From contig CAIUSV010000092.1 in assembly GCA_903901915.1 (NCBI GenBank), forward strand, positions 1 through 40,585: a stretch of 40,585 bases of DNA, written 5' to 3'. Shown here piece by piece: positions 1-40,585 of the stretch. Positions within the stretch are counted from its first letter, which is position 1. Every line of letters starts with the position of its first letter. This stretch comes from an uncultured Rhodospirillaceae bacterium. GTDB lineage: Bacteria > Pseudomonadota > Alphaproteobacteria > Rhodospirillales > Magnetospirillaceae. The notes below the pieces were generated by a model. It saw only the letters and a program-made list of their open reading frames with translations, was not told the DNA's origin and did no database searches. The position numbers and the translations under genes were made by a program.

Positions 1-52
1 CCAGAATCTCTCGACCGGTCGGCGTCAGAACGGCATTCTGGTGGATGCCCAT
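1..52 (-). CDS. IS481-family transposase, N-terminal fragment
   Basis: The gene is cut by the window edge and only the first 17 codons are present, reading MGIHQNAVLTPTGREIL. This start is typical of IS481-family DDE transposases, which begin with a short lead into an HTH domain. The ATG is the reverse complement of bases 50-52. A purine-rich GGGAGAG lies just upstream on the coding strand. The same 17 codons occur at 40534-40585 on the plus strand. Family assignment rests on the N-terminal motif and the IS end, since the catalytic domain is outside the window. Confidence 0.75.
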   Translation of the reverse strand, partial: MGIHQNAVLTPTGREIL

Positions 53-135
53 TCGATCTCTCCCTGGATAGCCAAAGTCTCGCAACTTCAGCTTCCTCGC
101 TTCAGATCGAGTGGGCAACCTCCTGAGACTTCACA
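1..135 (-). mobile_element. IS481-family element, left copy (partial, terminal 135 bp)
   Basis: This is the end of an insertion sequence entering from the left edge. Bases 1-135 are a perfect reverse complement of 40451-40585. The outer end, read on the minus strand, starts TGTGAAGTCTCAGG, matching the 5'-TGT terminal inverted repeats of the IS481 family. A transposase start lies 83 bp inside the end. The next six bases inward, GCTAGC (136-141), fit the NCTAGN target reported for Bordetella IS481. Only this end is in the window, so the full length and the other target copy cannot be seen. Confidence 0.85.
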
Positions 136-141
136 GCTAGC
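136..141. other. IS target site NCTAGN (left)
   Basis: GCTAGC abuts the IS end directly. IS481 is known to insert at NCTAGN and duplicate it. The partner duplicate would lie beyond the left edge. The TAG inside this hexamer, on the minus strand, is the stop codon of the TAXI binding protein gene. Confidence 0.6.
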
Positions 142-1099
142 GGCCGTCGCGCTCCGCCCCCTCGTGGAAGCGGATGGGAATGCCGTCGCGCGTCGCCTCG
201 GTCTTGGTCAGGCCGCGAAGCACGGGATGCAGCCGGGTGAAGGCGCCGAAATTGGCCCATATCGCCTTGACCACATCGGCCACCACCTCGGAGGGCAATC
301 GGTCGGCAACCAGCAGGGTCTTGAGTCCAAGGGCGGCGACATCCTCCTTCTGGCCCTCGTAGGTACCGCCCCTGACCACGAAACGCGACACCGCCGGCGA
401 CTTCTTCAGAAAGGAGTCCATGGACTTGCTGCGGATCGGCACCAGGGTGGCGCCGCACTCCTCGATCGCCGTCTGCACCTCGGCCATGGGGTGGATGCCG
501 GTAAGCACCGCGGCGTCGATATTGCCCTGACACAGTTCCGTCGCCTGTTCGGCCATGTCCAGTTCCACCAGTACCGACAGATCGCCCTGGGACAGGCCCG
601 AGGCGTCGACGACGGTTTCCGCCATGGCCCGCTGAAACGATCCCGGCCGCCCGAGATTGACCCGTTTGCCCTTGAGGTCGCCCAGCTGCTCGATCCCCGA
701 ACCGGGCCGCGCCACCACCACGGCCACCTCGCCATGCAGTGCCATCAGCGCCCGCAGGTCGGGCATGGGACCGGCCTCCTTGAATCCCTCCTCGCCGACG
801 ACCGCCTGGGCCGCCGCGCGCGACTGCACCAGGGCCAGATCGGCGTCGCCGGAGCGCAACAGCGCCAAGTTGGCCGCCGACCCGGAAGACGGAACCACCG
901 CGCAGGTCATGCCGTGCGGCCGCTCCTTGTTGATGATCCGGCAGATCGCCCCCGCCACTGGAAAGTAATAACCCGTGACCTCGCCACCGGCGATGATCAA
1001 GGTCCGGCGCTCCGCCGACGAGGCAGGCCCCGAAACCAGTGCCGCCGCCAGACAGAAGAGCCCCGTCATCACCGTCGCGATCCGTCCCAATGCGATCAT
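137..1099 (-). CDS. TAXI family TRAP transporter solute-binding protein
   Basis: Predicted periplasmic binding protein of 320 residues. The chosen start (ATG at 1099) gives a classic signal peptide: a short basic N-terminus, then MTGLFCLAAALV, then SGPASSA before the mature ERRTLIIAGGE. The mature part has TAXI/NMT1-like features: GGEVTGYYFPVAGAIC at the start, SSGSAANLALLRSGDADLALVQS, and DLKGKRVNLGRPGS. In the family these proteins capture an organic anion or amino acid (often glutamate or related) for a TRAP permease. No permease gene is present here, so this is an orphan or its partner lies beyond the IS. An in-frame upstream start at 1270 exists but would bury the signal peptide. The stop codon TAG falls within the IS target hexamer, so the reading frame is complete. 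Confidence 0.82.
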   Translation of the reverse strand: MIALGRIATVMTGLFCLAAALVSGPASSAERRTLIIAGGEVTGYYFPVAGAICRIINKERPHGMTCAVVPSSGSAANLALLRSGDADLALVQSRAAAQAVVGEEGFKEAGPMPDLRALMALHGEVAVVVARPGSGIEQLGDLKGKRVNLGRPGSFQRAMAETVVDASGLSQGDLSVLVELDMAEQATELCQGNIDAAVLTGIHPMAEVQTAIEECGATLVPIRSKSMDSFLKKSPAVSRFVVRGGTYEGQKEDVAALGLKTLLVADRLPSEVVADVVKAIWANFGAFTRLHPVLRGLTKTEATRDGIPIRFHEGAERDGR

Positions 1100-1133
1100 C
1101 CTCGTTGCAATCGGTTGTTCGGCAAGGCGGGCG

Positions 1134-1162
1134 ATGATAGCCAACCGTCCGCCATCCCGAAA
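1134..1162 (-). promoter_or_regulatory. possible sigma-70-type promoter for the TAXI protein gene
   Basis: On the minus strand TTTCGG (1162-1157) and TATCAT (1139-1134) are separated by 17 bases, about 35 bases ahead of the chosen ATG. The -35 match is weak. Confidence 0.3.
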
Positions 1163-1308
1163 GAGGCCACTGAATAGATACCGGGGTAATTGCATCATGA
1201 CTGCCGCATCCAGGCATTCCATCCGCCAGAAGCCCCTTGTCGCAGGCAAGAAAGCGACACTTTGTTTCAAGTTGTCGAAATAAATTTCCGCGATTTGTCC
1301 GAATCAGG

Positions 1309-1337
1309 TTGCCATCGGCTTTTCGGATAGCCACAAT
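1309..1337 (+). promoter_or_regulatory. possible promoter for the CHAP-domain gene
   Basis: TTGCCA and CACAAT are separated by 17 bases and end 33 bases ahead of the GTG start. A strong purine-rich ribosome site (GGAGGGGGAGAG, about 1355-1366) follows. Confidence 0.35.
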
Positions 1338-1370
1338 CGGTTCAACCAATAACCGGAGGGGGAGAGACCG

Positions 1371-2027
1371 GTGCGGAAATCGATCATGTTGCTCGTGGCG
1401 ACGCTCGTGCTGGCGATGCCGCACGAAGCCAGCGCCGCCCTACAGTGCGTGACCTACGCCCGCGAAGTTACCGGCCTCAATCTCAAAGGCGACGCCTGGA
1501 AGTGGTGGGAAGCCGCCCAGGGCGTCTACGACCGCGGCAACGCCCCCAAGGAAGGTTCGGTACTGGTATTCAAACGCCAGGGCAGCATGTCCCATGGCCA
1601 CGTCTCGGTGGTGCGCCGGGTGGCCGGCAGCCGGATGGTCATGGTCGATCACGCCAACTGGGCGCCGCATCGCAGCGCCGGCCGCGGTCAGGTGACCGAG
1701 GGCGTGCCGGTGATGGACGTTTCACCGCACAACGATTGGAGCGAGGTGCGCGTCTGGTACCGCCCGTCCAACGAATACGGCAGCCGTGTCTACAAAACCC
1801 AGGGCTTCGTTTACCGCCCGGGTCGGGTGAAGGTACAGCCGGCGTCCTTGCGCCATGACACCCCGGCGCTCGCCGCCACGCCGGAGCCGGCCGCCCCGGC
1901 CAAGACCGAAGCGACGGTGACGGCCCCCGTCAAGCCGTCCGAGCCGCCGGTGGCCGCCGTCATCGCCCCCGCCTCGACGGTGGAACCGGGCCGCTTCGAT
2001 GCCAGCGCCTGGGCCGAACAGGCCTGA
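1371..2027 (+). CDS. exported CHAP-domain protein (putative amidase/peptidoglycan hydrolase)
   Basis: A 218-residue protein starting at GTG behind GGAGGGGGAGAG. Residues 1-22 form a signal peptide (hydrophobic MLLVATLVLAM, cleavage near EASA-A). The CHAP fold follows directly: catalytic-type cysteine in LQCVTYAR (C26), then GDAWKWWEAA, the conserved histidine in SMSHGHVSVV (H77) and DHANW (N96). CHAP domains cleave peptidoglycan crosslinks or stem peptides as NlpC/P60-like cysteine amidases. The C-terminal 60 residues are a low-complexity Ala/Pro tail, probably unstructured. The gene stands alone, divergent from the TAXI gene, and ends in a good terminator. Many Rhodospirillales carry such short CHAP proteins; the exact substrate is not known. 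Confidence 0.82.
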   Translation: MRKSIMLLVATLVLAMPHEASAALQCVTYAREVTGLNLKGDAWKWWEAAQGVYDRGNAPKEGSVLVFKRQGSMSHGHVSVVRRVAGSRMVMVDHANWAPHRSAGRGQVTEGVPVMDVSPHNDWSEVRVWYRPSNEYGSRVYKTQGFVYRPGRVKVQPASLRHDTPALAATPEPAAPAKTEATVTAPVKPSEPPVAAVIAPASTVEPGRFDASAWAEQA

Positions 2028-2051
2028 GTGCACGCCATTCCGCGACAGCCG

Positions 2052-2093
2052 GGCCGGCGTCCTCCCACGGGAAGACGCCGGCCTTCGCTTTTT
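2052..2093 (+). terminator. rho-independent terminator after the CHAP gene
   Basis: A perfect 10-bp stem (GGCCGGCGTC with GACGCCGGCC) is followed by TTCGCTTTTT, 24 bases after the stop codon. Confidence 0.8.
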
Positions 2094-2167
2094 GGCCCCC
2101 TCCGATCGGCGTAGTATTCCTCCCCTGCGACAGAGTAGGAAAAGTGTGGGCCGGGCACGATGAACGT

Positions 2168-2195
2168 TTGCCTAATCGCCTGTAAGCGGTAACAA
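2168..2195 (+). promoter_or_regulatory. possible promoter for the LuxR-type regulator gene
   Basis: TTGCCT and TAACAA are separated by 16 bases and end 57 bases ahead of the ATG. Confidence 0.4.
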
Positions 2196-2252
2196 TGCGC
2201 CTCCATGGGCGGGGTTTGCAAAGCCCCGGGGTGGGGGAAGGATCGTTTCCAA

Positions 2253-2882
2253 ATGGCCGTTCAACAGACCCGAGCGATCGCCATCGTCCTGGCCGAAAAG
2301 AACCCGCTGCTGCAAAGCAGCCTGATCAAGCTGTTCGCCGGGGACGACCGCTTTTCCGTCGCCGCGGTGACCAGCGATGGCGAACGGTTCCTTGAGGCGG
2401 TGGAGAAAACCCCGTTCGATGTCGGGGTCATCGGGTGGGAGATGCCCTACCTTGACGGTCGCGGCGTGCTTCAGGCCCTACGCGGCCGCGCCGACGCGCC
2501 GCGCATGATCGTCTATACCGGCAGCCCCAATCCCGACGTACCGCGCCAGGCGATGACCCTGGGGGCCGCCGGTTTCTGCTCCAAGCGCGAACCGCCGGAA
2601 CAATTGCTCGACACCATCGTCGCCGTGGCGGCGGGCCGCATGGTGTTTCCGTTCATCGACGTCTCCAGCCTTGCCAGCGACCCGCTGGCCGGACTGACCC
2701 CGCGCGAGCGGGAATTGCTGGCCGCCCTGGCCGGTGGATTGACCAATCAGCAGATGGCCAGCCAGTTGGACATCTCGCTGAATACCGTCAAGTTCCACCT
2801 GAAGAACCTGTACGACAAGCTGGGCGTCGGCAACCGCGCCCAGGCGGTAGCCTTCTATCTGAAGGGCCGCGAGTCGCGCTGA
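2253..2882 (+). CDS. LuxR/NarL-type response regulator with degenerate receiver
   Basis: A 209-residue two-domain regulator. The start is the ATG at 2253, placed after GGGGGAAGG; a longer reading from 2205 has no better ribosome site. Residues 8-125 have the receiver fold, and residues about 148-205 are a NarL/LuxR DNA-binding domain (LTPRERELLAALAGGLTN, then LNTVKFHLKNLYDKLGV). The receiver lacks the phosphorylation site. Where NarL relatives read LLDxxMP this protein reads VIGWEMP, so the aspartate is Gly61, and the N-terminal acidic pair is Glu-Lys (AEKNP). The switch lysine is kept (CSKRE). It is therefore likely to act without phosphorylation, through ligand binding, dimer state or expression level. 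No kinase is adjacent. Target genes cannot be read from the sequence. Confidence 0.85.
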   Translation: MAVQQTRAIAIVLAEKNPLLQSSLIKLFAGDDRFSVAAVTSDGERFLEAVEKTPFDVGVIGWEMPYLDGRGVLQALRGRADAPRMIVYTGSPNPDVPRQAMTLGAAGFCSKREPPEQLLDTIVAVAAGRMVFPFIDVSSLASDPLAGLTPRERELLAALAGGLTNQQMASQLDISLNTVKFHLKNLYDKLGVGNRAQAVAFYLKGRESR

Positions 2883-2888
2883 GGTCGA

Positions 2889-4496
2889 TTACTCCGGTTC
2901 CGTCCGCAGTTCCCTGGGGGCACGGAAGGCGAAGCTGGCGGGTGCCGCCATCACCGCCGCGCGGGCGCGGCGTATCCCGAGTCTGAGATTGTCGGGCAAG
3001 CGACCTTCGCCGCCGGCGGCGCGGGCGATTTCCACCAGCGACGGCGCCCCCTTCTCGCCACCGCTCACAGTGGCGCCGTGACGTTCGGCGGCGAACAACA
3101 GATCGTGGATCAGGGTTCGCTTGTTGGCCGCCACCGCGTGACGCGCGCCGGCCAGCGCCGCCTCGCCCCCCTCGGGGACGAACAGGGTGACACGGTGGTG
3201 CGGATCGATGCCGACGGGCGACAGATGGCCGTAAGCGGACAACTCCACCTCGACCGCCCCGGCCAGTTCGCGGGCCAGCGAGCGAATGGCGCCGCGATAG
3301 TCGGCGTAGGCTTCCAGCACCGCCACGGCAGCCGAGGCATCGGCCGGCATCACCATATTGACGTCGGTCGAAGTACTCCACGGCTTGAGCCCGCCCGGTT
3401 GAACCACGCGGGCACGGGTGCGGGCAAGGTCGGGGGCGCCTTCGCGGATGGCGCGGAAGGTCTCCATCTCGGCTCCGGAAGAAAAGCCGACGCCGAAATC
3501 GATACCGACGCCGCCGATGGTCTCGGTCTCGGGATCGAGCAGGCTCATCAGCACGTCGTCGATGGACAGTTCCGACCAGCCGGTCAGGCAGGCCAGCATG
3601 TCGGCACCGGCATACTCGCACGACTGCAACAGCCCCTCGGCCTTGGAGCGCGCGGGATCCTCGGCATGGGCGATGAAGACATCGAGCGAATCGCGACTGA
3701 CCAGTTCGATGCCGTTCAGCACCGTCTCGCCGCCTTCCCCCGACAGGCGTCCACCGGCTTCCGGCAAGGTGACGCGGGTCCATTTGCGCAGATAGCTCAG
3801 CAGGCCGGCGACGGTATCCACGTCGGAGCCCTGGACCGGCAGAACCAAGCCGAATTCACCGGCGGGCACCTGATAAAAGCGAAAGCGGGCGGCGGCGACC
3901 ATGCCGGTCCAGCCCTGCATGCCCTCGACATCGGCGATGGCGTCACCAGTCAGAACCCGTGGGGCACCACCATCGGCCAGGCACAGCGCGTCAAGGGTGG
4001 CGGACGGCGCCAGCCGCAGCGGCCCCATGCCGCCGGTGGCCAGCACACCGCCGACGAAGGCCGACCCGATGCTGGTGAGATCGGGCAGAACGCGGACGTT
4101 GGGCCCCACCACCTCGGCCAGGGCGGTGTTGACCTGGGTGACGGTAAGGCCGGCACCGGCCGACACCAGCCCCCGCTCGGCCTGGATGGCGACCTGATTG
4201 GATTTGAGGACCTCCAGCGAGGTGGCCGGATCGACGATATCGGCCGCCATCGCACCCTTGGGCCGGATGGCCACCACGCCCTCGAACCCGGCCGCGACTT
4301 CGGCGTCATAGTCGTAGGAGCCGATGGCGCTGGTGAGTCCGCCCGCCGGCATCACCGCCCAACCGGCGGCCACCGCCGCCGCCACCGTCGCGGCAATGTC
4401 GGCGGTGACCAGCAGTCGCGCCCGCAACGGCCGACCGCCGTCATCGGTCAGATCGGCGCCGGGCAGCCCGGAAAAGTCGATGGAAGCCGAAGTCAT
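2889..4496 (-). CDS. FAD-binding oxidoreductase (FAD_binding_4/GlcD-like)
   Basis: A 535-residue protein convergent with the regulator (6 bases between stops). Residues about 25-210 form a PCMH-type FAD domain: VTADIAATVAAAVAAGWAV, the glycine segment MPAGGLTSAIGS, VSAGAGLTVTQVNTAL, and SIGSAFVGGVLATGGMGP. The C-terminal part contains VELSAYGHLSPVGIDPHH and resembles the cap and His region of D-lactate dehydrogenase and glycolate oxidase GlcD. Members oxidise 2-hydroxy acids and pass electrons to quinone or another flavin carrier. The substrate cannot be chosen from sequence alone. ATG at 4496 is taken as the start; ATG at 4529 would add 11 residues and remains possible. No glcE/glcF partners are nearby. 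Confidence 0.72.
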   Translation of the reverse strand: MTSASIDFSGLPGADLTDDGGRPLRARLLVTADIAATVAAAVAAGWAVMPAGGLTSAIGSYDYDAEVAAGFEGVVAIRPKGAMAADIVDPATSLEVLKSNQVAIQAERGLVSAGAGLTVTQVNTALAEVVGPNVRVLPDLTSIGSAFVGGVLATGGMGPLRLAPSATLDALCLADGGAPRVLTGDAIADVEGMQGWTGMVAAARFRFYQVPAGEFGLVLPVQGSDVDTVAGLLSYLRKWTRVTLPEAGGRLSGEGGETVLNGIELVSRDSLDVFIAHAEDPARSKAEGLLQSCEYAGADMLACLTGWSELSIDDVLMSLLDPETETIGGVGIDFGVGFSSGAEMETFRAIREGAPDLARTRARVVQPGGLKPWSTSTDVNMVMPADASAAVAVLEAYADYRGAIRSLARELAGAVEVELSAYGHLSPVGIDPHHRVTLFVPEGGEAALAGARHAVAANKRTLIHDLLFAAERHGATVSGGEKGAPSLVEIARAAGGEGRLPDNLRLGIRRARAAVMAAPASFAFRAPRELRTEPE

Positions 4497-4633
4497 GATC
4501 AGCCAAGGTACCAGAAAGGCGCGGACCATAGCACCCCACGATGGTTCGCGAAACCCTGCCGACCGAATGGCTCCCAGGCGGTCCCGACATGGGCTACACT
4601 CGCGGCGTTTCATCGCCCAGCAAGGAGTCCGGA

Positions 4634-5125
4634 GTGACCGCCGAAGGCCCGACACCGGAGCAGCAGGCCGCATATCTGGTGCGCAAGCTAGAGCAGACCA
4701 TCCGCGACAACCGGACGGTCAAGGGCATGTCGTTCCGCACCTGGCAGGCAATCGCCATGGAAGAAATCGTCAACGCCCTGCGCTCGGCGGAAAAGCGCCG
4801 GAGGGTGAACGATCAGACCGTCAACCGGCTGATCCTGGTCGCCGCCTCGTCGCTGGTCACCATCGGTTTTTGGGGCGCCATGGTGGCGGTGAACAGCGCC
4901 TATGGCGGCATCGCCGCCACCATCACCCTGGTGGCCAGCGCGGCGCTGTTCCTGGTCACCGCCGACTGGGGGGTCAAGCGCCTGATGGGCGACTATGCCA
5001 AGCACAAACGGGTGGAACGCCTCGGCCATATCGAGGATCTCGACAAGCGCATCAAACGCATGGAGCGCGACATGACGAAGAAGGCCGACCGGCTGAAAGA
5101 GAAGATGGAAGAAATCGAAGTTTAA
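4634..5125 (+). CDS. small inner-membrane protein with C-terminal coiled coil
   Basis: A 163-residue protein of unknown function. The GTG at 4634 is preferred because AAGGAG lies 7 bases upstream; longer readings from 4589 or 4541 lack this. Residues about 60-85 and 92-110 are two hydrophobic segments (LILVAASSLVTIGFWGAMV, and AATITLVASAALFLV), giving a hairpin in the membrane. The last 45 residues are highly charged and heptad-like (HIEDLDKRIKRMERDMTKK), a coiled coil probably in the cytoplasm. The N-terminal 55 residues are soluble and contain RTWQAIAMEEIVNAL. It is divergent from the FAD gene and upstream of pntA, separated by 306 bases, so it is probably its own unit. Membrane scaffolding is a guess from architecture only. 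Confidence 0.65.
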   Translation: MTAEGPTPEQQAAYLVRKLEQTIRDNRTVKGMSFRTWQAIAMEEIVNALRSAEKRRRVNDQTVNRLILVAASSLVTIGFWGAMVAVNSAYGGIAATITLVASAALFLVTADWGVKRLMGDYAKHKRVERLGHIEDLDKRIKRMERDMTKKADRLKEKMEEIEV

Positions 5126-5431
5126 CACCAACCGGCGCGCCGGACACGGGGATACGCGACGAATCCGACTGTTCCGAATGCCTCCAACGTGCATCTATGA
5201 ATTTCGCTGCGATTAGCCGATGATTCAGCCGTCAACAACATTGCATTGATCGCCGGAATAGTGTTGATTCCCGCGGCGATAGTGGGATGCGTTGCCATGG
5301 ACGGGATCAACCGCATTTCGCTGCTCACAATACGCGGTCAGGGCCGTTCCACGCCGAGCCCACACCGAGGTGGCTGCGCCGGCGCGACCGTCATGGTCGA
5401 GATGCAACGCCAATGAAGCACAGGAGAAACT
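5126..5431. other. intergenic region upstream of pntA, no gene seen
   Basis: 306 bases with no convincing gene, RNA or strong promoter. It contains a 12-bp palindrome CCGGCGCGCCGG near 5131 just after the preceding stop, without a T-tract. A lower-GC stretch (about 5150-5290) is where the pntAB promoter most likely lies, but no hexamer pair stands out. A ribosome site AGGAGAAAC directly precedes pntA. Confidence 0.5.
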
Positions 5432-7021
5432 ATGTCTTCGATCATTGGAATCCCAAAGGAAACCTACGCTAACGAAAAGCGTGTCGCTACCGTACCCGAC
5501 GTTGTCGAAAAGCTGATCAAGCTGGGCTTCGGGGTCCTCGTCGAAAGCGGTGCCGGCGCATTGGCGAATTTCGCCGACGACGCCTACGTCGCCGCCGGGG
5601 CGAAGATCGCCGCCAGCGCCGCCGAGCTGTGGAATTCGTCGAACATCGTCTTCAAGGTCCGCGCCCCCGACATGGACGAGGTGGCGCTGATCAAGGAAGG
5701 CACCACCCTGGTCAGCTTCATCTGGCCGGCTCAGAACCCCGAGCTGATGCAGGCCCTGGCCGCCCGCAAGGTCACGGTGCTGGCCATGGACTCGGTGCCG
5801 CGCCAGCTCAGCCGCGCCCAGAAGATGGACGCGCTGTCCTCCATGGCCAACATCGCCGGCTACCGCGCGGTGATCGAGGCGGCCCATCACTTCGGCCGCT
5901 TCTTCACCGGCCAGATCACCGCCGCGGGCAAGGTCCCGCCGGCCAAGGTGTTCGTCATCGGCGCCGGTGTCGCCGGCCTTGCCGCGTTGGGCACCGCCGT
6001 CGGTCTGGGCGCCATCGTGCGCGCCAACGACACGCGCCCCGAGGTCGGTGATCAGGTCAAGTCCATGGGCGCCGAATTCGTGCCCGTCGATTACCAGGAG
6101 GAAGGCACCGGCGTCGGCGGCTATGCCAAGGTGATGAGCGAGGGCTTCCAGAAGGCCCAGTTGGAGACCTTCGCCAAGCAGGCCAAGGACGTCGACATCA
6201 TCATCACCACGGCGCTGATCCCCGGCAAGCCCGCCCCCAAGCTGATCACCACCGAAATGGTGCAGAGCATGCGCCCGGGCAGCGTCATCGTCGACATGGC
6301 GGCCGAGCAGGGCGGCAACTGCGAACTCACCGTACCGGGCGAGGTGGTCGAGCGTCACGGCGTGACCATCGTCGGCTATACCGACCTGCCGTCGCGCCTG
6401 TCCAAGCAGTCCTCGACGCTGTACGCCACCAACCTGCTGCGCCTCACCGAGGAACTGTGCAAGACCAAGGACGGCATCATCGACGTCAATTTCGACGACG
6501 ACGCCATTCGCGGCCTGACCGTCATCAAGGACGGCGGCATCACCTGGCCGCCGCCGCCGCCCAAGCTTGCCGCCGCCCCGGCCCAGGCCAAGCCGGCCGC
6601 GGCCCCGGTCGCGGCGAAGAAGTCGGGTCACGGCCACGGTGACAGCGGGCCGATGCCCGCCAAGACCCTGGCCATCGTGTTCGGCGTCGGCGCCCTGGCC
6701 TTCTGGTTCGTCGGTGCCCATGCCCCGGCGGCCTTCCTCGGCCACTTCACCGTGTTCGTCCTGGCCTGCTTCGTCGGCTACATGGTGGTGTGGAACGTCA
6801 CCCCCGCCCTGCACACCCCGCTGATGAGCGTCACCAACGCCATCTCCAGCATCATCGCCATCGGGGCTCTGGTGCAGATCGCTCCGCCGTTGGAGGCCGG
6901 CATGGTCCGTCCCGGCGGCTGGATCGGCATCCTGGCGGTGTTCGGCATCATACTGACCGCCATCAACATGTTCGGCGGCTTTGCCGTCACCCGCCGCATG
7001 CTGGCGATGTTCCGCAAGTAA
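5432..7021 (+). CDS. pntA: NAD(P) transhydrogenase alpha subunit (fused domains I and II)
   Basis: Proton-translocating transhydrogenase subunit, 529 residues, inner membrane. It moves hydride from NADH to NADP+ using the proton gradient and supplies NADPH. Residues 1-370 are the NAD(H)-binding domain [16 protein letters not shown] at the start, the Rossmann glycine motif [20 protein letters not shown] (about 172-191) and [14 protein letters not shown]. Residues about 371-410 are a Pro/Ala-rich linker ending in a His-Gly run (GHGHGDSG). The last 120 residues carry four membrane helices, including [15 protein letters not shown] and [20 protein letters not shown]. In Rhodospirillum rubrum these parts are two genes (pntAA and pntAB); here they are one polypeptide. 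The start has AGGAGAAAC 5 bases upstream. pntB begins 12 bases downstream, in the same operon. Confidence 0.95.
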
Positions 7022-7033
7022 GGAGATCGGATA

Positions 7034-8443
7034 ATGTCTGCAAGTCTCGCGACCGTCTCCTATATCGGAGCCACCATCCTCTTCATCCTCAGCCTGGGGG
7101 GGTTGTCCAACCCCGAATCCTCGCGCCGGGGCAACCTCTACGGCATCATCGGCATGGCTATCGCCGTGCTGGCCACCGTCTTCGGACCGCGGGTCACCCT
7201 GGGGGGTATTCCGTGGATCATCATGGCCATGGCCATCGGCGGCAGCATCGGTCTCTACGCCGCCCGCAAGGTGCAGATGACCCAGATGCCGGAACTGGTC
7301 GCCCTGATGCACAGCCTGGTCGGCCTTGCCGCCTGTCTGGTCGGCTTCGCCAGCTACATCGACAGCTCGGTGGAGTTCACCGGGGCCGAGAAGTCCATCC
7401 ACGAGGTCGAAATCTACCTCGGCATCCTCATCGGCGCGGTAACCTTCTCGGGGTCCATCATCGCCTTCGGCAAACTGTCGGGCAAGATCGGCGGCAAGCC
7501 GCTGCTGCTGCCCGGCCGTCATTGGCTGAACCTCGCGGGGCTGCTGGTGGTGATCTGGGTCGGCGGTTCGTTCATCAACGCCGAGACCGTCGCCGGCGGC
7601 GCCTTCCCGCTGCTGGTGATGACCGTCATTTCCCTGGCGTTCGGCGTCCACATGGTCATGGCCATCGGCGGTGCCGACATGCCGGTGGTGGTCTCGATGC
7701 TGAACAGCTACTCGGGCTGGGCGGCGGCGGCGACCGGCTTCATGCTGTCCAACGACCTGCTGATCGTCACCGGCGCCCTGGTCGGCTCTTCCGGCGCCAT
7801 CCTGTCCTACATCATGTGCCGGGCGATGAATCGCAACTTCATCAGCGTCATCGCCGGCGGCTTCGGCACCGGCGGCGGCACGGTGGTGGCCTCGGCCGAC
7901 GGCCAGCCGGCGGGAGAGGTTACCGCCATCAGCTCGCAGGAAACCGCCGAGCTGCTGAAGGACTCGAAGAGCGTGATCATCGTGCCGGGCTACGGCATGG
8001 CGGTGGCGCAGGCACAGCACACCGTCTATGAGATCACCAAGCATCTGCGCGAAAAGGGCGTGACCGTCCGCTTCGGCATTCACCCGGTGGCGGGGCGCAT
8101 GCCCGGCCACATGAACGTGTTGCTGGCCGAAGCCAAGGTGCCCTATGACATCGTGATGGAAATGGACGAGATCAACGACGATTTCCCGTCCACCGACGTC
8201 ACCATGGTGATCGGCGCCAACGACATCGTCAATCCGGCGGCGCAGGAAGACCCCAACAGCCCCATCGCCGGCATGCCGGTGCTGGAGGTCTGGAAGGCCA
8301 AGACCTCGATCGTGATGAAGCGTTCGATGGCGTCCGGCTATGCCGGCGTCGACAACCCGCTGTTCTACAAGGACAACAACCGCATGCTCTTCGGCGATGC
8401 CAAGAAGATGCTGGACGAAGTCCTGGCGGCGTTGCGAGCCTAG
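7034..8443 (+). CDS. pntB: NAD(P) transhydrogenase beta subunit
   Basis: A 469-residue partner of PntA. The N-terminal ~270 residues are mostly membrane helices (domain II), starting [18 protein letters not shown] and including [20 protein letters not shown]. The C-terminal ~180 residues are the NADP(H)-binding domain [52 protein letters not shown] and [17 protein letters not shown] are all textbook for this subunit. Length matches the usual 460-480. An AAGGAG ribosome site (7020-7025) overlaps the end of pntA, so the two are co-translated closely. A strong terminator follows. No missing residues were seen. Confidence 0.96.
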
Positions 8444-8462
8444 GCAACAGCCAAACACAGAC

Positions 8463-8500
8463 GGCGGCGAGTTCCACAAGGGACTCGCCGCCTTTCTTTT
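8463..8500 (+). terminator. rho-independent terminator after pntAB
   Basis: A perfect 10-bp stem GGCGGCGAGT/ACTCGCCGCC with a 10-base loop is followed by TTTCTTTT. It lies between convergent pntB and the EAL gene. Confidence 0.85.
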
Positions 8501-8509
8501 ATCCGGAAT

Positions 8510-10996
8510 TCAAGGCTTGGCGGCGGCCAGGACCGGCGGCACCCGCCCCAGGCGCAGAAACTCGGTCATCTCGGCGGCAACCATGGGGTGGGCGAACAGG
8601 AAGCCCTGAACCATGTCGCAGCCATAGCGCGCCATCGCGGCAAACTGCTGCTCGGTCTCGATGCCGGGCGCGATAACGCCAAGATGAAGACCACGCGCCA
8701 CCGCGACGATGGCGGTGATGATTTCGCTGCCGTCACCCTCGGTCGCGGCGTTGCGCACGAAGCTCTGATCAATCTTGAGCGAACGGGCCGGCAACCGGCG
8801 CAGGAAGGCGAACGACGAGTAGCCCGAGCCGAAATCGTCAATGGAGACGCCGACATCCATGGCCATCAGCCGGGCGAAGATGGCACCGACGTCCTGGCTC
8901 TTGTCGGTGACGCACCCTTCGGGAACATCCAGTTCAAGCGCGTCGGGCGGCAGCCCCGACCGCTCCAGCGCCGCAGCCACCGTTTCGATCAGATCGGGCG
9001 CCCGCAACTGGCGGGCCGACAGGTTGATGCCGATGCGCAGATCGGCAAAGCCCTGGTCGACCCATTCCCGGGCCTGGCGGCAGGCGGTATCGAATACCAC
9101 CTCGCCAATGGCCAGAATCAGCCCGGTCTCTTCCGCCAAGGGCAGGAACTGGTGCGGCATGACCAGTCCGATTTCGGGATGGCGCCAGCGCAACAGCGCC
9201 TCGACGGCGGTCACCCGGCCGGTACGCGCATCGAAGATCGGCTGGTAGTGCAAGATGAATTCCTGCCGGTCGAGGGCATGGCGCAGCGCACTTTCCAAGG
9301 CAAGGCGCTCGAACGCCTGGGCATTGACCGTCTCGGAGTGGAAGCGGCAGGCGTTGCGCCCCTGATGCTTGGCCCGGTACATGGCGGCATCGGCCAACTT
9401 GACCAGCGATTGCGGGTCGCCGGCATCGGCGGGATAGAGGGCGACGCCAATGGATGAACTGATGCGGGCCTGACTGCCCTGAAGGTCGAAAGGATCGGCC
9501 AGCGTCGCCAGGATCTTATGAGCGACCACGGCACCATCGCGCGCCTCGGTGATGTCTTCGAGGATGACGGTGAACTCGTCACCGGCCAGACGGGCCACGG
9601 TGTCCCCCTGACGCACGCAGGCGCTCAGCCGCTCGGCCACTTGCTGAAGCAGGAAATCGCCGGCCAGATGCCCCAACGTGTCATTGACCTGCTTGAAGTA
9701 GTCGAGATCGATGAACAGCAGCGCCACCAGGGTCTGATTGCGGTTGGCACGGGTCAGGGCGCGCGACAGGCGCTCCTGGAACAAAGTGCGGTTGGGCAGC
9801 CGGGTCAACGGATCATGGTTGGCCTGATAACTCAGGCGTTCCTCGTCCTCCTTGCGCGAGGTGATGTCCGAGAACACCGCGACGTAGTTGGTAAGCCGGT
9901 CGCTTTCATCGCGCACGGCGGCGATGTTCAGCCACTCGGCGAACATCTCGCCGCTTTTGCGCCGGTTCCAGATTTCGCCCTGCCACTTGCCGGTCTGGTT
10001 CAGCGACAGGAACATGCGCTCGTAGAATTCCGGGGTATGGCGCCCCGACGCCAGAATCTTGGGTGTGTGCCCCATCACGTCGGCGGCGGCAAAGCCGGTG
10101 ATGTCGGAGAAGGCTGGATTGACATGGATAATGCGGCGCTTCTCGTCGGTGACGAACAGCCCCTCGCCGGTGTTCTCGAACACCGTGGCGGCCAAACGCT
10201 GATGTTCCTCCAACCGCTTTTTCTCGGTGACATTCTCGACCACCGCCACGGTATAGCGAAGCTCGCCGCCGGGATCACGCACGGCGGTGACGGTCAGATG
10301 TGCCCACACCGAGGCGCCATCCCGCCGCAGATAGCGCTTGGTCAGGGTGTAGCTGTCGATGCGTCCCGCCGCCATGTCATCGCGCAAACCGTTGTGATTG
10401 GCGATATCATCGGGATGGGTGATCTGGCGGAAGGTAAGGCGCTGCAACTCGGCGTCGCTGTAGCCGACCATGGCGCAGAACGCCGGATTGCAGTGAACGA
10501 ATCCGCCGCCGGGCTCGGCCAGCACCACGCCGATACCGGCGTTGTCGAACAGGGCGCGAAAGCGTGCCTCGCTGCCGCGCAGTTCGGCATCGGCCAGGGA
10601 ACGACCGATGGAATAGCGGATCGACCGCCGCACCAGCTCACCGTCACCTTGACCCTTGACTAGATAGTCCTGGGCGCCCCGACGCAGCGCCTCCAGGGCC
10701 AGCGCCTCGTCGGCGGTGCCGGTCAGCACCACCACCGGCACCGACGGACTGGCGGCGCGCAGACGCGCCAGCGTCTCCAGGCCGAAGGAATCCGGCAACG
10801 ACAGGTCAAGCAGCACCACGTCGATGGGCTTGGCCTGCAACACGGTCAAACCCGTGGCCAGATCTTCCGCCTTGTCCACGGCGCACGGGTGCCCGGGATC
10901 CTCGTGCAGATAGATTTCAACCAGACGCGCATCGCCGGGGTTGTCCTCGATGACGAGAACCGCCAGGGGGCGATTACCGGATGCCATGTCCGTCAT
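8510..10996 (-). CDS. receiver-PAS-PAS-GGDEF-EAL c-di-GMP signalling protein
   Basis: An 828-residue cytoplasmic protein. In order: receiver (about 10-125, with [12 protein letters not shown] and phospho-acceptor VLLDLSLPDS), two PAS domains (about 145-265 and 270-390, e.g. FENTGEGLFVTDEKRRIIHV and a PAC-like FSDITSRKEDEERL), GGDEF (about 400-560) and EAL (about 570-815). The cyclase signature reads RLAGDEFTV, an AGDEF variant that can still be active in the family. The phosphodiesterase residues are present: AVEALLRWRHP, NLSARQL, DDFGSGYSS, KIDQSFV, GIETEQQ and the late glutamine in VQGFLF. One odd point is APGIET in place of the usual AEGVET. It starts 11 bases after the stop of the CheY-like gene, suggesting a two-gene operon in which both receivers may share a kinase. 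Net cyclase or phosphodiesterase activity cannot be told. Confidence 0.9.
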   Translation of the reverse strand: MTDMASGNRPLAVLVIEDNPGDARLVEIYLHEDPGHPCAVDKAEDLATGLTVLQAKPIDVVLLDLSLPDSFGLETLARLRAASPSVPVVVLTGTADEALALEALRRGAQDYLVKGQGDGELVRRSIRYSIGRSLADAELRGSEARFRALFDNAGIGVVLAEPGGGFVHCNPAFCAMVGYSDAELQRLTFRQITHPDDIANHNGLRDDMAAGRIDSYTLTKRYLRRDGASVWAHLTVTAVRDPGGELRYTVAVVENVTEKKRLEEHQRLAATVFENTGEGLFVTDEKRRIIHVNPAFSDITGFAAADVMGHTPKILASGRHTPEFYERMFLSLNQTGKWQGEIWNRRKSGEMFAEWLNIAAVRDESDRLTNYVAVFSDITSRKEDEERLSYQANHDPLTRLPNRTLFQERLSRALTRANRNQTLVALLFIDLDYFKQVNDTLGHLAGDFLLQQVAERLSACVRQGDTVARLAGDEFTVILEDITEARDGAVVAHKILATLADPFDLQGSQARISSSIGVALYPADAGDPQSLVKLADAAMYRAKHQGRNACRFHSETVNAQAFERLALESALRHALDRQEFILHYQPIFDARTGRVTAVEALLRWRHPEIGLVMPHQFLPLAEETGLILAIGEVVFDTACRQAREWVDQGFADLRIGINLSARQLRAPDLIETVAAALERSGLPPDALELDVPEGCVTDKSQDVGAIFARLMAMDVGVSIDDFGSGYSSFAFLRRLPARSLKIDQSFVRNAATEGDGSEIITAIVAVARGLHLGVIAPGIETEQQFAAMARYGCDMVQGFLFAHPMVAAEMTEFLRLGRVPPVLAAAKP

Positions 10997-11007
10997 GACG
11001 GAACCAA

Positions 11008-11454
11008 TCAGCGCGGCGGCAACGTCACCACCGAGCACCAGTATTCTTCGATGGACCGGACGACCGAAATGAAACGATCCAAATCGACCGGCTTGGTAAT
11101 ATAGCAATTGGCGTGCAGATCGTAGCTGCGCAGGATGTCCTGCTCGGCCTGGGAGGTGGTCAGCACCACCACCGGGATCCGGCGAAGATCGTCATCCGCC
11201 TTGAGCTCGGCCAGCACCTGACGGCCGTCCTTGCGCGGCAGGTTGAGATCGAGCAGCACCAGATTGGGCCGGGGCGCACCGGCGTACTGGCCGTCACGGC
11301 GGAGGTAGGCCATCGCCTCGACACCATCGACCACCACCTTGAGGCGGCTGGTCATGCGGCCTTCCTTCAAGGCTTCCTGGGCAAGGCGAGCATCACCCGG
11401 ATTATCCTCGACCAACAGAATCTCGAAGGCCTCTGGCATGTTGCGCAGGCTCAA
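11008..11454 (-). CDS. CheY-like single-domain response regulator (Rcp1 type)
   Basis: A 148-residue stand-alone receiver. Key residues are intact: [12 protein letters not shown] (acidic pair), [14 protein letters not shown] (phospho-acceptor aspartate), VVLTTS (switch Thr/Ser) and [10 protein letters not shown] (lysine). The long insertion after the first helix ([18 protein letters not shown]) is typical of the Rcp1 subgroup that partners phytochrome-like or hybrid kinases. The start is read as TTG at 11454, because GGAGGGGGC lies 7-9 bases upstream; ATG at 11439 is the alternative. It is the first gene of an operon with the GGDEF-EAL protein and probably relays phosphate from a kinase encoded elsewhere. 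Confidence 0.88.
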
Positions 11455-11591
11455 AATCCGCCCCCTCCCTTTTCCCGGCCGGTATTATTCCCGTGAACTA
11501 TAAAGGGGGAACCGCCGGATGAAAACCGGCTTACGTTCATGCCCGGACGAATTCCGGATCTTCTTCACGCCGGGACATCGGATTGCTCGAC

Positions 11592-12500
11592 TTAAGCGGG
11601 AGTTTCCACCGGCCACAACCACGCAGCGCCACGCACTCCCGACGAATCACCGTGGCGCGGAGGCCGCAACACCGTCTCCACCCGATCGGAAAACACCCAC
11701 CGTCCCCACAGGGCCGGAATCGCCTGATACAGCCGCCCGACCTTGGACAGGCCACCCCCCAGAACAATGACATGGGGGTCGATCACGTTGATGACCGAGG
11801 CCAGGGCGCGGGCAAGACGATCCTCGTAGCGCCCCATGGCGGCGACCGCCTCGGCCCGATCAGAGGCGCAGATCTCCTCGGCGTCCAGCCCACCCCCGTG
11901 ATCGCGGGCAAGGGCGGGGCCGGACAGAAAGGTTTCGACGCAGCCCCGGCGACCGCAATAGCACAAGGGACCGGGGCGTTCGTCATCCGCCGGCCACGGC
12001 AGGGGATTATGGCCCCATTCGCCGGCGATGGCGTTGGGTCCGGCCAGCAAACGGCCATGCACGACGATGCCGCCGCCGACGCCGGTGCCCAGAATAACCC
12101 CGAACACGGTGGCAAAGCCGGCACCGGCGCCGTCACTCGCTTCGGACAGGGCGAAACAGTCGGCATCATTGGCCAGCCGGACCGGTCGGTCGAGCGCCGC
12201 TTCAAGATCGCGATCCAACGGCCGTCCGATCAGCCAGGTGGAATTGGCGTTCTTCACCAGACCGCTGGCCGGGCTGATGGTGCCGGGAATGCCGATACCG
12301 ACGGAACCACGAACGGCCAGCTCGGATTCCAGGGTGGCGACCAGGGCCGTCACCGTGCGAATGGTGCCGTCATAACTGCCGCGCTCGGTAGCGACCCGCC
12401 GTCGCGCCAGCTCCCGCCCCAGATGATCGAGCGCGATCGCCTCGGTCTTGGTGCCGCCGATGTCGATACCGATGCGGATGCCGGAAGACGCGGTGTCCAT
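11592..12500 (-). CDS. ROK family sugar kinase (fructokinase/N-acetylglucosamine kinase type)
   Basis: A 302-residue cytoplasmic kinase. The ATP phosphate-binding motif RIGIDIGGTKTEAIAL opens the protein, LANDADCFALSEA holds the catalytic-type Asp, and GVILGTGVGGGIVVHGRL plus GEWGHNPL give the ROK signature. The zinc-binding motif CYCGRRGCVETFLSG is complete. DPHVIVLGGGLSKV forms the adenosine pocket. Family members phosphorylate fructose, glucose, mannose or N-acetylglucosamine; the sequence does not decide between them. ATG at 12500 is chosen since the glycine-rich strand begins a few residues later; an in-frame extension to 12608 lacks family similarity. No sugar transport genes are next to it. 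It has no repressor-type HTH, so it is a kinase, not a NagC-type regulator. Confidence 0.85.
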   Translation of the reverse strand: MDTASSGIRIGIDIGGTKTEAIALDHLGRELARRRVATERGSYDGTIRTVTALVATLESELAVRGSVGIGIPGTISPASGLVKNANSTWLIGRPLDRDLEAALDRPVRLANDADCFALSEASDGAGAGFATVFGVILGTGVGGGIVVHGRLLAGPNAIAGEWGHNPLPWPADDERPGPLCYCGRRGCVETFLSGPALARDHGGGLDAEEICASDRAEAVAAMGRYEDRLARALASVINVIDPHVIVLGGGLSKVGRLYQAIPALWGRWVFSDRVETVLRPPRHGDSSGVRGAAWLWPVETPA

Positions 12501-12628
12501 GACGACAAGTATGCCATGTGGAATGGTTAGCCGGGGAAAGAGTTCTTTCGCATTCTCGGAGGTTGTCGTTTGCGATACCATGCCGCCGAAAGCGGCGTGC
12601 GAAGCCATTCATCCCGGGGAATCGACCC

Positions 12629-13390
12629 ATGCTGAGAGCGCTGGTGCTGGTGCTGGCGATGCTGACCGGTCAGGCCGCCTCGGCGCGAGAGATCGTGACG
12701 GTGGGCGGCTACGAGTTCGCTCCCTTCGTCGACATGGAACCGGATGGCAAGGCCGGCGGTCTGGTCCCGGCACTGATCGACGAGTTGAACCGCTACCAGG
12801 ATCGCTTCGAGTTCCGCTTCGTCCCCACCTCGCCCAGCCGGCGCTACAAGGATTTCTCCGAGCGCAAGTTCGACGTGATCTTCTTTGAAAGTCCCGACTG
12901 GGGCTGGCGCGACAACCGGATCGCCGTCGATGTCTCCGATGTCTTTCTCGACGGCGGCGAACTGTATGTCGCCCAGGTTCGGCCCGGACGCGGCCAGGAC
13001 TATTTCGCCGATCTGAGCGGCAAACGCATGGTGGGAATCCTCGGCTATCATTACGGCTTCGCCGGCTTCGAGGCCGACCCCGCCGTTCTGACCGGCCGCT
13101 TCCGCATGACCCTGGTCAACGACAACGCCGCCAGCATCGAGATGATCCTCAAGGATCGCGGCGACGTGGCGGTGGTGACCGACGCCTATCTCAAGCGCTA
13201 TATGAAATCCCATCCCGAATCGCGCCAGCGCCTGCTGGTATCGGAGCGCTTCGACCAACGCTATGCCCACCGCGCCCTGGTGCGCCCGGGGGCCGCCATC
13301 GACGTCGCCGCGATCAACCGCCTCTTCGCGGCGATGACCCGGGATCAGACCTTGGGCCAGTTGTGGCGCCGCTTCGGCATCAGGGACTGA
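12629..13390 (+). CDS. periplasmic amino-acid-type substrate-binding protein (SBP_bac_3)
   Basis: A 253-residue exported binding protein. The ATG at 12629 gives a clean signal peptide (LRALVLVLAMLTGQAASA-R). The mature protein has family 3 features: VTVGGYEFAPFVDMEP at the start, GGLVPALIDELNRY, FDVIFFESPDWGWRDNR in place of the usual DxxxxxxxxTxER segment, and LSGKRMVGILGYHYG. Bacterial relatives bind amino acids or cyclic dipeptides for ABC importers, or serve as sensor inputs. No permease or ATPase gene is adjacent. The next gene, 5 bases away on the same strand, is a membrane phosphatase with a periplasmic domain, so this protein may feed a signal to it rather than a transporter. It is divergent from the ROK gene. 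Confidence 0.82.
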   Translation: MLRALVLVLAMLTGQAASAREIVTVGGYEFAPFVDMEPDGKAGGLVPALIDELNRYQDRFEFRFVPTSPSRRYKDFSERKFDVIFFESPDWGWRDNRIAVDVSDVFLDGGELYVAQVRPGRGQDYFADLSGKRMVGILGYHYGFAGFEADPAVLTGRFRMTLVNDNAASIEMILKDRGDVAVVTDAYLKRYMKSHPESRQRLLVSERFDQRYAHRALVRPGAAIDVAAINRLFAAMTRDQTLGQLWRRFGIRD

Positions 13391-13395
13391 AATGA

Positions 13396-14937
13396 ATGAA
13401 GCCGCCGGTTTCCCTCGCCTCCGGCCGTAGCCTCGCGGTCAAGGTCTTCGCCGCGACGTTGCCGGTGGTGGTGGTGGCGGTGCTGGCGACCCAGCTTACC
13501 GTAGCCTGGATCAACCACTCCGCCCGGCTCGACGCGCTGACCGCCAGGGCCGAACTGGTCGCCACCCTTACCGCCCAGGCCATTGCCCGGCCTCTATGGA
13601 ACCTGGACCGGGCGGTCTACCAGGCCCAGGTCGCGGCGGTGGGCAGCGACCCCGGCTTCTTCATGGCGCGGGTTTTCGACGACAGCGGACAGGTGGCGTT
13701 CCAAGTCGGCGCCGAACCGGCGGCCGGCATTCCCACCATCCGGGCGCGCCAGCCCATCCCCGATCCGTCGGGACCGGGGGGACGCATCGGCGAATTCGAG
13801 CTGGTCCTATCCAAGGCCGAGCTGGAGCAAAGCGCCCAGCGCCAGATCGCCATCGGCGCCACCTCCATCGTGGCGCTGCTGCTCGCCACCTTCGCCACCA
13901 TCCATCTCGCCACCCGACGCCTGATTCTGGCGCCGCTGGACAAGCTTCTGGAGGCCATGGCGAGGATCGAGCGCAAGGACTGGACGATTCTGGGATGGAC
14001 CAGCGGTGACGAAATCGGCCAAGTCGCCCGGGCCTTCAATCACATGGTCGAGGGGCTGCGCTCCGGCGACGAGGCCAAGCGGCTGCTGAAGGAACTGGAG
14101 ACCGCCCAGGCCCGATTGATCGAGAACAACGCCGCGCTGGAAAAGGCCAGCCGGCTGGTGCTCGACAGCATCGGCTATGCCCGCAAGATCCAGGACGGCC
14201 TGCTGCCCGATGCCACCGCCCTGGGCGACGCGGTGGCCGAACTGCATGTGCGCTGGGAACCGCTGCAGCAGGTGGGCGGCGACTATTACTGGCTGCACCG
14301 GTTCGGCCGCAAGGCGCTGATCCTGCTGGCCGACTGCACCGGCCACGGGGTGCCGGGCGCGTTCATGACCGTGGTGGTCGCCACCGCACTGGACCGCATC
14401 GTCATGGAAAGCGGCGAGATGCTGCCGTCGGCCATTCTGGAACGGCTGGACACGGCGGTTCGCGGACGGCTGCGCCAGGATCGCCCCGAAGGGTCGAGCG
14501 ACGACGGACTGGATGCCGCCGTCTGCCTGTGGGATGGCGAGGCCCGTACCCTGACCTTCGCCGGCGCCAACATGCCCATCGTCATCGGCGCCCCCGACGG
14601 GGTCCGCACCCTGAAGGGCGACCGTCGCTCGCTGGGCTATCGCCGCTCGGGCCAGGAGCGGCCGTTCGTCGATCACACCGTCGCCATCGAAGCGGGCGCC
14701 ACCGTCTATATGTTCACCGACGGCATGACCGACCATGTGGGAGGCGAGCCGCCAAGGCTGTTCGGACGCCGCCGGCTGATCGAGATCATCGCCGAGGGAC
14801 ACGCCCTGGCGCTGCCCGACCAGCTTGCCCGCATCGACGCGGCGCTGGCCGACTATCGCGGCGACCAGAACCGCCGCGACGACATGACCATCATCGCCTT
14901 TCGGCCACTGGCGATCAGCCGCCCAGCGATGCCTTGA
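13396..14937 (+). CDS. membrane HAMP-SpoIIE serine phosphatase
   Basis: A 513-residue inner-membrane sensor. Residues about 13-35 (VKVFAATLPVVVVAVLATQL) and about 152-172 (GATSIVALLLATFATIHLA) are membrane helices around a ~115-residue periplasmic domain. HAMP follows (about 173-230; LILAPLDKLLEAM, GDEIGQVARAFNHMVE), then a coiled coil, then a PP2C-type SpoIIE domain (about 255-505). The metal-binding acidic residues are present: QVGGDYYW, LADCTGHGVPGAF, DDGLDAAVCL, YMFTDGMTDH and RRDDMTII. Such proteins dephosphorylate anti-sigma-factor antagonists, as with SiaA or RsbU. No anti-sigma or STAS gene lies nearby, so the target is elsewhere. Only 5 bases separate it from the binding-protein gene. 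Its last 23 bases overlap the convergent small HTH gene. Confidence 0.87.
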   Translation: MKPPVSLASGRSLAVKVFAATLPVVVVAVLATQLTVAWINHSARLDALTARAELVATLTAQAIARPLWNLDRAVYQAQVAAVGSDPGFFMARVFDDSGQVAFQVGAEPAAGIPTIRARQPIPDPSGPGGRIGEFELVLSKAELEQSAQRQIAIGATSIVALLLATFATIHLATRRLILAPLDKLLEAMARIERKDWTILGWTSGDEIGQVARAFNHMVEGLRSGDEAKRLLKELETAQARLIENNAALEKASRLVLDSIGYARKIQDGLLPDATALGDAVAELHVRWEPLQQVGGDYYWLHRFGRKALILLADCTGHGVPGAFMTVVVATALDRIVMESGEMLPSAILERLDTAVRGRLRQDRPEGSSDDGLDAAVCLWDGEARTLTFAGANMPIVIGAPDGVRTLKGDRRSLGYRRSGQERPFVDHTVAIEAGATVYMFTDGMTDHVGGEPPRLFGRRRLIEIIAEGHALALPDQLARIDAALADYRGDQNRRDDMTIIAFRPLAISRPAMP

Positions 14938-15097
14938 TCCGCGCCACCGCGTCGCGGGAATAAAAACTGCAGACACCCCGTTTCGCCGCCGGCTCCAGCC
15001 CCAGATCCTTGATCGCCTTCTTGACCTTGGCATCGGAGACGCCAAGCTCCTTGGCGATGTTGCCGGGGCTGATGGTGTCGGTCTTCGCGTCAGCCAT
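14915..15097 (-). CDS. small helix-turn-helix protein
   Basis: A 60-residue basic protein. Residues 9-33 (ISPGNIAKELGVSDAKVKKA) look like a helix-turn-helix of the MerR/excisionase winged type. A second half, GVCSFYSRDAVARIKASL, resembles the wing and following helix. The reading frame is compact, has an ATG, and shows coding character unlike random antisense. It overlaps the end of the convergent phosphatase gene by 23 bases. A 10-bp inverted repeat lies 43 bases upstream of its start, which could be an autoregulatory operator. A homologue-type function (DNA-binding or replication-related) is a guess; no partner is seen. Confidence 0.65.
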   Translation of the reverse strand: MADAKTDTISPGNIAKELGVSDAKVKKAIKDLGLEPAAKRGVCSFYSRDAVARIKASLGG

Positions 15098-15140
15098 GGG
15101 TGTGGTCTCCGGGCTAAAGGGTGATAGGACGGCTCACTAT

Positions 15141-15176
15141 CCGCTTTTGCCCATGGCCGGAGAAGAGCAAAAGCGG
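15141..15176. promoter_or_regulatory. 10-bp inverted repeat between the small HTH gene and glycerate kinase
   Basis: Perfect arms CCGCTTTTGC and GCAAAAGCGG are separated by 16 bases. No T-tract follows on either side, so it is not a standard terminator. Its place in a divergent intergenic region suits an operator. Confidence 0.5.
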
Positions 15177-15241
15177 CAAGATCGGGGCGCGGCACCCTTG
15201 GCGCCATCACCATTCCACCTCATGTCGCGGATACATTGATC

Positions 15242-16504
15242 ATGACCATGGCACCCCAGGACCTGTTGCGGCGCATGTTCGACGCCGCGGTCAACGCCGC
15301 CCAGCCGGCCCATTGCGTCCCGCTCCACCTGCCTTCGCCGCCCAAGGGCCGGTTGATCGTGGTCGGCGCCGGCAAGGCCTCGGCAGCCATGGCCCGGGCG
15401 GTGGAGGATCGGTGGCCGGGCGAGTTGTCAGGCCTGGTGGTCACCCGCTACGGCTACAATGTTCCATGCAGCCGCATCACCATCGTCGAAGCCGCCCATC
15501 CGGTGCCCGACGCCGCCGGTCTGAATGCCGCGCGAAACATGATGGATCTGGTGCGGGGACTGTCCGCCGACGATCTGGTGCTGTGCCTGATCTCGGGCGG
15601 CGGCTCGGCGCTGCTGCCATTACCGCTGGAAGGGCTGACGCTGGAAGACAAGCAGGACATCAATCGCGCCCTGCTCAAATCCGGCGCCACCATCGGCGAG
15701 ATGAACTGCGTGCGGCGCCACTTGTCGGCGGTCAAGGGCGGCCGCCTCGCCGCCGCCTGCCATCCCGCCAGGGTCGTCACCCTGATGATCTCGGACGTAC
15801 CGGGCGACAGCCCCACCGATATCGCCTCCGGCCCGACCTCGGGCGATCCCACCACCTGCGCCGATGCCTTGGCCATCATCGCCCGCCATGGCATCACCGT
15901 GGCGCCCAAGGTACTCGATCTTCTGCAAAGCGGTCGGGGTGAAAGCGTCAAGCCGGGGGATCCGCGTCTGGCCGGCATCGACACCCGCATGATCGCGGCA
16001 CCGCAAATGGCGCTGGAGGCCGCCGCCGAGGTGGCCCGCGCCGCCGGAGTCCCCGCCCATATCCTGGGCGACGCCATCGAAGGCGAGGCCAGGGATGTCG
16101 GAACCGCCATGGCCGGCATCGCCCGGCAGGTCGCCCGGCGGAGCCAGCCGTTCGCCACGCCGTGCGTGCTGTTATCGGGTGGCGAGACCACCGTCACCGT
16201 CCGGGGCGCGGGGCGCGGCGGCCCCAACGTCGAATTCCTGCTGGCGCTGGGCGTCGCGCTGGACAGCCACCCCGGCATTCACGCCATTGCCGGCGATACC
16301 GACGGCGTCGACGGCATGGAAGATATCGCCGGGGCCATCCTGACCCCCGATACCCTCACCCGCGCCTGGGCCAAGGGCATCAAGCCCAGGGACGCCCTGG
16401 CCGCCAATGACGGGCATGGGTTCTTCCAGGCCCTGGGCGACTCGGTTGTCACCGGTCCGACGCTGACAAACGTCAACGACTTCCGGGCGATCCTGATCCG
16501 ATAA
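15242..16504 (+). CDS. glycerate 2-kinase (MOFRL family)
   Basis: A 420-residue kinase of the GckA/TtuD family, often misnamed hydroxypyruvate reductase. It phosphorylates D-glycerate to 2-phosphoglycerate and links glyoxylate, serine or tartrate breakdown to glycolysis. Visible features: IVVGAGKASAAMARAVE near the N-terminus, VVTRYGYNVPC, EAAHPVPDAAGLNAA, LCLISGGGSALLPLP, KSGATIGEMNCVRRHLSAVK with KGGRLA, and the C-terminal MOFRL part with LLSGGETTVTVRG, GGPNVEFLLAL, AGDTDGVDG and ANDGHGFFQALGD. Length is normal. The start is not certain: TTG 15236, ATG 15242 and ATG 15248 are in frame, and no clear Shine-Dalgarno marks one. It is convergent with der, 11 bases apart. Confidence 0.9.
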   Translation: MTMAPQDLLRRMFDAAVNAAQPAHCVPLHLPSPPKGRLIVVGAGKASAAMARAVEDRWPGELSGLVVTRYGYNVPCSRITIVEAAHPVPDAAGLNAARNMMDLVRGLSADDLVLCLISGGGSALLPLPLEGLTLEDKQDINRALLKSGATIGEMNCVRRHLSAVKGGRLAAACHPARVVTLMISDVPGDSPTDIASGPTSGDPTTCADALAIIARHGITVAPKVLDLLQSGRGESVKPGDPRLAGIDTRMIAAPQMALEAAAEVARAAGVPAHILGDAIEGEARDVGTAMAGIARQVARRSQPFATPCVLLSGGETTVTVRGAGRGGPNVEFLLALGVALDSHPGIHAIAGDTDGVDGMEDIAGAILTPDTLTRAWAKGIKPRDALAANDGHGFFQALGDSVVTGPTLTNVNDFRAILIR

Positions 16505-16515
16505 GCCGCACCGCG

Positions 16516-17916
16516 TCAGCCGTCGGCCTTGGCATAGGGATTCTTGCCGCCGCGCACGAACAGCCGGATGGGCACCCCCGGCATGGCGAACGCCTCGCGC
16601 AGGCCGTTGACCAGATAGCGGACATAGGATTCCGGCAGCTCGTCGGGACGGGTTGCGAACAGGGCGAAAGTGGGTGGCCGCGCCTTGGCCTGGGTCATAT
16701 AGCGGATCTTGTAGCGCCGCCCCCCCGGCAATGCCGGCGGCGGGTGGCGCTCGATCATCTCCTCCAGCCAGCGATTGAGCTGGGCGGTGGGAATGCGGCG
16801 GTTCCACACCGTCCAGGCATCCAGCACCGCGTCCATCACCCGATCGACCCCCTTGCCGGTCAGCGCCGACAGCGTCACCGTCGCCACCCCCTTGGCCTGG
16901 GGCAGCGAGGTCTCCAACCGGTCGCGCAGCCGCCGCAATGCCGCCTGGGGATCATCGACGACATCCCATTTGTTGATGGCCAGGACCAGGGCTCGCCCCT
17001 CGTCGATCACCAGGCGGGCGATGGTCAGGTCCTGCTTGTCCAGAATGGCGGCGGCGTCCATTACCAGCACCACCACCTCGGCGCGGCGGATGGATTCGAT
17101 GGTGTTGCCGACGGAAAGTTTCTCGATGGCGTCGCTGATCTGTGCCTTCTTGCGCAGGCCGGCGGTATCGACCAGTTTGACGGCGCGGCCCCGGTGGGTC
17201 CACTCCACCGCGATGGCGTCGCGGGTCAGCCCGGCTTCGGGACCGGTGAGCAGCCGCTCATGACCGAGCAACTGGTTGCCCAGGGTCGATTTGCCCACAT
17301 TGGGACGGCCGACGATGACCATGGTGAGCGGCCGGCCGGGATCGACCTCTTCCGACTCGGCATCGCCCCCGGCTTCGCCGAAGGGGGCTTCGTCGCCGTC
17401 GTCCTCGGTCAGTGCGCCGGCCTTTTCGGCGAAGGGACGCAGCGCCTCGAACAGTTCGTACATGCCCTCGCCGTGCTCGGCCGAGACCGGCACCGGCTCG
17501 CCCAGGCCAAGCCCGTAGGATTCGTAAAGGCCGGACGATCCGGCCTTGCCCTCGCACTTGTTGGCGACCAGGATCACCGGCGTCGGCAGGCGCCGCAGAT
17601 GGTCGGCGAAATGGCGGTCAAGCGGCGTCACCCCGGCACGGGCGTCGATCAGCAGCAAAGCGACATCGGCATCGGCAACCGCCATATCGGTCTGGCGGCG
17701 CATGCGGGCCTCGACGCTGTCACCGCCGGAATCCTCGAACCCGGCGGTATCGATCACCTGGAAATCCATGCCCAGAAGACTGCCGTGGCCCTCGCGGCGA
17801 TCGCGGGTCACCCCCGGCAGGTCATGGACGATGGCAAGCCGCCGCCCCGCCAGCCGGTTGAACAGGGTGGACTTGCCGACATTGGGGCGCCCGACGATGG
17901 CGACGGTGAAGGCCAT
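16516..17916 (-). CDS. der: ribosome-associated GTPase Der (EngA)
   Basis: A 466-residue double-GTPase needed for 50S ribosome assembly. The two G domains both have a perfect P-loop, [14 protein letters not shown] (residue 9 on) and [14 protein letters not shown] (about residue 205). Switch motifs are DTAGFED and DTAGLRKK. The base-recognition motifs are NKCEGK in the first domain (Glu instead of Asp) and NKWDVV in the second. An acidic linker ([20 protein letters not shown]) separates the domains. The C-terminal KH-like domain ends with RFLVRGG-type sequence ([13 protein letters not shown]). The ATG at 17916 shares its A with the TGA stop of bamB, indicating translational coupling. Last gene of yfgM-bamB-der. 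Confidence 0.96.
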
Positions 17917-19232
17917 CAGCGATAGGCGACCAAGTCGGCGTCGTCGGTGAGGAAATAAAGCGTGCCATTGGCCACCACCGGGGAAACGGTGATGCCGGTG
18001 GGCGCCGGCTCCCAGCCCAGCATGTCGCCGGTATAGGGCGACAGCGACACCAGCTTGCCATCGGAACTGGCGATGATCAGCCGATCGGACGCCAGTACCG
18101 GACCAACCCACAAAATCCGCCCGCTCTTGTCCTTGGGGTCCTCCCACATCTGCATCTGGGTAACCCAGACGATACGTCCGGTCTTGGCCTCGACCGCGAT
18201 CACCTCGTTGCTGTTGGTGATCACGAACAGATAATCACCGGCGACCCACGGGCTTTGCACTCCGCCGATTTCGCGCTCCCAGATGCGCCGGCCGCTACGT
18301 TCGTCGAGGCAAAGAAGGATATCGCCGTTGCTGATGGCATAGACCCGGCCACGGTCGATGGCGGGACGGCCGCGAATATCCATGAGCGAGCCGATGTTCT
18401 CGGTCCGCCGGGCGGTGATCAGCGAGTCCTGCCAGATCACGCCACCGGTATCGACCCTGAGAGCATACAACTCGCCCGAGGAATAAGGCACCACGATCAC
18501 GTTGCCATCCACCGCCGGGCTGTTGCCGGCCAGCAGGCCCGCCGCCTCGGCGGTACCGGTGTGAATCCACTGCGTGCTGCCGTCGTCGGCGGCCAGGGCG
18601 TAGGTCTGGTTGTCCACCGTGCTGGCGAACACTCGGCCCCCCCGCACCGTCGGCGCACCACGCATCGGCCCGGAGACATTCTGACGCCACTGGATATCGC
18701 CGGTCCGGGCATCGACCGCAACCACCTGGGCGAAGCCGGTGGCGGCGAACACCTGCCCGTCCTCATAGGCGAGACCGCCGCTGGTATAGACCTCGGAGGT
18801 GTCCTCGGGGGTAAGGTCGGTATGCCACAGGCGCTCGCCGGTGGCGGCATCGAAGGCGCTGACCATGGACGAGGCGTCAACGGTGAACACCTTGCCATCG
18901 GCGACGATGGGCTGCCCCAACAGCCGGCGGCGCTTGCCCGAGCCCGAGCCGGCATCCGACGACCACCGACGCTCCAGCGTGTCGGACACCATCGTATGGT
19001 GCATGGCGTGGTTGGAATAGCCGCCGGCCTGCGGCCAGTCATCGTTGGGTTCCGGCGGCGGCAGCACGATCTTGGCGGCGGCACCGGAAATCTCGATATC
19101 GGCGGCCTTGTCACGGGCCAGGATCGAAATGCGCTTGCCCGGCAATGGCGGTGCCGCGTTCTCCCCCAGCCAGCTGTCGCAGGCGGTCAGCGACAACACG
19201 GCGATCAAGACCCCTGCAATCCGGCGCGGCAT
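17916..19232 (-). CDS. bamB: outer membrane assembly lipoprotein BamB (PQQ-like beta-propeller)
   Basis: A lipoprotein of about 438 residues in the BAM complex that inserts beta-barrel proteins. The signal sequence [20 protein letters not shown] has an LTAC lipobox. The rest is a PQQ-like propeller with repeated blades: [72 protein letters not shown] and [15 protein letters not shown] at 19232 is preferred because GGGGA lies 8 bases upstream; ATG at 19247 adds five residues. The order yfgM-bamB-der matches that in E. coli and supports the call. The stop overlaps the der start. Confidence 0.92.
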
Positions 19233-19253
19233 GACGCAGATCCCCATGGATAT

Positions 19254-19940
19254 CTAGCTGTTGGCGCGCTGGCCGGTGACGGCCAGCATCTCGGCGGCGC
19301 GGGCGCGCACCCCCTGAGGAGCCGCCGCGTCCTCGGCGATACGGGAGAACAGATCGGCGGCGCGGGCGGTGTCGCCGCGACGCATGGCCGCAAGGGCCTG
19401 GATTTCACGGGCGGAATGACGCCACGAACTGGATTCGGCCGCCAGCGGCTCCATGCTCTTGTCGAGCGCGGCGGGATCGGCGCTGTCGAGGGTCAGATAG
19501 CCGGCGCGGATACCGGCCATGTCGCGATAGATCCGATCCACCGAGGAATCGGTGGACAGACGCTGATAGATGGCGACGGCACCGGCGACATCGCCGGTGC
19601 TTTGGCGCAAGTCCGCCAGACGCAAATCGGCCAGCACGCGATAGCCTTTGGTGCCCACGACGGCAAGCCGCCCCAGCGCCTCGGCCGCCTCGTCCTTCTT
19701 GCCCTGCTCCAGCAGGGCCGACGCCTCGGCGAAGCGTAGCGAGGATGCCTGGCGTTGCTTGGAATCCCACGAGTTCCAGCCCTGCCAACCGGCGACGGCA
19801 AGGACGATCGCCACCGCGGCGGCGGCCAACAGACCGCCATGGCGCTTCCACAACTGAGCAAGCTGCTCCTGCCTGAGATCCTCGTCGACCTCCTTGATCA
19901 GAAGTTCGGTGGCGGCATCTTCCTTGTTGTCGTCGGTCAA
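19254..19940 (-). CDS. yfgM: YfgM-type TPR membrane protein
   Basis: A 228-residue single-pass inner-membrane protein. The N-terminal 33 residues are charged and cytoplasmic (KEVDEDLRQEQLAQLWKRHG), followed by a membrane helix (LLAAAAVAIVLAVAGWQGW). The periplasmic part has TPR-like helices (ALLEQGKKDEAAEALGRLAV, ADLRQSTGDVAGAVAIYQRL). In E. coli YfgM works with PpiD and the Sec translocon as a periplasmic chaperone. The start is TTG at 19940, marked by GGAGAG about 8 bases upstream; no in-frame ATG is available near it. First gene of the operon with bamB and der; spacing to bamB is 6-21 bases depending on its start. Confidence 0.85.
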   Translation of the reverse strand: MTDDNKEDAATELLIKEVDEDLRQEQLAQLWKRHGGLLAAAAVAIVLAVAGWQGWNSWDSKQRQASSLRFAEASALLEQGKKDEAAEALGRLAVVGTKGYRVLADLRLADLRQSTGDVAGAVAIYQRLSTDSSVDRIYRDMAGIRAGYLTLDSADPAALDKSMEPLAAESSSWRHSAREIQALAAMRRGDTARAADLFSRIAEDAAAPQGVRARAAEMLAVTGQRANS

Positions 19941-20103
19941 AAACGGCTCTCCATCCTGGGCAATCGCGCCGTAAGATAGTCCGCGCCGGTCGCATTGGCA
20001 AATACGGCGTTATCACCGTACGGCGATCGCTGCCGCGATCGACCCTGCCGGCACGGCGCGCCCCCGTCCGGTTCGGCGCATCGCGACCATGCACCCGGGG
20101 CGG

Positions 20104-20132
20104 TTGTCGCCGGGGCGGACGCCTGATATCGT
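20104..20132 (+). promoter_or_regulatory. putative sigma-70-type promoter for argC
   Basis: TTGTCG and TATCGT are separated by exactly 17 bases, ending 29 bases before the argC ATG. GGAGAGG serves as ribosome site. Confidence 0.55.
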
Positions 20133-20161
20133 CCCCTCCCCATTCGCGTGGAGAGGTCGTC

Positions 20162-21202
20162 ATGAACGAAATCAGGGTCGCCATCCTGGGTGCCAGCGGT
20201 TACACCGGGGCCGAATTGGTTCGCCTGCTGGCGCCCCATCCCGATTTCCGTATCCGGGCGATGACCGGCGACCGCAAGGCCGGCATGGCCATGGCCTCGG
20301 TGTTTCCCCATCTGGCCGCGGTGAAACTGCCCGATCTGGTGGCCATCGATCAGGTCGATTTCGCCGGCATCGACGCCGTGTTCTGCTGCCTGCCCCATGG
20401 CACCACCCAGGAGGTGATCGCCGCCCTGCCCCGCCACGTCAAGGTGGTGGATCTGTCGGCGGATTTCCGGCTGTTCGACGTGGACACCTACGCCGAATGG
20501 TACGGCCACGCCCACCAGGCGCCCGACCTGCAGAAGGAAGCGGTCTACGGCCTGACCGAGATCGGACGCGCCGAAATCGCCAAGGCGCGGCTGGTGGCCA
20601 ATCCCGGCTGCTACCCCACCTCGGTGCAATTGCCGCTGGTGCCGCTGCTGCAAGCCGGGCTGATCGAGGCCGACGACATCATCATCGACGCCAAGTCGGG
20701 CGCTTCGGGCGCCGGCCGCGCCGCCAAGGAAGCCAATCTGTTCACCGAGGTGACCGAGGGCATCCACCCCTACGGCATCGCCAGCCACCGCCACGCCCCC
20801 GAGATCGAGCAGGGGCTGACCGTGGCGGTGGGCCGTCCGGTGGTGGTCAGCTTCACCCCGCACCTGATGCCCATGAGTCGGGGCATGCTGTCGACCATCT
20901 ATGTGCGGACCAAGGGGGACACCGAGGCCACCGGCCTGCGCGCCGCCCTGGCCGAACGGTTCCGGGGCGAGCCCTTCGTCCGGGTGCTGCCCGAAGGCGT
21001 GGTGCCGGCGACCCGGCATGTGCGCGGCTCCAACATGTGCTTGATCAACGTCTTCGACGACCGCGCCCCCGGCCGGGTCATCATCACCTCGGTGATCGAC
21101 AATCTGGTCAAGGGGGCCTCGGGTCAGGCGCTGCAAAACATGAACCTGATGTTCGGACTGGCGGAAACGCTGGGCCTCGAACAGCAACCCCTGTTCCCGT
21201 GA
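20162..21202 (+). CDS. argC: N-acetyl-gamma-glutamyl-phosphate reductase
   Basis: A 346-residue enzyme of arginine synthesis. It reduces N-acetylglutamyl 5-phosphate to the semialdehyde with NADPH. The NADPH-binding start VAILGASGYTGAELVRLL is clear, and CCLPHGTTQEV and DLSADFRL follow. The catalytic cysteine is Cys150 in VANPGCYPTS. SGASGAGRAAKEANLF and PHLMPMSRGMLSTIYV belong to the dimer and substrate region, and NMCLINVFDDRAPGRVIITSVIDNLVKGA is the usual C-terminus. GGAGAGG lies 5-7 bases before the ATG, and a 17-spaced promoter lies upstream. It is divergent from yfgM. The downstream gamma-carbonic anhydrase gene starts 8 bases later and is probably co-transcribed. No other arg genes are in the window. 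Confidence 0.96.
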   Translation: MNEIRVAILGASGYTGAELVRLLAPHPDFRIRAMTGDRKAGMAMASVFPHLAAVKLPDLVAIDQVDFAGIDAVFCCLPHGTTQEVIAALPRHVKVVDLSADFRLFDVDTYAEWYGHAHQAPDLQKEAVYGLTEIGRAEIAKARLVANPGCYPTSVQLPLVPLLQAGLIEADDIIIDAKSGASGAGRAAKEANLFTEVTEGIHPYGIASHRHAPEIEQGLTVAVGRPVVVSFTPHLMPMSRGMLSTIYVRTKGDTEATGLRAALAERFRGEPFVRVLPEGVVPATRHVRGSNMCLINVFDDRAPGRVIITSVIDNLVKGASGQALQNMNLMFGLAETLGLEQQPLFP

Positions 21203-21210
21203 GGCTTTCC

Positions 21211-21735
21211 ATGAGCGGCCATATCCTCGCCTACCAGGGCACCCTGCCCACCATCGACGCCAGCGCCTTCATCGCCCCGACCGCCACGGTGATCGGCGAC
21301 GTGGTCATCGGCGCCGGCACCAGCGTCTGGTTCAACTGCGTCATCCGCGGCGACGTCGAGCCGATCCGTATCGGTGCCGACACCAACATCCAGGACGGCA
21401 CCATCATCCACGTCACCGGCGGCAAGTTTTCCACCCACATCGGGTCGGGAATCACCATCGGCCATGGCGCCATCATCCACGCCTGCACCCTGGAGGACGG
21501 CTGTTTCATCGGCATGGGCGCCGTCATCCTGGACGGCGTGGTGGTCGAAACCGGCGCCATGGTGGCGGCCGGCGCGGTGGTGACGCCGGGCAAACGGGTC
21601 AAGGCCGGCGAATTGTGGGCCGGCAATCCGGCCCGGCTGCTGCGTCCGCTGTCGGAACAGGACATCGCCTATTTCCCGGTGTCGGCGGCCGGCTATGTCG
21701 CACTGGGAAGGCGCTATCTCGACGAGCGGGGCTAA
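21211..21735 (+). CDS. gamma-carbonic anhydrase family protein
   Basis: A 174-residue left-handed beta-helix protein. Hexapeptide repeats run from residue 20 to 135 (FIAPTATVIGDVVIGAGTSV, then IRIGADTNIQDGTIIHV). Three histidines are placed as in zinc-binding gamma-class enzymes: His67 in IIHV, His85 in GHGA and His90 in IIHAC. The C-terminus LWAGNPARLLRPLSEQD is typical of the YrdA/CaiE/PaaY group. Members form trimers; some are carbonic anhydrases, many have no proven activity. The gene follows argC by 8 bases and is likely in one operon. ATG 21211 is used. Confidence 0.9.
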   Translation: MSGHILAYQGTLPTIDASAFIAPTATVIGDVVIGAGTSVWFNCVIRGDVEPIRIGADTNIQDGTIIHVTGGKFSTHIGSGITIGHGAIIHACTLEDGCFIGMGAVILDGVVVETGAMVAAGAVVTPGKRVKAGELWAGNPARLLRPLSEQDIAYFPVSAAGYVALGRRYLDERG

Positions 21736-21763
21736 GCGGGAAAGCGGCACGTTCCGCACGGCC

Positions 21764-21792
21764 TTGCGACGGAGGATCGCCGCGCCTATCCT
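21764..21792 (+). promoter_or_regulatory. putative promoter for the degenerate GGDEF-EAL gene
   Basis: TTGCGA and TATCCT are separated by exactly 17 bases; the expected start of transcription is near 21799. Confidence 0.55.
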
Positions 21793-21807
21793 GCCCCACG
21801 GGGCAGG
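21789..21807. promoter_or_regulatory. inverted repeat at the transcription start
   Basis: CCTGCCCC and GGGGCAGG are separated by two bases and overlap the -10 element and start region of the promoter above. This could be a repressor operator or a small 5' hairpin just before the ribosome site GGGAGAGG. Confidence 0.35.
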
Positions 21808-21822
21808 GAGAGGCATTCGACC

Positions 21823-23295
21823 ATGACCAAGGAACCCGGTGGCGGTCTGTTGTCCAGGCTGGCGCGGCCGTTCGCCGCCATCGGCCGGAAAGCCGCCCCT
21901 GAAGCGGCCGCCCCCGCCGGCTCGCGCGGCGCCGACCCGGCGCTGGTGGAGGATTCCTTCACCCTGGCGCTACAGACCGTGCTCGACGAGCAGGACGGCA
22001 AGTTCGACACCAAGCTGCAAGTCATCTCGCTGGTGGAGTTCCGTGAAGCGGTCGGCGACAAGTGGTCGCGGCTGGCGGCCAAGGTGCTGCTGATCGCCGA
22101 GGGGGTGATCAACCTGCACATCGGGGCCGGCAACGTGTTCGCCCGCCAGGGCGAGGACTGCTTCGTCCTTCTGTTCCGCGCCGTTCCCCATGCCGAGGGC
22201 CGCCGCCGCGCCGTGCTGATCGCCCAGGAATTGGGAACCCGGCTGGTGGGCGACCAGTTCACCGGCTCGGAACAGCCGCTGGCGCTGGCCGCCGAATTGT
22301 CGCTGGCCGAGGCGCTGAAGCCCCATGGCCGCCTCAATCTCGCCACCCTTGATCGGGCGGTCGGCGAGATGCGCGCCATCATCGCTCCCCCCCCGTCTCC
22401 CACCCCCCCGAAGGCCGCGTCAGCCTGGACAGCGGTCGAACCGCCCGCGCGGACCAGGGGGCGCACGGACCCCGATTGGCGCACCATGGCAAGCGCCATT
22501 GCCGCCGGAACCGCCAGGGCGACCACCCCGCCCTTGCCGGGAGATGCCGCCCTGTCGCTGTTGTGGCGGCCCACATGGATCGCCAACGGCGAGATGATCG
22601 GCGCCTACCGGGCACAGATCCAGCGGATCGACCAGCCGGGACGCCCCGCTTACGAGGGAGGACACGCCTATCCGCCCGACGACGCGGCCTCCGCCATGCG
22701 GCTCGATCGCTTCTGCACCGGCGCCGTCGTCCGCGAGATGCGGGCCTCCCAAGCCGCCGGGATCGGCTCGGTGGCCATCGTGCCGCTGCATTGGGCATCG
22801 GCCAGTTCGCCACAACGGCTGTCGGTGCTGGCCCCGCTGGCCGACCTGCCCGAAGAGGTGCGTGCCGTCCGCCTGATCATCGATCTGTTCGGTGTTCCCG
22901 ACAGCGTTAGAGACCCCGAATTGGAGGCCGCCATCTCCAATCTGCGGCCGCTGTGCCGCGAAGTCATGCTGCGGGTGCGTCTGGCGCAGCCGCGCGCCAT
23001 CAACGACGCCGAGTGCGGCGTCGGAGTCATCGGGATCGACCTGTCGGACCTGCCCCCCGCCGAGCATACCGATGACGACCGCCTGCTGGATCTGCTGGCG
23101 CGATTGCATCAGAACGCCGATTCCGCCTGGCTGGGTGTCTATGCCTGGGGAATCCGCCGCCGCGCCGTGGTTACCGGCGTGGTACAGGGCGGCTATGCCA
23201 TGATCAACGGTCCCGGCCTGATGAAGGACCTGCCGCGTCTGGCCAAGGTGCTTCCCGCTCCCCGGTCGAGATTCGGGAACCAAGCCGGTGGCTGA
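21823..23295 (+). CDS. protein with degenerate GGDEF-like and EAL-like domains
   Basis: A 490-residue protein with no clear named family. Residues about 42-175 look like a decayed nucleotide-cyclase fold: AGNVFARQGEDCFVLLF (103-119) aligns in position and pattern with the RxGGDEF strand-turn, but the signature reads QGEDCF. Residues about 185-255 are a Pro/Ala-rich linker. Residues about 256-485 follow the layout of an EAL domain: LSLLWRPTWIANGEMIGAYR where active enzymes have YQPI and EAL, GVGVIGIDLSDLP where they have KIDxxFV, and VVQGGYAMINGPGL at the usual QGYxxxxP. The catalytic acidic and Asn residues are absent. It probably binds a protein or nucleotide without catalysis. The next gene (AsmA type) overlaps it by 8 bases. 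The domain reading is inference from pattern. Confidence 0.6.
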   Translation: MTKEPGGGLLSRLARPFAAIGRKAAPEAAAPAGSRGADPALVEDSFTLALQTVLDEQDGKFDTKLQVISLVEFREAVGDKWSRLAAKVLLIAEGVINLHIGAGNVFARQGEDCFVLLFRAVPHAEGRRRAVLIAQELGTRLVGDQFTGSEQPLALAAELSLAEALKPHGRLNLATLDRAVGEMRAIIAPPPSPTPPKAASAWTAVEPPARTRGRTDPDWRTMASAIAAGTARATTPPLPGDAALSLLWRPTWIANGEMIGAYRAQIQRIDQPGRPAYEGGHAYPPDDAASAMRLDRFCTGAVVREMRASQAAGIGSVAIVPLHWASASSPQRLSVLAPLADLPEEVRAVRLIIDLFGVPDSVRDPELEAAISNLRPLCREVMLRVRLAQPRAINDAECGVGVIGIDLSDLPPAEHTDDDRLLDLLARLHQNADSAWLGVYAWGIRRRAVVTGVVQGGYAMINGPGLMKDLPRLAKVLPAPRSRFGNQAGG

Positions 23296-25696
23296 CATTT
23301 CCCCCCGGTGGACCCGTTGGATCGGGGGCCTTGCCCTCGCCCTCGCGACCATGGCGCTGCTGGTGCCGCCACTGGTGGACGGCGGCCGGTTCCGGAGCGA
23401 GTTGGAGACCACGGTCTCCTCGGTACTGGGCCGCCGGGTGGTCATCGCCGGCACGATCTCGTTGCGCCTGCTGCCCGGCCCCGCCGCCAACCTGACCGAA
23501 GTCGGCGTCGGCGATTTCGCCAGCGTCAAGAGTCTGGGCCTTGGCTTCAAGCTGCTGCCGCTGCTCGGCGGCCGGTTGGTCATCGACGACTTGGCCTTGT
23601 CCGGGGGCCGGGTGGGCGCCATCCACGACATCGAGGCCCGTGTCGGCCTGTCCGGCGGCTTCGCCGCCAGCGGCGGCGCCCACCTGCCCGCCGGAACCGT
23701 CACCTTCGAGGCCAGCGGCGCCCTGCCCCGGGCGGGAACCCCCGAATCCCCGTTGCACGCCAGCCTGCGCCTGCCCGCCGCCGGGGCAAGTCTGGCCTTC
23801 GACGGCAACGCCACCGCCACCGGCATCCACGGCCGGGTACGCCTCGCGACCGCATCGCTTCGCCGCGCCACCGCCATGGATTCGCTGCCCGACGCGCCAC
23901 TGACCGGCGAGGCCATGCTGTCGATCTCGGCGGAGGAAGCCGGTCTTCAAGACCTCGCCCTGGCCCTGGGCGACTCACGGGCAACCGGAAGCGTCGTCGC
24001 CACCCTGGGCACCTCGCCGGCGCTGGTGGACCTGACGTTGCGGGCCACCACCATCGATCTCGATGCCGCCGCGTCCCCTCCTCCGCCCCCGGCGACGGTT
24101 CAGCCCGCCGCCACGACGTCGATCGCCTCGCCCGTCGCCGCCACGCCCCCCCCATCCCCCACGGTCGCGCCGGCCCCATCCGGATTCACCCTGCCCGGTG
24201 GCGTCACCGTCAATCTCGACCTCGCCGCCGCCGCGGTGCGCTGGCGCGGCGGCCTGCTACGCGACCTGGCGCTGGGCGGCATGCTGGAGGGAGGCGTGTT
24301 CAGTCTCGGACACGCCACGGCGACGCTGCCCGGCGATACCGCGATCGATCTGAACGGCACCTTGACCGCCGCCGAGGAAAGCCCCGTCTTCGACGGCCAC
24401 CTTCACGTCACCAGCGGCCATCTGGCCGAGTTGCGAACCTGGCTGAGACAGGGCCCCCCGCCCTCGCCCCGCCCCGGCCGCGCCGCGCTTGACGCCGCGG
24501 TAACGGCACGCGGAGGGCGCGTGGCCCTGTCACCGCTGACGCTGATCCTAGATGACATCGCCTGGCACGGCGATGCCACCCTGGCCTCCGGAACGCCGTT
24601 GGCGGTCAAGGCCAGACTGACCGGTCAGGGACTGGAGGGCAGTTTCGACGGCAACGTCGCCGCGGATGCGGTCACCGGCACCCTTGGCCTGCGCGCCGCC
24701 GGCCTGGCCCAGGCAATCCGGCCGCTGGGCGGTGGTGCCTACCGACCGCGCGGCGGCGGCCCGCTGGCACTGTCCGCCCGCATCCGCACCGAGGGCGATG
24801 ACATCGCCTTCGACAGTCTTGATGCCCGCATGGGCGAAACCATACTGACCGGTCAGGGGCGGATCACGCCGGGCGGCCAGCCGGTCGTGAATGCCACCCT
24901 CGCCGCCCCCGCTTTCGTTCTCGACGCCTTCCTGCCATCCGATTACGCGGTCAAAGGCTGGCGGCTGGACAACGGCGCCGCCCAGATCGCCCTCGCCGAC
25001 AACACCCTGACGGTGAAGCGCCTGAGCGGCCGTCTGCTGGGGGGAGACCTGATCGGCGCGGCGCGGATCAACGCCGCCGGATGGGCCGGCACCCTGTCGG
25101 TCAAGGGCGCCGATATCGCCCGCCTAGGCCTCGCCGCCTCCGGTCTGAAGCTGACCCGGGGCAGCCTGGATGCCGAGGCCCGGTTGGCGGCGGCCGGTGG
25201 CATCGCCACCCTCGGCGGCGACGGCCGCATCGAGGTGCGCGACGGAGTGATCGAGGGCTTCGACCTCGCCGCCGTCAATGCCCGGATGGGCAAGATCGAC
25301 ACGATCGGCAACCTGCTGGGGCTGATCCAGGCCGGGCTGTCGGGCGGCAGTTCGCGCTTCTCAACCCTGGGGGGCAGCTTCCGCGCCGACAAGGGCGTCG
25401 CCACCAGCCGCGATCTCCGACTGGTGGCCGAGGGCGGAGGCGCCGAGGGTAGCGCCACCGTCGATCTGCCCAGGGACACCATCGACGCCCGCATCGCCTT
25501 CGCGCTGGCCACCCCCGGCACACCACCGCTGGGCCTGCGGCTGGACGGCAAACTGGACAACCCCAACAAGAGCATCGACGTCAACGCCCTGCAGCGCTAT
25601 CTGGTCGAACACGGCCTGGGTAAGGCGCTGAAGGGCAAGGGCGGCGGCCTGATCGAATCGTTGATGGGAATCAAGCCGCGCCAGAAGAAGGAGTAG
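23288..25696 (+). CDS. AsmA family protein
   Basis: An 802-residue envelope protein of the AsmA/TamB-like superfamily, thought to help lipid or outer-membrane component transport between membranes. An N-terminal anchor (WIGGLALALATMALLVPPLV) is followed by the AsmA motif VLGRRVVIAGTISLRLLPGP. The middle has a Pro/Ala-rich stretch (about 262-300), then beta-rich repeats. The C-terminal AsmA_2 region includes LTRGSLDAEARLAAAGGIAT, VNARMGKIDTIGNLLGLIQA and LGLRLDGKLDNPNKSIDVNA. The GTG start at 23288 lies inside the previous gene, whose stop is at 23295, so translation is coupled. The gene is complete and convergent with trpB2, 3 bases apart. Confidence 0.85.
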   Translation: MADISPRWTRWIGGLALALATMALLVPPLVDGGRFRSELETTVSSVLGRRVVIAGTISLRLLPGPAANLTEVGVGDFASVKSLGLGFKLLPLLGGRLVIDDLALSGGRVGAIHDIEARVGLSGGFAASGGAHLPAGTVTFEASGALPRAGTPESPLHASLRLPAAGASLAFDGNATATGIHGRVRLATASLRRATAMDSLPDAPLTGEAMLSISAEEAGLQDLALALGDSRATGSVVATLGTSPALVDLTLRATTIDLDAAASPPPPPATVQPAATTSIASPVAATPPPSPTVAPAPSGFTLPGGVTVNLDLAAAAVRWRGGLLRDLALGGMLEGGVFSLGHATATLPGDTAIDLNGTLTAAEESPVFDGHLHVTSGHLAELRTWLRQGPPPSPRPGRAALDAAVTARGGRVALSPLTLILDDIAWHGDATLASGTPLAVKARLTGQGLEGSFDGNVAADAVTGTLGLRAAGLAQAIRPLGGGAYRPRGGGPLALSARIRTEGDDIAFDSLDARMGETILTGQGRITPGGQPVVNATLAAPAFVLDAFLPSDYAVKGWRLDNGAAQIALADNTLTVKRLSGRLLGGDLIGAARINAAGWAGTLSVKGADIARLGLAASGLKLTRGSLDAEARLAAAGGIATLGGDGRIEVRDGVIEGFDLAAVNARMGKIDTIGNLLGLIQAGLSGGSSRFSTLGGSFRADKGVATSRDLRLVAEGGGAEGSATVDLPRDTIDARIAFALATPGTPPLGLRLDGKLDNPNKSIDVNALQRYLVEHGLGKALKGKGGGLIESLMGIKPRQKKE

Positions 25697-25699
25697 CCC

Positions 25700-27058
25700 T
25701 TATCCCACCTTGGGCAATTCCGCCAGGGCGGCGTCCAAATCCCCCTGCTCGTAGGTGTTGTCGCGCAGCTTGCCGGCGAAGAAGTCGGTATAAGCCTGCA
25801 TGTCGAAATGACCGTGACCCGACAGGTTGAACAGAATGGTCTCGGCCCGGCCCTCCCGCTTGCAGCGCAGCGCCTCGTCGATGGCGCCCTTGACCGCATG
25901 CGACGATTCCGGCGCCGGCACGATGCCTTCCGAGCGAGCGAACTGTACGGCGGCGGCAAAGCATTCGGTCTGATGGTAGGCGCGCGCCTCCATCAGCCCC
26001 AGTTCCTTGACGTGACTGACCATCGGGGCCATGCCGTGATAGCGCAATCCGCCGGCATGCGAACCAGGCGGCATGAAGGTGGCGCCCAGGGTGTGCATCT
26101 TGACCAGCGGCGTCAGCTTGCCGGTATCGCCGAAGTCGTAGGCGTAGAGGCCCTTGGTCAGGGTCGGACACGACGCCGGTTCGACCCCGATCACCCGAAC
26201 CTTGGCCCCCTTCAGCTTTTCCCGCACATAGGGAAAGGCGAGACCGGCGAAGTTGGACCCGCCGCCGGTGCAAGCGATGACGATATCGGGCGAGTCGCCC
26301 GCCATCTCCATCTGCAACATGGCCTCCTCGCCGATCACCGTCTGATGCAGACAGACATGGTTGAGTACGCTGCCCAGCGCGTACTTGGTGTCGTCACGGC
26401 TGGCGGCGACCTCGACCGCCTCGGAAATGGCGATGCCCAGCGAACCGTTGGAATGGGGGTCCTTGGCCAGGATGGCGCGGCCCGACTCGGTCAGCGGCGA
26501 CGGGCTGGCAATGCAACGGGCGCCATAGGTCTCCATCAGGGCGCGGCGATAGGGCTTCTGTTCGTACGAGATCCGGACCATGAAGACCTCGACCTCAAGG
26601 CCGAACAGCGATCCGGCGAACGCCAGCGACGACCCCCATTGGCCGGCGCCGGTCTCGGTGGACAGTCGCTTGACGCCTTCCTGCTGATTATAGAACGCCT
26701 GCGGCACCGAGGTGTTGGGCTTGTGGCTGCCGGCGGGGCTGACGCCCTCGTACTTGAAATAGATCTTGGCCGGGGTACCCAACGCCTTTTCCAGCCGCCG
26801 TGCCCGCACCAGCGGCGACGGCCGCCACAGGCGATAGACTTCCCGCACCGGTTCGGGGATCTCGATCCAACGCTCGGAGGTAACCTCCTGGGCGATCACC
26901 GCCATGGGAAAGATGGGAGCGAGATCGTCGGGACCAATGGGCTGGCCGGTGCCGGGATGAAGCGGCGGCGGCGCCGGAACCGGCAAGTCGGCGTTAAGAT
27001 TGTACCAGGCCTTGGGCAGCCGGTCCTCGGACAGCAGGTATTTGGTGCTCTCACTCAT
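25700..27058 (-). CDS. TrpB2-type tryptophan synthase beta chain
   Basis: A 452-residue PLP enzyme of the TrpB2 class, longer than normal TrpB. It joins indole and serine to make tryptophan, or acts on related substrates. The PLP lysine is Lys113 in SPAGSHKPNTS. The TrpB2-type WRPSPLVRARRLEKAL, TETGAGQWGSSLAFAG, IACTGGGSNFAGLAFPY (phosphate loop) and VPAPESSHAVKGAIDEAL are clear. TrpB2 enzymes generally do not pair with TrpA, and no trpA is adjacent. ATG at 27058 with AGGGGA upstream is preferred to an in-frame 27100 start. The gene stands alone next to tRNA-Lys. Confidence 0.9.
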   Translation of the reverse strand: MSESTKYLLSEDRLPKAWYNLNADLPVPAPPPLHPGTGQPIGPDDLAPIFPMAVIAQEVTSERWIEIPEPVREVYRLWRPSPLVRARRLEKALGTPAKIYFKYEGVSPAGSHKPNTSVPQAFYNQQEGVKRLSTETGAGQWGSSLAFAGSLFGLEVEVFMVRISYEQKPYRRALMETYGARCIASPSPLTESGRAILAKDPHSNGSLGIAISEAVEVAASRDDTKYALGSVLNHVCLHQTVIGEEAMLQMEMAGDSPDIVIACTGGGSNFAGLAFPYVREKLKGAKVRVIGVEPASCPTLTKGLYAYDFGDTGKLTPLVKMHTLGATFMPPGSHAGGLRYHGMAPMVSHVKELGLMEARAYHQTECFAAAVQFARSEGIVPAPESSHAVKGAIDEALRCKREGRAETILFNLSGHGHFDMQAYTDFFAGKLRDNTYEQGDLDAALAELPKVG

Positions 27059-27166
27059 CTTCAACGGTCCCCTGTCGGCGGGTGTGGTTTGCCGCTCCAT
27101 TCATACCCCCGGCGGGACGCCTTGCAAAGACCTCCGGGCAGAGGAGTTTACTCGCGCATTTTCTCC

Positions 27167-27195
27167 TTGCGCCCCTGCCCGGATCGCCCTATAAA
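27167..27195 (+). promoter_or_regulatory. promoter of the tRNA-Lys gene
   Basis: TTGCGC and TATAAA are separated by exactly 17 bases, about 51 bases before the tRNA. This is the best sigma-70-like promoter in the window. Confidence 0.75.
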
Positions 27196-27246
27196 GCGGC
27201 CCTCCGTCAAGGGGGCGCCACCCAGCGCGAGCCGCGTGGCCATTGC

Positions 27247-27322
<76 letters not shown>

Positions 27323-27331
27323 AATTCAAAG

Positions 27332-27366
27332 ACCCTGTTAAGTCAACGACTTAGCAGGGTTTTTTG
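27332..27366 (+). terminator. rho-independent terminator after tRNA-Lys
   Basis: ACCCTG-TTAAGTC pairs with GACTTAG-CAGGGT around a 3-base AAC loop and is followed by six T residues, 9 bases after the tRNA. Confidence 0.85.
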
Positions 27367-27415
27367 TTGCCTAAATCGGCTCGTTTCTGGGGTCGATTTT
27401 TGACCCAAAATGGCC

Positions 27416-27512
27416 TTTGGGTAATGCTGTGGGTAACAGCCCGCTGATAAAGCGCGAATAGGTCCAGAAAGTGCGGAAATCCATGGAGCTGGTGTTACCC
27501 AAACCGTTACCC
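27416..27512. repeat. cluster of TGGGTAA repeats, possible integrase arm sites
   Basis: Four copies of GGGTAA lie within 97 bases. Two are on the plus strand (TTTGGGTAA at 27416-27424 and GTGGGTAACA at 27429-27438). Two are on the minus strand (27493-27503, reading TTTGGGTAACA, and 27505-27512, reading GGGTAACG). Direct copies on one side and inverted copies on the other, just after a tRNA, resemble arm-type binding sites of a tyrosine integrase at an attachment site. No integrase gene remains. Confidence 0.45.
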
Positions 27513-27794
27513 GCCGAGCTATGCCACCGCCCACCCCAGGGCGCCAGCACACCACGCAAACCAAGGTTGGGACCGCTTGCGCCGGGTGTGTCTGGTATCA
27601 GCTGTCGAAATACCCAAACGGCTCATGGCAGCTCCCCCAAGATGGTGGCCGACCGGGATGGCTGTCGAAGGCGGCCCGGTCGGCCGGTAGGGGGAACTGG
27701 CGAAAGTAACCCCTTGCGCCATGTAAACAGGTTGTGACAGACAGGTCAAAATACGAATTATGACTTTTGGTTAGGGTGACTTGCGCATCTCGTA

Positions 27795-27822
27795 TTTGAC
27801 GTTGGCCGCAGACCTGTATGCT
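27795..27822 (+). promoter_or_regulatory. possible promoter for the small lipoprotein gene
   Basis: TTTGAC (27795-27800; TTGACG is one base later) and TATGCT are separated by 16 (or 15) bases and end 26 bases ahead of the ATG. A good ribosome site (AGGGGGGCG) follows. Confidence 0.4.
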
Positions 27823-27848
27823 CACACGGCACAACCAAGGGGGGCGCC

Positions 27849-28154
27849 ATGAAACACGCTGTCGTGATCATCGCCACGGCTGTCATGCTCGCAGGCTGCT
27901 CGAGCTGGGACAGGTCTATCACCCATTTCGAGCCGTTCGCTGATGGCACGTTCCGATATCAGGCATTCGCCGACAGGGTTTATCCCGTCGATAGCCCTGG
28001 GGCCGAACAGGATCGCATGGGGTGGTTGGGGGAGTTTCTGCGCGAGAACAGCATGTGCCCAAACGGCTTCACTGTCACAGAGCGGAAAGCGATTATGAAA
28101 CGTGGCCTTGTGTATGACGTGATCTATTACGGGAAGTGCAACGCCAAGGGCTAG
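27849..28154 (+). CDS. small lipoprotein of unknown function
   Basis: A 101-residue exported lipoprotein. The signal sequence MKHAVVIIATAVMLAGCSSW has an LAGC lipobox, so lipid attachment is at Cys17. The second residue after Cys is Ser, which by the usual rule suits outer-membrane sorting. The mature part is about 85 residues with no recognised domain, three aromatic-rich stretches (HFEPFADGTFRYQAFADRVY) and a C-terminal Cys pair (MCPNGF and YGKCNAKG) that may form a disulfide. The ribosome site is AGGGGGGC. It lies in a lower-GC region next to tRNA-Lys and may be part of an old insertion. No function can be assigned. Confidence 0.7.
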   Translation: MKHAVVIIATAVMLAGCSSWDRSITHFEPFADGTFRYQAFADRVYPVDSPGAEQDRMGWLGEFLRENSMCPNGFTVTERKAIMKRGLVYDVIYYGKCNAKG

Positions 28155-28257
28155 GACGAATCGACATTCACGCCCTTATCAATAAGGTTGCGATAGCGAC
28201 GCTTACTCCAAGGATACGCACCGAGACGCAAAGTCTATTTCATAGCGCGGAATCCGG

Positions 28258-28281
28258 AAACGAAACCGCCGAATGACGGCG
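28258..28281 (-). terminator. weak terminator after the chemotaxis receptor gene
   Basis: On the minus strand CGCCG-TCATT-CGGCG is followed by GTTTCGTTT, 30 bases after the receptor stop. The stem is only 5 bp. Confidence 0.35.
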
Positions 28282-28310
28282 TCCTGACGTTTTCGTGGCA
28301 TTCGTCCGAT

Positions 28311-30005
28311 TTATGCCGAACGAACACCATTCAGAAACGTCTGGACTTCGCGTTCCAGCGTCGCGGCTTGGGCGGTCAAGCCACGGGAGGCCGCCAGGAC
28401 CTGGGCGGCAGCCGTCCCGGTCTCGGTGGCGGCTTTACTCACGCCACCGATGTTCTCGGTCACATCGCGAGTCCCGTGAGCGGCTTCTTGGACATTACGG
28501 GCGATTTCGCCGGTAGCGGCCGACTGCTCCTCGACCGCCGCCGCGATAGCGTCGGCGATATGGTTGATCTCGCCTATCCGTGCGACGATGCCGCCAATCG
28601 CCGCCACCGCCTGTGTTGATGCGGCCTGTACCGCGCAGATCTGAGTGGTGATTTCCTCGGTTGCCCGTGCCGTCTGGTTGGCGAGGTGCTTGACCTCATT
28701 CGCCACCACGGCAAAGCCCTTGCCGGCCTCCCCGGCGCGAGCGGCCTCGATGGTCGCGTTCAAGGCCAGCAGGTTGGTCTGGGACGCGATGTCGGTAATC
28801 AGATTGACGACTTCACCAATCTTGCTGGAGCTTTCCGTCAACCCCTTGACGATGCCGTTGGTCGCCTCGGCTTCCACCGTGGCGGCACGGGCGGTCCGGC
28901 TGGATTGCTCGACCTGACGGCCGATCTCGCTGATCGAAGCCGACAGTTCATCGGCCGCCGACGCCACCGTCTGCACGTTCGACGACGCACGTTCGGTTAC
29001 CTCGGCCACATGGGACGCCTGTCGGGTCGTCTGTTCGGCATTGGCGCTCATTATCGAAGCGGTGGATTCCAGTTGGCCGGTGGCACCGGTCATGACCTTG
29101 AGCATCCCCGCCACCATGCCGTCGAAGGTCCGGGTGAGGTTCTCGATAAGGCCGGCGCGCTTTTCCCGCGCGGCCACCTCCGCCCTTTCGCGCTGTTCCA
29201 TACGGCGGCGTTCGACGGCGTTGGTCTTGAACACCTCCACTGTCCGGGCCATGTCGCCGATTTCGTCCTTGCGCGTGGCTCCATCCACCGCCGCGTCAAG
29301 ATCATTATCGGCCAGCCGCTTCATGGTTTCCCCCAGACGGGACAAGGGAGCCACGATGGCGTCACGGGAAATCCGCCTGGCAAAAACCACGCCCAACAAC
29401 AATCCCGCGGCAATCCCGCCAAGGGTAATGGCGATCGTACGGTGGGTCTTGTCCGTCAAATCATCCGATGCCTTCTTCGCGTGGGCGATGAAACTGTCAA
29501 CGGTAAGAATCAACATCTTTGATGCTTCGTTGAACGGCGGGTCGCACTCCGCTTTCAAACGAGCCCCGGCATCGACGATGTCCTGGGGCGTCGTCACGTC
29601 TCCCGCGTGCTTTATCGGCGCCTCGCAAGCGCTGAAGGCGAGTTGGATGGTCCGATTTACCGCATCCACTTCGCCCCCATACTCCGGGACCTTCTGCCGA
29701 ATGGTCGCCATCAGGGATTCGACGGACTTCTTGCTCTCCGCGACGTCGGCGGTCAGTCGGGCGTTGCCCTCGGCGGTGGATTCAAGATCCAAGGCGTAGG
29801 CGTCACGGCCGTATCTCATGAAGACGCGGTTTGCACGGGCCATCAACGTGGTGGAAGTATCGATCCTATCGATCACGTCGCTATAGGCGTCGTCGATGGC
29901 CATCATCTGGACCGAGGCGAACCCACCGGCACCAATGACCACCACGGTCATTATCGCGATGACAACCAGGATCTTCGCGCTAATTCCCACGTTTTCCAAC
30001 CGCAT
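28311..30005 (-). CDS. methyl-accepting chemotaxis protein
   Basis: A 564-residue chemoreceptor in the inner membrane. Helices at about 10-32 ([19 protein letters not shown]) and about 193-212 ([17 protein letters not shown]) flank a ~155-residue periplasmic domain, probably a four-helix bundle. HAMP follows ([20 protein letters not shown]), then the signalling helices. The CheA/CheW contact tip is perfect: [20 protein letters not shown] with [18 protein letters not shown]. There is no C-terminal pentapeptide for CheR tethering. The ribosome site is AGGAG, 6 bases from the ATG. It begins 58 bases after the histidine kinase stop on the same strand, so it could be the last gene of that operon. 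The ligand is not known. Confidence 0.93.
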
Positions 30006-30063
30006 GACAACTCCTAGGTGTTGAACCCAACCGGACCCCCGACGGCATCCCCTGCCGCCGGCA

Positions 30064-31407
30064 TCAGAACCTTAGGACAAAGACCGCGCCACCGCCATCC
30101 GCCGTTTCAACCCTTACCGTTCCATCGTGCAGTTCCATCGCCCGTTTGACGATAGACAGCCCCAGGCCAGCTCCGCCATCCTTGCGACGATTTCGCCGCC
30201 AGAAACGCTGGAATACCAGATCGCGTTCCTCGGCGGGAACGCCCGGGCCGTGATCGCGGACACGAATTTCCGGATGCTCGCCGCCCAGCACCGCGATTTC
30301 CACCGCCGTGTCCGGCAAGGTATGGGTAAGGGCGTTTTCCACCAGATTATTGATCGCCTGGCCGATGGTTTCGGCGCAGCCGTGGACGACGACGCCGTCT
30401 TCGCCGGTTCGTACAATGGACTTTCCCACCGCCATCGCGGTGGGACGCAGGTAGCTCGCGATGGCGTCGGCGAGAGTCCCGAGATTGACCCGAGAGCGCT
30501 CTTCGCCCGCAAGCCCCTCCATTTCGGCGGCTCGCAACAACTGCGTCACCAGTCGCGACAGCGTCGCGACATCGACTTCGAGTTCCCGGCGCAATCGCCC
30601 CGGATCAAGGGTTTCGACACGGGCGAGCAAGACGGCCAAGGGCGTTTTCAGTTCATGGGCGGCGTTTTCCAGGAACTCCTTCTGTTCACGGAAGGCCTTA
30701 TCCAGTCGTGACAGGGCGCTGTTGACCGCTTCCACCAACGGAAGAATCTCCGCCGGAATCCCCCGGCTGATGACCCTGCCGCCGAGCGCCCGCGGGCTGA
30801 TGGAGGTGGCGGATTCAGACGCTGCCAGCAGCGGCCGGAATCGGCGCTTCATGCGCAGCAGGGCGAAACCGATCTGGATGAAGAACAGCGGCACCAACAA
30901 CCACCCGGCGCGAACCATGAAGCCACTGACAATCTCATCCATCAGCACGTCGCGGTGATTCATGTCCTCGGCGACTTGGATCCATACCGATCTGCCATCC
31001 ACTTGTGTCTTGGTCGACACGCCCCACAGCAGCATGCCGGGAGAACTGAGCTTGAAGTGTCCGCGAGACTCCGAGAAGGAGGCATCCGGCCTGATCAGCG
31101 CCTGCGGCGGGTCAAGCGAGGACAGCAGGGGATGGCCCCCGTCATCGAGAATGGCGTAGGAATAGCGGCCATAGGAGGACGAGAACCGAGCCATGTCACC
31201 CGCCGACAGAGTCAGTTTCGGTCCATCGGCCAACCTCAGGTGGCCCGCCAGTTCCAGCGCCGCCTCGTGCATATCCCGGGCTTCCAGTTCTTCCACGGTG
31301 GCATCCAGCCGCTCCAGCACCACGGCGAACAAGGCCCCGATGGCGATCGCCTGGATGACCAGAAGGTCGATAGCGAGAGAACGCAGCAGCGACGGCCCCT
31401 TAGGCAT
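30064..31407 (-). CDS. sensor histidine kinase (QseC/TctE type)
   Basis: A 447-residue inner-membrane kinase. Membrane helices lie at about 12-31 ([20 protein letters not shown]) and 163-185 ([20 protein letters not shown]), with a ~130-residue periplasmic sensor between them. HisKA has the phospho-acceptor His251 in [12 protein letters not shown]. The ATPase part has the N box [12 protein letters not shown]1 DHGPGVP, F box FQRFWR and G2 [11 protein letters not shown]. It overlaps the upstream response regulator gene by 8 bases and is the cognate partner. The kinase is divergently linked to a porin and RND efflux system, so its likely input is an envelope stress or exported compound, possibly a metal ion. 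The ligand is not visible. Confidence 0.92.
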
Positions 31408-32077
31408 CCGGTTTCACCAGAGTGTACCCCATGCCCTTCTCCGTCCGGATGGTGACGTCGGCTCCAGCCTGCTGTAGCCGTTTACGCAGCCTGTGAACGT
31501 AGACCTCCAGGGCGTTGGCGCCAACTTCGCTGTCGAATCCGAAGACGGCATTGTCGATGGAGGAACGCGGCACCAACCGTCCTGGTTGGCGAAGGAGAAG
31601 CCGCAGCACCGCCCGCTCGCGCCGGGGAAGATCAACGCGGATTCCGCCGACATCAACCTCCTGCGTCGTTTCATCCATCCCCAGATTGCCACAGACATAA
31701 CGGTTGGACAGAAGGAGGGGGGGCCGCCGCAACAGCGCCCGGACGCGGGCGATCAGTTCCGCCATGGCGAACGGCTTGGTCAGGTAGTCGTCCGCCCCGG
31801 CATTGAGACCGGCCAGACGATCCTCCAGGCGTTCACGGGCGGTGAGGATCAGGACGGGAACGGCGCTGACCGACTGGCGCAGGTGCCGCAGGAAAGACAG
31901 TCCGTCGCCATCGGGCAAGCCGAGATCGAGAATGATGGCGTCGAATTTCGCGACAGCCTGGGCCGCCGTCGCGTCGTCAAGGGAACCGACAGGGTCGACG
32001 ACGAAATTCTCGCGGCCAAAGGCTTCGACCACGAGACCGGCAAGGCGCTCATTATCTTCGACCAATAGCAGCCGCAA
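31400..32077 (-). CDS. OmpR-type response regulator
   Basis: A 225-residue transcription factor. The receiver has LLLVEDNERLAG, phospho-acceptor Asp51 in AIILDLGLPDGDG, ILTARE and the YLTKPF lysine. The C-terminal winged helix has LPRRERAVLRLLLRQPGR and LEVYVHRLRKRLQQAGADV, the standard recognition helix, and ends [14 protein letters not shown]. OmpR-type regulators bind direct repeats of about 10-11 bp. Four such repeats (YGAAA-N6-YGAAAG) stand in front of genes of this locus and are the likely targets. The ATG at 32077 is 9 bases after the small periplasmic protein gene, and the 3' end overlaps the kinase start by 8 bases. Confidence 0.93.
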   Translation of the reverse strand: MRLLLVEDNERLAGLVVEAFGRENFVVDPVGSLDDATAAQAVAKFDAIILDLGLPDGDGLSFLRHLRQSVSAVPVLILTARERLEDRLAGLNAGADDYLTKPFAMAELIARVRALLRRPPLLLSNRYVCGNLGMDETTQEVDVGGIRVDLPRRERAVLRLLLRQPGRLVPRSSIDNAVFGFDSEVGANALEVYVHRLRKRLQQAGADVTIRTEKGMGYTLVKPDA

Positions 32078-32086
32078 CGCTGAACC

Positions 32087-32446
32087 TCATCGTATCGGTA
32101 AGGGCCGATCATAGTCGGCATCCAACCAGCTTCGTACAATCCACATCTCGGCCCGGGCCTCGTCAACGGCGCCGCCGCGACACAGGTCGAGGCTGCGGTC
32201 GAGCCGGCGACGCATGGACTCGTATTCGGCGGCGGAATATTGATGCCCATGGTTGTCCTTGACCATGGCACCGCCACCCGCTTTCCGCGGCTCGACCCAG
32301 GACCAGATTTCCCGCCACTCCCTGCGAAGCCCCTCCACCCCGGCGGCGCACTCCGGAGCCGGGGGCAGTTCCGCCGCCGCCGGCCCAACCGGGGCGACGA
32401 GGACAACCAAGACGGCCATGACGACACCACGGATTCTGGATTTCAT
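32087..32446 (-). CDS. small exported two-cysteine protein, first of a pair
   Basis: A 119-residue protein of unknown function. ATG at 32446 gives a signal peptide (MKSRIRGVVMAVLVVLVAP, cleavage near PAAA-E); TTG at 32470 is an alternative. The mature protein is about 90 residues with only two cysteines, in PECAAGVEG near its start and DLCRGGAVDEA in its second half, which could pair. It is related in layout to the protein at 40136-40441: both have C-x3-V near the N-terminus, a W, a His, then SM-x6-L-x4-LC-x2-G-x2-(D/E)EA and (V)R(S/T)WL. It is the first gene of the two-component operon, 9 bases before the regulator. A role as periplasmic accessory or signal-tuning protein for the sensor or pump is inference. 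Confidence 0.75.
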   Translation of the reverse strand: MKSRIRGVVMAVLVVLVAPVGPAAAELPPAPECAAGVEGLRREWREIWSWVEPRKAGGGAMVKDNHGHQYSAAEYESMRRRLDRSLDLCRGGAVDEARAEMWIVRSWLDADYDRPLPIR

Positions 32447-32514
32447 GACGGTCCGCGTTGAAAGGCCCAATTACCGGCGGCCTGAGGGCAAGCGTTTCGA
32501 TGTTAGCGGCGGAA

Positions 32515-32532
32515 CCTTTCATCAATATTTCA
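32515..32532 (-). promoter_or_regulatory. direct-repeat operator A (two-component operon)
   Basis: Minus strand: TGAAA-TATTGA-TGAAAGG, repeats 11 bp apart, 68 bases before the small protein ATG. A TAACAT -10-like hexamer starts 16 bases after the second TGAAA begins. This matches sites B, C and D in the same locus and suits an OmpR-type regulator. Confidence 0.55.
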
Positions 32533-32570
32533 GCGAAACCGGCTTTCGGCGGCCGGACCATCGGCATGCA

Positions 32571-32588
32571 TGTAAGCCGAATGAAAGG
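32571..32588 (+). promoter_or_regulatory. direct-repeat operator D (porin)
   Basis: TGTAA-GCCGAA-TGAAAGG, 11-bp period, first half with one mismatch, 47 bases before the porin ATG. GTAAGCCGAATGAAAGG is nearly identical to the core of site B (GAAAGCCATGTGAAAGG). Confidence 0.55.
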
Positions 32589-32635
32589 TAAGGCTGATAA
32601 CCCCGGACTTAGCCTCGAAAACGAATGGAAACCTC

Positions 32636-34012
32636 ATGCGCCATATGCCGTTGACGATCATGCTGGCGGCGGGGGTGGCCATGATGTCGGGACCCGCCGT
32701 CGCGGACGACGCCATCCCGGCGAAGGGATTCTGGGACCGCGACACGCTGACCGGCGATTGGGGCGGTCTGCGTTCATCGCTGGATGAGGCCGGTCTGAAA
32801 CTGGGGGGAGTCTATACCGGCGAGGTACTGGGCAATCCGTCGGGCGGCCTGCGCCGGCGGGCAGTGGCGGAAGGCCTGTTGGAAATCGATATCGACGCCG
32901 ATTTCGACAAGCTGATCGGATGGCAGGGCCTGACCTTCCATACCTCGCTGTTCCAGATTCACGGCCGCTCCATGAGCGCCAATTTCCTGTCCAACCAATT
33001 CACCGTCCGCGACATCGAGGCGGCGCCGGCCGCGCGCATCTGGGCGATGTGGCTGCAACAGGCGTTTTTGGATGATCTGGCATCGCTGCGTATCGGTCAG
33101 ATGCCCGAACAGGAAGAGTTCTGCGTCTCCTCCAACGGGGCCTATTTCATCAACGGTACTTTCGGCTGGCCCATCGGCTTCGCCGCCAACATGCCGTCGG
33201 GCGGTGGCGCCTATCCCCTGGCCATGACCGGCGCCAGGATCAAGGTCCAACCCACCCCCGAGCTTGCCGCCCTGGTGGCGATGTTCAACGGCGATCCGGC
33301 ACCGACGATCTACAGCAACAATCCAGATCCCCAGCGGCGCAATCGCTACGGGCTCAACTTCGACACCAACCAGCCGCCGCACTGGTTCGGCGAAGTGCAG
33401 TACGGCATCAACCAGGGCAAGGACGCCGAGGGTCTGCCCGCCATGTTCAAGCTGGGCGGCTGGTATCACAATGGCCGCTTCCTCGATCAGCACTACGACA
33501 ACCAGGGCGTTTCGCTGGGCAGCGCCGCCACCAACGGCATCGCCAGGACCTATCGCGGGTCTTGGGGCGTCTATGGCGTGGTGGATCAGATGCTGTGGAA
33601 GAAGCCCGGCACCGAGGATGGCGGCATCGGGGCCTTCACCCGCCTGTTCGCCAACGCCGAAGACCGTTCGGCCATGCCCTATTACGGCGAGATCGGCCTG
33701 ACCTGGAAGGGCATGCTCGAAGGCCGTGACGACGACGTCGCCGGCATCGCCGTCGGCTATGGCCGGATGAGTCCCGGCCTCGCGGCGCGCGACCGCGATT
33801 CCGTCGCGCTAGGAGGCGGCAACACCACCGTGCGCGATTTCGAGGCGGTGGTGGAACTGTTGTACCGGGCGCAGATGACGCCATGGCTCACCCTGGTGCC
33901 CAACGCCCAATACATCGCCCATCCCGGCGGCGGCATCGGCTATCCCGACCGCCCCGCCGTCCGTATCCCCGACGCCGCCGTGCTGGGCCTGCGTGCCGTG
34001 CTCAAGCTGTAG
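32636..34012 (+). CDS. OprB-type outer membrane porin
   Basis: A 458-residue outer-membrane beta-barrel of the carbohydrate-selective porin family. A signal peptide (MPLTIMLAAGVAMMSGPAVA) is followed by the family opening DTLTGDWGGLRSSLDEAGLK. Further family marks are GVYTGEVLGNPSGG, LRIGQMPEQEEF, KLGGWYHNGRFLDQ and the terminal strand VLGLRAVLKL, which ends without extra residues as barrels do. OprB proteins admit glucose and other small solutes, but this copy heads an efflux locus, so it may import a metal or organic solute or simply be co-regulated. It is divergent from the two-component operon with operator D upstream. The adaptor gene follows after 72 bases that contain operator B and a hairpin. 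Confidence 0.87.
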   Translation: MRHMPLTIMLAAGVAMMSGPAVADDAIPAKGFWDRDTLTGDWGGLRSSLDEAGLKLGGVYTGEVLGNPSGGLRRRAVAEGLLEIDIDADFDKLIGWQGLTFHTSLFQIHGRSMSANFLSNQFTVRDIEAAPAARIWAMWLQQAFLDDLASLRIGQMPEQEEFCVSSNGAYFINGTFGWPIGFAANMPSGGGAYPLAMTGARIKVQPTPELAALVAMFNGDPAPTIYSNNPDPQRRNRYGLNFDTNQPPHWFGEVQYGINQGKDAEGLPAMFKLGGWYHNGRFLDQHYDNQGVSLGSAATNGIARTYRGSWGVYGVVDQMLWKKPGTEDGGIGAFTRLFANAEDRSAMPYYGEIGLTWKGMLEGRDDDVAGIAVGYGRMSPGLAARDRDSVALGGGNTTVRDFEAVVELLYRAQMTPWLTLVPNAQYIAHPGGGIGYPDRPAVRIPDAAVLGLRAVLKL

Positions 34013-34022
34013 CGACCAAGCG

Positions 34023-34040
34023 CGAAAGCCATGTGAAAGG
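34023..34040 (+). promoter_or_regulatory. direct-repeat operator B (adaptor-pump-OMF)
   Basis: CGAAA-GCCATG-TGAAAGG, 11-bp period, 44 bases before the adaptor ATG and just after the porin stop. An AATACT -10-like hexamer lies 10 bases downstream. It suggests a second regulated start inside the operon. Confidence 0.55.
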
Positions 34041-34058
34041 CTGCCGGCGCAATACTGC

Positions 34059-34078
34059 CCCCTACAGACTTGTAGGGG
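34059..34078 (+). other. perfect hairpin in the adaptor leader
   Basis: CCCCTACA and TGTAGGGG form an 8-bp stem with loop GACT, 6 bases before the adaptor ATG and directly ahead of GAGGA. No T-tract. It may be a 5'-UTR stem controlling translation or RNA decay between porin and pump, or a protein-binding dyad. Confidence 0.5.
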
Positions 34079-34084
34079 TGAGGA

Positions 34085-35350
34085 ATGGAAAACCAAGTTT
34101 CCACGGAGCGGACAGTCCGCAAAATTCCAGCCCGAACCCAATGGATGCTGCTGGCGGCGGCGGCGATCCTTGCCGCGACCGCCATGTCAACCATTCCCGG
34201 GGGAGCGCACCAATCCACCGCCGATATTGCCGCCGCCGAGCCGCCGCCGCCGGGCAGCTTCCGCGCAACCGAGGCGCAGTGGGGCGGACTGACCATCGAG
34301 CCCGTGCGACGCATGGCCTTCCGTCCCGTCGAGGAAACCGACGGCAAGATCGCCACCAACGACGACACCACCACCCCGGTGTTTTCCCCCTATTCCGGGC
34401 GGGTCACCCGAATCTTCGCCAAGGCCGGTGACATGGTCGTGGCCGGCGATCCCCTGCTGGCGGTGGACGCGTCGGAATTCGTCCAGGGACAGAACGATCT
34501 GGTGGCGGCGCTGGCCCAGGTCGGCACCGCTCGCGCCCAGTTGAAGCTGGCCGAGGCGGCGGAGAAACGACAGCATGATCTGTTCGATAGCGGCGGCGGA
34601 GCGCTCAAGGACTGGCAACAAAGCCAGTCCGACCTGACCAGCGCCCGTGGCGCGGCGCGCACCGCCGAGATCGCGTTGGCGGCCAGCCGCAACCGCCTGC
34701 GCATCCTGGGCAAGAGCGACGCCGAAATCAGCGCCATAGAAACCGCTCCGGACTCTCATCGGATCAGCCGCGAGGCGATCATTCACGCCCCTATCGGCGG
34801 CACCGTGGTTCAGCGCCAGGTCGGTGTCGGCCAGTACATCACCAGCGGCTCGGGCGGAGGGGCGAATCCCGTCTTCGCCATCGGCGACCAGTCGACGGTT
34901 TGGCTGGTGGCCAATGTCCGCGAGGCCGACGCCCCCCTGATCCGGGGCGGCGAAGCGGCGGAAGTGGCCGTTCTGGCCTTTCCCGGCCGGGTATTCCGGG
35001 CCCGGATCGGCTATGTCGCCCCCGCCATCGACCCGACGACCCGACGGTTACCGGTACGAGCGGTGGTCGATAACCAAGACCATGCCCTGAAACCCGAGAT
35101 GTTCGCGCGGTTCCGCATCGCCACCGGCGAGGAAAGCAATGCGGTCGGCGTTCCGGAATCGGCGGTGGTGTTCGAGGGGGACACCGCTCGGGTCTGGATT
35201 GCGGGTAACGACCGCACCCTCTCCCTGCGTCACATCGTTCCCGGACGTACCGCCGCGGGAATGATGGAAGTGGTGTCGGGATTGGAACCCGAGGAAAAGA
35301 TCGTCACCGGCGGCTCGCTGTTCATCGACCGCGCCGCCAAGGGAAGCTGA
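34085..35350 (+). CDS. RND efflux periplasmic adaptor (CzcB/CusB type)
   Basis: A 421-residue membrane-fusion protein. An N-terminal anchor (WMLLAAAAILAATAMSTI) leads to a periplasmic body. The barrel-sandwich halves are seen in VFSPYSGRVTRIFAKAGDMV and IIHAPIGGTVVQRQVGVGQY, with a helical hairpin between (LVAALAQVGTARAQLKLAEA to AEIALAASRNRLRIL). The beta-barrel has VWLVANVREADAPLIRGGEA, and the membrane-proximal end has IVTGGSLFIDRA. It links the pump to the outer-membrane factor. The hairpin is moderate in length. No metal-binding His/Met tail is seen. ATG 34085 has GAGGA just upstream. The pump gene starts 12 bases after its stop. Confidence 0.9.
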   Translation: MENQVSTERTVRKIPARTQWMLLAAAAILAATAMSTIPGGAHQSTADIAAAEPPPPGSFRATEAQWGGLTIEPVRRMAFRPVEETDGKIATNDDTTTPVFSPYSGRVTRIFAKAGDMVVAGDPLLAVDASEFVQGQNDLVAALAQVGTARAQLKLAEAAEKRQHDLFDSGGGALKDWQQSQSDLTSARGAARTAEIALAASRNRLRILGKSDAEISAIETAPDSHRISREAIIHAPIGGTVVQRQVGVGQYITSGSGGGANPVFAIGDQSTVWLVANVREADAPLIRGGEAAEVAVLAFPGRVFRARIGYVAPAIDPTTRRLPVRAVVDNQDHALKPEMFARFRIATGEESNAVGVPESAVVFEGDTARVWIAGNDRTLSLRHIVPGRTAAGMMEVVSGLEPEEKIVTGGSLFIDRAAKGS

Positions 35351-35362
35351 GGAAACGACACC

Positions 35363-38300
35363 ATGGATGAGGTCGTCGCCTTCGCCCTTCGCCAACGTGT
35401 ACTGATGGTTGTGCTGCTGGCGGTCATGATCCTGGCGGGAACCGTCGGGTTTCTTCACCTCAATATCGAGGCATATCCCGACCCGGTGCCGCCGATGGTC
35501 GATATCATCACCCAGGATTCCGGCCAGTCCGCCGAAGAGATCGAACGCTATATCTCGATCCCCATCGAAATTCAGATGGCGGGCATCCCCCATGTGGCAT
35601 CGATCCGCACCATCTCGCTGTTCGGGTTGTCGGACGTAAAGGTCCAGTTCACCTATGATCTCACCTACCGCGAGGCCGAACAGTGGGTGATCAACCGCCT
35701 GGGCCAGATGCCGCCGCTTCCCGGCGGCTCGCAGCCGCAGCTTTCTCCCACCAGCCCCATCGGCGAGGTATTCCGCTATCGCGTCGTCGGTCCGCCCGGC
35801 TATTCGATTGCCGATCTCAAGACCATCCAGGATTGGATCCTACAGCGCCGCTTCAAGGCGGTGCCTGGGGTAATCGACGTCAACGGCTGGGGCGGAAAAT
35901 CCAAGACCTTCGACGTCACCGTCGATCAGTCGCGGTTGGCCGCTTACGGACTGACCCTGCCCCAGGTGTTGCAGTCCATCAATAACGCCAACATCAACGT
36001 CGGCGGCCAGACGATCAATATCGGCCAGCAATCGGCGGTGGTGCGAGGAATCGGCCTTATCCACGGCATCGATGACATCCGGCGAACCGTGCTTGGCGCC
36101 ACCAACGGATCGCCCATCCTGCTGGGGGACGTGGCGTCGGTGACGGTGGGCAACAAGCCCCGGCTGGGAATCGCCGGACAGGATGGCGACGACGATATCG
36201 TCGAAGGCATCGTGCTGATGCACCGGGGAGAGAAAAGCGCCCCCACCATCGCCGCCGTAACCGCGGAGGTGGCGAAAATCAACGCCTCCGATCTGTTGCC
36301 GCCAGGTGTAAGGATCGAGCGGATCTACGACCGCAGCGACCTGATCCGCGTCACCACCAGAACCGTGATGGAAAACATGGGGGTCGGCATCGTGCTGATT
36401 TTTCTGGTGCAGTGGCTGTTCCTGGGCAATCTGCGTAGCGCCCTGATCGTCAGCGCCACCATTCCCTTCGCCCTGTTCTTCGCCGTACTGATCATGCTGG
36501 TGCGGGGCGACTCGGCCAATCTGCTGTCGGTCGGCGCGGTGGATTTCGGGCTGGTGGTGGATGCCAGCGTGATCATGGTGGAAAACATCTTCCGCCACCT
36601 GACCGAGGCGCCCAAGCCACTGGAACGCCCTCAGCCCCGCGATACCAAGGCGCGGCTGCTCGGGCATCTCGGCACCATCTATTCCTCGTCCATGGAGGTC
36701 AACCGGGCAATCTTCTTTTCGGCGGCCATCATCATCGCCGGATTTCTGCCGCTGTTCACCCTGTCGGGGGTCGAAGGCCACATCTTCGGCCCCATGGCTC
36801 AGACCTACGCCTACGCCATCCTCGGCGGCCTGATCGCCACCTTCACCATTTCGCCGGCGCTCGGCGCCCTGTTGTTCGCCTCCGGCACCGCCACCGAACA
36901 CGAGACTATCGTGGTGCGCGTCATGCGCCGCTTCTACCGGCGGCTTCTACGCTTTGCCCTAGCCAACCGCATTCTCACCCTGGGCGGGGCCGGACTGCTG
37001 ACGGCATTGGCGTTAGTGGCCGTCAATCTCCTCGGGCTGGAGTTCCTGCCCCATCTGGAGGAGGGCAACATGTGGATCAGGGCCGCCCTTCCCGACTCGA
37101 TCTCGCTGGAAACCGGCAATCCGTCCGTCAATGCCATGCGGCGATACATCAAGTCCTTTCCCGAGGTGGAAACGGTGATCTCGCAGCACGGCCGCCCCGA
37201 CGACGGCACCGACGCCACCGGATTTTTCAACGCCGAGTTCTTCGTTCCGCTGAAACCCTTCGGCACCTGGCCCAAGGGAACCGACAAGGAAGCCCTGATC
37301 AAAGAAATGTCTGACGGACTGGCCGATCGCTTTCCCGGCGTCCAGTTCAGCTTCTCGCAATACATCGAAGACAATGTCGAAGAGGCCGCCTCGGGGGTGA
37401 AAGGCCAAAACTCGGTCAAGCTGTTCGGCAATGATCTGCAAAGCCTGGAAACGGCCGCCAACCGCATCCGAGATGTCCTGGCCTCGGTCCCCGGGATCGC
37501 CAACGCCGAGGTCTCCAGCGCCCTGGGGCAGCCGACGGTCAGGATCGACATCGACCGCGCGCGCGCCGCCCGCTACGGCCTCAATCCCGGCGACATCAAC
37601 GCTACCGTTCAGGCCGCCATCGGCGGGCAGGCCGCCGGCAACCTCTATGAAGACAGCAGTGATCGCAATTTCCCCATCATGGTTCGCCTCGCCCCCGAAT
37701 ATCGCACCAGCCTGGACGCCATTCGCCACCTGACCATCGGCGCGCCGGCCCAGGGCGGCGGGATCATCCAGGTGCCGCTCGATGACGTGGCCGACGTCAA
37801 GTTGGTGAGCGGAGCGTCCTTCATCTATCGCGAAAACCAACAGCGCTATGTCCCGGTGAGGTTCAGCGTCCGCGGCCGCGACCTCGGCAGCGCCGTGCTC
37901 GAGGCCCGCGAGAAGATCGCCCGCGAGATCAAGATGCCGCCCGGCTACCGGCTGGAATGGGCCGGCGAATTCGGCGAGTTGCAAGACGCCATCAGCCGCC
38001 TGATCGTCGTGGTACCGCTGGGCCTCGCCCTGATCGCCCTGCTGCTCTACGTCAATTTCGGTACCCTGACCGACACCCTGCTGGGCGCCAGCGTCATGCC
38101 GCTGGCCCTGGTCGGCGGCATCTTCGCCCTGGCGGTAACCGGAACACCGTTCAGCGTATCGGCGGCCATCGGCTTCGTCGGCCTGTTCGGAACCTCGGTG
38201 ATGGGCGGCATCATCGTGCTGTCTTGCTACAACGATCTGATCGACCGGGGCGTGGAGCGCCGCCAGGCCATCCTGTCCGCCTGCGAAACACGTCTGCGCC

Positions 38301-38527
38301 CGGTGGCGATGACCTGCATCGTCGCCTGCGTCGGCCTGCTGCCCGCCGCCGTCTCCACCGGCATCGGCTCGCAGGTGCAAAAGCCGCTGGCGCTGGTGGT
38401 GGTGGGCGGCATCCTGCTGGCGCCGTTTCTCATCCTGATCGTCCTGCCGGTTCTGATCGACGCGTTCTCGCGTCGCCGCGAGAAGAGCGGCGATGTCGGC
38501 GCTGTTCACTCCTTGCCGGCGGAGTAA
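35363..38527 (+). CDS. HME-type RND efflux pump (CzcA/CusA family)
   Basis: A 1054-residue inner-membrane pump with the usual duplicated layout: helix 1 (LMVVLLAVMILAGTVGFL), a large periplasmic loop, helices 2-6, a second loop, and helices 8-12. The heavy-metal-efflux proton-relay motif is complete in helix 4, AVDFGLVVDASVIMVEN, with Asp394, Asp400 and Glu407 spaced as Asp402/Asp408/Glu415 of CzcA. Other marks are IEAYPDPVPPMVDIITQ, QLSPTSPIGEVFRY and GLEFLPHLEEGNMWIRAALP. These place it in the CzcA/CusA branch, normally for Zn, Co, Cd, Cu or Ag export. The actual substrate cannot be fixed from sequence, since no metal-binding partner gene accompanies it. The outer-membrane gene begins 6 bases downstream. 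Confidence 0.92.
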   Translation: MDEVVAFALRQRVLMVVLLAVMILAGTVGFLHLNIEAYPDPVPPMVDIITQDSGQSAEEIERYISIPIEIQMAGIPHVASIRTISLFGLSDVKVQFTYDLTYREAEQWVINRLGQMPPLPGGSQPQLSPTSPIGEVFRYRVVGPPGYSIADLKTIQDWILQRRFKAVPGVIDVNGWGGKSKTFDVTVDQSRLAAYGLTLPQVLQSINNANINVGGQTINIGQQSAVVRGIGLIHGIDDIRRTVLGATNGSPILLGDVASVTVGNKPRLGIAGQDGDDDIVEGIVLMHRGEKSAPTIAAVTAEVAKINASDLLPPGVRIERIYDRSDLIRVTTRTVMENMGVGIVLIFLVQWLFLGNLRSALIVSATIPFALFFAVLIMLVRGDSANLLSVGAVDFGLVVDASVIMVENIFRHLTEAPKPLERPQPRDTKARLLGHLGTIYSSSMEVNRAIFFSAAIIIAGFLPLFTLSGVEGHIFGPMAQTYAYAILGGLIATFTISPALGALLFASGTATEHETIVVRVMRRFYRRLLRFALANRILTLGGAGLLTALALVAVNLLGLEFLPHLEEGNMWIRAALPDSISLETGNPSVNAMRRYIKSFPEVETVISQHGRPDDGTDATGFFNAEFFVPLKPFGTWPKGTDKEALIKEMSDGLADRFPGVQFSFSQYIEDNVEEAASGVKGQNSVKLFGNDLQSLETAANRIRDVLASVPGIANAEVSSALGQPTVRIDIDRARAARYGLNPGDINATVQAAIGGQAAGNLYEDSSDRNFPIMVRLAPEYRTSLDAIRHLTIGAPAQGGGIIQVPLDDVADVKLVSGASFIYRENQQRYVPVRFSVRGRDLGSAVLEAREKIAREIKMPPGYRLEWAGEFGELQDAISRLIVVVPLGLALIALLLYVNFGTLTDTLLGASVMPLALVGGIFALAVTGTPFSVSAAIGFVGLFGTSVMGGIIVLSCYNDLIDRGVERRQAILSACETRLRPVAMTCIVACVGLLPAAVSTGIGSQVQKPLALVVVGGILLAPFLILIVLPVLIDAFSRRREKSGDVGAVHSLPAE

Positions 38528-38533
38528 CGTGGA

Positions 38534-40018
38534 ATGAAACGCCTCTTCCTTCCCTTGGCCCTGGCGCTGACAGCGGCCGGATGCGTTGGCCCCGATTTCA
38601 CGCCGCCGACTGCTCCGGGGATCGCGACCTACACCGCCGATCCGCTTCCCGAGACCACCGCGGCGGCCGACGTCTGGGGTGGCCAGATGCAGCGCATCGC
38701 CGCCGAACGCGACATTCCCGGCCAGTGGTGGAGCCTGTTCCACTCGCCCGCCATCAATGCCCTGATCGAACGGGCGCTCGTCGCCAACGCCGACCTCAAG
38801 GCCTCCCGGGCAGCCTTGCGCGTGGCCGATGAAAACGCCTTGGCCCAGGCAGGGGGCTGGTGGCCGACCCTGGCCGGCGGTTTCGGCGCCGCCCGCCAGA
38901 AGACCCTGGCTTCGGCCGGAACCAACTCGGCGGCGGGGGGACACAATTCGGTCTACAACCTCTACACCGCCCAGGTGGGAATATCGTACGCGCCCGACAT
39001 CTGGGGCGGCATATCGCGACAGGTGGAGAGCGCCGACGCCCAGGCCGAGGCCGCCCGCTTCCAGATGGAAGCGGCCGCCCTGACATTGACCACCAACGTC
39101 GCCCTCGCGGCGATTCAGGAGGCCAGCCTGCGCGGCCAGATCGAGGCGACCGGGGAAATCGTCGCCCTGGGCGAGCAATCGCTGGACATTCTGCGCAAAC
39201 GCTTCGCCCTGGGCCAAGTGGCCCGCGCCGACGTTCTTGCCCAGGAAGCAGCGGTGGCGCAACAGCGGCAGTCGCTGCCGGGTTTACATCGTCAGTTGGT
39301 GCAACAGCGGAACCTGTTGGCGGTGCTGTGCGGTACCCCTCCCAGCGAACCACCGGCCGAGACGTTCGAGTTGTCCGCCATCGACCTGCCCGAGGAATTG
39401 CCGGTCAGCCTGCCGTCGAGGCTGGTGGAACAGCGTCCCGATATCCGCGCCGCCGCCGCCAACCTTCACGCCGCCACCGCCCAGGTCGGGATCGCCATCG
39501 CCAATCGGTTGCCGCTGATCAACATCACCGCCGGCCAAGGGTCCTCCGCCGCCTTCACCGATGGCAAACTCGGGCTGTTCACGCCGGGCACCGGCTTCTG
39601 GGCGCTGAGCGGAAACCTGACCCAGACCCTGTTCGACGGCTTCAGTCTGATGCACCGCCAGCGCGCCGCCGAAGCGGGATTGGATCTGGCCGCCGCCCAG
39701 TACCGCAGCGTGGTCCTCGGCGCATTCCAGAACGTGGCCGACGTGCTGACCGCGCTACAGCGGGACGCCGAAACCCTGGCGGCAGCAGTCGAGGCCGAAC
39801 ACGCCGCGGCGGGCAACCTCACCATCACCCGACGGCAATTGGAACTGGGGGCCGTCGGAACGCTTACCCTGCTGAATGCCCAGCAAGCCGAATTGCAAGC
39901 CCGGCTTTCCGTGGTCCAGGCCCAAGCGGCACGATTCGCCGACAGCGTCGCCTTGTTCCAGGCGCTGGGTGGCGGCTGGTGGAATCGCCCCAAGCTCGCG
40001 GATGCCGAACAGCCCTAG
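38534..40018 (+). CDS. NodT-family outer membrane efflux lipoprotein
   Basis: A 494-residue TolC-like channel. The signal peptide MKRLFLPLALALTAAGCVGP has an AAGC lipobox, with Cys17 lipidated. Mature marks: GPDFTPPTAP, QWWSLFHSPAINALIERAL, NADLKASRAALRVADENAL, and the internal repeat LVEQRPDIRAAAANLHAATA with FDGFSLMHRQRAAEAGLDLA. This matches the NodT/OprM type that pairs with RND adaptors. It begins 6 bases after the pump gene and completes the tripartite exporter. The C-terminal LFQALGGGWW is the standard end. The next gene is 117 bases away with its own operator. Confidence 0.93.
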   Translation: MKRLFLPLALALTAAGCVGPDFTPPTAPGIATYTADPLPETTAAADVWGGQMQRIAAERDIPGQWWSLFHSPAINALIERALVANADLKASRAALRVADENALAQAGGWWPTLAGGFGAARQKTLASAGTNSAAGGHNSVYNLYTAQVGISYAPDIWGGISRQVESADAQAEAARFQMEAAALTLTTNVALAAIQEASLRGQIEATGEIVALGEQSLDILRKRFALGQVARADVLAQEAAVAQQRQSLPGLHRQLVQQRNLLAVLCGTPPSEPPAETFELSAIDLPEELPVSLPSRLVEQRPDIRAAAANLHAATAQVGIAIANRLPLINITAGQGSSAAFTDGKLGLFTPGTGFWALSGNLTQTLFDGFSLMHRQRAAEAGLDLAAAQYRSVVLGAFQNVADVLTALQRDAETLAAAVEAEHAAAGNLTITRRQLELGAVGTLTLLNAQQAELQARLSVVQAQAARFADSVALFQALGGGWWNRPKLADAEQP

Positions 40019-40053
40019 ACGCACCCGATCCCTTCCTGGCCAAAAGATGACCG

Positions 40054-40071
40054 CGAAAGGTGCCCGAAAGT
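40054..40071 (+). promoter_or_regulatory. direct-repeat operator C (last small gene)
   Basis: CGAAA-GGTGCC-CGAAAGT, 11-bp period, 64 bases before the ATG at 40136. A CAGAAT -10-like hexamer starts 16 bases after the second CGAAA begins, the same spacing as at site A. Confidence 0.5.
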
Positions 40072-40135
40072 TTCCCGGACCAGAATTGCCTCATGACGCC
40101 GCCAGTCACCGAGTCCATCACCGGAGGAAATCGTC

Positions 40136-40441
40136 ATGAATAGGTTGGTTATGGTCGCCTGTGGTGTGGCCCTCGTCTCCATCGCGACACCGGCGGGGGC
40201 CAGCCTGTCATGCCGGGACGAGGTCGCTGCCGTTCAAGCAAACTGGAATCCCAACCCTTATCCCGGCGCCAAGCCCTTTCAACCCCGGGCGAGAGGCGAA
40301 AAGGACCCCCATGAGGTCATGATTTCCAGCATGAGGCTGCAACTCAAAAAGGCGGACGAACTTTGCAAGGAGGGCAATGACGAAGAGGCATTGCTTGAGC
40401 TAAATCCGGTACGGACGTGGCTGGAGCGACACCAGAACTAA
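40136..40441 (+). CDS. small exported two-cysteine protein, second of a pair
   Basis: A 101-residue protein of unknown function. The signal peptide is MNRLVMVACGVALVSIATPA, cleaved near GAS. The mature protein has two cysteines, in LSCRDEVAAVQ and ELCKEGNDEEA, placed like those of the protein at 32087-32446. The C-terminal helix (MRLQLKKADELCKEGNDEEA then VRTWLERH) aligns with its counterpart in SM..L....LC..G...EA and R(S/T)WL. The middle differs: a Pro-rich NWNPNPYPGAKPFQP stretch. GGAGGA is 8 bases ahead of the ATG. It ends the RND locus and has its own copy of the direct-repeat operator, so it is probably co-regulated with the pump. The right IS copy sits 9 bases after the stop. Confidence 0.75.
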   Translation: MNRLVMVACGVALVSIATPAGASLSCRDEVAAVQANWNPNPYPGAKPFQPRARGEKDPHEVMISSMRLQLKKADELCKEGNDEEALLELNPVRTWLERHQN

Positions 40442-40444
40442 ACA

Positions 40445-40450
40445 GCTAGA
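40445..40450. other. IS target site NCTAGN (right)
   Basis: GCTAGA abuts the right IS end and fits the NCTAGN target of IS481. The partner copy would lie outside the window. Confidence 0.6.
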
Positions 40451-40585
40451 TGTGAAGTCTCAGGAGGTTGCCCACTCGATCTGAAGCGAGGAAGCTGAAG
40501 TTGCGAGACTTTGGCTATCCAGGGAGAGATCGAATGGGCATCCACCAGAATGCCGTTCTGACGCCGACCGGTCGAGAGATTCTGG
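40451..40585 (+). mobile_element. IS481-family element, right copy (partial, terminal 135 bp)
   Basis: This is the same IS end as at 1-135 in opposite orientation, starting TGTGAAGTCTCAGG. All 135 bases are identical to the left copy when reversed. The transposase reads out of the window on the plus strand. The element lies just after the last small gene and breaks nothing. Confidence 0.85.
40534..40585 (+). CDS. IS481-family transposase, N-terminal fragment
   Basis: The first 17 codons only, MGIHQNAVLTPTGREIL, identical to the left-hand fragment. GGGAGAG lies just ahead of the ATG. The gene is cut by the right edge of the window. Confidence 0.75.
   Translation, partial: MGIHQNAVLTPTGREIL

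Follow-up and report, generated by a model that had tools for sequence, protein, structure and literature searches.

Which regulator controls a metal-type RND pump locus that encodes its own two-component system, and are the similar direct repeats in front of its genes the operators of that regulator? The window, which is the whole stretch of DNA analysed (40,585 bases), had been described in the initial annotation as carrying four repeats of the type YGAAA-N6-YGAAAG that mark one regulon. The repeats are real. All four can be read directly in the sequence and are intergenic (Table 1); three match the pattern exactly, and the porin box (box 2) has one mismatch to YGAAA in its first half (TGTAA). 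Each box consists of a 6-bp half, a 5-bp spacer and a second 6-bp half arranged head-to-tail, as in the layout of the PmrA box, and the similar half-sites in one orientation, about one helical turn apart, form the tandem direct repeat of OmpR/PhoB-family operators. The exact pattern occurs three times in the window against 0.06 expected, a count that none of 100 shuffles reached. With one mismatch, five matches are observed against 1.15 expected (1/100 shuffles with five), and the fifth of these lies at 10546, away from the locus.

Table 1. Genes and repeat boxes of the locus, with positions in the window.
Feature	Position	Strand	Sequence	Half-spacer-half	Remarks
Sensor histidine kinase (HK)	30064..31407	minus			HisKA, HATPase_c
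OmpR/PhoB-family response regulator (RR)	31400..32077	minus			Response_reg + Trans_reg_C, TTG start
smA, small protein	32087..32446	minus			Signal-peptide-like start, two Cys, smB homologue
Box 1	32515-32532	minus	TGAAATATTGATGAAAGG	TGAAAT-ATTGA-TGAAAG	smA-RR-HK promoter
Box 2	32571-32588	plus	TGTAAGCCGAATGAAAGG	TGTAAG-CCGAA-TGAAAG	Porin promoter
OprB-family porin	32636..34012	plus			
Box 3	34023-34040	plus	CGAAAGCCATGTGAAAGG	CGAAAG-CCATG-TGAAAG	Adaptor-pump-OMF promoter
RND periplasmic adaptor	34085..35350	plus			CusB/HlyD type
CusA/CzcA-family (HME) RND pump	35363..38527	plus			TIGR00914, 878 bits, cut-off 701
NodT-type outer-membrane factor (OMF)	38534..40018	plus			TIGR01845, 374 bits, cut-off 210
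Box 4	40054-40071	plus	CGAAAGGTGCCCGAAAGT	CGAAAG-GTGCC-CGAAAG	smB, candidate
smB, small secreted-type protein	40136..40441	plus			smA homologue, 31% identity

The distance from box to start codon, given earlier as 44–68 bases, reads as 68, 47, 44 and 64 bases for boxes 1–4. The repeats had also been said to face the next gene. Their orientation bears this out, but the gene directly behind box 1 is smA, with the regulator following 9 bases later and then the kinase. The pump scores above the curated TIGR00914 cut-off and thus belongs, by family, to the CusA/CzcA-type HME-RND pumps.

The presence of an OmpR-type regulator at the locus is confirmed by its receiver domain (PF00072) and C-terminal winged helix (PF00486), both above cut-off. 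Its nearest solved structure is BasR/PmrA. The regulator is 41% identical to BasR and 33% to PhoB, and in the tree it falls on the BasR side, with PhoB (itself on a long branch) across a 96/95 branch. The scores with the curated models lie below the cut-offs, both for the PmrA/BasR equivalog (PRK10643, 188 bits, cut-off 330) and for CusR/CopR/SilR (TIGR01387, 165 bits, cut-off 279). There is an arginine at the position of PhoB Arg201, and the recognition-helix arginine at the position of PmrA Asn196 fits the G in the half-site. The latter was rejected as a discriminating mark, since it is present in all 42 regulators listed, including three on the CusR side.

Regarding the promoters, the −10-like hexamer proposed 16–17 bases after the start of the second half is present at each box but weak. 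It reads TAACAT (box 1), TAACCC (box 2) and CAGAAT (box 4) at offset 16 and AATACT (box 3) at offset 17; box 2 matches TATAAT at 2/6 positions and the other three at 4/6. At none of the 25 sites examined is there a −35 element of 4/6 or better, and 13% of random places have one. Judged by sequence, this is the arrangement of a class II promoter, in which the activator site replaces the −35 element and the −10 element is fixed.

A model built from ten sites outside the window (R1) ranks the four boxes 1–4 within the window, a ranking that is partly circular because the distant sites came from a window-trained matrix. Box 1 is at rank 1 and box 3 at rank 2, both in the window and in the genome, where 150 of 942 candidates were scored; thus, with this model, these two boxes stand out genome-wide. 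Box 2 (9.1 bits) is third in the window and box 4 (6.9 bits), the weakest of the four, is last; neither was reported among the genome candidates scored. The third genome match with R1, at C65:20212-20242, was not counted as a target, as no called gene is next on its own strand, and a further genome match, C46:46240, lies at the 5′ end of a long called gene.

The exact motif has six matches in the 4.1 Mb genome, three of them within the locus and the others in coding or gene-poor DNA. When one mismatch is allowed, the motif gives too many matches to be useful as a genome search (133, against 104 for the backward control) and does not discriminate. The pattern YGNMAKN5TGAAAG has 14 genome matches. 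Three of them are the intergenic ones in the locus, and 10 of the 11 others fall within called genes. Together with the genome-wide ranks of boxes 1 and 3, this speaks against many equal matches at random places, which would have told against a regulon.

The same holds for conservation. A relative of the same genus (G049) keeps the locus, and the three boxes that it shares are identical at 46/54 positions (15/18, 15/18 and 16/18 for boxes 1–3) versus 103/199 of the other ungapped intergenic columns (p = 4e-6). Conservation is what supports box 2 as a putative site. The expectation that all four repeats are conserved is borne out for boxes 1–3 and not for box 4, which has no orthologous counterpart in G049. 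The porin was a poor handle on further copies of the locus. It has a match in 31/55 family genomes. Apart from that of the window, 48 porin places were listed, and among the 30 of them that were retrieved, the whole locus is found only in G049.

The layout recurs in more distant relatives: upstream of the adaptor gene, many related pump loci of Alpha- and Betaproteobacteria have a box with the 6-5-6 arrangement, TA at offset 16 and no −35 element. The relatives sampled were the best 80 of 326; from 81 sequences (the window, L051 and 79 loci), 69 adaptor upstream regions were usable, and 67 remained as a test set after the window and L051 were set aside. With a matrix trained on the window and G049, 17 of these 67 unseen regions score at least 10; the controls give 2 (opposite strand), 8 (backward matrix) and 4.2 (shuffles). 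TA stands at offset 16 in 10 of the 17 matches, against a background of 2.1%. On the gene strand, a period of 11 stands out among periods 7–20 at score 12; in a looser matrix test, period 7 is nearly as common as period 11 (33 vs 38). Period-11 half-site pairs occur in 13/36 loci with a nearby BasR-branch regulator of at least 39% identity versus 2/31 without one (p = 0.003). The strict score is thus passed by only 13 of the 36 regulator-linked loci, a 19-member Reyranella-type group does so only when its own variant half-sites are used, and a high-scoring pair is also present at two loci where no regulator gene was detected. The regulators of L107 and L168 are identical and represent one locus in any count, and boxes seen by eye in L098, L088 and L127 were left out of every count. 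An unsupervised motif search over 50 upstream regions was dropped, since on both strands it converged on one and the same block, apparently conserved coding sequence.

We compared the boxes with the sites of known regulators. According to excerpts of PMC3973317, the PmrA box has two 6-bp half-sites with a 5-bp spacer, bound head-to-tail. The regulator studied here resembles PmrA (BasR) of enterobacteria in family, side of the tree, nearest solved structure and 6-5-6 layout; however, the half-sites of the PmrA box are CTTAAG/XTTAAT and those here YGWMAG, and PmrA-type patterns with up to three mismatches number 22 in the window against 35 expected. The Pho box, in the available parts of PMC4415409 and PMC3348028, comprises 11-bp direct repeats that overlap the −35 region, with a TGTCA-like half-site. 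Period, position, half-site and the Arg201-position arginine are similar here, whereas the regulator lies across the tree from PhoB and the targets are pump and porin genes. The Pho-box pattern CTGTCAT-N4-CTGTCAT with up to three mismatches is found three times in the window against 1.82 expected, once overlapping box 2 on the opposite strand. Like AgrR/CusR/CopR-type regulators, the present one is predicted to control a metal-type RND pump as part of a two-component system. Type II activation and autoregulation have been proposed for AgrR, whose core site, in the portions of PMC7380067 consulted, is unlike the box in being an inverted repeat, ATKACANNNNTGTMAT; with up to two mismatches it occurs twice in the window against 1.04 expected and not in the locus. 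Caulobacter UzcR was also considered as a relative, and the extract of PMC12864828 gave no motif letters for comparison. We found no description of the box in open-licence PMC papers, which is a weak negative.

We consider it probable (roughly 0.8) that the OmpR/PhoB-family regulator encoded at the locus has the repeats as its operators and, as a class II activator, controls smA-RR-HK, the porin, adaptor-pump-OMF and, less surely, smB. The most substantial doubt concerns this last target: it is a real, if minority, possibility that only boxes 1–3 are operators and that box 4 is a chance match. Its score is the lowest, G049 has neither smB nor a box there, and the exact matches elsewhere in the genome indicate that such matches do arise. 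Against this, box 4 matches the pattern exactly, sits correctly oriented in the 117 bp that precede smB and has its hexamer at offset 16, and smB is a paralogue of the box 1 gene. It is unlikely that the boxes are instead bound by a different member of the OmpR/PhoB family in the cell, such as PhoB. Excerpts of PMC4415409 describe 11-bp direct repeats as the sites of many regulators of this family, and a Pho-box match with three mismatches overlaps box 2; nevertheless, Pho-box patterns are hardly in excess in the window and the box is associated with nearby BasR-branch regulator genes.

A protein bound over the promoter region can also block the polymerase, and the box does cover that region. 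Repression by the local regulator is nonetheless slightly less probable still, because a usable −35 is absent from all 25 sites, so that unaided these promoters would be weak, and because the spacing between box and −10 is fixed. This fixed spacing could also suggest the promoter of an alternative sigma factor, which we regard as very improbable. The standard start-to-start spacing of a −35/−10 pair is 22–24, whereas the distances from the starts of the two halves to the hexamer are 27 and 16 bases, and two similar halves are not expected of such a promoter. Least probable of all is that the repeats arose by chance and were selected by eye; the one-mismatch motif is indeed common in the genome, yet the shuffles, the conservation in G049 and the out-of-sample matches with the same geometry all argue otherwise.

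The regulon proposed initially is thus supported by conservation and few random matches, with binding by the regulator as its inferred part. Very probably, one two-component regulator switches on the metal-type pump, the porin and its own genes together via the boxes. An envelope or metal signal would trigger the kinase, and the phosphorylated regulator would bind each box head-to-tail in the −35 position and recruit RNA polymerase to the −10 element about 16 bp past the start of the second half-site. Induction of smA-RR-HK would amount to autoregulation; jointly with it, the regulator would induce the OprB porin and the adaptor-pump-OMF operon, and perhaps smB as well.

In summary, this is gene control of a familiar kind, and other bacteria, too, carry the particular box at pump genes related to these. 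Somewhat short of even odds, we suggest that a distinct two-component branch (a BasR-side regulator with a box of about YGWMAG-N5-YGWAAG) controls an HME-RND pump clade in Alpha- and Betaproteobacteria, replacing the inverted repeats of AgrR/CusR type, and that here it came to include an OprB porin together with two small secreted proteins of two cysteines each, possibly periplasmic metal binders or kinase feedback sensors. If the reading is true, the clade of metal-type RND pumps, whose regulators score below the cut-off of the curated CusR/CopR model, would have a readable control code and its regulons would be predictable from sequence; the porin and the two small secreted proteins would be suggested as part of the same response. 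With its PhoB-like half-site, a regulator from the BasR side would also provide a test case for how the choice of half-site follows the recognition helix.

The locus occupies the 10.5 kb at the end of the window. It comprises a minus-strand unit, smA–response regulator–histidine kinase, and a plus-strand series of porin, adaptor, pump, outer-membrane factor and smB, with smA and smB encoding small secreted-type proteins.

Genes and repeat boxes of the pump locus
Feature	Position	Strand	Remark
Histidine kinase	30064-31407	-	family search
Response regulator	31400-32077	-	family search
smA	32087-32446	-	homologous to smB
Box 1	32515-32532	-	before smA
Box 2	32571-32588	+	before porin
OprB porin	32636-34012	+	family search
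Box 3	34023-34040	+	before adaptor
Adaptor	34085-35350	+	family search
CusA/CzcA-family RND pump	35363-38527	+	family search
NodT-type outer-membrane factor	38534-40018	+	family search
Box 4	40054-40071	+	before smB
smB	40136-40441	+	homologous to smA

The smA and regulator genes are separated by 9 bases, and the regulator and kinase genes overlap by 8 bases. Searches of Pfam and NCBIfam gave zero matches for smA and smB, and their homology follows from 31% identity (E 5e-8). Their family is one of small secreted-type proteins that no Pfam model matches above its cut-off; two cysteines (C33 and C89 of smA) are common to 12 aligned members, and relatives from the same genus and family (loci L040-L047 and L049) are found near other HME-RND pumps. 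One repeated element lies at both contig ends (1-141 and 40445-40585), beginning a few bases from the smB stop codon, with 11 near-identical (94-100%) genome matches, many at ends of contigs; we take its reading frame to resemble an IS481-type transposase.

The initial annotation had claimed that four direct repeats mark one regulon. The repeats exist: YGAAAN6YGAAAG is exact at three sites (0.06 expected; 0 of 100 shuffles reach three), and the porin box has one mismatch. As claimed, all four boxes are intergenic and aimed at the next gene, at 68, 47, 44 and 64 bp from the start codon. The orientation of box 1 toward the two-component genes stands, with the correction that its first gene is smA, followed by regulator and kinase. 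The exact pattern has six matches in the 4.1-Mb genome, three at the locus; two of the others are within called genes, and for the third no called gene follows on its strand. Allowing one mismatch gives 133 matches compared with 104 for the backward control, and this form is no use in a genome scan. Equal hits at many random places, the outcome that would have spoken against the claim, did not appear with YGNMAKN5TGAAAG: 14 genome matches (control 7), three of them intergenic at the locus and 10 of the 11 outside it within genes called by a codon-composition script. This pattern was fitted to the boxes, so the counts show specificity, not discovery.

Among 30 porin and 10 small-protein places from family genomes, the whole locus was found in one place in G049, a same-genus genome. 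The regulator, kinase, porin, adaptor, pump and outer-membrane factor are 78-88% identical to those of the window, and smA 60%. When 317 genomes of the order were searched with the kinase, with at most five candidates scored per genome, the result agreed: G049 reached 78% and the next genome 52%. The expected conservation was borne out, the three shared boxes being identical at 46 of 54 positions versus 103 of 199 other ungapped intergenic columns (p=4e-6); their second-half heptamers match at 19 of 21. smB has no match in the fetched G049 region, where a different reading frame follows the outer-membrane factor.

A pump-based scan gave 79 loci, from the best 80 of 326, and 67 were testable upstream of the adaptor. 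A matrix built from the seven boxes of the window and G049 reached a score of at least 10 in 17 of the 67 regions on the gene's strand, compared with 2 on the other strand, 8 for the backward matrix and 4.2 for shuffles. With a half-site matrix at free spacing (score 12), period 11 on the gene strand occurred at 13 of the 36 loci where a regulator at least 39% identical is encoded within 4 kb, versus 2 of 31 others (p=0.003); other periods from 7 to 20 reached at most 2 of 36 forward and 4 of 36 reverse. Lowering the score to 10 gave period-11 counts of 16/36 versus 3/31, and as many as 8 forward and 9 reverse for any other period; a looser matrix test with the score set at 7 gave period 7 almost as often as period 11 (33 versus 38). 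By regulator, the 13 loci sort into about five groups: four of Gallionella type, three of Sterolibacterium type, four from sphingomonads, and the single loci L107 and L129. The Reyranella/Enhydrobacter-type group makes up 19 of the 36 regulator-linked loci and contributes none at score 12; all 19 aligned intergenic rows carry TCAGG, GTAA 11 bases on in the repeat frame and then TA. Distant boxes read TGCAAG-CTTTA-TGAAAG, then TATTGC (L092); CGTAAG-GTTGA-TGTAAG, then TAGGCC (L135, L148); and CGTCAG-GTTGA-TGTAAT, then TAGGTT (L126). A summary pattern, drawn up after viewing the distant boxes and hence no test, matches 30 times across 98 loci (1.77 Mb): 24 matches are just upstream of the adaptor, two at other G049 boxes and four elsewhere; its mirror image has three.

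Several loci outside the window show further features. The first pump is followed within about 3 kb by a second RND pump, 63-65% identical to that of the window, in L101, L118, L119, L121-L124, L128, L132, L133, L137, L138 and L149. In the Reyranella-type L121, L132 and L138, an extra plus-strand repeat, TGTCAG-N5-TGTAAC, precedes the conserved box. L170 offers a putative two-box regulon in another family, with near-identical boxes (TGTAAGGTTCGTGTAAG) at L170:2682 and L170:11933, one upstream of the adaptor–pump operon and one beside a divergent regulator gene.

R1, a sequence-only model trained on ten sites outside the window (three G049, seven distant), gives the four boxes the top four places in the window, at 15.6 (box 1), 14.6 (box 3), 9.1 (box 2) and 6.9 bits (box 4), the next site scoring 4.8; this ranking is only partly independent because the distant sites came from a window-trained matrix. 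Across the genome, R1 puts box 1 first, box 3 second and, in third place, a site with no gene next to it; neither box 2 nor box 4 is among the reported sites (150 of 942 candidates scored). Conservation in G049 adds to the case for box 2 as a putative site, and box 4 stays the weakest of the four.

In the promoter geometry, TA, which lies outside the seven-box matrix, stands exactly 16 bases past the second-half start in 10 of its 17 matches (background 2.1%; binomial p 3e-13 assuming independent loci, which these are not). A -35 element of at least 4/6 at the right spacing occurs at 0 of 25 sites examined versus 13% of random places, and the -10 hexamers there match at 1 to 5 of 6 positions. 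PMC3348028 gives such an arrangement for PhoB, with the activator box at the -35 position.

Since the box tends to occur where a regulator gene is close by, the neighbouring regulator is the natural candidate for binding it. Of 48 regulators in a tree, 42 (39 belonging to the loci, including window and G049, plus L168-L170) share one side of a 96/95 branch with E. coli BasR, and CusR, PhoB and three regulators of other pump loci fall on the opposite side; the branches leading to BasR and PhoB are long. Among solved structures, too, BasR is the nearest. The PmrA box, according to PMC3973317, has the same 6-5-6 head-to-tail layout but different letters. In the recognition helix of the neighbouring regulator, the residues equivalent to PmrA Asn188, Val192 and His195 are unchanged and arginine replaces Asn196; PhoB also has arginine here, and this Arg201 contacts guanine (residue roles from PMC4660055 and PMC3973317). 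The arginine would fit the half-site G but is shared by all 42 regulators compared, those on the CusR side included.

As a kind, OmpR/PhoB-family regulons built on 11-bp direct repeats are already known. The half-site, its tie to this clade of pumps and the way it differs from AgrR did not turn up in searches of open-licence papers; the AgrR site is an inverted repeat (PMC7380067), unlike the direct repeats here, and an AgrR-type inverted repeat is absent from the locus at up to two mismatches. Beyond the sequence, we infer every step of the mechanism. A signal, guessed to be a metal from the pump's family alone, would act through the kinase to give a phosphorylated regulator that binds the box in tandem and recruits polymerase to a promoter without a -35 element. 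smA–regulator–kinase, the porin, the pump operon and perhaps smB would then be expressed jointly.
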